Positions 1-41,102 of a DNA stretch of 41,102 bases are shown one piece after another; the first letter of the stretch is position 1; each line of letters begins with the position of its first letter. The notes under the pieces were generated by a model. That model was given only the letters and a program-made list of their open reading frames with translations. It did not search any database and was not told where the DNA came from. A program made the translations under genes and the position numbers. The stretch spans positions 1 to 41,102 of the forward strand of contig JALOTA010000009.1 of NCBI GenBank assembly GCA_025458125.1, in the 5' to 3' direction. The stretch is from Hyphomicrobium sp. GTDB taxonomy: Bacteria; Pseudomonadota; Alphaproteobacteria; Rhizobiales; Hyphomicrobiaceae.

Positions 1-165
1 TTCCCCAGGCAGGACCGAGCCCCGGCCATCGAGCCGGTCGATGCCGGCGAACTCCGCCGGCATATCGCGGCAGAGCCGGCACTTTCAACCTTCCGCGAGG
101 CTCATGATTTCCGCGTCGACAGCGGATTTTATGTGTCCTCGGCGATGGAGCTGCGTAGAGCATGA
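1..165 (+). CDS. bchM: Mg-protoporphyrin IX O-methyltransferase, C-terminal end (partial)
   Basis: Reading frame 1 is open from the window edge to a TGA at 163-165 and encodes about 54 residues. It ends in a stretch like FPRQDRAPAIEP...SGFYVSSAMELRRA, which matches the C-terminus of BchM as I know the family. BchM methylates Mg-protoporphyrin IX with S-adenosylmethionine in bacteriochlorophyll synthesis. The stop overlaps the lhaA start (ATGA), so the two genes are translationally coupled, the usual bchM-lhaA-puhA order. The frame is not in the ORF track because its start lies outside the window. The SAM-binding domain is not visible here, so the call rests on the tail and on context. Confidence 0.8.
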   Translation, partial: FPRQDRAPAIEPVDAGELRRHIAAEPALSTFREAHDFRVDSGFYVSSAMELRRA

Positions 166-1598
166 CCGGCTTCAACGACAAGCTGCTGAAAGCCTGGGGG
201 AGCGTCAGTCCACGGTTCCTGCCGTTTGCCGACGCGGCAACCGCTGAGTTGCCTCTCGGCCGGCTACTGAGGTTGTCGCTGTTCCAGGTCACGGTCGCGA
301 TGGCGTTCGTGCTTCTCAACGGTACGCTCAATCGCGTGATGATCGTCGAACTCGGTGTTCCCACGTTCGTGGTCTCGATAGCGGTCTCGCTGCCGCTTCT
401 GTTCGCGCCGTTCCGCGCGCTTGTCGGCTTCAAGTCCGACACCCACAAGTCCGCACTCGGCTGGAAACGCGCACCTTACATCTGGTTCGGCTCGTTGCTG
501 CAATTCGGCGGGCTGGCGATCATGCCGTTCGCGCTGCTCGTTCTATCGGGCGATACCACCGGCCCCGCTTGGATTGGATATGCGGGCGCAGCACTTGCGT
601 TTCTTCTTGTCGGCGCCGGTCTGCATACGACGCAAACCGCCGGTCTGGCTCTCGCAACAGATATCGCACCCTCTCACGCCCGCCCGCGTGTGGTGGCCTT
701 CCTCTATGTCATGCTGCTGCTCGGCATGGTCGGCAGTTCGATTGTTTTCGGCTGGCTTCTGTCGGAATTCAGCCAGGTGCGGCTCATTCAGGTGGTTCAG
801 GGCGCTGCCGCACTGACGATGGTGCTCAACCTGGTTGCGCTGTGGAAGCAGGAAGTCCGCGATCCCTCCAAGACCCGCGGCCGCGGCGAGGATGAGCCCG
901 GGTTCGTGGAGGCCTGGAAAGCCCTGACGGCTTCGGGGCCCTGGATGCGCGTGCTGGTGAGTGTCGCTCTGGGCACTGCGGCCTTCAGCATGCAGGACAT
1001 TCTGCTTGAACCCTACGGTGGCGAGGTGCTGCACCTGAGCGTCGGCCAGACTACGGCTCTGACCGGGCTTCTGGCAGGGGGAACCCTGTTTGGGTTCCTC
1101 GTTGCATCAGTGGCACTCAGTGCCGGCTTTGATCCGTTCCGCCTTGCCGCGCTCGGCGCCGTCGCGGGGCTTGCCGCCTTCCCGCTTGTCATCGTATCCG
1201 CGCCGACGGAATCCGTGACCGCGTTCCGTGCCGGTGCGGTTCTGATCGGTTTCGGAAGCGGCCTGTTTTCGGTCGGCACCTTGACCGCAGCCATGAACTT
1301 GTCGGCCGGGGCGGCCAACGGCCTTGCGCTCGGCGCGTGGGGTGCCGTGCAGGCTTCGGCCGCCGGACTGGCGATTGCGATCGGCGGTCTGATCCGCGAC
1401 GCCGTCAGTGCACTCGCCGTATCGGGCCGGCTCGGAGAAGCGCTTTCCAGCCCGGCCACGGGTTACACGACGGTCTATCACATCGAAATCATCCTGCTCT
1501 TCGCGACGCTCGTTGCGATCGGCCCTCTGGTGGGGCTGGAGCGGATGAACAGGTCACACATGCCGGCAAAGTTCGGTCTCGCCGAATTTCCCGGTTAA
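162..1598 (+). CDS. lhaA: Light-harvesting complex assembly protein LhaA (PucC/BCD family transporter)
   Basis: This 478-residue, very hydrophobic protein has about twelve predicted membrane segments and belongs to the bacteriochlorophyll-delivery (PucC/LhaA) branch of the major facilitator superfamily. It includes the loop GFKSDTHKSALGWKRAPYIWFG, typical of the family. LhaA is needed for assembly of the core light-harvesting complex LH1 in the cytoplasmic membrane, probably by delivering pigment. The position between bchM and puhA points to LhaA rather than the PucC associated with LH2 operons. The ATG overlaps the bchM stop by four bases, and puhA follows after 24 bp. Confidence 0.9.
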   Translation: MTGFNDKLLKAWGSVSPRFLPFADAATAELPLGRLLRLSLFQVTVAMAFVLLNGTLNRVMIVELGVPTFVVSIAVSLPLLFAPFRALVGFKSDTHKSALGWKRAPYIWFGSLLQFGGLAIMPFALLVLSGDTTGPAWIGYAGAALAFLLVGAGLHTTQTAGLALATDIAPSHARPRVVAFLYVMLLLGMVGSSIVFGWLLSEFSQVRLIQVVQGAAALTMVLNLVALWKQEVRDPSKTRGRGEDEPGFVEAWKALTASGPWMRVLVSVALGTAAFSMQDILLEPYGGEVLHLSVGQTTALTGLLAGGTLFGFLVASVALSAGFDPFRLAALGAVAGLAAFPLVIVSAPTESVTAFRAGAVLIGFGSGLFSVGTLTAAMNLSAGAANGLALGAWGAVQASAAGLAIAIGGLIRDAVSALAVSGRLGEALSSPATGYTTVYHIEIILLFATLVAIGPLVGLERMNRSHMPAKFGLAEFPG

Positions 1599-1622
1599 CT
1601 GAAGAATTCATGGAGGTGAAAT

Positions 1623-2405
1623 ATGAAGGGTGAAATTTTCGGCATCTTCGATGTCGCTCAGGTTACGCTGTATGTGTTCTTCATCTTCTTCATAGGGCTG
1701 GTGTTCTATCTCCAGCGCGAGACGCGGCGGGAGGGCTATCCGCTCTTCTCCGAGCCGTCAAACACGTTGAAGCCTGGAGACGACTACTTCATTCCCGCGC
1801 CGAAAGTGTTCCGGCTCGTTGATGGCAGCGAAGTTCTAGCTCCGGATGATTCTCGCATCGACACGAGCCTCGGGAATGCCCGGAAAATCGGACCGTGGCC
1901 TGGGGCGCCGATCGAGCCCACCGGAGACCCGATGCTCGCGGAAGTCGGACCCGGCACCTACGCGAAGCGTGCCGACGTCCCCGACAAGCTTTTCGACGGC
2001 AGCGTGAAGATCCGTCCGTTCCGTGTCGCCACGAACTTCGAGGTCAACGTGGCCGATCGCGATCCGCGCGGGTTTGCTCTGGTCGGTGCGAACGGCGTCA
2101 AAGTCGGCACGATCAAGGACCTCTGGATCGACCGGGCCGAAATCATTGTCCGGTATCTGGAAGCCGAGCTGAACGCCGCCGGCGGCAAGCCCGGCCGCAC
2201 GGTTCTGGTTCCGGTGAATTTCTCCAAGATCGACAACCGGAAGAGCGCCGTCAACGTGCAGGCCCTGATGGGTTCGCAGTTCGGCAACATTCCCGAGTTG
2301 AAGAACCCCGACCAGATCACGCTGCTCGAAGAAGAGAAGGTCACCGCTTACTTCGGTGCCGGCACGCTCTACTCCGATCCCTCTCGCTCGGAGCCGCTGC
2401 TGTGA
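1623..2405 (+). CDS. puhA: Photosynthetic reaction centre subunit H
   Basis: The 260-residue product has one N-terminal membrane helix (about residues 11-31) followed by LQRETRREGYPL, the hallmark of reaction-centre H subunits. The rest is a soluble PRC-barrel domain that caps the cytoplasmic face of the L/M subunits and helps proton delivery to quinone QB. A strong Shine-Dalgarno sequence (tggaggtga) precedes the ATG, stronger than those of its neighbours, as suits a structural subunit made in quantity. The length matches the family (about 250-260). The stop overlaps the GTG of puhB. Confidence 0.97.
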   Translation: MKGEIFGIFDVAQVTLYVFFIFFIGLVFYLQRETRREGYPLFSEPSNTLKPGDDYFIPAPKVFRLVDGSEVLAPDDSRIDTSLGNARKIGPWPGAPIEPTGDPMLAEVGPGTYAKRADVPDKLFDGSVKIRPFRVATNFEVNVADRDPRGFALVGANGVKVGTIKDLWIDRAEIIVRYLEAELNAAGGKPGRTVLVPVNFSKIDNRKSAVNVQALMGSQFGNIPELKNPDQITLLEEEKVTAYFGAGTLYSDPSRSEPLL

Positions 2406-3073
2406 GCCACGAGTACGACTTCGAGCCCGTACCGGGGCTACCTGCGAACCTGCCGGAGGGCGAACAGCTCCTCTGGCAGGGATCGCCCTCCGCCGCTGCG
2501 ACGGCAAGACAGGTTCTTCATGTTGGCCTCGTCGCGGCCTACTTCGGCGCGCTTGTCCTCTGGCGGCTCGTTTCCGGCTTGTCGGATGGCCATGCGCTGT
2601 CGCAGATCGCCGTCGACAGTCTTCCCCTGCTCGGCATGGCTACGGCAGCAATCCTCATTCTTTCCCTGCTTGCCTATTTGATCGCCCGGACGACCATTTA
2701 TTCCATCACCAGCCGCCGCGTGGTGATGCGCTTCGGGGTGGCGCTTCCGATGACGGTCAACATTCCGTTCAAAGCGATCCGTAGCGCCGACGTGGCGTTG
2801 CGTTCGGACGGGACGGGAGACGTGGCACTGGAGGTCGATGATCTGGGCCGGCTGTCTTACTTCCACCTCTGGCCGCATACGCGGGCCTGGTACGTACGCA
2901 AAGCCCAGCCGTCGTTCCGCGCTGTCCCTGATGCTCAGAACGTGTCTTCACTCCTGTCGCGGGCACTGCACTCGGCCGCCGGGTCGCCGGAGATGGCGAA
3001 GCGTCCGCAGGCCGTGGTCCGGCCGGCCACAACTCAAACAGTTTCGGGCGGCGCTGCGCCCGCGGCTGCCTGA
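2402..3073 (+). CDS. puhB: Photosynthetic complex (reaction centre) assembly protein PuhB
   Basis: The product is 223 residues from a GTG that overlaps the puhA stop (GTGA). It starts MSHEYDFEPVPGLPANLPEGEQLLWQG, typical of PuhB. The longer ORF in the track runs back into puhA and is not the real start. Two hydrophobic segments (about residues 42-62 and 77-97) are followed by a bacterial PH-like domain (YSITSRRVVMRFG...). PuhB is a membrane protein needed for efficient assembly of the reaction centre. It sits inside the puhA-puhB-puhC run and is presumably co-transcribed. Confidence 0.93.
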   Translation: MSHEYDFEPVPGLPANLPEGEQLLWQGSPSAAATARQVLHVGLVAAYFGALVLWRLVSGLSDGHALSQIAVDSLPLLGMATAAILILSLLAYLIARTTIYSITSRRVVMRFGVALPMTVNIPFKAIRSADVALRSDGTGDVALEVDDLGRLSYFHLWPHTRAWYVRKAQPSFRAVPDAQNVSSLLSRALHSAAGSPEMAKRPQAVVRPATTQTVSGGAAPAAA

Positions 3074-3090
3074 ACCAACGGAGGCGTGCC

Positions 3091-3552
3091 GTGCACGAAG
3101 AAGCGATCGACGCCAAGCCATTTCCCAGGGGTATGCTGATCGCCGCTGGAGCCATGATCGGCCTTTCGCTCATTTTCGCGGCGTCGGCCCGGCTGTGGGA
3201 CTTCGGCGCGACGCGCGTCGTCTATGCGCCGGTGGTCGAGCAGCGCGACTTGATGTTTGCCGATGCCGTTAATGGCTCGGTCGACGTGATCGATGCCGGA
3301 AAGAAACAGCTGATTGCCGAGTTGAAGCCCGGCCAGGACGGTTTCGTCCGCGTGGTGATGCGCAGCATGGCCCGCGACAGGACCGTGCTCGGCGGACTGC
3401 CCGACAAGCCATTCCGGCTGGCCCGGCATTCGGATGATGCTCTGACACTTACGGATTTGGCGACAGGCGAGGTCGTCATGCTGAACGCGTTCGGTGGGAT
3501 GAACAGAAAGTCCTTCGAACAATTTCTCGCCATGGGGAGAACGAAGCCATGA
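3091..3552 (+). CDS. puhC: Photosynthetic complex assembly protein PuhC
   Basis: The 153-residue protein starts at a GTG behind a good ribosome site (cggaggcg). It has one N-terminal membrane helix (about residues 14-33) and a periplasmic domain with the pattern RDLMFADAVNGSVDVIDAGKKQLIAEL...GFVRVVMRSMARDR, recognisable as PuhC. PuhC influences assembly and organisation of the reaction centre-LH1 core in Rhodobacter. It lies 17 bp after puhB, and its TGA overlaps the ATG of the next small gene. Confidence 0.92.
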   Translation: MHEEAIDAKPFPRGMLIAAGAMIGLSLIFAASARLWDFGATRVVYAPVVEQRDLMFADAVNGSVDVIDAGKKQLIAELKPGQDGFVRVVMRSMARDRTVLGGLPDKPFRLARHSDDALTLTDLATGEVVMLNAFGGMNRKSFEQFLAMGRTKP

Positions 3553-3851
3553 TGTCCGTCTTTCGCGGACCACCACCTGAGGTGGTCAATTGCACGATTG
3601 AAATCGAGAATACGTTCGAAAGTCTGCATGCCCACGTCGACCTGCACGGAACGAGGCCGGTCGAGGCCGGCGACGAGGTGCTCGTCCACGGCGACCCGAT
3701 CCGCGTGCCGTATGGCGAAAAGCGTGTGATTGAACGGCAGGCGACCGTGACACGCGCTTCGCCTATCGAGCGGTTGATGACGAAGATCGCCGCGAAGCTG
3801 GAAATCACAGAGCTTTATGAAGTCAGCTTTTCCTCAGGGAGGAAGCTATGA
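3549..3851 (+). CDS. Conserved small photosynthesis-cluster protein of unknown function
   Basis: This 100-residue soluble protein lies between puhC and acsF. It has no signal peptide or membrane segment. The middle looks beta-rich ([32 protein letters not shown]) and the C-terminal third helical ([24 protein letters not shown]). The gene is translationally coupled on both sides: its ATG overlaps the puhC stop and its TGA overlaps the acsF ATG. Such tight coupling suggests a role in reaction-centre assembly or in the AcsF cyclase step, but that is inference. I recall similar genes at this place in other purple-bacterial clusters but know no demonstrated function. An internal second ATG directly follows the first. 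Confidence 0.85.
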
Positions 3852-4915
3852 CCATCGAAACATTCGGGCGTGCCCCGAACGAGACAACGGCAGCCGCCGT
3901 CAGCGAAACGATCCTGAGCCCGCGCTTCTATACGACGGATTTCGATGAGCTCGACCGGATCGACGTGTCGGCACTCAGGAAAGAATGGGATGCGCTTCTG
4001 GCTGAAATGCGCGCGGATACCAATCGCGGTCATTTTCGGCGCACCGATGCCTGGGACGACTTCGATCTGAATTCTCTGCCAGAAGGTTTGCGCAAGGAAT
4101 TCATCGATTTTCTCGTCAGCTCCCTGACGTCGGAGTTTTCCGGCTGCGTTCTCTACGCAGAGATGAAGAAACGCGGCAAGAACAAGGATCTTGTCGAGCT
4201 TTTCAAGTTCATGAGCCGCGATGAGGCGCGTCACGCCGGGTTCATCAACGACACGTTGCGCGATTTCGACATCGGCATCGACCTGGGCTTCCTGACCAAG
4301 GCGAAGAAGTACACATTCTTCAAGCCGAAGTTCATTTTCTACGCGACGTATCTTTCCGAGAAGATCGGCTACGCGCGCTACATCACGATCTTCCGGCATC
4401 TGGAGCGCCATCCGGACCGCCGCTTCCACCCGATCTTCAAGTGGTTCGAAAAGTGGTGCAACGACGAGTTCCGTCACGGCGAAGCCTTCGCCCTGCTGAT
4501 GCGGGCCAATCCGCACCTGCTCGAAGGGGTCAACAAGTTCTGGGTTCGCTTCTTCGTCCTGGCGGTCTACGCCACGATGTATGTGCGCGACCATGCACGC
4601 CCTGAATTCCACAAGGCCATCGGGATCGATCCGACGGACTACGACATGCGGGTATTCCGGCTGACGTCGGAAATCTCGCGTCAGGTGTTCCCGGTCGAAC
4701 TCGACATCGACAATCCGAAGTTCCTGAAGCGGCTGGAGAAGCTGCGTGTGATCAATGACAAGATCAACGCGCTGGAAGGCCAGGACGGGATCGGCGCCCG
4801 CATGCGCCGGTATGGTCTGGGCGCTTCGGCGATGGCGACATTCGCGCGTCTCTATCTGATGAAGCCGCGCGAGAATCCGTTGCCGCAGCAGATCCGTCTC
4901 GAGCCGATCTGGTAA
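3848..4915 (+). CDS. acsF: Mg-protoporphyrin IX monomethyl ester oxidative cyclase (aerobic, di-iron)
   Basis: The 355-residue enzyme forms the isocyclic ring E of (bacterio)chlorophyll using O2. Di-iron ligand motifs are visible in order: SEFSGC (E96), DEARH (E126, H129), SEKIGYARY (E171) and NDEFRHGE (E207, H210). The length fits the AcsF family. A strong ribosome site (gggaggaag) precedes the ATG, which overlaps the preceding stop. The same reaction is done without O2 by bchE further downstream, so the organism can make pigment under both conditions. puhE follows after 28 bp. Confidence 0.96.
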
Positions 4916-4943
4916 GTCCCTCGAGCGCCCGAAGGAGAAAGCG

Positions 4944-5801
4944 TTGCTGGTCTACGGTCTGCCCGTTCTGTTTGTCCTCTTCACCTGGTGGTTCCTCACC
5001 GGTGCGGTGCTCTACGTCGTGGGGCTGCCGCGGACGACTGTACGCTGGACCATAGGGGCGGCAACTCTGGTCGCCATCGCGGCGCTCGCAGTGCTCTGGC
5101 AGACGTCCGGCGATACATCGCCGGGCGCTGCCTACGCCGCGTTCCTCGCGGCCCTGCTCGTGTGGGGCTGGCACGAGATCAGCTTTCTCACGGGTCTCGT
5201 GACCGGCCCCAGAACAACAGAAGCGCCGCGCATCTTGGGCGGCAGGGCGGGACTTTGGCCCGCGATCGAGACCTTGCTCTATCATGAGCTCGCCATTCTG
5301 GTGACCGCTCTTGGCCTGTTCGCCATGCTTTGGGGGTCTCCGAACGAAACCGGTCTGTGGGCCTTCGTCATTCTCTGGGTGATGCGGATCAGCGCCAAGC
5401 TCAACGTCTACCTCGGCGTTCCCAATCTCACGGAAGAGTTCCTGCCGCCGCACCTGACTTATCTCAAAACCTACTTCTGCAGACGCAGTATGAATCTGCT
5501 GTTTCCGGTTTCGGTAACACTCTCGACGGTCGGGACATTCATGCTGATCAGCGAGGCAGGGACGTTGACCGGCGTCTTCGACAAGACCGCTTTTACTTTT
5601 CTCGCAACGCTCATGGCTCTCGCGCTGATCGAACATTGGTTCCTGGTGGTGCCGCTGCCCTCGGCGGCGCTGTGGTCATGGGGGCTGTGGTCGCGTGAAG
5701 ACGAGAATGCCGGTGAGACGGCTGCGGCACCCGTTCTGGCGAGGGCGAGTGTGGCTATTCAACCCGATCCGCCGCAACGTGTCAGCGCAACCATCTTCTA
5801 A
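4944..5801 (+). CDS. puhE: Photosynthetic complex assembly protein PuhE
   Basis: The 285-residue integral membrane protein has about seven hydrophobic segments, with WWFLTGAVLYVVGLPR near the N-terminus and WHEISFLTGLVTGPR in the middle, as in PuhE (photosynthetic complex assembly protein 2). It starts with TTG behind a clear AGGAG. In Rhodobacter capsulatus PuhE affects pigment levels and the transition to phototrophic growth. The order acsF-puhE-hemA is typical of purple-bacterial clusters. The last 40 residues are hydrophilic. Confidence 0.92.
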   Translation: MLVYGLPVLFVLFTWWFLTGAVLYVVGLPRTTVRWTIGAATLVAIAALAVLWQTSGDTSPGAAYAAFLAALLVWGWHEISFLTGLVTGPRTTEAPRILGGRAGLWPAIETLLYHELAILVTALGLFAMLWGSPNETGLWAFVILWVMRISAKLNVYLGVPNLTEEFLPPHLTYLKTYFCRRSMNLLFPVSVTLSTVGTFMLISEAGTLTGVFDKTAFTFLATLMALALIEHWFLVVPLPSAALWSWGLWSREDENAGETAAAPVLARASVAIQPDPPQRVSATIF

Positions 5802-5866
5802 CGAAACATCGGACCAAGAGCCGGTAAGAGAAACGGCCGCAAGCGTACAGAAACCGGAGACAAAAA

Positions 5867-7099
5867 ATGGACTACCTGTCGATCTTCCGCGAGCAGCTCG
5901 ACGGCCTCAAGGCCGAAGGGCGCTACCGCGTTTTCGCGGATCTGAAGCGGCAGTGCGGGTCGTTTCCGACAGCGATGTATCATACGGCGGCGGGCGCCCA
6001 TCCCATTACGGTCTGGTGCTCGAACGACTACCTGGGGATGGGGCAGCATCCTGTCGTTCTCGCCGCGATGCATCAGGCCATCGACGAGGCGGGGGCGGGC
6101 TCCGGCGGCACGCGTAACATTTCGGGCACGACCCGTTATCATGTGGAGTTGGAGAACGAGATCGCCGATCTGCACGGGAAAGAAGCAGCTCTCCTGTTCA
6201 CTTCGGCCTATGTCGCCAACGAAGCCACGCTCTCGACGCTGCAAAGGCTCATTCCGGGCGTGATCGTGTTTTCGGACGAGAAGAACCATGCATCGATGAT
6301 CGAGGGTATCCGGCATGGAAACGGGCCGAAGAAGATTTTCCGGCACAACGACGTCGAGGACCTTGAGAAGAAGTTGAAGGAAGCCCCGATCGGGGCGCCG
6401 AAGCTCATCGTCTTCGAGAGCGTCTACTCGATGGATGGGCATATCGCTCCGATGGCTGCGATCGCGGATCTTGCAAAAAAGTATGGCGCCATGACCTACC
6501 TCGACGAGGTTCATGCGGTCGGCCTCTACGGTCCGCGCGGCGGCGGCATTGCCGAACGCGAGGGCCTGATGGACCGGATCGACATCATCAACGGCACGCT
6601 CGCGAAGGGCTTCGGTGTGATGGGTGGTTACATCGCCGCCAAGCGGGAGATCTGCGACGCGATCCGGTCGTTCGCTTCCGGCTTCATCTTTTCCACGTCG
6701 CTCGCGCCTGCGATCACGGCCGGTGCTCTCGCCAGCATTCGTCATCTGAAGTCGAGCACGGTCGAACGGGAACGGCATCAGGAGCGCGCGCGGACGCTGA
6801 AGTCGCGACTGAAGGAAGCCAGTATTCCGTTCATGGCCAACCCCAGCCACATCGTACCGGTCATGGTCGGTGATCCGGTGCATTGCAAGGCTGTGACGGA
6901 CACGCTGCTCGGCCATTACGGCATCTATGTGCAGCCGATCAACTATCCGACGGTACCGAAGGGAACCGAACGGATGCGGCTGACGCCGGGCCCAATGCAT
7001 ACGGACCAGCAGATGTCGGTTCTGGTGGCGGCGCTGAGCGATCTTTGGAATGCCTGTCCGATGGCGAACGGCAAGTTCGTCCGGCTTGCCGCCGAATAG
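5867..7099 (+). CDS. hemA: 5-aminolevulinate synthase
   Basis: The 410-residue PLP enzyme condenses glycine and succinyl-CoA to 5-aminolevulinate, the first step of tetrapyrrole synthesis in alphaproteobacteria. It shows the start [26 protein letters not shown], the glycine/substrate loop [10 protein letters not shown], the PLP-contacting YLDEVHAVG (D213, H216) and the PLP lysine in [12 protein letters not shown] (K247). The length is typical of the family. It follows puhE by 65 bp and ends at a strong terminator. Placement next to bchE, acsF and bchJ suggests this copy serves bacteriochlorophyll production. A second housekeeping copy may exist elsewhere but cannot be seen. Confidence 0.97.
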
Positions 7100-7129
7100 C
7101 TCCCAGCCAGTTTAGAACCGTAACAACAG

Positions 7130-7164
7130 ATCCAGCCGCAGCGCCCTGCGGCTGGATTTGTTTT
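7130..7164 (+). terminator. Rho-independent terminator after hemA
   Basis: A perfect 12-bp GC-rich stem (atccagccgcag / ctgcggctggat) with a 4-nt loop is followed by ttgtttt. It lies 30 bp after the hemA stop and separates the bchM-to-hemA transcript from the bchE promoter region. Confidence 0.92.
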
Positions 7165-7205
7165 GAGCGCCCGCACAGAAGCGAGGCAGAAGAATCCTTC
7201 GCCGT

Positions 7206-7219
7206 TTGACCGGTATCAA
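7206..7219 (+). promoter_or_regulatory. FNR/FnrL-type operator upstream of bchE
   Basis: TTGAC-CGGT-ATCAA matches the FNR consensus TTGAT-N4-ATCAA at nine of ten positions and sits inside a longer perfect inverted repeat (GTTTGA-N6-TCAAAC, 7204-7221). Its centre lies about 41 bp before the start predicted from a weak -10 (TAAAGT, 7241-7246), the geometry of a class II FNR-activated promoter. Anaerobic induction of bchE by FnrL is known in Rhodobacter, so activation here is a reasonable inference. Confidence 0.82.
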
Positions 7220-7240
7220 ACGCGACCACGGCGCTAGACG

Positions 7241-7246
7241 TAAAGT
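7241..7246 (+). promoter_or_regulatory. Putative -10 element of the bchE promoter
   Basis: TAAAGT matches four of six bases of the sigma-70 -10 consensus. Taking it as the -10 puts the transcription start near 7253, about 26 bp before the bchE ATG, and puts the FNR site close to -41.5. Chosen mainly because of that spacing. Confidence 0.4.
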
Positions 7247-7278
7247 GCGCTGGACACTTGGCTTGCGGAGGTCGTCTG

Positions 7279-9069
7279 ATGCGCGTGCTCTTCATTCATC
7301 CCAACTATCACTCGGGCGGAGCCGAGATCGCGGGCAACTGGCCGCCGGCCTGGGTCGCCTATCTCGCCGGTGCGTTGAAGGCGAACGGAATCGACGACGT
7401 CCACTTCATCGACTCGATGACGCATGACATCGGGGATGACCGCCTGAGGGAAATGATCGAGGAGCTTCAGCCGGACATCGTTGGTGTCACGGCTATTACG
7501 CCCTCGATCTACAAGGCCGAGAATGTTCTCAAGATGGCCAAGGATGTCTGCCCGCGCGCGGTTACCGTGCTCGGCGGCATTCATGGTACCTTCATGTACC
7601 GGCAGGTTCTGTCCGAGGCTCCCTACATCGACGCGATCGTGCGCGGCGAAGGCGAGGAAATCATGGTCGAACTCGCCAAGGCAGTTGCCGAAGGCCGCTG
7701 GCCGGAAGCACGCGCATCGATCAAGGGGCTCGCCTACGTCGTCGACGGCAAGGTGATCGCAACGCCGGCCGCGCCGACTGTTAAGAATCTCGAGGCGATC
7801 AAGGCCGACTGGAGCATCCTCGACTGGCCGAAATACCAGTACATTCCTCTCGGGGTTCGCGTGGCCATTCCCAACATGGCGCGTGGATGCCCGTTCACAT
7901 GCTCGTTCTGCTCGCAGTGGAAGTTCTGGCGCGACTATCGCATCCGCGACCCGAAAGCGGTCGTCGACGAGATCATCGAGTTGCGCGACAAGCATCAGGT
8001 AGGTTTTTTCATCCTGGCTGACGAAGAGCCGACGATCAATCGCAAGAAGTTCGTTGCGTTTTGCGAGGAGCTGATCAAGCGCGACGTCGGTCTTCTGTGG
8101 GGCATCAATACGCGCGTCACCGATATCCTGCGCGATGAAAAGCTCTTGCCGTTGTATCGCAAGGCGGGCCTCATCCACGTTTCGCTCGGTACCGAGGCAG
8201 CCGCGCAGCTCAAACTCGATCTCTTCAACAAGGAAACCACGGTCGCGCAGAACAAGAAGGCCGTTCAGCTTCTTCGTGACGCTGGAATCGTGGTCGAGGC
8301 CCAATTTATCGTGGGCCTTGAAAACGAAACCGCGGAGACACTCGAAGAGACTTATCGCATGGCCTGCGACTGGAAGCCGGATCTTGCCAACTGGTCGATG
8401 TACACGCCATGGCCGTTTTCCGATCTCTTCAAGGAACTCGGCGACAAGGTGGAGGTGTTCGACTACGAGAAGTACAATTTCGTGACGCCCATCATGAAGC
8501 CGGACTCGATGGACCGGGCGGAACTTCTCGACCGCGTGATGAACAACTACCGCCGCTTCTATATGAAGAAGGCGCTGTTTTCTTATCCCTTCGCAGGGAC
8601 CGGCGATCGCCGCAAGTATCTCTGGGGATGCCTGAAAGCCTTCCTCAAGGCCGGTTTCGAGCGCAAGTTCTACGATCTCGGTAAGGTGGACTACTGGGGC
8701 CCGCAGTCCAAGAAGAAGGTCCATTTCAATTTCGATACCACTCGCCAGCGTGCCAATGACGAGGATGTCGAGTGGCAGGTGACGCACAATCGCAAGACCA
8801 ACACCATGCACGAGGCCGCCCTGGCGATGGCGTGCGGCGGCGGCAAGGAGCAAATGGACGACGACGGCGTGCCACTGATGGGCGCGGCAATGCACGGCTC
8901 CAAGCAGCAGATGGCTGACCACGTGCATGAGGCGGGCGCGTGCGGCTGCGGGTCGGGATGCGACTGCGAAGATGGGAAAGCGAAGTCTGGTCCGCCGAAG
9001 ACCACCTTCACTGTCGGGGGCGCAAAGCCTCAGCCCATCAAGGTGACGCATGAAAGCGCTGGTGTTTGA
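7279..9069 (+). CDS. bchE: Mg-protoporphyrin IX monomethyl ester anaerobic (oxygen-independent) cyclase
   Basis: The 596-residue radical-SAM enzyme forms ring E using water as the oxygen donor. The N-terminus ([23 protein letters not shown]) begins a B12-binding-type domain. The radical-SAM cluster motif is CPFTCSFC (C204, C208, C211), followed by [14 protein letters not shown] prefer the ATG at 7279 over the track start 21 bp upstream because it has a good ribosome site (gcggagg). The last 80 residues form an unusual Cys/His-rich tail containing [15 protein letters not shown], beyond the radical-SAM core. The end overlaps bchJ by 20 bp. A preceding FNR site indicates anaerobic expression, complementing aerobic AcsF. 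Confidence 0.95.
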
Positions 9070-9694
9070 GGGGAGCGGGGCCGGCGTGTCTTATGGGCAC
9101 GCCGGCTCTTCGGCGCGTATCGGGCCGAATGCCATCATTCAGATGGGCGCGGCCGTAACCGCGCGGCTCGGCCCCGTGGCCTGGGCCGATATGCTGAGTT
9201 CGGCGGGGCTCAGCCACTATATCGCCGGCGCGCCCGAGAGCATGGTGGACGAGGGCGAGGTGGTGGCGCTGCATCGCGCCTTGCGCAGCAGCATTTCAAC
9301 GCCGTTGCGCCGCGAAATCGCCTACGAGGCAGGACTTCTTACGGGTGACTACATCCTTGCGCACCGGATTCCGAAGCCGGCGCAATGGGTATTGAAGGCT
9401 CTGCCGCGGCGCTTGGCAGCGCACGTGCTGACGTCGGCCATCGCCAAGCACGCCTGGACCTTCGCAGGCAGCGGACATTTTCGGGCCATTTCGACGACGC
9501 CGCTTGTGCTCGAGATCGAAGACAATCCGCTTTGCCGTGGCGAGGCGTCCGCCGTGCCCATGTGCGACTACTACGCCGGAACATTCACGCGGCTTTATTG
9601 CGCGCTGGTCGACCCGCGCATGAGGATCGAGGAGATCGCCTGTGGCGGCATGACGGGCGGCGCCTGCCGCTTCATGGATGTCGCGACGGACTAG
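9050..9694 (+). CDS. bchJ: Bacteriochlorophyll synthesis protein BchJ (V4R domain)
   Basis: The 214-residue protein begins inside the end of bchE (20-bp overlap), so the two are translationally coupled. It carries a V4R (4-vinyl reductase) domain in the C-terminal half, with spaced cysteines ([14 protein letters not shown] ... YCALVDP ... [15 protein letters not shown]) as in BchJ. BchJ was first called the vinyl reductase. Other enzymes (BciA, BciB) carry out that reduction, and BchJ may instead bind or channel Mg-porphyrin intermediates. Coupling to bchE fits a helper for that enzyme. Confidence 0.9.
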
Positions 9695-9822
9695 TCAGGC
9701 CGGCTACCCCGCCGTTCAGCCTGGGCTGGCGCCGCTGTGGACGCTTCATGACAGACGCTCCGACGGAGACACGGGACAACCTGGCGCTTGATCGGCACGC
9801 TGCGCTCTTCTACGCACGCAGC

Positions 9823-10692
9823 ATGAGCGAAAAGGCAGATATCCCGATCATCACATCCATCGCGCCGCTTGCGGAAGGCCGGACGGCCTGGCTCGTGGAC
9901 ATCTGGGGCGTCATGCATAACGGGGCAGCGCCGTATCTCAAAGCTGCCGAAGCATGCGCGGAATTCCGTGGGCGGGGCGGGACGGTTCTTCTCTTGTCGA
10001 ACGCGCCGCGTCCGGCGGCGTCGGTCGTCGAGCAACTGGACCGTATCGGGGTGCCGCGTACGGCGTACGATTGCGTTCTGACGTCGGGCGATGCCTCGCG
10101 CGACATGATCCGGCGCGCAGCCGCCGGCGGGCGTTCGATCGGGCATATCGGCCCGGAGCGGGATCTCGGACTGTTCGATGGTGCCGGCGCGCCGGTCCCC
10201 CTCCAGCAGGCCCAGACCGTCGTCTGTTCAGGGTTGTTCGATGACGAACGGGAAACACCGGAAACCTATCTGGAAATCCTGGCGCTGCTGAAAAAGCGCG
10301 GCGCCGACATGATCTGCGCCAATCCCGACCTGACGGTGGAGCGGGCAGGGCGGATCGTCTACTGCGCGGGGGCGCTGGCGCAAGCTTATGAGCAGATCGG
10401 TGGCAGCGTTGCCTACGCGGGCAAGCCGTACTTGCCGGTCTACCAACTGGCCTTCGAACAGATCGAGAAACTGCGCGGTGCGCCGGTCGAGCGGACCCGG
10501 GTGCTTGCTATCGGTGACGGTGTGGGAACAGACATCGCCGGGGCGGCGGCGGCCCAGATCGATTCCGTGTATGTGGCGAGCGGTGTGCATGCCGGCCCTG
10601 GCGGGCGGATCGACGAGGCCGCGCTGGCGCAGATTTTTGCCGGCGTCGAAGCCGTACCCATTGCGGCCATGAACGGTCTGGCGTGGCGTTGA
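9823..10692 (+). CDS. HAD-superfamily class IIA hydrolase (TIGR01459-like)
   Basis: The product is 289 residues if read from the ATG at 9823, where the family's usual N-terminus (IPIITSIAPLAEGRTAWLVDIWGVMHNG) begins. An in-frame ATG at 9748 would add 25 residues of no recognised similarity. Motif I is LVDIWGVMHNG (nucleophile Asp), motif II is LLLSNAPRP, and the late acidic motif is GDGVGTDIAGA. These are NagD-like sugar-phosphatase features, but the substrate is unknown. It starts 128 bp after bchJ with the same orientation and converges with the minus-strand lipid operon 13 bp later. Confidence 0.85.
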   Translation: MSEKADIPIITSIAPLAEGRTAWLVDIWGVMHNGAAPYLKAAEACAEFRGRGGTVLLLSNAPRPAASVVEQLDRIGVPRTAYDCVLTSGDASRDMIRRAAAGGRSIGHIGPERDLGLFDGAGAPVPLQQAQTVVCSGLFDDERETPETYLEILALLKKRGADMICANPDLTVERAGRIVYCAGALAQAYEQIGGSVAYAGKPYLPVYQLAFEQIEKLRGAPVERTRVLAIGDGVGTDIAGAAAAQIDSVYVASGVHAGPGGRIDEAALAQIFAGVEAVPIAAMNGLAWR

Positions 10693-10705
10693 TCGCGTTG
10701 GGTCT

Positions 10706-11881
10706 TTACGAGCGCCGCGCAGGCACCAGCTCGAATTGATGCACGTCGGTACGCCCGAGCGCGAATGCCCCCGCGCACATGGCGAGATAAAGGCGCCACC
10801 CGCGCAGGAAGCCCTCTTCGTAGCCGAGAGCCCGAATGTCGGGGAGGGCGCTGTCAAAACGGTGCAGCCACTCGCGGCAGGTGCGGGCGTAGTCCTGACC
10901 GAACGAGAACACGTCGCGGACGGCCAATCCGGCGCGTTCCGATTCCTGCTGGAAGCGCGGGACGGACGGCAGCATGCCGCCCGGAAAAATGTGGTGACGG
11001 ATGTAATCGCTGGACAGGCGGTAACTCGGAAAGAGCTGCTCGCTGATGCTGATGGTCTGGATCACGGCGACGCCGTTTGCCGTCAGGCGTTCGCGAAGTG
11101 TCTGGAAATAAGTCGCCCAGTAGCGTTCGCCCACGGCTTCGAACATTTCGATCGACACGATCGATGAAAACGTCCCGCGCTCCTTGCGGTAATCCTGCAG
11201 CTTGATATCCGCAGAACTGCCGACGCGAGCTTTCGCGTAATCGTGCTGGCGCGGAGAAATGGTCAGCGCCGTTACGCCATGACCCTCTCTGACGGCGGCT
11301 TCCGTGAAGCCGCCCCAGCCGCAGCCGATTTCAAGAACCGGGCCCTGCTTTGCGCCGATACGTTCAAGGATGCGGGCGTACTTGGCTTTTTGCGCGCTTT
11401 CCAGGTCGATCCCTGGCTCTGCAAAGATGGCGCTCGAATACGTCATCGTGGGATCGAGCCAGCGCGAATAGAAGTCGTTGCCCACGTCGTAGTGGGCCAT
11501 GATGTTACGCTTCGAACCCTTCAGCGAATTGCGGCGGAACGCCCATTCGAGCAGCACCGACCGGATACGGTGAAGGTAGGAACCCCAGGCGAGACGGCCC
11601 AGCCCGTCCATGTTGAGCATGAGGACCTTGAGCAGATCTTCAAGGCCAGGGCTTTCCCACCATCCGGCCATATAGGCATTGCCCAACCCGATGTCGCCTT
11701 CCGCCAGGGCAGCGTTGATCGTGCGCCAGTCGTTGATGACGATGGTGCCGTGCGGCCCCGGCTCGGGTCCCGCCATCGTCCGTTCGATGCCTTCCGGCGT
11801 AACGACGGTCAAGGTTCCAAACCGGACCGATCTCTCGAGTGTGCGCAGAGCCTTCTGGCCGAGGTATGGAATCGTCGTCAT
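10706..11881 (-). CDS. Cyclopropane-fatty-acyl-phospholipid synthase family methyltransferase (copy 1)
   Basis: The 391-residue SAM-dependent enzyme has the full Cfa architecture: an N-terminal lipid-binding-like domain and a methyltransferase domain with AHYDVGNDFYSRWLDPTMTYSSAIF and the SAM loop VLEIGCGWGGF. The usual catalytic-region SIEMFEAVGERYW is present. It would methylate unsaturated acyl chains of membrane phospholipids. It is the last gene of a coupled minus-strand trio: its ATG overlaps the DUF1365 stop. In Rhodobacter-type clusters related enzymes (UfaM and Cfa relatives) act with a flavin amine oxidase partner, so the product need not be a cyclopropane. Confidence 0.88.
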   Translation of the reverse strand: MTTIPYLGQKALRTLERSVRFGTLTVVTPEGIERTMAGPEPGPHGTIVINDWRTINAALAEGDIGLGNAYMAGWWESPGLEDLLKVLMLNMDGLGRLAWGSYLHRIRSVLLEWAFRRNSLKGSKRNIMAHYDVGNDFYSRWLDPTMTYSSAIFAEPGIDLESAQKAKYARILERIGAKQGPVLEIGCGWGGFTEAAVREGHGVTALTISPRQHDYAKARVGSSADIKLQDYRKERGTFSSIVSIEMFEAVGERYWATYFQTLRERLTANGVAVIQTISISEQLFPSYRLSSDYIRHHIFPGGMLPSVPRFQQESERAGLAVRDVFSFGQDYARTCREWLHRFDSALPDIRALGYEEGFLRGWRLYLAMCAGAFALGRTDVHQFELVPARRS

Positions 11882-12702
11882 TTCTGCTCCGAAGGGACTA
11901 GCGTCGCCGCGGCGCCGGGCGACGGCGTCACCAGGTCCGCGGGCGGTTCGGGTTTCGAGAAGATCTTGAGGCCACGCATGTAGAGCCGCGCCGCGTGATA
12001 GTGAATGAGCAGCAAGACCTGCAGTGTCGGGAAGGGGTGACGCAGGAAGCTTTTCAGCATCGCCCGCGAGGACAGTGTCGAAAGGCGGCCCGCGATGGTG
12101 GCTGAGAGGACGCGGGCGTCATCGCGGTAGAGATCGACGCGAATGGCGACGCGCTCTGGCTTCTCGATGAAGCGGAACCTGTATTGCCCGTCGGTCGGCA
12201 GGAACGGCGAGACGTGAAAGACCTTTTCGGCGGCGATTTCTTCATCGGCTGCGATCGGTACGCCGCCGGGCTTGCGGCAGAGATAGCAGTGGCGCTCGCC
12301 AAACGTGTTGTTGACCTCGGCGAGGACTGCGGCAAGCGCGCCGCTGCGATCGTGGCACAGCCAGAAGCTGACCGGGTTGAAGCCGAAGCCGAGCACCCGG
12401 GGCAGGGTGACAAGCGTCACTTCTCCGTCCGGCAACGTTTCGCCCGCGCTCTCAAAGGCAGACCGCAGCCATTCGGTCATGCCGGTGCTGCGATTGCCGT
12501 AGTCGCGGTCGTTGAGTGCGAACAGGCCCCAGCCGTTCCGGTTCAGGAACCGGCGCTTCAGAACGGGGAGCGACCCCACTGGAATGTGCAGGTAGGTGAG
12601 TTTGTGCGAGAGCGTGTAGGGTTTCGGTGAGAAGCGCGCATGTGTGATCCGCGCGTCGAGAAGACCGCGCGCGATCGGAATCTCACCTGCCGGTGCGCTC
12701 AC
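11878..12702 (-). CDS. DUF1365 family protein
   Basis: The product is 274 residues from a GTG that overlaps the stop of the amine oxidase gene (GTGA). The 291-residue track ORF starts inside that gene and is less likely. Features are LLDARITHARFSPKPYTLSHKLTYLHIPV at the N-terminus and LPRVLGFGFNPVSFWLCHDRSG...EVNNTFGERHCYLC, the conserved core of DUF1365. The biochemical role is unknown to me. The family nearly always travels with a FAD amine oxidase (COG2907 type) and Cfa, as here, which implies a shared lipid-modification pathway. Confidence 0.9.
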   Translation of the reverse strand: MSAPAGEIPIARGLLDARITHARFSPKPYTLSHKLTYLHIPVGSLPVLKRRFLNRNGWGLFALNDRDYGNRSTGMTEWLRSAFESAGETLPDGEVTLVTLPRVLGFGFNPVSFWLCHDRSGALAAVLAEVNNTFGERHCYLCRKPGGVPIAADEEIAAEKVFHVSPFLPTDGQYRFRFIEKPERVAIRVDLYRDDARVLSATIAGRLSTLSSRAMLKSFLRHPFPTLQVLLLIHYHAARLYMRGLKIFSKPEPPADLVTPSPGAAATLVPSEQK

Positions 12703-13967
12703 CGCCACGGGATGGATACTCCCCTGGCTTCGGCGACCCGCACGGCGCTCCACAGACCGTCCTCATGGAATCCGTTGCGCTGCCACGCGCCGCAGAACCA
12801 CAGTCCGCGCTTGCCCTGAATGGAGGGGATTTCCTCCTGGGCGGCAATCGCAGCCCGCGAGAAGACCGGGTGGCGGAACACGTGCCGGTCGATCACTGCC
12901 GCCGGATCGATCTCACGGTCCGGATTGAGACTGACGAACACGTCGCCGCCGGGCAGCGACTGCAGGCGGTTCATCCAGTAGGTGACGGACACGCGATCTC
13001 CCTCCGCCGGGCCGCCCGCGGCGTAAACCCAGCTGGCCCACGCAGCCTTGGCCTGAGGCATCAGTCTGGCATCGCCGTGCAGAACGGCCTCGTTGTCGCG
13101 GAATTGAAACGCGCCAAGAATCCGGCGCTCATCCGGCGTGGGGTCGGCGAGCATTGCGAGGCTGGCGTCGGCATGCGCCGCCAACACGACCTCGTCGAAA
13201 TTATCCTTCTCTCCTGACCCAGTCACAACTTCAAAACCGTTCTCCGATGCGCGCACCTGACGAACCGGGGCGCTGGTCCGTATTTTCGAACCGAGACGCT
13301 CGGCGATGCGGCGGACGTATTGCTGGCTGCCCCCATCGACGGTGCGCCATGGATGATGCCCATTGACGGACAAAAGTCCATGGTTCTGAAAAAACCGGAC
13401 AAAGGTTTTCGCCGGGAAATCCAGCATCTGCCGCGGCGGGGTGCTCCAGATGGCCGCCCCCATCGGGACGAGAAACCGGTCCTTGAACCAGGCGCCGGGC
13501 GCGAGGCGCTCGACGAATTCGCCCAGGGTAGGATCGCCGGGTTCGTCGAAGACGACTCTTGCCGAGCGGAAGAAGCGCAGGATGTCCGCCAGCATGCGCA
13601 GGTAGCGCGGAGACAGTGCATTCTTTCGTTGCGCGAAGAGACCGTCGAGGGAACTGGCGCAGAACTCCAGTTCGCCGTTGCCGTAACGGACGCCGAACGA
13701 CATGTCGCTGGGCTTGGTCGGAACTGACAGTGCCGCGAAAAACTTCGTCAGAAGCGGGTAGTTCACTTCGTTATAGACGATGAAGCCCGTATCGACCGGA
13801 AGAGGACCGCCGGCGCGGGGCACCATGACGGTGCGCGAATGTCCGCCCGGGCGCGGCCCGGCCTCGAACAGGACAACGTCGTGAGCCCCGCTCAGCAGAT
13901 GAGCGCACGAGAGCCCGGAGATCCCCGACCCGACGACGGCAATGCGCGGCACGCTTAATTTCCCCAA
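12699..13967 (-). CDS. FAD-dependent amine oxidase/desaturase-like flavoprotein (COG2907 type)
   Basis: The 422-residue flavoprotein has an N-terminal dinucleotide-binding fold (IAVVGSGISGLSCAHLLSGAHDVVLFEAGPRPGGHSRTV). The substrate domain contains FLVPMGAAIWSTPPRQMLDFPAKTFVRFFQNHGLL and ends FCGAWQRNGFHEDGLWSAVRVAEA. It is first in a minus-strand operon with DUF1365 and Cfa. The family is involved in modified fatty acids; in Rhodobacter sphaeroides a flavoprotein of a similar cluster (UfaD) participates in furan fatty acid formation. The start is either TTG 13967, preceded by AGGACAGGA, or GTG 13952. I keep the longer one. Confidence 0.88.
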   Translation of the reverse strand: MGKLSVPRIAVVGSGISGLSCAHLLSGAHDVVLFEAGPRPGGHSRTVMVPRAGGPLPVDTGFIVYNEVNYPLLTKFFAALSVPTKPSDMSFGVRYGNGELEFCASSLDGLFAQRKNALSPRYLRMLADILRFFRSARVVFDEPGDPTLGEFVERLAPGAWFKDRFLVPMGAAIWSTPPRQMLDFPAKTFVRFFQNHGLLSVNGHHPWRTVDGGSQQYVRRIAERLGSKIRTSAPVRQVRASENGFEVVTGSGEKDNFDEVVLAAHADASLAMLADPTPDERRILGAFQFRDNEAVLHGDARLMPQAKAAWASWVYAAGGPAEGDRVSVTYWMNRLQSLPGGDVFVSLNPDREIDPAAVIDRHVFRHPVFSRAAIAAQEEIPSIQGKRGLWFCGAWQRNGFHEDGLWSAVRVAEARGVSIPWR

Positions 13968-13971
13968 TCCT

Positions 13972-14080
13972 GTCCAAGTTGATCTACGAAATCAGCTTCG
14001 TGCTGGTTCACGGCGATCCGTTTGCCCTGTCCAGCCGTTCCGGAATTATCGTAATTGCCGGAAAGTGTACAAACTTGGAC
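13972..14080. repeat. 9-bp inverted repeats flanking the divergent promoter region
   Basis: gtccaagtt at 13972-13980 and its exact reverse complement aacttggac at 14072-14080 lie exactly 100 bp apart, each at the start of one of the two divergent genes. They could be paired half-operators of one regulator, though the right copy overlaps the proposed TTG start of the DUF1295 gene. A chance match is possible. Confidence 0.5.
14038..14063. promoter_or_regulatory. 26-bp near-palindrome in the divergent promoter region
   Basis: TTCCGGAATTA-TCG-TAATTgCCGGAA is an 11-bp inverted repeat with a 3-bp centre and one extra G in the right arm. It lies between the flavoprotein operon and the DUF1295 gene and overlaps the likely ribosome site (ggaaag) of the latter. 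It looks like a dimeric regulator operator or an mRNA hairpin. I cannot assign the regulator. Confidence 0.65.
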
Positions 14081-14902
14081 CTGCTTGTCGCCCTTATCGT
14101 CAGCCTCGCCGTGCTTTCGCTGGTCATGGCCGGGGGGTTCGGGATCGCGATGCGCTCCGGAAACGGGGGTTGGGCTGACACGGTTTGGACGTTCGGGGTG
14201 GGAATTGCCGCGGTGATCGCGGTCGTGATCGCAGCTGGGTTGCAGATGGGGCCGAGACACTGGCTCGTCGCGCTGCTCGCCGGCCTGTGGTCGCTACGGC
14301 TCGGCTCGTACCTCTTTTTCCGGACAAGAGGCAAGAGTGAGGATGCCCGCTACGCCGACCTGCGGCGCGAGTGGGGCGAGGCTCATCCAAAGCGCTTGTT
14401 CCTTTTCTTGCAGGCGCAGGCAGTCGCGGCTCTCCCGCTGGTCGGCGCCATCCTCCTTGCAGCGAACCGCCCCGGTCCTCTCGACCTGTTCGATGTTGCG
14501 GGCGCCGCCCTTCTGGTGGCTGGCGTCGTGGGCGCGGGAGTATCGGATTATCAACTCGCCCGGTTCAAGGCAGATCCGGCCAACAAAGGCCGGATCTGCG
14601 ATGTGGGCCTGTGGAGCCTGTCACGCCATCCGAACTATTTCTTCGAGTTTCTCTCCTGGTGCGCCTGGCCGGTGATCGCGTTCGATCCCCTGGGCTATCC
14701 GCTCGGACTGCTTGCCTGCGCGGCGCCGGCGTTGATGTACTATCTGCTCGTGCATGTATCCGGCGTTCCGCCACTGGAAGCTCACATGGCGCGGTCGCGG
14801 CCCGATGCATTTGCGGACTATCAGGCCCGCGTGCCGGTTTTCTTTCCAAAGCTTTCTGCAATTATACCGGGCGACGGCCGCCGCGTGGGAGGTGTCCAAT
14901 GA
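14075..14902 (+). CDS. DUF1295 family membrane protein (steroid 5-alpha-reductase-like fold)
   Basis: The product is about 275 residues if started at TTG 14075 (MDLLVALIVSL). The track start at 13979 would add 32 residues of unlikely sequence. It is polytopic, with the family signature GLWSLSRHPNYFFEFLSWCAWPVIA near residue 185 and RFKADPANKGRICDVG before it. The fold resembles steroid 5-alpha reductases and isoprenyl-cysteine methyltransferases. DUF1295 genes often stand beside Cfa-like methyltransferases, and here the stop overlaps the next gene's ATG. A role in reducing or altering modified fatty acids is inferred. Confidence 0.85.
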   Translation: MDLLVALIVSLAVLSLVMAGGFGIAMRSGNGGWADTVWTFGVGIAAVIAVVIAAGLQMGPRHWLVALLAGLWSLRLGSYLFFRTRGKSEDARYADLRREWGEAHPKRLFLFLQAQAVAALPLVGAILLAANRPGPLDLFDVAGAALLVAGVVGAGVSDYQLARFKADPANKGRICDVGLWSLSRHPNYFFEFLSWCAWPVIAFDPLGYPLGLLACAAPALMYYLLVHVSGVPPLEAHMARSRPDAFADYQARVPVFFPKLSAIIPGDGRRVGGVQ

Positions 14903-15939
14903 CAGTCATGCCGCAATCGTTGATCACGGGAGCGATCCGGGCTGTCGAGAACGTGACGCTGCCGGACGGGGTCCTGCGGTTTGGCGTTCAGTCTCTCATT
15001 GCAACGCGCGAGCGGGCACGCGAGCCCGATCCCGCCGTCGACCGCGCCTTCGCCGAGGATATGCGCCGGCTTGCCATCGCGGTCCATACGAATGCAGCCA
15101 ACGAGCAGCATTACGAGTTGCCCGAAGCCTTCTTCGGCCTCACGCTCGGGCCGCATCGCAAATATTCCTGCTGCTATTACGAGACCGGCCGGGAGACGCT
15201 TGGTGAAGCGGAAGACGCCGCCCTGAAGATGACCTGCGACCGCGCCGCAATCGATGATGGTCAGCGGATCCTGGAATTGGGTTGCGGTTGGGGGTCGCTT
15301 ACGCTGTTCATGGCGGCGCGCTATCCCAATGCCAGCATCACGGCCGTCTCCAACTCCGCGAGCCAGCGGCGCTACATCGAGGAAACCGCACGGGCGCGCG
15401 GGCTGTCGAATGTCCGGGTCATCACGTGCGACATGAACGCGTTCGCCCCAGAAGGCCGCTTCGACCGGGTCGTTTCGGTCGAGATGTTCGAGCACATGTC
15501 GAACTGGGACGCGCTTCTCTCGACCGTCAGCAAGGCGCTCAATCCCGGCGGACGGCTCTTCATTCACGTTTTCTCGCATCGCGCGACGCCCTACCGGTTC
15601 GACCATACCGATCCGACGGACTGGATCGGCCAGCACTTCTTCACGGGCGGCATCATGCCGAGCGATGGCCTGATCCGGCAATTCTCGCGGCTGGTCGAGG
15701 TTGAGGACGAATGGCGCTGGAGCGGAACGCATTACGCGCGCACGGCCTCTCAATGGATCGAGAATTTCGATCGTAACGAAGCTCAGATCGACGTCATCCT
15801 GCGCGAAGTCTACGGAGCGAATGCCGCGTTATGGAAGCGGCGCTGGCGGCTTTTCTATCTGGCTACCGAGGGACTTTTCGGCCATGCGGGCGGCAGCGAA
15901 TGGGGCGTGAAGCACTACCGTCTGCGCGCCACCGGCTGA
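14899..15939 (+). CDS. Cfa-like SAM-dependent methyltransferase (copy 2, short form)
   Basis: The product is 346 residues from an ATG overlapping the DUF1295 stop, preceded by ggaggtg. The 522-residue track ORF starts far inside the previous gene and is rejected. It lacks the full N-terminal domain of classical Cfa. It has NEQHYELPEAFFGLTLGPHRKYSCCYYETGRETLGEAEDAAL, the SAM loop ILELGCGWGSLTLFMA, and VSVEMFEHMSNWDALL. It is clearly diverged from copy 1 at 10706-11881. This short form resembles coclaurine N-methyltransferase-like bacterial proteins linked with DUF1295. The acceptor is unknown but probably a phospholipid acyl chain. Confidence 0.87.
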   Translation: MTVMPQSLITGAIRAVENVTLPDGVLRFGVQSLIATRERAREPDPAVDRAFAEDMRRLAIAVHTNAANEQHYELPEAFFGLTLGPHRKYSCCYYETGRETLGEAEDAALKMTCDRAAIDDGQRILELGCGWGSLTLFMAARYPNASITAVSNSASQRRYIEETARARGLSNVRVITCDMNAFAPEGRFDRVVSVEMFEHMSNWDALLSTVSKALNPGGRLFIHVFSHRATPYRFDHTDPTDWIGQHFFTGGIMPSDGLIRQFSRLVEVEDEWRWSGTHYARTASQWIENFDRNEAQIDVILREVYGANAALWKRRWRLFYLATEGLFGHAGGSEWGVKHYRLRATG

Positions 15940-15943
15940 GTTC

Positions 15944-16357
15944 TCATCCGGCCGCTCCCGCGTACCAGCGCGCGGCGAGCGTGCCGACGACGGCGGCCGA
16001 AGCGGTCAGCAGCGTTCCCCAGGTCATGTCCATCACCGTGATGAACGCCGGCCAGACCTTGAGGGTGGCGTGGTTGGTCAGATCGTAGGTTCCGTAGCAT
16101 ACAAGACCGAGAAGCGCGCCGTTCACGGCGGCCGTCTGAAGGCTGCCGCCGTTACTGAGCGCGGGTGTCACGGCAAACCAGACGATTCCGAAAATGTACA
16201 AAAAATAGAATAGGATGGCTGGGATAATGCGAATGCTGTCAGGCAACAGCAACTCGCCGATGTTCTGGCGGTAGACGTTGATCATCGACGTCAGCCACAC
16301 ACTGTCGACGAGGGCCATGTAGAGGCCCGTGGCAACGTAGGCGACGACAAACTTCAT
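15944..16357 (-). CDS. DUF2177 family membrane protein
   Basis: The 137-residue protein has four membrane helices, starting MKFVVAYVATGLYMALVDSVWL and containing CYGTYDLTNHATLKVWP, which is diagnostic of DUF2177. The function is unknown. The gene is convergent with the Cfa-like copy 2 (only 4 bp between stops) and has a good ribosome site (ggagaga). DUF2177 genes commonly occur in the same light- or singlet-oxygen-linked clusters as Cfa, DUF1365 and amine oxidase genes, so I place it with that locus. Confidence 0.87.
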   Translation of the reverse strand: MKFVVAYVATGLYMALVDSVWLTSMINVYRQNIGELLLPDSIRIIPAILFYFLYIFGIVWFAVTPALSNGGSLQTAAVNGALLGLVCYGTYDLTNHATLKVWPAFITVMDMTWGTLLTASAAVVGTLAARWYAGAAG

Positions 16358-16438
16358 GATCGATCTCTCCTATTCTCCGCAAGGCCCGACGGGTGACTTG
16401 GAAAGTAAACGGAGCCAAGCCGGTCGCGGTTCACCGCT

Positions 16439-17026
16439 TCATACCCAGGACATGCGGCCATCGTCGAGAAGCAGCACCCTGTCCTGGGGGCTTTCCAGCG
16501 ACGGAATTGTCTCGCGATCGAGGCCGAGGACGTAGGCTCGGAGGCAACGAGACACGCCACCGTGGGAGGAAATCACCGTGTCGCGTTGAAGCGTTTCGGC
16601 CCACTCGATCGTCCGTCGCAGCAGATCCTCATAGCTTTCGCCGCCGACAGGGCGCCAACGGAACGGATCGATCTTGCGTTCGGCGAGGCCTGCCGGGTCG
16701 GTTCGGGGCAAGTGCGCCTGAAGCTGGCCTTCCCACGATCCGTATGAGAGTTCGATCAGACGGCGATCAACACGATAACCGACAGGGTCGAGCCCCAGCG
16801 ATTGACGCAGGATTTGCATCGTCTCGCGTGTGCGGCCCAGGGGACTTGCGACGAAATCGGCTTGCGCGACGTCCGGGAGGAACGATCGCAGGGCCTCACC
16901 GTTGCGCTGAGACTGAGCCCGGCCGCGAGTATTGAGAGGGATATCTGTCTGCCCCTGGTAGCGGCGTTCAGCGTTCCAGTCGGTCTCGCCGTGACGAACG
17001 AAATAGAGTTTCAGGCCGGGCCGCAT
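16439..17026 (-). CDS. Histidine phosphatase family protein (phosphoglycerate mutase-like)
   Basis: The 195-residue enzyme has the catalytic start LYFVRHGETDWNAERRYQGQTDIPL, the second catalytic region ELSYGSWEGQLQ and the late histidine in ISSHGGVSRCLRAY. These features place it in the branch of dPGM-like phosphatases acting on small phosphorylated molecules. The precise substrate cannot be told. It lies 76 bp downstream of fabI in the same orientation and may share its transcript. Confidence 0.87.
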   Translation of the reverse strand: MRPGLKLYFVRHGETDWNAERRYQGQTDIPLNTRGRAQSQRNGEALRSFLPDVAQADFVASPLGRTRETMQILRQSLGLDPVGYRVDRRLIELSYGSWEGQLQAHLPRTDPAGLAERKIDPFRWRPVGGESYEDLLRRTIEWAETLQRDTVISSHGGVSRCLRAYVLGLDRETIPSLESPQDRVLLLDDGRMSWV

Positions 17027-17102
17027 CGTACTGCCGGATCACTTGCGAAATTGAAACTCGAAGGGACTTCTGTCCGCAAGACGCGATCCGCCGAACGCTT
17101 TG

Positions 17103-17951
17103 TCAGGTGTCGCTCTTGACGACGGAAATGTCGGGTGCGTCTTCGTTCTTCATGCCCTGGACGTGGTAGCCGCTGTCGACGTGATGAACCTCGCCCGTGA
17201 CGCCACGAGACAGGTCGGACAGGAGGTATAATCCGGCGCCGCCGACGTCTTCGATGGTAACGGTGCGCCGGAGCGGAGAATTGTACTCGTTCCACTTCAG
17301 GATGTAGCGGAAGTCGGAGATGCCGGAAGCAGCCAGCGTCTTGATGGGGCCCGCCGAGATGGCGTTGACGCGGACGCCCGTGCGCCCAAGGTCGGAGGCG
17401 AGGTAGCGCACGCTCGCCTCGAGCGCGGCCTTGGCAACACCCATGACGTTATAGTGCGGCATGACCTTTTCGGCGCCGTAATACGTCAGCGTGACGATCG
17501 AGCCGCCGTTGGTCATCAGCTTTTCCGCGCGCTGGGCCAGAGCCGTCAGCGAGTAGCAGGAAATGAGCATGGTCTGGGTGAAGTTGGCTTCCGACGTATC
17601 GACGTAGCGGCCGTCGAGTTCGTTCTTGTCGGAAAATGCGATGGCGTGGACGAGGAAATCGAGCCGGCCCCACTGCCGTTCGATGTCCGCAAACAGAGCG
17701 TCGATCGATGCCCGGTCGGACACGTCGCATGGCAATACGAGGTTGGTACCGAGTTCGGCCGCGAGCGGTTCGACCCGCTTCTTCAGAGCGTCGCCCTGAT
17801 AGGTGACGGCCAGTTCCGCGCCCTGGGATGCGACGGCGCGCGCAATGCCCCAGGCAATTGAACGGTTGTTCGCGATGCCCATGACGAGGCCGCGCTTGCC
17901 GGCCATGAGATTGCCTGCCGGCATGCCGTCACCTGCTCCTGGTTCAGCCAT
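17103..17951 (-). CDS. fabI: Enoyl-[acyl-carrier-protein] reductase (NADH)
   Basis: The product is 282 residues from the ATG at 17951, which has a GGGGAG ribosome site. The track ORF runs 85 codons further upstream without family similarity. The NADH-binding start is GKRGLVMGIANNRSIAWGIARAVASQGAELAVTYQ. The catalytic Y-x6-K motif lies in HYNVMGVAKAALEASVRYLA, and GPIKTLAASGISDF follows. It catalyses the last reductive step of each fatty-acid elongation cycle in the cytoplasm. A histidine phosphatase lies downstream. Confidence 0.95.
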   Translation of the reverse strand: MAEPGAGDGMPAGNLMAGKRGLVMGIANNRSIAWGIARAVASQGAELAVTYQGDALKKRVEPLAAELGTNLVLPCDVSDRASIDALFADIERQWGRLDFLVHAIAFSDKNELDGRYVDTSEANFTQTMLISCYSLTALAQRAEKLMTNGGSIVTLTYYGAEKVMPHYNVMGVAKAALEASVRYLASDLGRTGVRVNAISAGPIKTLAASGISDFRYILKWNEYNSPLRRTVTIEDVGGAGLYLLSDLSRGVTGEVHHVDSGYHVQGMKNEDAPDISVVKSDT

Positions 17952-18187
17952 GAGCTCCCCAATTCCTTCATGTCTTTGCGTGTGAATGTGGCGGCATCCT
18001 ACACAAAAGCCCTGTGCGGTCCAGTCAGAGCTGGGCATCCCGCGCGTGCCGGTCCGGCGCCCTTGCCAGCCATCGAAGATTCCCGCTAAATCTCTGATCT
18101 GCAACTCATAACCGCGTCCGTCGGCGGCCCGGTTCAGGTCCGCAGAGGGCGCGGCTGATCGCCCCGCCGGCCGGCATGGGGAGGGGC

Positions 18188-18676
18188 TCAGCCTTCCAGG
18201 CTCCAAACCCCGCCGGCTCCGCGGCAGGCGATCCCTTCGGTCTTGCGGGTTTTTTGCCCGGTCGTCAGCATGACGACGACATGACGGCAGATCGAACCCT
18301 CGACGTTCTTGAACGACGAAGTCGGTCGGATGAGGCCGGAAACCCGCCCATTGCTTCTGTGCCAGATGTAAGAGCCGCCGTCCGCGGTGCCCGAGAGGGC
18401 ATCGTGGATGCTCGACAGCACAGCCATGTGGTCGCTGGCGTCGAGGGGGTTTCCATCATCGGGGACGGGCTTGAGTTCGGCGAACTTCGGACGCTGCGGC
18501 CGGCTCGACGTGCCGGGGCAGGTGCATGCCGCGGGGGGGCGAGCATTGGAACGGGCTTCCTCGCCGGCCCGAACCGTTCCAGACGGCATGAAAATCACGG
18601 CAAGGAGCGCGAACGCCGTCAAACCGCCCGCCGCGAGCGGCAGAAGTGGGGTACTCTCACGCATGATCGGTCTCAT
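18188..18676 (-). CDS. Secreted surface-antigen-like protein (RT0821/Lpp0805-type C-terminal domain)
   Basis: The product is about 162 residues from ATG 18676. ATG 18664 and the track start 18718 are alternatives, none with a clear ribosome site. A hydrophobic stretch (LLPLAAGGLTAFALLAVIFMPSGTVRA) looks like a signal peptide or anchor. The C-terminal half, DASDHMAVLSSIHDALSGTADGGSYIWHRSNGRVSGLIRPT...CRHVVVMLTTGQKTRKTEGIACRG, resembles the small domain of rickettsial and rhizobial surface-antigen proteins. The function is unknown. It is 236 bp upstream of fabI. Confidence 0.7.
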   Translation of the reverse strand: MRPIMRESTPLLPLAAGGLTAFALLAVIFMPSGTVRAGEEARSNARPPAACTCPGTSSRPQRPKFAELKPVPDDGNPLDASDHMAVLSSIHDALSGTADGGSYIWHRSNGRVSGLIRPTSSFKNVEGSICRHVVVMLTTGQKTRKTEGIACRGAGGVWSLEG

Positions 18677-18854
18677 ACTCAACAGGGGACGCGGACATCG
18701 GCCGTCATGGCCTTTCACTCATCCTGGACGATCATGGATAAAAAAGTCTCAACGGGTGTATCGATCGGAACGGCTCGTTACCGCCGTTAGGAAAATGTGA
18801 ATGCAGGGGCGTGCAGGTTGCGCAAACCGTGTCCGCCGCAGGGAAGCCGAAGAC

Positions 18855-19496
18855 ATGAGCCAGCAAACCAGCGAACCGCACCCCGGTGATTTCGCCGACG
18901 CCGTGGAACCTTTCCTGCTTTTCGAAAGCTGGTTCGGGGAGGCACGCGAAAAGGAAATCAACGATCCGAATGCGATGGCACTGGCAACGGCGGATAAGGC
19001 CGGGTTGCCGAATGTTCGCATGGTTCTGCTGAAGGGCCTGGACGGGCCGTCAGTGCCACAACGGGGTTTCGTGTTCTACACCAACCTGGACAGCGCGAAA
19101 GGACAGGAGCTGAGCGCCAGTCCGAAGGCGGCCATCGTGTTTCACTGGAAGAGCCTGCTCCGGCAGGTTCGCGCGAGGGGGCTCGTCATTCCCGTCTCGG
19201 CGGAGGAAGCGGATGAATATTACGCATCGCGGCATCGCACGAGCCGGATCGGGGCCTGGGCATCGAAACAATCGCGTCCGCTGGAAAGCCGTCTTGCGTT
19301 GGAGAAAGCCGTTGCGATCGAGACGGCCCGGTTCGGGATCAGTTCAATTCCGCGCCCGCCGCACTGGTCGGGGTTCCGCCTGACGCCCCTTGAAATCGAG
19401 TTCTGGTCGGACAGGCCGTTCCGGCTGCACGACCGCGTCGTCTTCCGCAGATCGAAGCCGGACGAGCACTGGACGAAAACGCGGCTTTATCCCTGA
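18855..19496 (+). CDS. pdxH: Pyridoxamine/pyridoxine 5'-phosphate oxidase
   Basis: The product is 213 residues from the ATG at 18855, preceded by AGGGAAG. The longer track start (18801) adds 18 residues of poor similarity. It is an FMN enzyme making pyridoxal phosphate with O2. Visible family regions are [68 protein letters not shown] and the C-terminal signature [16 protein letters not shown]...WTKTRLYP. The length is normal. It converges with suhB, with 11 bp between stops. Confidence 0.94.
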
Positions 19497-19507
19497 CGTG
19501 TCCGCGA

Positions 19508-20296
19508 TCAACCGGCGACCAATGTCCGCATGGCTTTGACCATGTATCCATTGCCGGCGATGATGTCGCCCTTGTCCAGCATCTTGTCGGAGCCCTGCAG
19601 ATCCGTCGCGATGCCGCCTGCTTCACGAAGGATCACGATGCCGGCCGCCATGTCCCAGGGCTTCAGATTGCGTTCCCAGTAACAGTCGAACCGCCCGGCT
19701 GCCGTCCAGGCGAGATCGAGGGCTGCGGAACCGGTGCGGCGGATGCCGGCGACTTCGCGCATGGCCGTCGACATCTCCTTGATGAAGCCCGGGTGACCGG
19801 GCCGACCGCGGTGGGGAATGCCGGTCGCGACAACCGCGTCGCCCACGGTGCGGCGGGCGGCGACGCGAAGGCGGCGCTTCTCGTTGAGGAACGCTCCCTT
19901 GCCTTTCTCGGCGGTGAAGAGTTCGTCGGCTATGGGGTTATAGATCAAACCGGCGACCAGCTGTCCCTCGCGCTCCAGTCCGATCGAAATCGCGAACATG
20001 GGAATGCCGTGCAGGAAGTTCGTGGTTCCGTCGAGCGGATCGATGATCCAGCGATGCGTCTTGTCGGCCCCTTCGACCACTCCGCCTTCTTCCATCAGGA
20101 AGCCATACTGTGGGCGGGCCTTGTTCAATTCCTTGAACAGGATTTCCTCGGCCCGGTGGTCGGCGACGGAGACGAAGTTCGCGGGTCCCTTCAGGGAGAC
20201 CTGCAACTGTTCGACCTCGCCGAAGTCGCGCACGAGTGAGCGTGCCGCCTTGCGGGCGGCCTGCGTCATGACATTGAGGAGGGCGGATGCGGGCAT
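19508..20296 (-). CDS. suhB: Inositol-1-monophosphatase family protein
   Basis: The 262-residue Mg-dependent phosphatase shows the metal-site motifs DPLDGTTNFLHGIPMF and WDMAAGIVILREAGG, with an upstream glutamate in LMEEGG. The family dephosphorylates inositol phosphate and related sugars, and in enterobacteria SuhB also acts in rRNA transcription. The start MPASALLNVMTQAARKAARSLVRDFGEVE is typical of alphaproteobacterial members. It lies downstream of the Sel1 gene on the same strand, about 70 bp away. Confidence 0.92.
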   Translation of the reverse strand: MPASALLNVMTQAARKAARSLVRDFGEVEQLQVSLKGPANFVSVADHRAEEILFKELNKARPQYGFLMEEGGVVEGADKTHRWIIDPLDGTTNFLHGIPMFAISIGLEREGQLVAGLIYNPIADELFTAEKGKGAFLNEKRRLRVAARRTVGDAVVATGIPHRGRPGHPGFIKEMSTAMREVAGIRRTGSAALDLAWTAAGRFDCYWERNLKPWDMAAGIVILREAGGIATDLQGSDKMLDKGDIIAGNGYMVKAMRTLVAG

Positions 20297-20366
20297 GTGA
20301 CTTGTGACTGGCGCATGTGATTGGAACCACGCGGATGCAGCGGATCCGCAAGCCGGGGTTCACGCT

Positions 20367-21368
20367 CTAGCGGAGTGTGAAGCTTTTGTCGCGCCATTCC
20401 TGCGCGGCCTTTTGAGCGGCCTTCTTTTCACTGTCTGAAAGCGCATCGACAAGCAGGTCCAGCCGGTCGTCGGCAATGCCGCCCGCCTTGGCAAGCAATC
20501 GCCATTTGGCGGCCTCGGCTGGATTTTTTGGAACACCGCCGACGCCCTCCTGGTGGATCCAGGCCAGCCGGTTCTGCGCCCCGGCGATCCCCTTTTCCGC
20601 TGCGGTCTGGAGAAGCGGGATCGCTTTCTTTTCATCGTCCTTCAGTCCGAAGCCGCGAAGCAGCATCACGGCGTACTCGTATTGTGCGGCAACGAGCCCC
20701 TGAGCCGCTGCCTTCGACATCCAGGTCGCGGCTTCATATGCGTTCGCCTCCACGCCGACACCCTTCTGGTAAAGTGCGGCCAGATCATACTGGGCCTGGG
20801 GTATGTTTTTCTCGGCGGCGAACTGGATATGCTTGGCGGCCCGGTACGGATTTTCCGGCTTGCCGTCGCCTTTCAGGAAGAGAATTCCCAGATTGTAGTT
20901 GGCAAGCGGGTCGCCCGTGATGGCGGCCTTTTCGTAGAGCTCGGCGGCGGCGGCGCGATCCTTGCCGACGCCGCGGCCCTCGGCCAGCATGTTACCGAAT
21001 GCAAGCATGGCCGGAACGTCGCCCAGTTCGGCCGCCCTCGCATACCAACGGGCCGCGGTAATGTCGTCTTTTCCGACACCCAATCCGCCTTCGTAGATTC
21101 TCGCGACAAGGGTATGGGCCTGCGGGTCGCCGCGCGCGGCTCTGGCTTCCGCAAGTGAGAGGGCGGTCAAATACTGGCCCTGGTCGAAGGCGCTATAGGC
21201 CGCGTCGTCATCGGTCTGGTTCTGTCCCGATGAGGCCGCGGGTGCGCGGTCGCCGTTGATCGAAGGTTCGGGAAACGGCAGGGTCAGCCGACCGGTTGCG
21301 ACCATCATTCCGGCCGCCCCCGCAACTGCTCCGACAATCAATAGAACGGCCAACACCGCTTTGTTCAT
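20367..21368 (-). CDS. Sel1-like repeat (TPR-type) membrane-anchored protein
   Basis: The product is about 333 residues from the ATG at 21368, where a signal anchor (MNKAVLAVLLIVGAVAGAAGMMVATG) begins. The track start is 16 codons earlier and would put charged residues in front. A series of about six Sel1 repeats follows, such as ARWYARAAELGDVPAMLAFGNMLAEGRGVGKD and AAELYEKAAITGDPLANYNLGILFLKGDG. Such proteins are protein-interaction scaffolds in the periplasm or at the membrane. The partner is unknown. It begins 10 bp after the ThiE-like gene and is probably co-transcribed. Confidence 0.88.
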   Translation of the reverse strand: MNKAVLAVLLIVGAVAGAAGMMVATGRLTLPFPEPSINGDRAPAASSGQNQTDDDAAYSAFDQGQYLTALSLAEARAARGDPQAHTLVARIYEGGLGVGKDDITAARWYARAAELGDVPAMLAFGNMLAEGRGVGKDRAAAAELYEKAAITGDPLANYNLGILFLKGDGKPENPYRAAKHIQFAAEKNIPQAQYDLAALYQKGVGVEANAYEAATWMSKAAAQGLVAAQYEYAVMLLRGFGLKDDEKKAIPLLQTAAEKGIAGAQNRLAWIHQEGVGGVPKNPAEAAKWRLLAKAGGIADDRLDLLVDALSDSEKKAAQKAAQEWRDKSFTLR

Positions 21369-21378
21369 CGGCAAAGCC

Positions 21379-22032
21379 TCAGGTCGCCGCCGCTGTGCCG
21401 GAGAAGATTTGCGCAAACGGTGTCAGAAACCCCGCGACCGCCGTTGCCGGCACGTCCGCGGGGACCCGGACAGCGATGAAATCTGCGCCGGCCTCGGCCA
21501 ATTCGCGCGCGTCGTCCGGTGTTTCCACATCGAAGGCGACACAGGGCGGCTCGAAGATTTCCGACCACCATCGGATCAACTCCAGACGCCGGTTGCGGGC
21601 GGTGTCGCGGTCTTCGACATGGGCCGGGATGCCAAAAGCAATGTAATCGGCGCCCTCTTCGCCCAGGACCATTGCGTCGTGCCGCGTGCGGCCGACGTCG
21701 ACGCCCACGATGAACCGGCCGCCCAGAATGTCTCGGGCCTCGCGGTAGGAGGTGAGAGCGGTTTTGGACGGAGGCAGATGGACGCCGTCGGCCTTGACGA
21801 TGCGGGCGAGGGCGGCGTCGCCCGAGATTAGGGTTGCGATGCCTGCAGCTTGTATCGCGGCCACGGCGACTGCCAATTCACCCGGTGAAACGGGATCATT
21901 CTGGTATGCTTCGAGCACCACCGTCGCGATCAGGCCGTCGAATTTGCCGATCTGTCCGGCCAGTTCTGACGCCAAGCCCGGCCGCGCGCCAAGGACAAGC
22001 ACCAATCGAGGAGAGACCTTATCGGCGGCCAT
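21379..22032 (-). CDS. Thiamine-phosphate-synthase-like protein (ThiE/TenI family, divergent)
   Basis: The 217-residue protein has a TIM-barrel-type pattern resembling ThiE: ISGDAALARIVKADGVHLPPS, GVDVGRTRHDAMVLGEEGADYIAFG and CVAFDVETPDDARELAEAGADFIAV. Several canonical ThiE features are weak. The usual N-terminal QxR/K region is replaced and the pyrophosphate loop TxTK after ADYxxxG is absent. It may be a paralogue with another role rather than the true thiamine enzyme. It is the first gene of a minus-strand run with the Sel1 gene and suhB. Confidence 0.75.
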   Translation of the reverse strand: MAADKVSPRLVLVLGARPGLASELAGQIGKFDGLIATVVLEAYQNDPVSPGELAVAVAAIQAAGIATLISGDAALARIVKADGVHLPPSKTALTSYREARDILGGRFIVGVDVGRTRHDAMVLGEEGADYIAFGIPAHVEDRDTARNRRLELIRWWSEIFEPPCVAFDVETPDDARELAEAGADFIAVRVPADVPATAVAGFLTPFAQIFSGTAAAT

Positions 22033-22341
22033 TCGGCAACTCGAGTGGAGGGGGATCGGCCGGGCCGTTGTTGCGGCCAGCGGCCATGTTCAACAAGGCA
22101 GCCGGAGGCGGATACCGCAGGGTGCTTGCAATCTCAAAGATTTTCATCGACGCCGTGCGCTATCCGGGCTGATTGGGGCAGAAACGTGACCTTGTCCATG
22201 GACCGGCAATAAGGCGGGTATAAGGACGATGCCCTGATTGGCAGCCCCCCACCAAATCGCCATTATCGCGGTAGACTTTCGCGCCCCGCGATCAAAGTAT
22301 TCCACGTTCACGAACGTGATTCGTCTCCGGAGACCTCTCGA
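22033..22341. other. Intergenic region between the thiE-like gene and L,D-transpeptidase
   Basis: These 309 bp separate divergent genes and presumably hold both promoters. The only structure I see is the perfect inverted repeat CACGTT-cacg-AACGTG at 22303-22318, ending 23 bp before the transpeptidase ATG. It could be an operator or a 5' leader hairpin. No convincing small gene or RNA was recognised in the rest. Confidence 0.5.
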
Positions 22342-24252
22342 ATGAGCCTCGTGCCTTCTTTCCATCATGCGCTCGCGGCTGGTCTCGTGGGACTGATCTG
22401 CTTTGGATCAGCCGGGAACGCAGGGGCAACGGCGGGCGATGCCGGAACGGTACCGGCCGCGGCTGATGCTCAGGGCGCCTCGGCTGCCACGGCGCCGGAT
22501 GCTTCTCCGGCAGTTCTGGCGGCAATCAGTCAACTGCAGGACAAGGCTTTTATCGGAGGCTTCGCGAAGGACGATGTTGCGGCCGCGCTACAGTTCTACT
22601 CGGCGCGCAAGGACCCGCTGTGGATCGATGCCCAAGGGTTCACCGCAAGGGCCAAGGGACTTGCAGACGAGATCTCCAAGGCGGAGCAATGGGGCCTCGA
22701 TGCGAAGTCTTTTCCATTGCCGGATCTTTCCCAGCCGCCTGCCGGGGCGGATGCTCAGGGCCGGGCCGAGGTTCAACTCTCGCTCGTGGCACTGACCTAT
22801 GCCCGGCACGCGAAAGGCGGTCGCGTCCGGCCGCTGTCGATCAGCCAACTGCTCGATCTGACGCCGCCCGTTCGCGATCCCGCCGCTGTTCTGAAAGAGC
22901 TTGAAACCGCGGCCGATCCGGCCGCCTACCTCGTCGGGCTGCATCCCAAGCATGAGCAGTTCCAGCGGCTGAGGGCCGAACTCGTCAAGCGGATGGGCCC
23001 CGTCGAGGCTCCGCCACCGGTCGATCCGGCGCTTCTGGTCAAGCTTCCCTCCGACGGCGCCACCATCAAACCCGGGTCGCTGCATCCCCATATCGCACTG
23101 CTTCGCAAGCGGCTGAAGCAGCCGGCAGCGTTCGCCGGTCAGGAGACCCTCTACGACGAGAAGCTGGCCGAAGCCGTCAAGGCGTTCCAGGCCGGGAAGG
23201 GACTTAAAGCCAACGGGCAGCTGAACAACCGGACGCGCACGGCGCTCAACCGAGAAGGTGAGCCGGCTGCCAAGGACAACCAGCGCGATACCCAGCGGAT
23301 CGTCGTGAACATGGAGCGCTGGCGCTGGATGCCCGACGATCTCGGCGCCACGTACGTCATCAACAACGTGCCGGAGTACGTCACCCGGATGTACAAGGAT
23401 GGATCGGAGATCTTCAAAGAGAAGATCATCGTCGGTTTGCCGGAATGGCCGACGCCGTCGTTCTCGGCTGAAATGAAGACCATCGTGTTCAATCCCTCCT
23501 GGGGCGTACCGGACGGGATCAAGGCCAAGGAATTGAAACCACGGCTGCAGCGCGCAGGCGGGAACGGGTTCTTTGATCAGTTGTTCGGTGGCGGTGGCGG
23601 CGCTTCGATCATCCGGGCCTACGGCTTCACGCCTTATCGCAACGGCCGGCCGGTCGATCCGGATTCCGTGGACTGGTCGACCGCTGATCTGCGCCAGTAC
23701 AGCTTCATCCAGCCACCGGGCGGAGAGAATCCGCTCGGCTTTGTGAAGTTCATGTTCCCCAACACGCACGACGTCTACATGCACGATACGACGCAGCGCC
23801 ACCTGTTTGCGCAGTCGCGTCGCCCGTTCTCGCATGGGTGCATCCGCGTGAACGATCCGATGCGTTTTGCAGAAGTGATCCTGGAACAGGACAAGGGTTG
23901 GGGCCGGGATCGCGCCGCTGCGGCACGCCGTTCATCTGAAACCGTTACTCTCGACAATCACATCTGGGTCCATAACGTCTATCTGACGGCCTGGGTGGCC
24001 AGCGACGGAGACGTCATGAACTTCGGTGACGTTTACGGCCTCGACAACCGTGTCTCCCAGGCGCTCGGTGGCCGGTCGATCCGGCCGGTTGAAACGGTGG
24101 CGGACGACGTCGAAACGGCGTCGATCGCCGACGAGGAGGCTCCGGTTCAGCCGTCGAAAAAGAAGAAGCAAGGCGGCGGGGCTGCCAAATCCAAGCCGAT
24201 GACCGTGCCGAGCAGCTTCGGGGAAGCAATGTCGGGTCTGGTTGCCAACTGA
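22342..24252 (+). CDS. L,D-transpeptidase (YcbB/LdtD-like, YkuD domain)
   Basis: The 636-residue periplasmic enzyme has an N-terminal signal peptide (LAAGLVGLICFGSAGNAGATAG). A scaffold region and a peptidoglycan-binding domain (around residues 248-305, LHPHIALLRKRLKQ...AVKAFQAGKGLKANGQLN) follow. The YkuD catalytic domain ends in the active-site motif FSHGCIRVND (H498, C500). It would form 3-3 crosslinks in peptidoglycan or attach proteins to it. The C-terminal tail has a basic KKKKQGGGAAKSK stretch. The gene stands alone, convergent with the cytochrome c gene. Confidence 0.92.
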   Translation: MSLVPSFHHALAAGLVGLICFGSAGNAGATAGDAGTVPAAADAQGASAATAPDASPAVLAAISQLQDKAFIGGFAKDDVAAALQFYSARKDPLWIDAQGFTARAKGLADEISKAEQWGLDAKSFPLPDLSQPPAGADAQGRAEVQLSLVALTYARHAKGGRVRPLSISQLLDLTPPVRDPAAVLKELETAADPAAYLVGLHPKHEQFQRLRAELVKRMGPVEAPPPVDPALLVKLPSDGATIKPGSLHPHIALLRKRLKQPAAFAGQETLYDEKLAEAVKAFQAGKGLKANGQLNNRTRTALNREGEPAAKDNQRDTQRIVVNMERWRWMPDDLGATYVINNVPEYVTRMYKDGSEIFKEKIIVGLPEWPTPSFSAEMKTIVFNPSWGVPDGIKAKELKPRLQRAGGNGFFDQLFGGGGGASIIRAYGFTPYRNGRPVDPDSVDWSTADLRQYSFIQPPGGENPLGFVKFMFPNTHDVYMHDTTQRHLFAQSRRPFSHGCIRVNDPMRFAEVILEQDKGWGRDRAAAARRSSETVTLDNHIWVHNVYLTAWVASDGDVMNFGDVYGLDNRVSQALGGRSIRPVETVADDVETASIADEEAPVQPSKKKKQGGGAAKSKPMTVPSSFGEAMSGLVAN

Positions 24253-24260
24253 GCAGTGGC

Positions 24261-24590
24261 CTATTGGGGTTCGTCCTTCAGGGACATGATGAATTCCGCC
24301 AGTTCCTGCATCTCGTCCTGTGAGAGATGGTGGTTTGGCATCATCGGCGGTACGGACCGCAGCCAATCCATGATTGCGTCGACCGTCTGGCCCGGCCGGC
24401 GGGCCACGGCGTAGAATCCCGGAATTTCCCCCTGCGCTCGTTTTTCGCCCTGTCCCGGACCCATGTGACAGGTGGCGCAGAGGCGCTGGGCAAGGACGCG
24501 GCCCTTGGCTGCCGCGTCCTCGGCCCCCGAAGGTGTCGTCGCTGCGGCGATCGCAGCAAGCGCTGTCATTGTCCTGACGAACTTCACCAT
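24261..24590 (-). CDS. Small periplasmic c-type cytochrome
   Basis: The 109-residue class I cytochrome c has a signal peptide (FVRTMTALAAIAAATTPSGA) and a single haem site CATCH (C38, C41, H42). A likely axial methionine lies in SVPPMMPNHHLSQDEMQELAEFIMSL near the C-terminus. The electron partner is unknown. In this phototroph it could be a respiratory or photosynthetic carrier, but no neighbouring gene points to one. It converges with the L,D-transpeptidase gene, with 8 bp between stops. Confidence 0.9.
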   Translation of the reverse strand: MVKFVRTMTALAAIAAATTPSGAEDAAAKGRVLAQRLCATCHMGPGQGEKRAQGEIPGFYAVARRPGQTVDAIMDWLRSVPPMMPNHHLSQDEMQELAEFIMSLKDEPQ

Positions 24591-24694
24591 AGAGAGAATG
24601 TTTGCCCAGGGTGCCGGCGTTGTTCCTTGCGACGGATCAAGAACCGTCGCGATCGCGTGCTATGATGATCAGTACATACCGTTGGGAGGGTTCC

Positions 24695-24889
24695 ATGGCA
24701 TTCGAAGGTCTCCAAGCAGAAATTGCCTCGCTGCTCATTCGCATGAACGAGCAACCGGAAGACATTCGCGAGGTGGAATTGCTTCTGCGCGAAAAGCTGA
24801 ACGAGTTCCGCGCGTTCGGAATGCCTTTGCCGGAGGATCTCGCCGAACTGGAACGGGCGCTCGACGAGAGCTTGTCGCAAAGATCCTAA
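24695..24889 (+). CDS. Small helical hypothetical protein
   Basis: The product is 64 residues from the ATG at 24695, which has a strong ribosome site (gttgggaggg). The longer track ORF lacks one. The sequence MAFEGLQAEIASLLIRMNEQPEDIREVELLLREKLNEFRAFGMPLPEDLAELERALDESL is mostly acidic amphipathic helix with no membrane segment. I recall similar 60-residue proteins in other Rhizobiales but know no function. It stands alone between convergent genes. Confidence 0.7.
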   Translation: MAFEGLQAEIASLLIRMNEQPEDIREVELLLREKLNEFRAFGMPLPEDLAELERALDESLSQRS

Positions 24890-24955
24890 CGGTCCGGCGC
24901 GCCGGCACCGGCGCCGATCCGGCGTCCAGAGCCGATATTGCCCGCCCGCTGATGG

Positions 24956-25990
24956 TCAGGCCGCCTTTTCCTGCTTCGCATCCCACTTGCCGAGGGCAGC
25001 GAGGCTGTTCATCCGAGCGCGGTGCGTGAAGGCGCGCTGACCGGCGGCGACATTCTCCGGCTTGCCGCCCCAAGCCTGCAAAGCGGCTGCCTGCAGCGCC
25101 CGCCCATAGGAGAAGGTTAGCGCCCACGGCAGGTTGCCCATGGCGTTCATCAGGGACAGATGTTCGGTGGCGGCTTCGTCAGACTGGCCACCGGAGAGGA
25201 ACGCGATCCCCGGCACCGAGGCCGGTACCGTCGATTTCAGGCAGCGCACCGTTTTCTCCGCGACCTCGGCGGCCGATGGCTGCTTGGTGCTCTTCTGGCC
25301 GGCGATGACCATGTTCGGTTTCAGGATCATTCCTTCGAGCCGGACACGGGCGTCGTAGAGCTCGCGGAAGACCGTGCGCAGAGTCCACTCCGTCACGCGA
25401 TGGCACTCGTCGATGTCGTGGGAGCAATGGGCTCCGTCCATCAGGATTTCGGGCTCGACGATCGGCACGATTCCGGCTTCCTGGCACAGAGCCGCATAGC
25501 GGGCGAGAGCATGTGCGTTCGCCTTGACGCAGTTCCATGTGGGCAGACCGTCCGAAATCGTAATGACGCCGCGCCACTTGGCGAAGCGAGCCCCGAGCGC
25601 GTGATATTCGGCAAGCCGCTCGCGCAGGCCGTCGAGGCCTTCGGTCACGGTTTCGATCTTCGACGTCGGACCCGCGAGCGGCTTGGCTCCGGTATCGACC
25701 TTGATGCCCGGTATCGAGCCGGCAGCCTTCATGATGTCGACGAGCGGCGTGCCGTCTTTGGCCTTCTGGCGGATCGTCTCGTCATAGAGAATCACTCCCG
25801 AGACGTAGTTCTTCATGGCATCCGTCGAACGGAAGAGCATCTCGCGGTAGTCGCGGCGGTTGTCTTCGGTGGAAGCAATGCCGATCTTGTCGAAGCGCTT
25901 CTTGATCGTGCCGGAACTCTCGTCAGCGGCCAGAATACCCTTACCCGGCGCCACCATGGCGATCGCAATGTCTTCCAGTCTCTCGGTCAT
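24956..25990 (-). CDS. Fructose-bisphosphate aldolase, class I
   Basis: The product is 344 residues from the ATG at 25990 with a ribosome site GGAGG. The track start adds 14 residues. It is a metal-independent, Schiff-base aldolase of the animal/plant-like class I family: MVAPGKGILAADESSGTIKKRFDKIG, ARFAKWRGVI, the lysine in LEGMILKPNMV and FLSGGQSDEAATEHLSLMN. It works in glycolysis, gluconeogenesis and possibly the Calvin cycle. It lies downstream of gap on the same strand, but a terminator-like hairpin separates them. Confidence 0.94.
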   Translation of the reverse strand: MTERLEDIAIAMVAPGKGILAADESSGTIKKRFDKIGIASTEDNRRDYREMLFRSTDAMKNYVSGVILYDETIRQKAKDGTPLVDIMKAAGSIPGIKVDTGAKPLAGPTSKIETVTEGLDGLRERLAEYHALGARFAKWRGVITISDGLPTWNCVKANAHALARYAALCQEAGIVPIVEPEILMDGAHCSHDIDECHRVTEWTLRTVFRELYDARVRLEGMILKPNMVIAGQKSTKQPSAAEVAEKTVRCLKSTVPASVPGIAFLSGGQSDEAATEHLSLMNAMGNLPWALTFSYGRALQAAALQAWGGKPENVAAGQRAFTHRARMNSLAALGKWDAKQEKAA

Positions 25991-26029
25991 CGTGGCCTCC
26001 GTCGGCGCGTCGAAAATTGGCGTCCAATA

Positions 26030-26062
26030 CACAAAGAGGGCGCCGTTGTGAAAGGCGCCCTC
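26030..26062 (-). terminator. Terminator-like hairpin between gap and aldolase
   Basis: On the minus strand GAGGGCGCC-tttcacaac-GGCGCCCTC is a perfect 9-bp GC-rich stem followed by TTTGTGT. It lies just after the gap stop and about 45 bp before the aldolase start. The short U tract suggests partial read-through to the aldolase gene. Confidence 0.75.
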
Positions 26063-26072
26063 CCGTTTACCT

Positions 26073-27080
26073 TCATATGAGCTTTGCCATGGCGACGGCT
26101 GTGTCGCTCATGCGGTTGGAGAAACCCCATTCGTTATCGTACCAGGAGAGGACGCGCACGAGCCGGCCATCCATGACCTTCGTCTGGTCGAGGTGGAAGA
26201 TCGAAGAGCGGCTGTCGTGGTTGAAGTCGGTGGAGACGTTGGGTTCATCGGTGACGCCCAGGACGCCTTTAAGCGGCCCGGCGGCTGCGTTGGTGATGGC
26301 CGCGTTAATCTCGTCTTTGGTCGTCTCGTTGCGGGCGATGAACTTGAAATCGACCACAGAGACGTTCGGGGTGGGAACGCGGATCGCGGTGCCGTCGAGG
26401 CGGCCGTTGAGTTCGGGAAGAACTAGGCCGACGGCCTTGGCCGCACCGGTCGAGGTCGGGATCATCGAAAGCGCGGCCGCGCGGGCGCGATAGAGATCCT
26501 TGTGCATGGTGTCGAGGGTGGGCTGATCACCGGTGTAGGAGTGGATCGTCGTCATGAACCCCTTGTCGATGCCGACAAGGTCGTTCAGCACCTTGGCGAC
26601 CGGCGCCAGACAGTTCGTCGTGCACGACGCGTTGGAAACGACCAGATGATCTTTCGACAGCTTGTCGTGATTGACGCCGTAGACAACCGTCAGGTCGGCA
26701 CCGTCGGCAGGAGCCGACACGAGCACGCGCTTTGCGCCGGCGGCGAGATGCGCCGCTGCCTTGTCCCTGGACGTGAAGATGCCCGTGCACTCCATCGCGA
26801 CGTCGACGCCCATCGCGGCATGGGGCAATTCCGCCGGGTTCTTGATTGCCGTGACCTTGATCGGGCCGGTGCCGACGTCGATCGTGTCACCTGAGACTGT
26901 CACTTTGCCGGGGAAGCGTCCGTGGACGCTATCGAAGCGCAGCAGGTGAGCATTTGTTTCTACAGGCCCGAGATCGTTGATGGCGACGACCTGAATATCG
27001 TTCCGGCCGCTTTCGACGATGGCTCGCAACACGTTGCGGCCAATGCGTCCAAAACCGTTGATCGCGACCTTCACTGCCAT
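26073..27080 (-). CDS. gap: Glyceraldehyde-3-phosphate dehydrogenase, type I
   Basis: The 335-residue enzyme starts [21 protein letters not shown], has the catalytic cysteine in [12 protein letters not shown] (C153), and ends [20 protein letters not shown]. Asp36 in VVAINDLG suggests a preference for NAD. It oxidises glyceraldehyde-3-phosphate in glycolysis and runs in reverse for gluconeogenesis or the Calvin cycle. It is followed by a hairpin and class I aldolase. Transketolase and pgk, often its neighbours, are absent here. Confidence 0.96.
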
Positions 27081-27383
27081 CTCGTTCGTCCTTTCGACGT
27101 CTGGGGCCGTAGCGGATTGCTCGAATCTGCGGGGGGCGCCGTGGATACGAAGGCTCAGAGCCTTGTTTTTCGGGCCGCATTAAGTGGAGGCACCCCGTGC
27201 CTGTCAATGCGTCATCGGGATTAGTCCAGATGCAGGAATCCGACACTTGTGGCTTGTGTCGAGATTGGCGGCTGACGTTTGTTGCGCGCCACGTGCTTAA
27301 GACCTATGGTCAACGACTGGAAACGGGGGGCCGCGGCCGAGGGCAACGCGCGCCGCACCTTCGAACATCGATTGGGTTAGCCG
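27081..27383. other. Intergenic region upstream of gap
   Basis: These 303 bp lie between divergent genes and should contain the gap promoter on the minus strand. A plus-strand terminator-like hairpin is present (AAGGC-tcaga-GCCTT then gTTTTT, 27150-27170), although no plus-strand gene precedes it. No other structure was recognised. Confidence 0.45.
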
Positions 27384-27641
27384 ATGGTTCAACGTGCGCG
27401 AGAAGCGCGGGTGGGCGCGAAACGTGTCCCTTCGCGGAAGGATCAGTCTTTATCGTCCGTCAACGTGCCCGATCCGGCGCAACGGCTGCAGATGGTCGAA
27501 GCGGAGAGGGATAGGCTGAAGGAGCGGCTTCAGGAAGCCGAGGCGCGGATCGCTGCGCTGGAGAAAGCGCGAACGCTGGTCGTCAATAGGATCGACTGGT
27601 TGATCGACACGCTCGATTCCGCACTCGAAAAGAGAATCTGA
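27384..27641 (+). CDS. Small coiled-coil hypothetical protein
   Basis: The product is up to 85 residues. The first 28 are basic and low in similarity; the rest (PAQRLQMVEAERDRLKERLQEAEARIAALEKARTLVVNRIDWLIDTLDSALEKR) is a clear heptad coiled coil. The start is uncertain because no good ribosome site is visible before the ATG. In related bacteria small coiled-coil proteins (DUF4164, ZapA) sit next to gap/tkt, but I cannot confirm this is one of them. It is divergent from gap and convergent with the EF-hand gene. Confidence 0.65.
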   Translation: MVQRAREARVGAKRVPSRKDQSLSSVNVPDPAQRLQMVEAERDRLKERLQEAEARIAALEKARTLVVNRIDWLIDTLDSALEKRI

Positions 27642-27661
27642 ACAGCGCACGTCAGTGAATA

Positions 27662-27684
27662 GGCGTGAGGCCATGCCTCACGCC
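27662..27684. terminator. Bidirectional terminator-like hairpin
   Basis: GGCGTGAGGC-cat-GCCTCACGCC is a perfect 10-bp stem with a 3-nt loop, placed between the stops of two convergent genes. No long T run flanks it on either side, so termination may be weak or need other factors. Confidence 0.6.
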
Positions 27685-27701
27685 GTTCTCGAATTTCACA
27701 C

Positions 27702-28115
27702 TTACATCAGCACGCGCAGCAGACGGCGGCCGGCCAGCGAATTGAGCTCGCGGCAGTCGATGGTGCCGTCGTCGTCACGGTTGGCGCGCTCGAAGCGATG
27801 CTTCACGAGCGCCAGGAATTCGTGCTTGTCGAGCGTGCGGTCGCGATCCGGATTGAAACGGGCGATCGAGAGAATACCGACGCGGCCGCGCAATTCGGCG
27901 GCGTCGAGTGTGCCATCGTGGTCGGGATCGAGGGTGTGGAAAAGGCGAACAGCCGCGCGGCGGGCCTCATGCCAGTCGATCGTGCCGTCGTGATCGGGGT
28001 TCAGCGCGGACAGTTCCGCTTTGCAGTCACCGCGGTGGCCGGCAGACGCCGGGGCAATGATGGCCGAAGCCGCGATGGCGGCGGCGGCCAAGAGTGATGA
28101 AAGGGTCATTCTCAT
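27702..28115 (-). CDS. Secreted EF-hand calcium-binding protein (four EF-hands)
   Basis: The product is 137 residues from the ATG at 28115, chosen for its GGAAGG ribosome site. A signal peptide (MTLSSLLAAAAIAASAIIAPASA) leads a periplasmic or secreted domain. Four 12-residue calcium loops are visible: NPDHDGTIDWHE, DPDHDGTLDAAE, NPDRDRTLDKHE and NRDDDGTIDCRE. The third has Arg in place of the usual Gly at position 6 and may bind poorly. The fourth contains a cysteine near the -Z end. It may act as a calcium buffer or sensor in the envelope, but no partner gene is visible. Confidence 0.9.
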   Translation of the reverse strand: MRMTLSSLLAAAAIAASAIIAPASAGHRGDCKAELSALNPDHDGTIDWHEARRAAVRLFHTLDPDHDGTLDAAELRGRVGILSIARFNPDRDRTLDKHEFLALVKHRFERANRDDDGTIDCRELNSLAGRRLLRVLM

Positions 28116-28276
28116 TGTGTAAAACCTTCCGTTGCTCATGTCGTTAGGTGTGTCTGTTGCGACGGCGACTGAATACTCCCGCTAACGCTTACGTCCAATC
28201 AAGTCTGAGTGCGGCAAACTGGCGAAAGTGGCTAACCTCCCGCCTGGGGCTCGATTTTTGTGCATGAGACGCCTAC

Positions 28277-28404
28277 AGTGATCGGGCTGCGGGGTTCGTC
28301 AGGAACACATGAATCTCCAGGGCCTATAAGATCTGCCAGGGAGCTGTCCCTGTCCGGAGCCGTGGTTCCGGGCACACGGCGCCCCCAACGGCCACCGCGG
28401 CACT
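28277..28404 (+). ncRNA. ssrS: Probable 6S RNA (ssrS), approximate ends
   Basis: The 306-bp gap before the 5-formyl-THF cyclo-ligase gene, the place where 6S RNA lies in many proteobacteria, contains a rod-like candidate. The ends pair: AGTG-atcggg-CTGCGG with CCGCGG-CACT. Inside is ggttcgtcagg next to an open region, and the tip contains CAGGGA-gctg-TCCCTG and GCCGTG...CACGGC helices. This resembles alphaproteobacterial 6S RNAs as I remember them. 6S RNA binds the sigma-70 RNA polymerase holoenzyme. I could not run a covariance model, and the ends are estimates. Confidence 0.55.
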
Positions 28405-28445
28405 TATTTCCCCTCTCTCCGCCTTGCAAACCCGAGGACGTACCG

Positions 28446-29099
28446 TTGACCGACGCGCTGCCCGATTCCGAAACGATAAAGTCGGAAAAAAAGGCGCTGC
28501 GTAGTCTCATGAAGGCGGTCCGCGCCGAGGCGGTCGCAGCGCACGGCGCTGCTGCTGCGGTGCGGCTGGCCGAACTTGGGATCGGCTTTGCGGGTCGGCC
28601 GCCTCCCGCCTGGGTTTCCGGTTTCCTGCCGATCGGAGAGGAACTTGATCCCACGCCGCTGATGCTGCGGCTCGCCGGACTGGGGTATGGCCTGTGCCTG
28701 CCTGTCATGGAGGCCAAGGGCAAGCCGCTTCTCTTCCGGGCGTGGTCACCGGGCGATCCTTTGGAGGAAGTGACATGGGGCATCCGTGAACCGCGAGCGT
28801 CCGCGCCTCACGTCGAACCGGATGTTCTTCTCAGTCCGCTTCTGGCGTGCGATCCGGCCGGTTATCGTCTGGGATATGGTGGAGGCTTCTACGACCGGAC
28901 GCTGTCGCGCCTGCGTTCGCTGAAGCCTGTCGTTGCCATTGGGCTGGCCCTGGACGAGCAAATGGTCGACGCGGTGCCTCATGCCGATTATGACGAGCGG
29001 CTGGATTGGGTCCTGACACCGTCGGGGCCGCGGCGTTGCGGATCGCGTCGGGCGGTCCGGCCGGAAGGTCGTGGCGGAGCTGCTGCCGCAGTTGCGTGA
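28446..29099 (+). CDS. 5-formyltetrahydrofolate cyclo-ligase family protein
   Basis: The product is about 217 residues from TTG 28446 with a GAGGA ribosome site. The track ORF extends upstream through the 6S candidate and is rejected. Features are KKALRSLMKAVRAEAVAAHG, GFLPIGEELDPTPLMLRL and the family signature DPAGYRLGYGGGFYDRTL. It recycles 5-formyl-THF to 5,10-methenyl-THF with ATP. The normal C-terminus should end near LDWVLTPSGPRRCG. Here the frame runs on for about 15 residues (SRRAVRPEGRGGAAAAVA) that are simply ymdB read out of frame, suggesting the original stop was lost. Confidence 0.88.
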   Translation: MTDALPDSETIKSEKKALRSLMKAVRAEAVAAHGAAAAVRLAELGIGFAGRPPPAWVSGFLPIGEELDPTPLMLRLAGLGYGLCLPVMEAKGKPLLFRAWSPGDPLEEVTWGIREPRASAPHVEPDVLLSPLLACDPAGYRLGYGGGFYDRTLSRLRSLKPVVAIGLALDEQMVDAVPHADYDERLDWVLTPSGPRRCGSRRAVRPEGRGGAAAAVA

Positions 29100-29856
29100 G
29101 CGCTGGGCGCTCGACTGCGTGGTGATCAATGCCGAAAATGCGGCCGGGGGCTTCGGCATCACCGAGAGCATCCTGGAAGATCTGATCGATGCCGGTGCGG
29201 ATGCCGTGACGCTTGGCAACCATGCCTTCGACCAGAAAGACGCCCTGGTGTTCATCAACCGGCAGCCGCGTCTGGTGCGTCCCATCAATTTTCCCAAGGG
29301 CACGCCGGGGCGCGGTGCGGCGCTTGTCCGGCTGAGAAACGGAGCCGACGTACTGGTCATCAACGCGATGGGCCGGGTTTTCATGACGGAACTCGATTGC
29401 CCGTTCCGCGCCATCGACAACGAACTCTCGGCCTGCCAGCTGAAGCAGGGGGCCGATGCCATCCTGATCGATTTCCACGCCGAAGCCACCAGCGAGAAAC
29501 AGGCGCTGGGGCTGTTCGTCGATGGACGGGCCAGCGTCGTGGTGGGAACGCACACGCACACGCCGACGGCGGATGAACGGGTTTTGCCGTCGGGCACGGC
29601 CTACATGTCCGATGCCGGTATGACGGGCGACTACAATTCCGTTCTCGGGATGGACAGCGAAGAGCCGCTCAATCGCTTTCTCACGCGCATTCCCCGCGAA
29701 CGGTTCGAGCCGTCGAACGGCGCCGGGACGCTGGCGGGGCTGGCCGTCGAGATCGACGACAGGACGGGACTGGCGGTCTGGGCGCGTGGCGTCCGGCTCG
29801 CGGGGGCGCTGCAGCCGTCCGCTTCGCTCCCATGGGACGTGCAGACAACCGCCTGA
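29071..29856 (+). CDS. YmdB/TIGR00282 family metallophosphoesterase, N-terminus apparently lost
   Basis: The 261-residue ORF matches the family: VVINAENAAGGFGITESI, AVTLGNHAFDQKDAL, and VVVGTHTHTPTADERVLPSGTAYMSDAGMTGDYNSVLGMD. Members are cyclic-nucleotide phosphodiesterases with a two-metal site. They should begin like MRxLFLGDVVGRSGR. The same frame upstream of the GTG does encode ADRVGRSGRKV (from 29038), including the metal-binding Asp, but no ATG, GTG or TTG lies between the in-frame stop at 29014 and 29071. The first strand and start codon are therefore missing. The usable start at 29071 removes the first metal ligand, so function is doubtful. Confidence 0.8.
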   Translation: MAELLPQLRERWALDCVVINAENAAGGFGITESILEDLIDAGADAVTLGNHAFDQKDALVFINRQPRLVRPINFPKGTPGRGAALVRLRNGADVLVINAMGRVFMTELDCPFRAIDNELSACQLKQGADAILIDFHAEATSEKQALGLFVDGRASVVVGTHTHTPTADERVLPSGTAYMSDAGMTGDYNSVLGMDSEEPLNRFLTRIPRERFEPSNGAGTLAGLAVEIDDRTGLAVWARGVRLAGALQPSASLPWDVQTTA

Positions 29857-29865
29857 AAACGATGG

Positions 29866-30057
29866 CGGCTCGGTGTTCCTGTGGAACCGACCGAGCCGCT
29901 CGGGTTGGGCGAGAGATTTTACGTCGTGGCTTCGAGCATCGAGATGAAGAGCGGGCCTCTTCATCGGGATGGGGCAGGTCGAACAGACCCGCCGTTTGGT
30001 GCGACTGCCTGCTGGGCAGCTCCGGCAGTCCCCTGTGAGAAGGTGCGAATCACCTTC
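29866..30057 (+). ncRNA. Candidate structured RNA: five consecutive hairpins
   Basis: The 332-bp gap between ymdB and yebC (29857-30188) holds five hairpins in a row: 29866-29898 (CGGCTCGGT+GTTCC with GGAAC, cg, ACCGAGCCG), 29943-29965 (GATGAAGAG/CTCTTCATC), 29973-29993 (GGCaGGTC/GACCcGCC), 30003-30030 (GACTGCC/GGCAGTC with an inner GCT/AGC) and 30039-30057 (GAAGGTG/CACCTTC). No coding potential was seen. It could be an unknown small RNA, a leader or processed intergenic RNA, or a cluster of palindromic repeats. The strand is assumed from the flanking genes. Confidence 0.45.
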
Positions 30058-30083
30058 CGAGGCCAGAGTCTCGACGGCAATGG

Positions 30084-30098
30084 TTAACAAATGGTTAA
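30084..30098. promoter_or_regulatory. CtrA-type box upstream of yebC
   Basis: TTAA-caaatgg-TTAA is an exact match to the CtrA consensus TTAA-N7-TTAA. It lies within a direct repeat ATGGTTAAC...ATGGTTAAC of period 11, each copy containing the reverse complement of TTAACCAT. It is 90 bp before the yebC ATG. Confidence 0.7.
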
Positions 30099-30188
30099 CG
30101 CGCCACAGCCGCGGCGGGCTTGACCGGCGCCGCCGGGTCGCTCGATAACGCCTACTCTTCCCAACTCTCAAGATCGACGGGACCCGCC

Positions 30189-30938
30189 ATGGCCGGCCAT
30201 TCAGCCTTCAAGAACATCATGCATAAGAAGGGCCGGGCGGATGCCGCCCGATCCAAGATGTTCGCCAAGCTGTCACGTGAAATTACCGTTGCCGCAAAGC
30301 TCGGCAGTCCGGACCCTGCCATGAACCCGCGCCTGCGTCTGGCCATCCAGGACGCGCGTGCGGAGAACATGCCGAAGGACAACATCGAACGTGCCATCAA
30401 GAAGGCGGCGGGTAACGAAACGGAGAATTACGAGAACGTGCGCTACGAAGGCTACGCGCCGGGCGGCGTCGCCGTGATCGTGGAAGCCCTGACCGATAAC
30501 CGCAACCGCACGGGGGGCGTGGTGCGATCCGTGTTCACCAAGTACGGCGGCAATCTCGGGTCGACGGGTTCGGTGAGCCACATGTTCCAGCACGTGGGTG
30601 AAATCACATACAAGCCCGCCGCAGGTACGGCGGATACGGTTCTGGAAGCGGCCATCGAGTGTGGTGCGGACGACGTGCAGTCGGATGAGAACGGCCATCT
30701 CATCACCTGTGCCTTCGATACGCTCGGAACGGTTGCCGGCGCGCTGGAAGAGAAGCTGGGGCAGCCGCAAAGCGTCAAATCTGTCTGGAAGCCGGGGCTT
30801 ACGACTCCGGTGGAGGAAGACGCGGCGCAGTCGATCATGAAAATGATCGCGGCGCTGGAAGACGACGACGACGTTCAGAACGTGTTTGCGAACTTCGAAA
30901 TCTCCGATGAAATCATGAAGCGGCTCACCGCGGCCTGA
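30189..30938 (+). CDS. YebC/PmpR family DNA-binding regulatory / translation protein
   Basis: The product is 249 residues from the ATG at 30189 ([32 protein letters not shown]), the canonical YebC start; the longer track frame is rejected. Further hallmarks are [17 protein letters not shown] and a C-terminal acidic region [14 protein letters not shown]. The family was described as transcriptional regulators and more recently as ribosome-associated factors easing translation of difficult sequences. The gene precedes ruvC, as in many bacteria, with a gap of 43 bp. A CtrA-like box lies upstream. Confidence 0.94.
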
Positions 30939-30981
30939 ACGCGACAGCCGCGAATCAAAGGCCGTGTTATGCGTGCCAGTC

Positions 30982-31506
30982 ATGAGCGGCACGACAACAC
31001 GTATTCTGGGATTGGACCCGGGACTGAGGCGCACGGGATGGGGCGTCATCGACAGCGACGGCGTGCGCCTCAGTTATGTCGCATCGGGTATTATCACATC
31101 CGACGGCGACGACGAACTGGCGTACCGGCTTGCCGAACTCTATCGCGGCATTGCCGCGGTGATCGCTGCGCATGACCCCGTCGAGGTCGCGGTGGAAGAG
31201 ACGTTTGTGAACGAAAACCCGCGCTCGACGCTGAAGCTCGGACAGGCCCGTGGGATGGCCCTGCTGGCGCCCGCCATGAAGGGATTGCTGGTGGCTGAAT
31301 ACACGCCGAACCTCATCAAGAAGAGTGTGGTCGGCGCGGGGCACGCCGAGAAACACCAGATCCAGGCGATGATCAGCTTTCTGTTGCCGCGCGCAAAATT
31401 CGATAACGCGGACGAGGCGGACGCCTTGGCAATTGCGATTTGCCACGCGAGCCACCGTGCTGCGCGGGCGCTTGCCAGGCGCGTCGCCAGGGAGGCCGCC
31501 CGATGA
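30982..31506 (+). CDS. ruvC: Crossover junction endodeoxyribonuclease RuvC
   Basis: The product is 174 residues from the ATG at 30982. A GTG 18 bp upstream is possible but less family-like. Catalytic acidic motifs are [14 protein letters not shown] (D12), [25 protein letters not shown] and [13 protein letters not shown]. It cuts Holliday junctions during recombination repair, guided by RuvAB. The stop overlaps the ruvA start (ATGA), so the two are coupled. Confidence 0.95.
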
Positions 31507-32129
31507 TTGGCAAGCTCAAAGGCGTTGTGGATGCGATTGGGGAATCGCACGCCATCATCGACGTGAACGGGGTCGGCTACGAGGTGCAGCTATCGGTGCG
31601 CACACTGCGCAACCTCCGCCTCCAGGAAACGGCGAGCCTCACCATCGATACGCACGTCCGCGAGGACGCCATCCGTCTTTACGGTTTCACGAGCGAAATC
31701 GAGCGCAGCTGGTTCCGCACGTTGCAGACGGTACAGGGCGTGGGATCGAAGGTGGCTCTCGGCGTGCTCGGCGTCTTGTCGACAAACGATCTGGCAAACG
31801 CGATCGCACTTCAGAATTGGGCCGCCGTAGAGCAGGCGCCCGGGGTCGGAAAGAAACTCGCCCAGCGGATCGTGGCGGAGCTGAAGGACAAAGCGCCGGC
31901 GCTTTCGGTCGCGGGGCTCGACGTGGCTGCTGCCGCAAAGGGCACGACGGCAGGGACCGATGTTGCCGGGGAAGGCCTGGCGGCGGCGGAAGCAATCTCA
32001 GCGCTCTCCAACCTCGGCTATAATCCGGGGCAAGCGTCGGCGGCTGTCGCTGCCGCGCTGAAAGAACTCGGCGCCGGAGCCGATACCGCTCAGCTGATCC
32101 GTCGCGGTCTGAAGGAACTTTCGCGCTGA
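31503..32129 (+). CDS. ruvA: Holliday junction branch migration protein RuvA
   Basis: The product is 208 residues from the ATG overlapping the ruvC stop. Domain I starts [31 protein letters not shown]. Helix-hairpin-helix motifs follow ([17 protein letters not shown] and [21 protein letters not shown]). A flexible Ala/Gly-rich linker leads to domain III ([23 protein letters not shown]), which contacts RuvB. RuvA binds the junction as a tetramer. ruvB is not adjacent here: three small genes stand between. Confidence 0.95.
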
Positions 32130-32146
32130 ACCCAGCAAGGACCCCC

Positions 32147-32374
32147 ATGCGTACTGCTGCGTTGCTCATCGGTCTGGTTTGGATAGCGGCCGTGCTTTGG
32201 TACGGATGGACGACGCTCCCGCACCTGCCACTGGATGTCAGCGCCAGCGACCCGGCGACCGCCGCCGCGCTTCAGTCCGCTCAACTGAAGCACGTCCTGC
32301 TTTATGCCGCCGTAGCCTTGCTGCCGGCAGGAGCTCTCATCTGGCTCGGCGGCCGCGTCGGATCATCCGATTAA
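32147..32374 (+). CDS. Small two-helix membrane protein
   Basis: The 75-residue protein has a membrane helix at residues 3-20 (TAALLIGLVWIAAVLWYG) and another at about 48-67 (KHVLLYAAVALLPAGALIWLG), joined by a polar loop. The ribosome site AAGGA precedes the ATG. I do not recognise the family. It lies 17 bp after ruvA and probably shares its transcript. Its stop codon falls inside the CtrA-like box that precedes the PilZ gene. Confidence 0.75.
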   Translation: MRTAALLIGLVWIAAVLWYGWTTLPHLPLDVSASDPATAAALQSAQLKHVLLYAAVALLPAGALIWLGGRVGSSD

Positions 32375-32385
32375 GTCTCTATTAA
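32371..32385. promoter_or_regulatory. CtrA-type box upstream of the PilZ gene
   Basis: TTAA-gtctcta-TTAA exactly matches TTAA-N7-TTAA. It begins at the stop codon of the small membrane protein gene and ends 100 bp before the proposed start of the PilZ-domain gene. Confidence 0.65.
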
Positions 32386-32485
32386 TCAAAACGCTGAGCA
32401 GTTCCTTAAGGTCTTGCCAACGATTATGGCGTGCGGGGCGGAGAGGGCCTCGCTGTCTTTCGATCTGCGGGGAGGCTTTGTTTCC

Positions 32486-32854
32486 ATGATCCTCGGACCT
32501 GTTGCGCTGCCGGGAACTGTGCCACAGCAAAGCGACTTGGACTCGCTGGAAGACAGTGAGCGGCGTATTGCGCGCCGAAAGGCAGCCGGAACCAGTGCCG
32601 TGATCTTGAGCCCATCGGTCAGCGTGCCGATTTCCTGTCTCGTCAGGGACTATTCTCCGACCGGCGCGCGGCTGGAAATCGTCGCCACTCCTGAAAATCT
32701 GCTCGGGGGCCGGGTCAAACTGCCTGCTCATTTCAAGCTCCAGATGCGGCTGGACCGCATGGAAATGGATTGCGCCATCATGTGGCGGCGCGGCGCGTTC
32801 GTCGGCGTGAAATTCCTCGCGACACCGCGTGTCGTCGGCAAAAACGGGCGCTGA
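32486..32854 (+). CDS. PilZ-domain protein (putative c-di-GMP receptor)
   Basis: The product is 122 residues from the ATG at 32486, which follows GGGGAGG; the track start is earlier and has no ribosome site. The PilZ signature is visible in two parts: ERRIARRKAAG (the RxxxR-type element, around residues 24-34) and DYSPTGARLEIV (D/NxSxxG element). Single-domain PilZ proteins bind cyclic di-GMP and alter motility or surface properties. The CtrA-like box upstream suggests cell-cycle control. Confidence 0.82.
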   Translation: MILGPVALPGTVPQQSDLDSLEDSERRIARRKAAGTSAVILSPSVSVPISCLVRDYSPTGARLEIVATPENLLGGRVKLPAHFKLQMRLDRMEMDCAIMWRRGAFVGVKFLATPRVVGKNGR

Positions 32855-32881
32855 GCGAACTCCGCCATTTCGAGGACATCG

Positions 32882-33445
32882 TTGGCGCCCATGGTGCCGG
32901 GGCTTGTCGTCCCGATCCTGGAACCTGTCATCCCGATCGTCATGTCATTGAACGTCTTGCCGACCTTCGCCCTGCGCCTCTGGTCTCTTGTCCGGGCGGT
33001 TCTTCCGACCATTCTGGTGTTTCTGGTCGTCGGTCCCATTGCCGGGTACTTCGCGATCTTCCTGCCGATTTCACTGACCGCCGTGCCCGGGACCTTGGGG
33101 ACCGTGCAGGGATTGCTGGGTATGGTGGCGATGATGCCGATCGGAATCCCGATGGCCTATGTAATGGGCTACGTGCCTGCCGTCGTGACGGGAGCAGTGG
33201 TGGCGGCGCTCGACTGCATCTTCGACTGGCGGGGATACCGGGTGCCTGTGGCCATCGTGCTGGGTTGCTCGATCACCGTTCTGCTTCTCTACCGGTTGAT
33301 CGAATCCGACATCGCGATGGACGACGGTCAGTATTCCACCGCGCTGGTCGTCGCCGGCGCGACCGGTGCAATAGCGGCCGGGGTCTCTGCACTCCTGGCG
33401 CCCCGGCGCATTCCGGCCCCGCGGCTTGACGCAGGCAGCGAATAG
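32882..33445 (+). CDS. Hypothetical integral membrane protein
   Basis: The product is up to 187 residues with four or five membrane segments (for example VLPTILVFLVVGPIAGYFAIFLPISL and VPVAIVLGCSITVLLLYRLIE). The start is uncertain: TTG 32882 has a GAGGA ribosome site, while ATG 32942 (MSLNVLPTFALRLW) would give a more usual N-terminus. I do not recognise the family. It sits between the PilZ gene and ruvB, 15 bp before the latter, so it is probably co-transcribed with ruvB. Confidence 0.7.
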   Translation: MAPMVPGLVVPILEPVIPIVMSLNVLPTFALRLWSLVRAVLPTILVFLVVGPIAGYFAIFLPISLTAVPGTLGTVQGLLGMVAMMPIGIPMAYVMGYVPAVVTGAVVAALDCIFDWRGYRVPVAIVLGCSITVLLLYRLIESDIAMDDGQYSTALVVAGATGAIAAGVSALLAPRRIPAPRLDAGSE

Positions 33446-33460
33446 AGCCACGAACAAAAC

Positions 33461-34507
33461 ATGACCGACCGGATGATCTCGTCGACGAAACGCGAGGCCG
33501 ATGCCTTCGAGGCATCGATCCGTCCGCAGTCGCTCGATGAGTTCATCGGTCAGGAGCAGGCGCGCGCCAATCTCAAGGTGTTCATCCAGGCGGCGAAGGC
33601 GCGCGGCGATGCGCTCGATCACGTTCTGTTTGCCGGTCCGCCGGGTCTGGGCAAGACGACGCTCGCCCAGATCATGTCGAAGGAACTCGGGGTGGGTTTT
33701 CGCGCCACGTCGGGACCCGTGATCTCCAAAGCCGGCGACCTGGCCGCGCTGCTCACGAACCTCGAAGACCGCGATGTTCTGTTCATCGATGAGATCCATC
33801 GCCTCAATCCGGCGGTTGAGGAGATCCTCTATCCGGCGATGGAGGACTTCAAGCTGGACCTCATCATCGGCGAGGGGCCGGCGGCGCGGTCGGTGCAGAT
33901 CGATCTTGCCAAATTCACGCTGGTGGGCGCCACGACACGCGCCGGGCTTCTGACGACGCCGCTGCGGGACCGGTTCGGAATTCCGGTTCGGCTCAATTTC
34001 TACACGATCGAAGAACTGGAACTTGTGGTGACCCGAGGAGCGCGTGTCCTCGGGGCTCCCCTGCGGGCGGACGGAGCGCGAGAGATCGCGCGGCGGGCGC
34101 GTGGAACGCCGCGGATCGCCGGGCGTCTACTGCGGCGGGTCAGAGATTTCGCGGCGGTTGCGGGCGTCGAGACGATCGATGCCGGAATCGCCGACACGGC
34201 GCTCAGGGCGCTCGAAGTCGACAGCGAAGGGCTCGATGCCCTCGATCACCGGTATCTGATGTGCATCGCCAAGAATTACGAAGGTGGTCCCGTCGGCATC
34301 GAGACACTCGCGGCGGCGCTCTCCGAACCGCGTGATGCGCTAGAGGAAATCGTCGAGCCGTACCTGCTGCAGCAGGGTTTCGTTGGGCGGACGCCTCGCG
34401 GCCGGGTGATGACCTTGAAAGCGTGGCGTCACCTCGGTCTTTCCGGTCCGCCACGCAATGCCGCCCCGGATCTCTTCTCTGGCCCCGACGAGGCCGGCGA
34501 TCCGTGA
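33461..34507 (+). CDS. ruvB: Holliday junction DNA helicase RuvB
   Basis: The 348-residue AAA+ motor has the Walker A motif [13 protein letters not shown], Walker [12 protein letters not shown], sensor 1 [19 protein letters not shown] and the C-terminal winged-helix region ([18 protein letters not shown]). It drives branch migration with RuvA. The length is typical. It is separated from ruvA by three small genes. The stop overlaps the GTG of the metallophosphoesterase gene. Confidence 0.96.
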
Positions 34508-35415
34508 TCAGCCGCCGCACATTCCTGCGCGGCGCGGGCGTTGCGGTCGCGGCCGGCGCCGGCTTCGCCGGTTATGCATTCGGTTATGAGCCGCGCTACC
34601 GGCTGTCTGTCTCGAGGTATTCGATTTCGCCGCCGAATTGGCCGACCGGTTTGAAAGCGACGCTGGCACTCGTTGCAGACGTGCATGCGTGCGAACCTCT
34701 GATGGGGGCCGAGCGGATCGAAGGCATCGTTGAATTCACCAATGGGCTCGGCGCCGATGCTATCCTGATGCTTGGAGACTATGAGACGAACGCCCGGTTC
34801 ATCGACCGGCCGCTGATGCCTGACGAATGGGCGCCGATTCTTGCCAGGCTGAAGGCGCCGCTGGGCGTGCATGCCATTCTCGGGAACCACGACTACTGGG
34901 ACGATCCCGATGTTCAACGCAATCGTGGAGGGTCGCCGCGGGCACGCCGTGCCCTGGAACGAGCGGGCGTGCCGGTCTACGAAAACGACACCGTGCGGCT
35001 GACGAAGGACGGGCGGCCGTTCTGGCTTGCGGGCCTTGCGGACCAACTCGCATTCCCCGACACCGGCAACGACGCCAAAGGGAAGGGCGTGGGGCTCGAC
35101 GATCTGGACGGGACCCTGGCAAGGATTACGGACGATGCTCCCGTGATCCTGATGGCGCACGAACCGGACATTTTTCCCAAGGTGCCGGAGCGCGTGGCGC
35201 TGACCGTTTCAGGTCACACGCACGGCGGACAGGTGCGTCTCTTCGGCTGGTCCCCGATCGTTCCTTCCGTTTACGGCAACCGCTATGCCTACGGGCATGT
35301 CGTGGAGGGCTCCCGCCATCTCGTCGTGTCGGGCGGTCTGGGCTGTTCCATCACGCCGATACGCCTGGGCGTGCCTCCCGAAGTCGTTGTCGTTGAACTT
35401 GGAGCAGATGCTTGA
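34504..35415 (+). CDS. Tat-exported metallophosphoesterase (YaeI-like)
   Basis: The product is 303 residues from GTG 34504, overlapping the ruvB stop. The N-terminus [26 protein letters not shown] is a twin-arginine signal. Metal-binding motifs of the calcineurin-like fold follow: [33 protein letters not shown] and [12 protein letters not shown]. Members of this group act on lipid or nucleotide phosphates at the periplasmic face; the substrate here is unknown. ybgC follows directly (TGATG overlap). Confidence 0.9.
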
Positions 35416-35924
35416 TGCCGCCGCAAAACTGGCCGGATCTTTCCGGGCGCATCGTCGAGGACGGGACCGGCCGATGGCACGTTCTTCCGATCCGCGTCTA
35501 TTTCGAGGATACGGACGCGGGAGGCATTGCCTATCACGCGTCTTACATTCGCTGGTGCGAGCGGGGGCGGACCGACTTCCTGCGGCTCCTGGGTACGGAC
35601 AGCCGGAGGCTCATCGACGGTTCGAGCAGCCACGAGCCCGCGGCCTTCGTCGTCAGGCGGATGAACTGCGAGTTCCTGCGGCCCTCCCGGATGGACGACA
35701 TTCTGGAGGTGGAAACCCGGGTGAAAGCGCTGGGCGGGGCCAGCGTGACGCTCCTGCAGACCGTGCGCCATGCCGGGCGGGCGGTCTTCGAGGCAGAGGT
35801 GACGGTGGTTCTGGTGGCGGTTTCGGGCAAGCCGTTGCGCCTTACGAGCGCCATTCGTGCCGGGTTTGGTGACGTTCCGGACGGGGCGCCCCTGGGCGGG
35901 GTGGCTGGACAACAGGACGGGTGA
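35415..35924 (+). CDS. ybgC: Tol-Pal-associated acyl-CoA thioesterase YbgC
   Basis: The product is 169 residues from ATG 35415 (TTG 35412 is an alternative). The hot-dog fold signature is RVYFEDTDAGGIAYHASYIRWCERGRTDFLR, with the catalytic Asp in EDTDAGG. It is the cytoplasmic thioesterase usually found first in tol-pal operons. Here a carbonic anhydrase gene stands between it and tolQ. The C-terminal 20 residues (FGDVPDGAPLGGVAGQQDG) exceed the core fold. Confidence 0.92.
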   Translation: MPPQNWPDLSGRIVEDGTGRWHVLPIRVYFEDTDAGGIAYHASYIRWCERGRTDFLRLLGTDSRRLIDGSSSHEPAAFVVRRMNCEFLRPSRMDDILEVETRVKALGGASVTLLQTVRHAGRAVFEAEVTVVLVAVSGKPLRLTSAIRAGFGDVPDGAPLGGVAGQQDG

Positions 35925-35969
35925 GCTAGAAGATGGAACGGCCCACTGTATGCGTATCCGGGTAGGCTC

Positions 35970-36677
35970 ATGACCACGAAGACCGACCAGCACGGCATCG
36001 ATCTCGATATCAAAGACGCGATGGAGGGGTACGAGCGCTTCAGGCAGCGTTTCGAACGGGACCGGAACTTCTACACGCGCCTCGCACATTCCAAGCAGAA
36101 GCCCAAGATATTGTGGATCGGTTGCTGCGACAGCCGCGTCATCCCTTCGCAGATCACGTCGGCCGACCCTGGTGAATTGTTCGAGATTCGCAATATCGCG
36201 AACTGTGTTCCGCCGGCCGGCTGCGAGGCCTCCGTCGGAGCGGCCATCGAGTATGCGCTCGGGCATCTGGGCGTCGACGATATCATCGTCTGCGGGCATA
36301 CCGGTTGCGGCGGCATCGAGGCGCTCATCGAGCCTGCCGCATGCGAACCCACGGCGCATCTCGGGCGCTGGGTGGACTACACACGGCCCGCGCATGAACT
36401 GGTCCGCGCCGCCGGCATCGAGCCGCGCAACCGCCTGATGGCGACGATCGCCGCCCACATCCAGTTCCAACTCGACAATCTGATGTCCTATGAGATCGTC
36501 CGTCGTGGGGTGGAGGAAGGCCGGGTCGGTGTCCACGGCTGGCTCTACGACATGGAAACCGGCGAGGTCGTGATCTACGACCGGAGCCGGGGAGAATGGC
36601 GGGAATTGCTTGCCGAAGGCGCGCCGGGGCGGGGGGCCCGAATGAACGGCCATCAGGCCGCCTGGGAGAAGGGCTGA
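35970..36677 (+). CDS. Beta-class carbonic anhydrase
   Basis: The 235-residue zinc enzyme interconverts CO2 and bicarbonate. Zinc ligands are in IGCCDSRVIPS (Cys, Asp-Arg dyad) and VCGHTGCGGIEAL (His, Cys). FEIRNIANCVPP and the plant-like HGWLYDMETGEVVIYD near the C-terminus fit the family. It could supply bicarbonate for carboxylases or balance CO2 during phototrophic growth. It lies between ybgC and tolQ in the same direction. Confidence 0.94.
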   Translation: MTTKTDQHGIDLDIKDAMEGYERFRQRFERDRNFYTRLAHSKQKPKILWIGCCDSRVIPSQITSADPGELFEIRNIANCVPPAGCEASVGAAIEYALGHLGVDDIIVCGHTGCGGIEALIEPAACEPTAHLGRWVDYTRPAHELVRAAGIEPRNRLMATIAAHIQFQLDNLMSYEIVRRGVEEGRVGVHGWLYDMETGEVVIYDRSRGEWRELLAEGAPGRGARMNGHQAAWEKG

Positions 36678-36861
36678 AAGGCCCCGGCTTATTCCCGCGC
36701 AAGCCTCTCTTTCGTCATATTGCGCGGCAACATGCGTGTTGGCGGTATCGGGGAATACGGGGCAAGCTTTTCATCGTGTCGCGAACAAGGTTCCGTCATC
36801 ATCGACCGGCGCGTAAAGCACTCTTCAAGTCCTCAACGGATCCTCGAACGGCGGAAGACCC

Positions 36862-37575
36862 ATGAACCCAGCGGACGTCGCCCAGGCGACCCTCCCGGCC
36901 GCAGCGCCGGGCGTTTCGTTTTATGAGCTATTCATTCATGCCTCACTCACCGTTCAGTTGGTGATGACGGGCCTGTTCATCGCCTCCATCTGGTCGTGGG
37001 CGATCATCGTGGAAAAGCTGTTCGCATTCCGCAAGGCGCGCATCGAAGCCGACCGGTTCGAGCAGACCTTCTGGTCCGGTCAATCTCTCGATGAACTCTA
37101 CAACCAGTTGTCGCGCGGACCGACCATTTCCATGGCGGCACTGTTCGTTGCGGCCATGCGCGAGTGGAAGCGGTCAGTGGAGGGCAACATTCGCGCCATG
37201 GGTGGCATTCAGATGCGCGTCGAGAAGGTGATGGATGTCACCATCAGCCGCGAGATGGAGCGGCTCGACCGGCGGCTTCTGTTTCTGGCGACCGTGGGAT
37301 CCACGGCGCCCTTCGTCGGACTCTTCGGCACCGTCTGGGGCATCATGGTGAGCTTCCAGGCCATAGCCATTTCGAAGAATACCAACCTCGCCGTCGTGGC
37401 GCCGGGCATCGCGGAAGCGCTCTTCGCAACGGCCCTGGGCCTGCTTGCGGCCATTCCGGCGGTCGTCTTCTACAACAAGTTCTCCGCCGACAGCGCCGCC
37501 ATCAGCCAACGGCTGGAAGCGTTCGCGGATGAATTCTCGGCGATCGTTTCGCGCCAGATCGACGTCAGGAGCTAG
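36862..37575 (+). CDS. tolQ: Tol-Pal system protein TolQ
   Basis: The 237-residue MotA/ExbB-family inner-membrane protein has three helices, around residues 27-47 (VQLVMTGLFIASIWSWAIIVEK), 140-165 (LATVGSTAPFVGLFGTVWGIM) and 175-200 (VVAPGIAEALFATALGLLAAIPAVVFY). With TolR it forms the proton-driven motor that energises TolA and helps outer-membrane constriction at division. tolR follows after 6 bp. Confidence 0.95.
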   Translation: MNPADVAQATLPAAAPGVSFYELFIHASLTVQLVMTGLFIASIWSWAIIVEKLFAFRKARIEADRFEQTFWSGQSLDELYNQLSRGPTISMAALFVAAMREWKRSVEGNIRAMGGIQMRVEKVMDVTISREMERLDRRLLFLATVGSTAPFVGLFGTVWGIMVSFQAIAISKNTNLAVVAPGIAEALFATALGLLAAIPAVVFYNKFSADSAAISQRLEAFADEFSAIVSRQIDVRS

Positions 37576-37581
37576 GCCGAG

Positions 37582-38034
37582 ATGGGCGCCAGTATCAAAA
37601 TGAACACCGGTGGCGGGGGCGGACGGCGCCGCCGACGCAGCCGCAAAGCCCCGATGAGTGAAATCAACATCACGCCGATGGTCGACGTGATGCTCGTGCT
37701 TCTCATCATCTTCATGGTGGCCGCGCCGATGCTCACCGTGGGCGTACCCATCGAACTGCCGCAGTCGCAGGGCAAACAGCTGGAAAGCTCGAAAGAGCCG
37801 CTGACGATTTCCGTCTCGGCCAGCGGCGAGACATTCATCGGCGAAACGAAGGTGCCGCTGAACGAGATCGCTGAAAAGCTCAAGGCCATCGCCAAGAACG
37901 GTGTCGACGAGCAGATCTACGTGCGGGGCGACAAGGGAATCGACTATGGCACCGTCATGAAGGTGATGGGCCGGATCAGCTCGGGCGGCTTCAAGAAAGT
38001 CTCACTCGTCACGGAAGTCGAAGACGGAGGTTAG
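37582..38034 (+). CDS. tolR: Tol-Pal system protein TolR
   Basis: The 150-residue ExbD/TolR protein has a Gly/Arg-rich N-terminus (NTGGGGGRRRRRSRKAPMSEINITPMVDVMLVLLIIFMVAAPML). The helix contains the proton-coupling Asp (MVDVMLVLL). A periplasmic domain follows (VDEQIYVRGDKGIDYGTVMKVMG). It is the partner of TolQ. Co-transcription with tolQ and tolA is expected from the spacing. Confidence 0.95.
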   Translation: MGASIKMNTGGGGGRRRRRSRKAPMSEINITPMVDVMLVLLIIFMVAAPMLTVGVPIELPQSQGKQLESSKEPLTISVSASGETFIGETKVPLNEIAEKLKAIAKNGVDEQIYVRGDKGIDYGTVMKVMGRISSGGFKKVSLVTEVEDGG

Positions 38035-38041
38035 AGCAGCG

Positions 38042-38137
38042 GTGGGCGCCGGGCTCTTCATATCGATCGTGATGCATGCGGCGCTGCTGGCGTGGTCGAT
38101 CATCTCGATCCAGCGAACGCCATCGCCGTCGCCATGA
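38042..38137 (+). pseudogene. Out-of-frame N-terminal membrane segment of tolA
   Basis: A GTG at 38042 opens a frame encoding MGAGLFISIVMHAALLAWSIISIQRTPSPSP before a TGA at 38135-38137. This is the cytoplasmic-start membrane helix (IxSIxxHAxLLxW) expected at the front of TolA, but it is in a different frame from the TolA body. A one-base deletion, or a sequencing error, around 38092-38134 would explain it. Confidence 0.75.
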
Positions 38138-39060
38138 TTACGCCGTCCGAATTCCTGCGCATGAAGCAGGGAAGCGAGACATCGAAGGAACTGGAAGCCA
38201 AGGCGAGCGAGAAGCCGGCTGATGTCCAGTCCGTGCTCGAAGCGGAAAAACCAAAGCCGGTTCTGGCGCCGACGCCGCCCGCGGAACCGGAGCCGGCGAA
38301 GCCCGATCCCGCGCCCGAGCCGCCGAAACCGGCCGAGGCCACGCCGCCTCCCGAACCTCCCAAACCCGATCCGATTGCCGAGAAGTTGGCCGAGGCTCCG
38401 CCGCCACCGCCGGGACCGACGCCCGATGAACTGAAAAAACAGGAGGAGGAGAAAAAGGCCGCCGAAGAAGCTCAGAAGAAGGCTGAGGAAGAAAAGAAGA
38501 AGGCCGAGGAAAAGAAAAAGGCGGAGCAGAAGAAAAAAGCCGAAGAGGCGAAAAAGAAGGCCGCCGAGGCCAAGCGCAAGAAGGAAGAAGACGAGAAGAA
38601 AAAGCAGGCCGCTGTTTCAGACCGGCTCGCGGCGCTTCTCGACAAGGATCCGACCAAGAAGGGTGCGCAGGCGACCGCGACCGAACCGACGAAGCCGACC
38701 GAGTACCGTGGGCCGACAGCGGGAACCGAGACGGGCAACGAAGCGGTTCTTTCGGTGCGCGAACAGGATCTTCTGCGTGGCATGCTGCGGACGCAGATCG
38801 CGCGCTGCTGGCGACTGCCGGGAGGCGGCGGTGGAGCGGAGACCCCGATCGTCACGCTGCGGTGGCGGATGCGTCCGGATGGGACGCTGGAGGCCGATCC
38901 TCGTGTCGAAAAGCCAGCTTCCGGCCCGCTGGCAGCTCTGGCCACCGAGTCGGCCATGCGCGCCGTAAAAGGTTGCCAACCCTATGATTTGCCGAAGGAC
39001 CTCTATGAAAGCGGCTGGCAGGAGATCATCTGGGAGTTCGATCCGAGCGAAATGCTGTAG
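38092..39060 (+). CDS. tolA: Tol-Pal system protein TolA (body; membrane anchor in another frame)
   Basis: The 322-residue ORF contains the TolA body: a Pro-rich stretch (about residues 55-115), a long Lys/Ala/Glu helix (KKQEEEKKAAEEAQKKAEEE..., about residues 117-183) and a C-terminal domain (VREQDLLRGMLRTQIARCWRLPGG...AVKGCQPYDLP...WEFDPSEML) that meets Pal and TolB. The first residues (VDHLDPANAIAVAMITPSEF) lack the essential membrane helix, which lies in the -1-related frame at 38042-38137. A single extra base restored near 38110 would join them. As written, the encoded protein would not be anchored. Confidence 0.88.
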   Translation: MVDHLDPANAIAVAMITPSEFLRMKQGSETSKELEAKASEKPADVQSVLEAEKPKPVLAPTPPAEPEPAKPDPAPEPPKPAEATPPPEPPKPDPIAEKLAEAPPPPPGPTPDELKKQEEEKKAAEEAQKKAEEEKKKAEEKKKAEQKKKAEEAKKKAAEAKRKKEEDEKKKQAAVSDRLAALLDKDPTKKGAQATATEPTKPTEYRGPTAGTETGNEAVLSVREQDLLRGMLRTQIARCWRLPGGGGGAETPIVTLRWRMRPDGTLEADPRVEKPASGPLAALATESAMRAVKGCQPYDLPKDLYESGWQEIIWEFDPSEML

Positions 39061-39166
39061 TGAGACGGAAAGTCTTCCTAAGCGCCGTGGTTTGACCCTA
39101 TTCGCAGGTCAGATGCATCTGTAACGCTAAGGACCGTTCCCGCCGGACCCCAAGCCCAGCCATCAT

Positions 39167-40543
39167 ATGTCGAACAGCATGATTTCCCTTTCGCCTACCT
39201 TCGCAGCGCCCACTCGATCACCGCGATGTGCCCGGCAGTCATCAAGTTGGATGGCCGGGGGCCTTGGTCTCGTTGTCGCGGCGATAAGCGCGCTTCCGGC
39301 TGCGGCGCAACTCACCGGGCGTCAATCGGAAGGGTCGCTGTCGCCCATTCCGATCGCCATTCCCGAGTTTGTCGGCGACGATCCGCGGCTGGCGACGGAG
39401 ATTTCCAACGTCGTGGCCAACGATCTGGAAAGTTCCGGCCTTTTCAAACCTTTGGATCGCGGTTCATTTCTTGAAGCGGTGCGTGACATCAATCAACCGC
39501 CGCGAATGGTCGACTGGCGCTCAATCGGCGCGGACGCGCTGGCGGTTGGGCGCGTAACCCGGGATGCCAGTGGCCGGCTGTCTTCGGAGTTCCGGCTGTG
39601 GGACGTCGCGACGGGCAAGCAGCTCGCCGGCCAGCGATTTGCGACGGCGGAGGCCAACTGGCGCCGCGTCGGGCACATCATCGCCGACCAGATCTACGAA
39701 CGTCTGACGGGTGAGAAGGGCTATTTCGACAGCCGTGTGGTCTTCATCGACGAGACCGGTCCCAAGGACAAGCGCGTCAAGCGGCTCGCCATTATGGATC
39801 AGGACGGCGCCAACGTCCGAATTCTCTCAAAAGGCGCGGAGATCGTTCTCACGCCGCGGTTTTCGCCGACCCGTAACGAAATCACGTTCATGTCCTACAC
39901 GCGCGACCAGCCGCGCGTGTTTTTGCTCAACCTGGAGACCATGCAACGCGAAGTCGTCGGGGACTTTCCCGGCATGACGTTCGCGCCACGTTTTTCCCCT
40001 GATGGCCAGCGGGTGATCTTCTCCGTGCAGTCGGAGGGTTCGAGTTCGATCTTCGAAATGGACCTGAGGACCCGCCAGACCCGGCGCGTCACCCAGACCG
40101 ACGCCATCGACACGGGGCCCTGCTATTCGCCAGATGGGCGGCAGATCGTGTTCGAGAGCGACCGGGACGGGACCCAGCAACTCTACCTAATGAACTCGGA
40201 CGGCTCGGGGGTTCGCCGGCTCAGCTACGGGGAGGGGCGTTACTCGACGCCGGTCTGGTCCCCGCGCGGCGACTATATTGCCTTTACAAGGCAGCTTGCG
40301 GGACGTTTCATCATCGGTGTCATGCGCCCCGACGGCTCGGGCGAACGGGTGCTGACCGACGGATTTCATAACGAAGGCCCGACGTGGTCCCCCAACGGGC
40401 GAGTCGTGATGTTCTTCCGGGAAGGCCAGGGACCGAACGGCGGACCGCGAATCTTTACGGTCGACATCACGGGCTACAACGAACGAGTCATTGCAACGCC
40501 ATCGTTCGCGTCTGATCCCGCCTGGTCGCCTCTCCTGAATTGA
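39167..40543 (+). CDS. tolB: Tol-Pal system beta-propeller protein TolB
   Basis: The 458-residue periplasmic protein has an N-terminal signal ([23 protein letters not shown], cleavage likely after AAA). A mixed N-terminal domain ([35 protein letters not shown]) and a six-bladed propeller with WD-like repeats follow ([67 protein letters not shown]). It binds Pal and TolA. pal usually follows directly but is not next here; small lipoprotein genes are. Confidence 0.96.
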
Positions 40544-40551
40544 GACACGAC

Positions 40552-40566
40552 TTAAGGGAAGTTTAA
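40552..40566. promoter_or_regulatory. CtrA-type box downstream of tolB
   Basis: TTAA-gggaagt-TTAA exactly matches TTAA-N7-TTAA. It starts 9 bp after the tolB stop and lies about 250 bp before the small lipoprotein gene. The rest of this 270-bp gap shows a short CTTG-atcgaa-CAAG repeat (40746-40759) and nothing else recognised. Confidence 0.55.
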
Positions 40567-40813
40567 GGAATATCCGGCAATCTGTTGATCAGTCCGGGGC
40601 GTCACGGCCTCGGTCTTTTCTTGTGTAATTCCAAACGGTTGATTAACTTTCGCCTGGGCGGAGTTTTTGACCTGAGGAGCGTAAAACACGGCGTTGCATT
40701 TTCGCATCTAGGTTGGTGGAAAACGGCTCTCGAGCCGCCTCCGTTCTTGATCGAACAAGTGCATGCCGGTACCCCAGTATGTGGTTGGGCGTCAGTAGCA
40801 ACAGGAGATCGCT

Positions 40814-40988
40814 ATGCAGGGTATCAAGGGGCTTATCGTTCTCTCCGCCGCCATCATGGCTGTTGCTGGGGCTTATCGTTCTCTCCGCCGCCATTGTGGC
40901 TGTTGCTCTTGGCGCTTGCCGTCGCGAAGAAGCGGCACCGATGAAGCTCGGTGCCGAGTTTCCGGCCGCCACGAATGTGGCTCGCTAA
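40814..40988 (+). pseudogene. Small lipoprotein gene disrupted by a 40-bp tandem duplication
   Basis: The ATG has a good ribosome site (acaggag) and begins MQGIKGLIVLSAAIMAVA. A 40-bp segment is then repeated, which shifts the frame. If one copy is removed the gene reads as a 44-residue lipoprotein, MQGIKGLIVLSAAIVAVALGACRREEAAPMKLGAEFPAATNVAR, with lipobox LGAC and a stop at 40986-40988. As written, translation from the ATG goes into an unrelated frame to 41032. A TTG inside the junction could start a shorter in-frame product but lacks a ribosome site. A close paralogue follows at 41030. Confidence 0.75.
40828..40907 (+). repeat. 40-bp tandem direct duplication
   Basis: Two adjacent 40-bp units (40828-40867 and 40868-40907) beginning ggggcttatcgttctctccg are identical except at two positions (catcatggc against cattgtggc). 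Forty is not a multiple of three, so the duplication breaks the lipoprotein frame. The two differences suggest it is not brand new, or that one copy was patched by the paralogue. Confidence 0.95.
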
Positions 40989-41029
40989 TCCCTCCCGGTT
41001 TTGTCTGGGACACTACAGGAGAAAGACTA

Positions 41030-41102
41030 TGAAGGGCGCTATCGTTCTCGCCGCCGCTATCGTGGCCGTTGCTCTCGGCGCTTGCCGCCGTGAAGAAGCT
41101 GC
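41030..41102 (+). CDS. Small lipoprotein, paralogue of the preceding gene (partial, runs off the window)
   Basis: From the ATG at 41030, behind acaggagaaag, the visible product is MKGAIVLAAAIVAVALGACRREEA, continuing past the window end. The lipobox is LGAC with cysteine at about residue 19. It is almost the same as the restored form of the preceding gene, including CRREEA, and the ribosome-site regions also match, so the pair arose by tandem gene duplication. The mature part would be very short if it resembles its neighbour (about 25 residues). Function unknown. Confidence 0.75.

Follow-up and report, generated by a model that had tools for sequence, protein, structure and literature searches.

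Why is tolA written in two reading frames in this Hyphomicrobium draft genome, and does the break lie in the organism or in its assembly? The window analysed here, 41,102 bp of DNA, is one whole contig (C173) of a draft Hyphomicrobium genome, recovered from a metagenome, that amounts to 2.92 Mb in 180 contigs and is 89.2% complete and 5.15% contaminated. Between 36.8 and 40.5 kb the window carries an ordinary tolQ-tolR-tolA-tolB cluster, with the split tolA sitting between tolR and tolB:

36862..37575, forward strand: tolQ, intact (TIGR02796, 282.6 bits)
37582..38034, forward strand: tolR, intact (TIGR02801, 134.3 bits)
38042..38137, forward strand: tolA anchor fragment, 31 codons (sequence; homology to residues 1-28 of congener TolA)
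38121..38122, forward strand: junction at which 28 bp found in all five congeners are absent (alignments)
38122..39060, forward strand: tolA body fragment, in the other frame and without a membrane anchor (TIGR02794, 67.7 bits; tblastn; sequence)
39167..40543, forward strand: tolB, intact (TIGR02800, 441.7 bits)

The anchor frame runs from a GTG at 38042, preceded by a GGAGG motif and located where the congeners also start (with GTG or TTG), to a TGA at 38135-38137. It encodes a single hydrophobic helix with a Ser-x3-His motif (SIVMH) that is kept in relatives. The anchor peptide quoted in the earlier note, which ended in ...SIQ, is real, but the fragment continues for seven further codons (RTPSPSP). 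Homology to the TolA body extends from 38122 to 39057, followed by the stop codon at 39058-39060, and the open reading frame that contains it, from a GTG at 38092, encodes 322 amino acids and scores above the cutoff of the TolA family model TIGR02794 (67.7 versus 59.45 bits). An ATG of the body frame at 38134-38136 overlaps the anchor stop as ATGA. When intact congener TolA is compared with the window by tblastn, residues 1-28 match in one frame and residues 37-353 in another, which bears out the proposal that anchor and body lie in different frames. The helix and its Ser/His motif, at 38042-38125, are therefore out of frame with the body here, while they are in frame in all five congeners.

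The earlier note had proposed aligning the locus with relatives. Five congeneric genomes (Hyphomicrobium MAGs) form our comparison set; the collections searched yielded no sister strain of this species. All five congeners have an intact tolA, with anchor and body in one open frame that includes the hydrophobic helix and the Ser-x3-His motif, and in DNA alignments each has 28 additional bases directly after position 38121, with both flanks well matched. The absence of these 28 bp is unique to one of the six genomes compared. The missing stretch encodes the linker that follows the anchor, about nine conserved residues (ELMRPEPEP in most congeners), and a 3-bp GCC match is present at the ends of the deletion. 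Across the family and the order, 29 further tolA loci were examined: 28 carry helix and body in one frame, and the remaining one starts at a contig edge. As a TolA of the Tol-Pal system (TIGR02794), the window gene shares with its Hyphomicrobium orthologues the tolQ-tolR-tolA-tolB order, the anchor helix with Ser-x3-His, a middle region rich in Pro, Lys, and Glu, and a conserved C-terminal domain. It differs from these orthologues in lacking 28 bp of the linker, which puts its anchor and body out of frame with each other.

These alignments bear directly on whether a point error in base calling, with one base lost, could have produced the split. Frame arithmetic permits such an error, and it had been suggested that one added base would join the two parts. 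That suggestion holds as arithmetic only: the real difference from the five congeners is 28 consecutive bases, absent between flanks that both align well. The loss of one base thus does not account for the split, and we regard a point error as extremely improbable.

A second possibility is that the split is functional, with programmed frameshifting or translational coupling at the ATGA giving a working TolA that is either fused or in two parts. The overlap of the anchor stop and the body ATG as ATGA is in keeping with this idea, and the motif is known to couple translation. However, inspection by eye of the anchor frame and the overlap revealed no slippery heptamer of the form X-XXY-YYZ, as the earlier note had also observed, and there is no unusual or stable RNA structure (fold z-score of 0.05). 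Programmed frameshifting was rejected on these grounds, and also because a slip would not restore the approximately nine missing linker residues. Coupling fares no better, as the linker is deleted and a body begun at the ATGA would have no export signal. The arrangement occurs in none of the five congeners, and a functional split has next to no probability.

More serious is the possibility that the 28-bp deletion is real, and that it represents a recent tolA null or a polymorphic allele in the sampled population. In TolA, the anchor helix binds TolQ through its Ser/His motif and the periplasmic body binds TolB (PMC7391070). Judged from its sequence, tolA as written would be a null allele, giving a short membrane peptide of 31 residues and perhaps a soluble cytoplasmic body by restart at the ATGA, with loss of TolA function. 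The deposited sequence does read this way, natural deletions of intermediate size with short matches at their ends do occur, and the 3-bp GCC fits a microhomology deletion. A search of the genome for another, unbroken tolA gave none; the only other match, on contig C82, was rejected as a second tolA, being a TonB_C protein. Against a real deletion, Tol-Pal is essential in the alphaproteobacterium Caulobacter and is essential for cell division in Sinorhizobium meliloti (PMC7391070; PMC7327166). Furthermore, the tolA body has a pN/pS of 0.092 versus the congeners, compared with 0.094 among the congeners themselves, indicating no relaxed constraint, although a recent loss would escape such a test and synonymous sites are near saturation. 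The tolB row of the pN/pS table appears misaligned and was disregarded.

The condition of other genes in the same assembly also argues against a real deletion. On contig C20 (G000:C20), the cysS gene for cysteinyl-tRNA synthetase contains a perfect 10-bp tandem duplication at 8516-8536, with its halves in different frames, and this broken gene is the only cysS found in the genome. Cysteinyl-tRNA synthetase is indispensable to cells, and the cysS break therefore almost certainly lies in the assembly and not in the living cell. The same contig has a 52-bp gap at 4198 in a gene for a MeaB-type GTPase and a 44-bp gap at 5005 in a pentapeptide-repeat gene, so that all three lesions fall within about 5 kb. 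Contig C6 (G000:C6) has a 58-bp gap at 2846 in a gene with a match to the UvrB C-terminal region. A six-frame scan for splits and stops in all open reading frames of the window proved too noisy, with many antisense frames, and was narrowed to conserved genes; the trusted lesions that it gave in protein-coding genes of the window were tolA and a small gene after tolB. Together with an RNA gene, the additional lesions in the window are:

28281..28407, forward strand: 6S RNA gene, lacking at 28385 a conserved stretch of 37 bp that three congeners have (RF00013; alignment)
40828..40908, forward strand: small lipoprotein-like gene broken by a 40-bp tandem duplication (alignments)

The 6S RNA of the window scores 26.6 bits against Rfam RF00013, below the gathering threshold of 46.4, whereas the three congeners score 56.6-66.1 bits, and a search of the genome for 6S RNA returned nothing at E <= 0.001. 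The 40-bp tandem duplication is imperfect, with two bases differing between its copies, and the gene that it breaks is intact in congeners.

We also compared the rate of such lesions between genomes, counting in sampled stretches of each the gaps whose length was 10 bp or more and not a multiple of three, and whose flanks matched well. With congener G002 as the reference, this genome had 8 gaps in 127 kb, whereas four congeners together had 2 in 331 kb (p about 0.001), corresponding to 0.63 gaps per 10 kb here and 0.06 in the four congeners pooled; outside the window, this genome still had 4 in 87 kb (p = 0.02). When G004 served as the reference, the contrast was weaker, at 9 in 123 kb versus 10 in 352 kb (p = 0.036, and p = 0.14 outside the window), because G003 in particular also has gaps of this kind. 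The gap rates are thus supportive of an artefact but carry less weight than the break in the sole cysS.

Overall, we consider it likely, with a probability of roughly 0.8, that the split tolA is an assembly artefact of the draft genome. This reading is favoured because the only cysS is broken in the same assembly and the tolA body shows no sign of relaxed selection, with the same class of lesion present in other conserved or indispensable loci, including cysS and the 6S RNA gene. The organism's real tolA would be one continuous gene like those of its congeners, and the 28 bp of linker after the anchor would have dropped out as the contig was assembled or joined. The occurrence of several indels of intermediate size in one assembly points to a fault of assembly or joining rather than of base calling, and we infer that assembly or gap closing was the cause. 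The earlier note had favoured a sequencing error or a null allele over frameshifting; that preference stands, but the lesion is a 28-bp deletion among several mid-size indels and not a point error. A real deletion, the main rival, is unlikely. It is more doubtful still that a living Hyphomicrobium lineage lacks a continuous tolA and tolerates the loss of membrane-anchored TolA, which would make it a naturally occurring tolA null in a group for which Tol-Pal is regarded as essential; the evidence argues against it.

It is documented that assembly errors give rise to spurious pseudogenes and inflate pseudogene counts (Cooley and Wright, 2024, PMC11017572). As in the cases described there, conserved genes, including an indispensable one, have disrupted reading frames in a fragmented draft. 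In contrast to that study, the lesions here are gaps and tandem duplications of 10-58 bp, judged against congeners. Several conserved genes that are broken in this draft, among them tolA, cysS, and 6S RNA, should not be taken for gene loss.

Two smaller observations were made along the way. The region 3′ of tolB, at 40814-41102, holds a very short lipoprotein-like gene (...VALGACRREEAAPMKLG...) that is strongly conserved and occurs there as two tandem copies; the first is the copy broken by the 40-bp duplication, and the contig ends within the second. In addition, congener G004 has a frameshift on its contig C3, at about 12400-12412, in the orthologue of the window gene at 34423-35415, relative to five other genomes, and this is probably a similar draft error.
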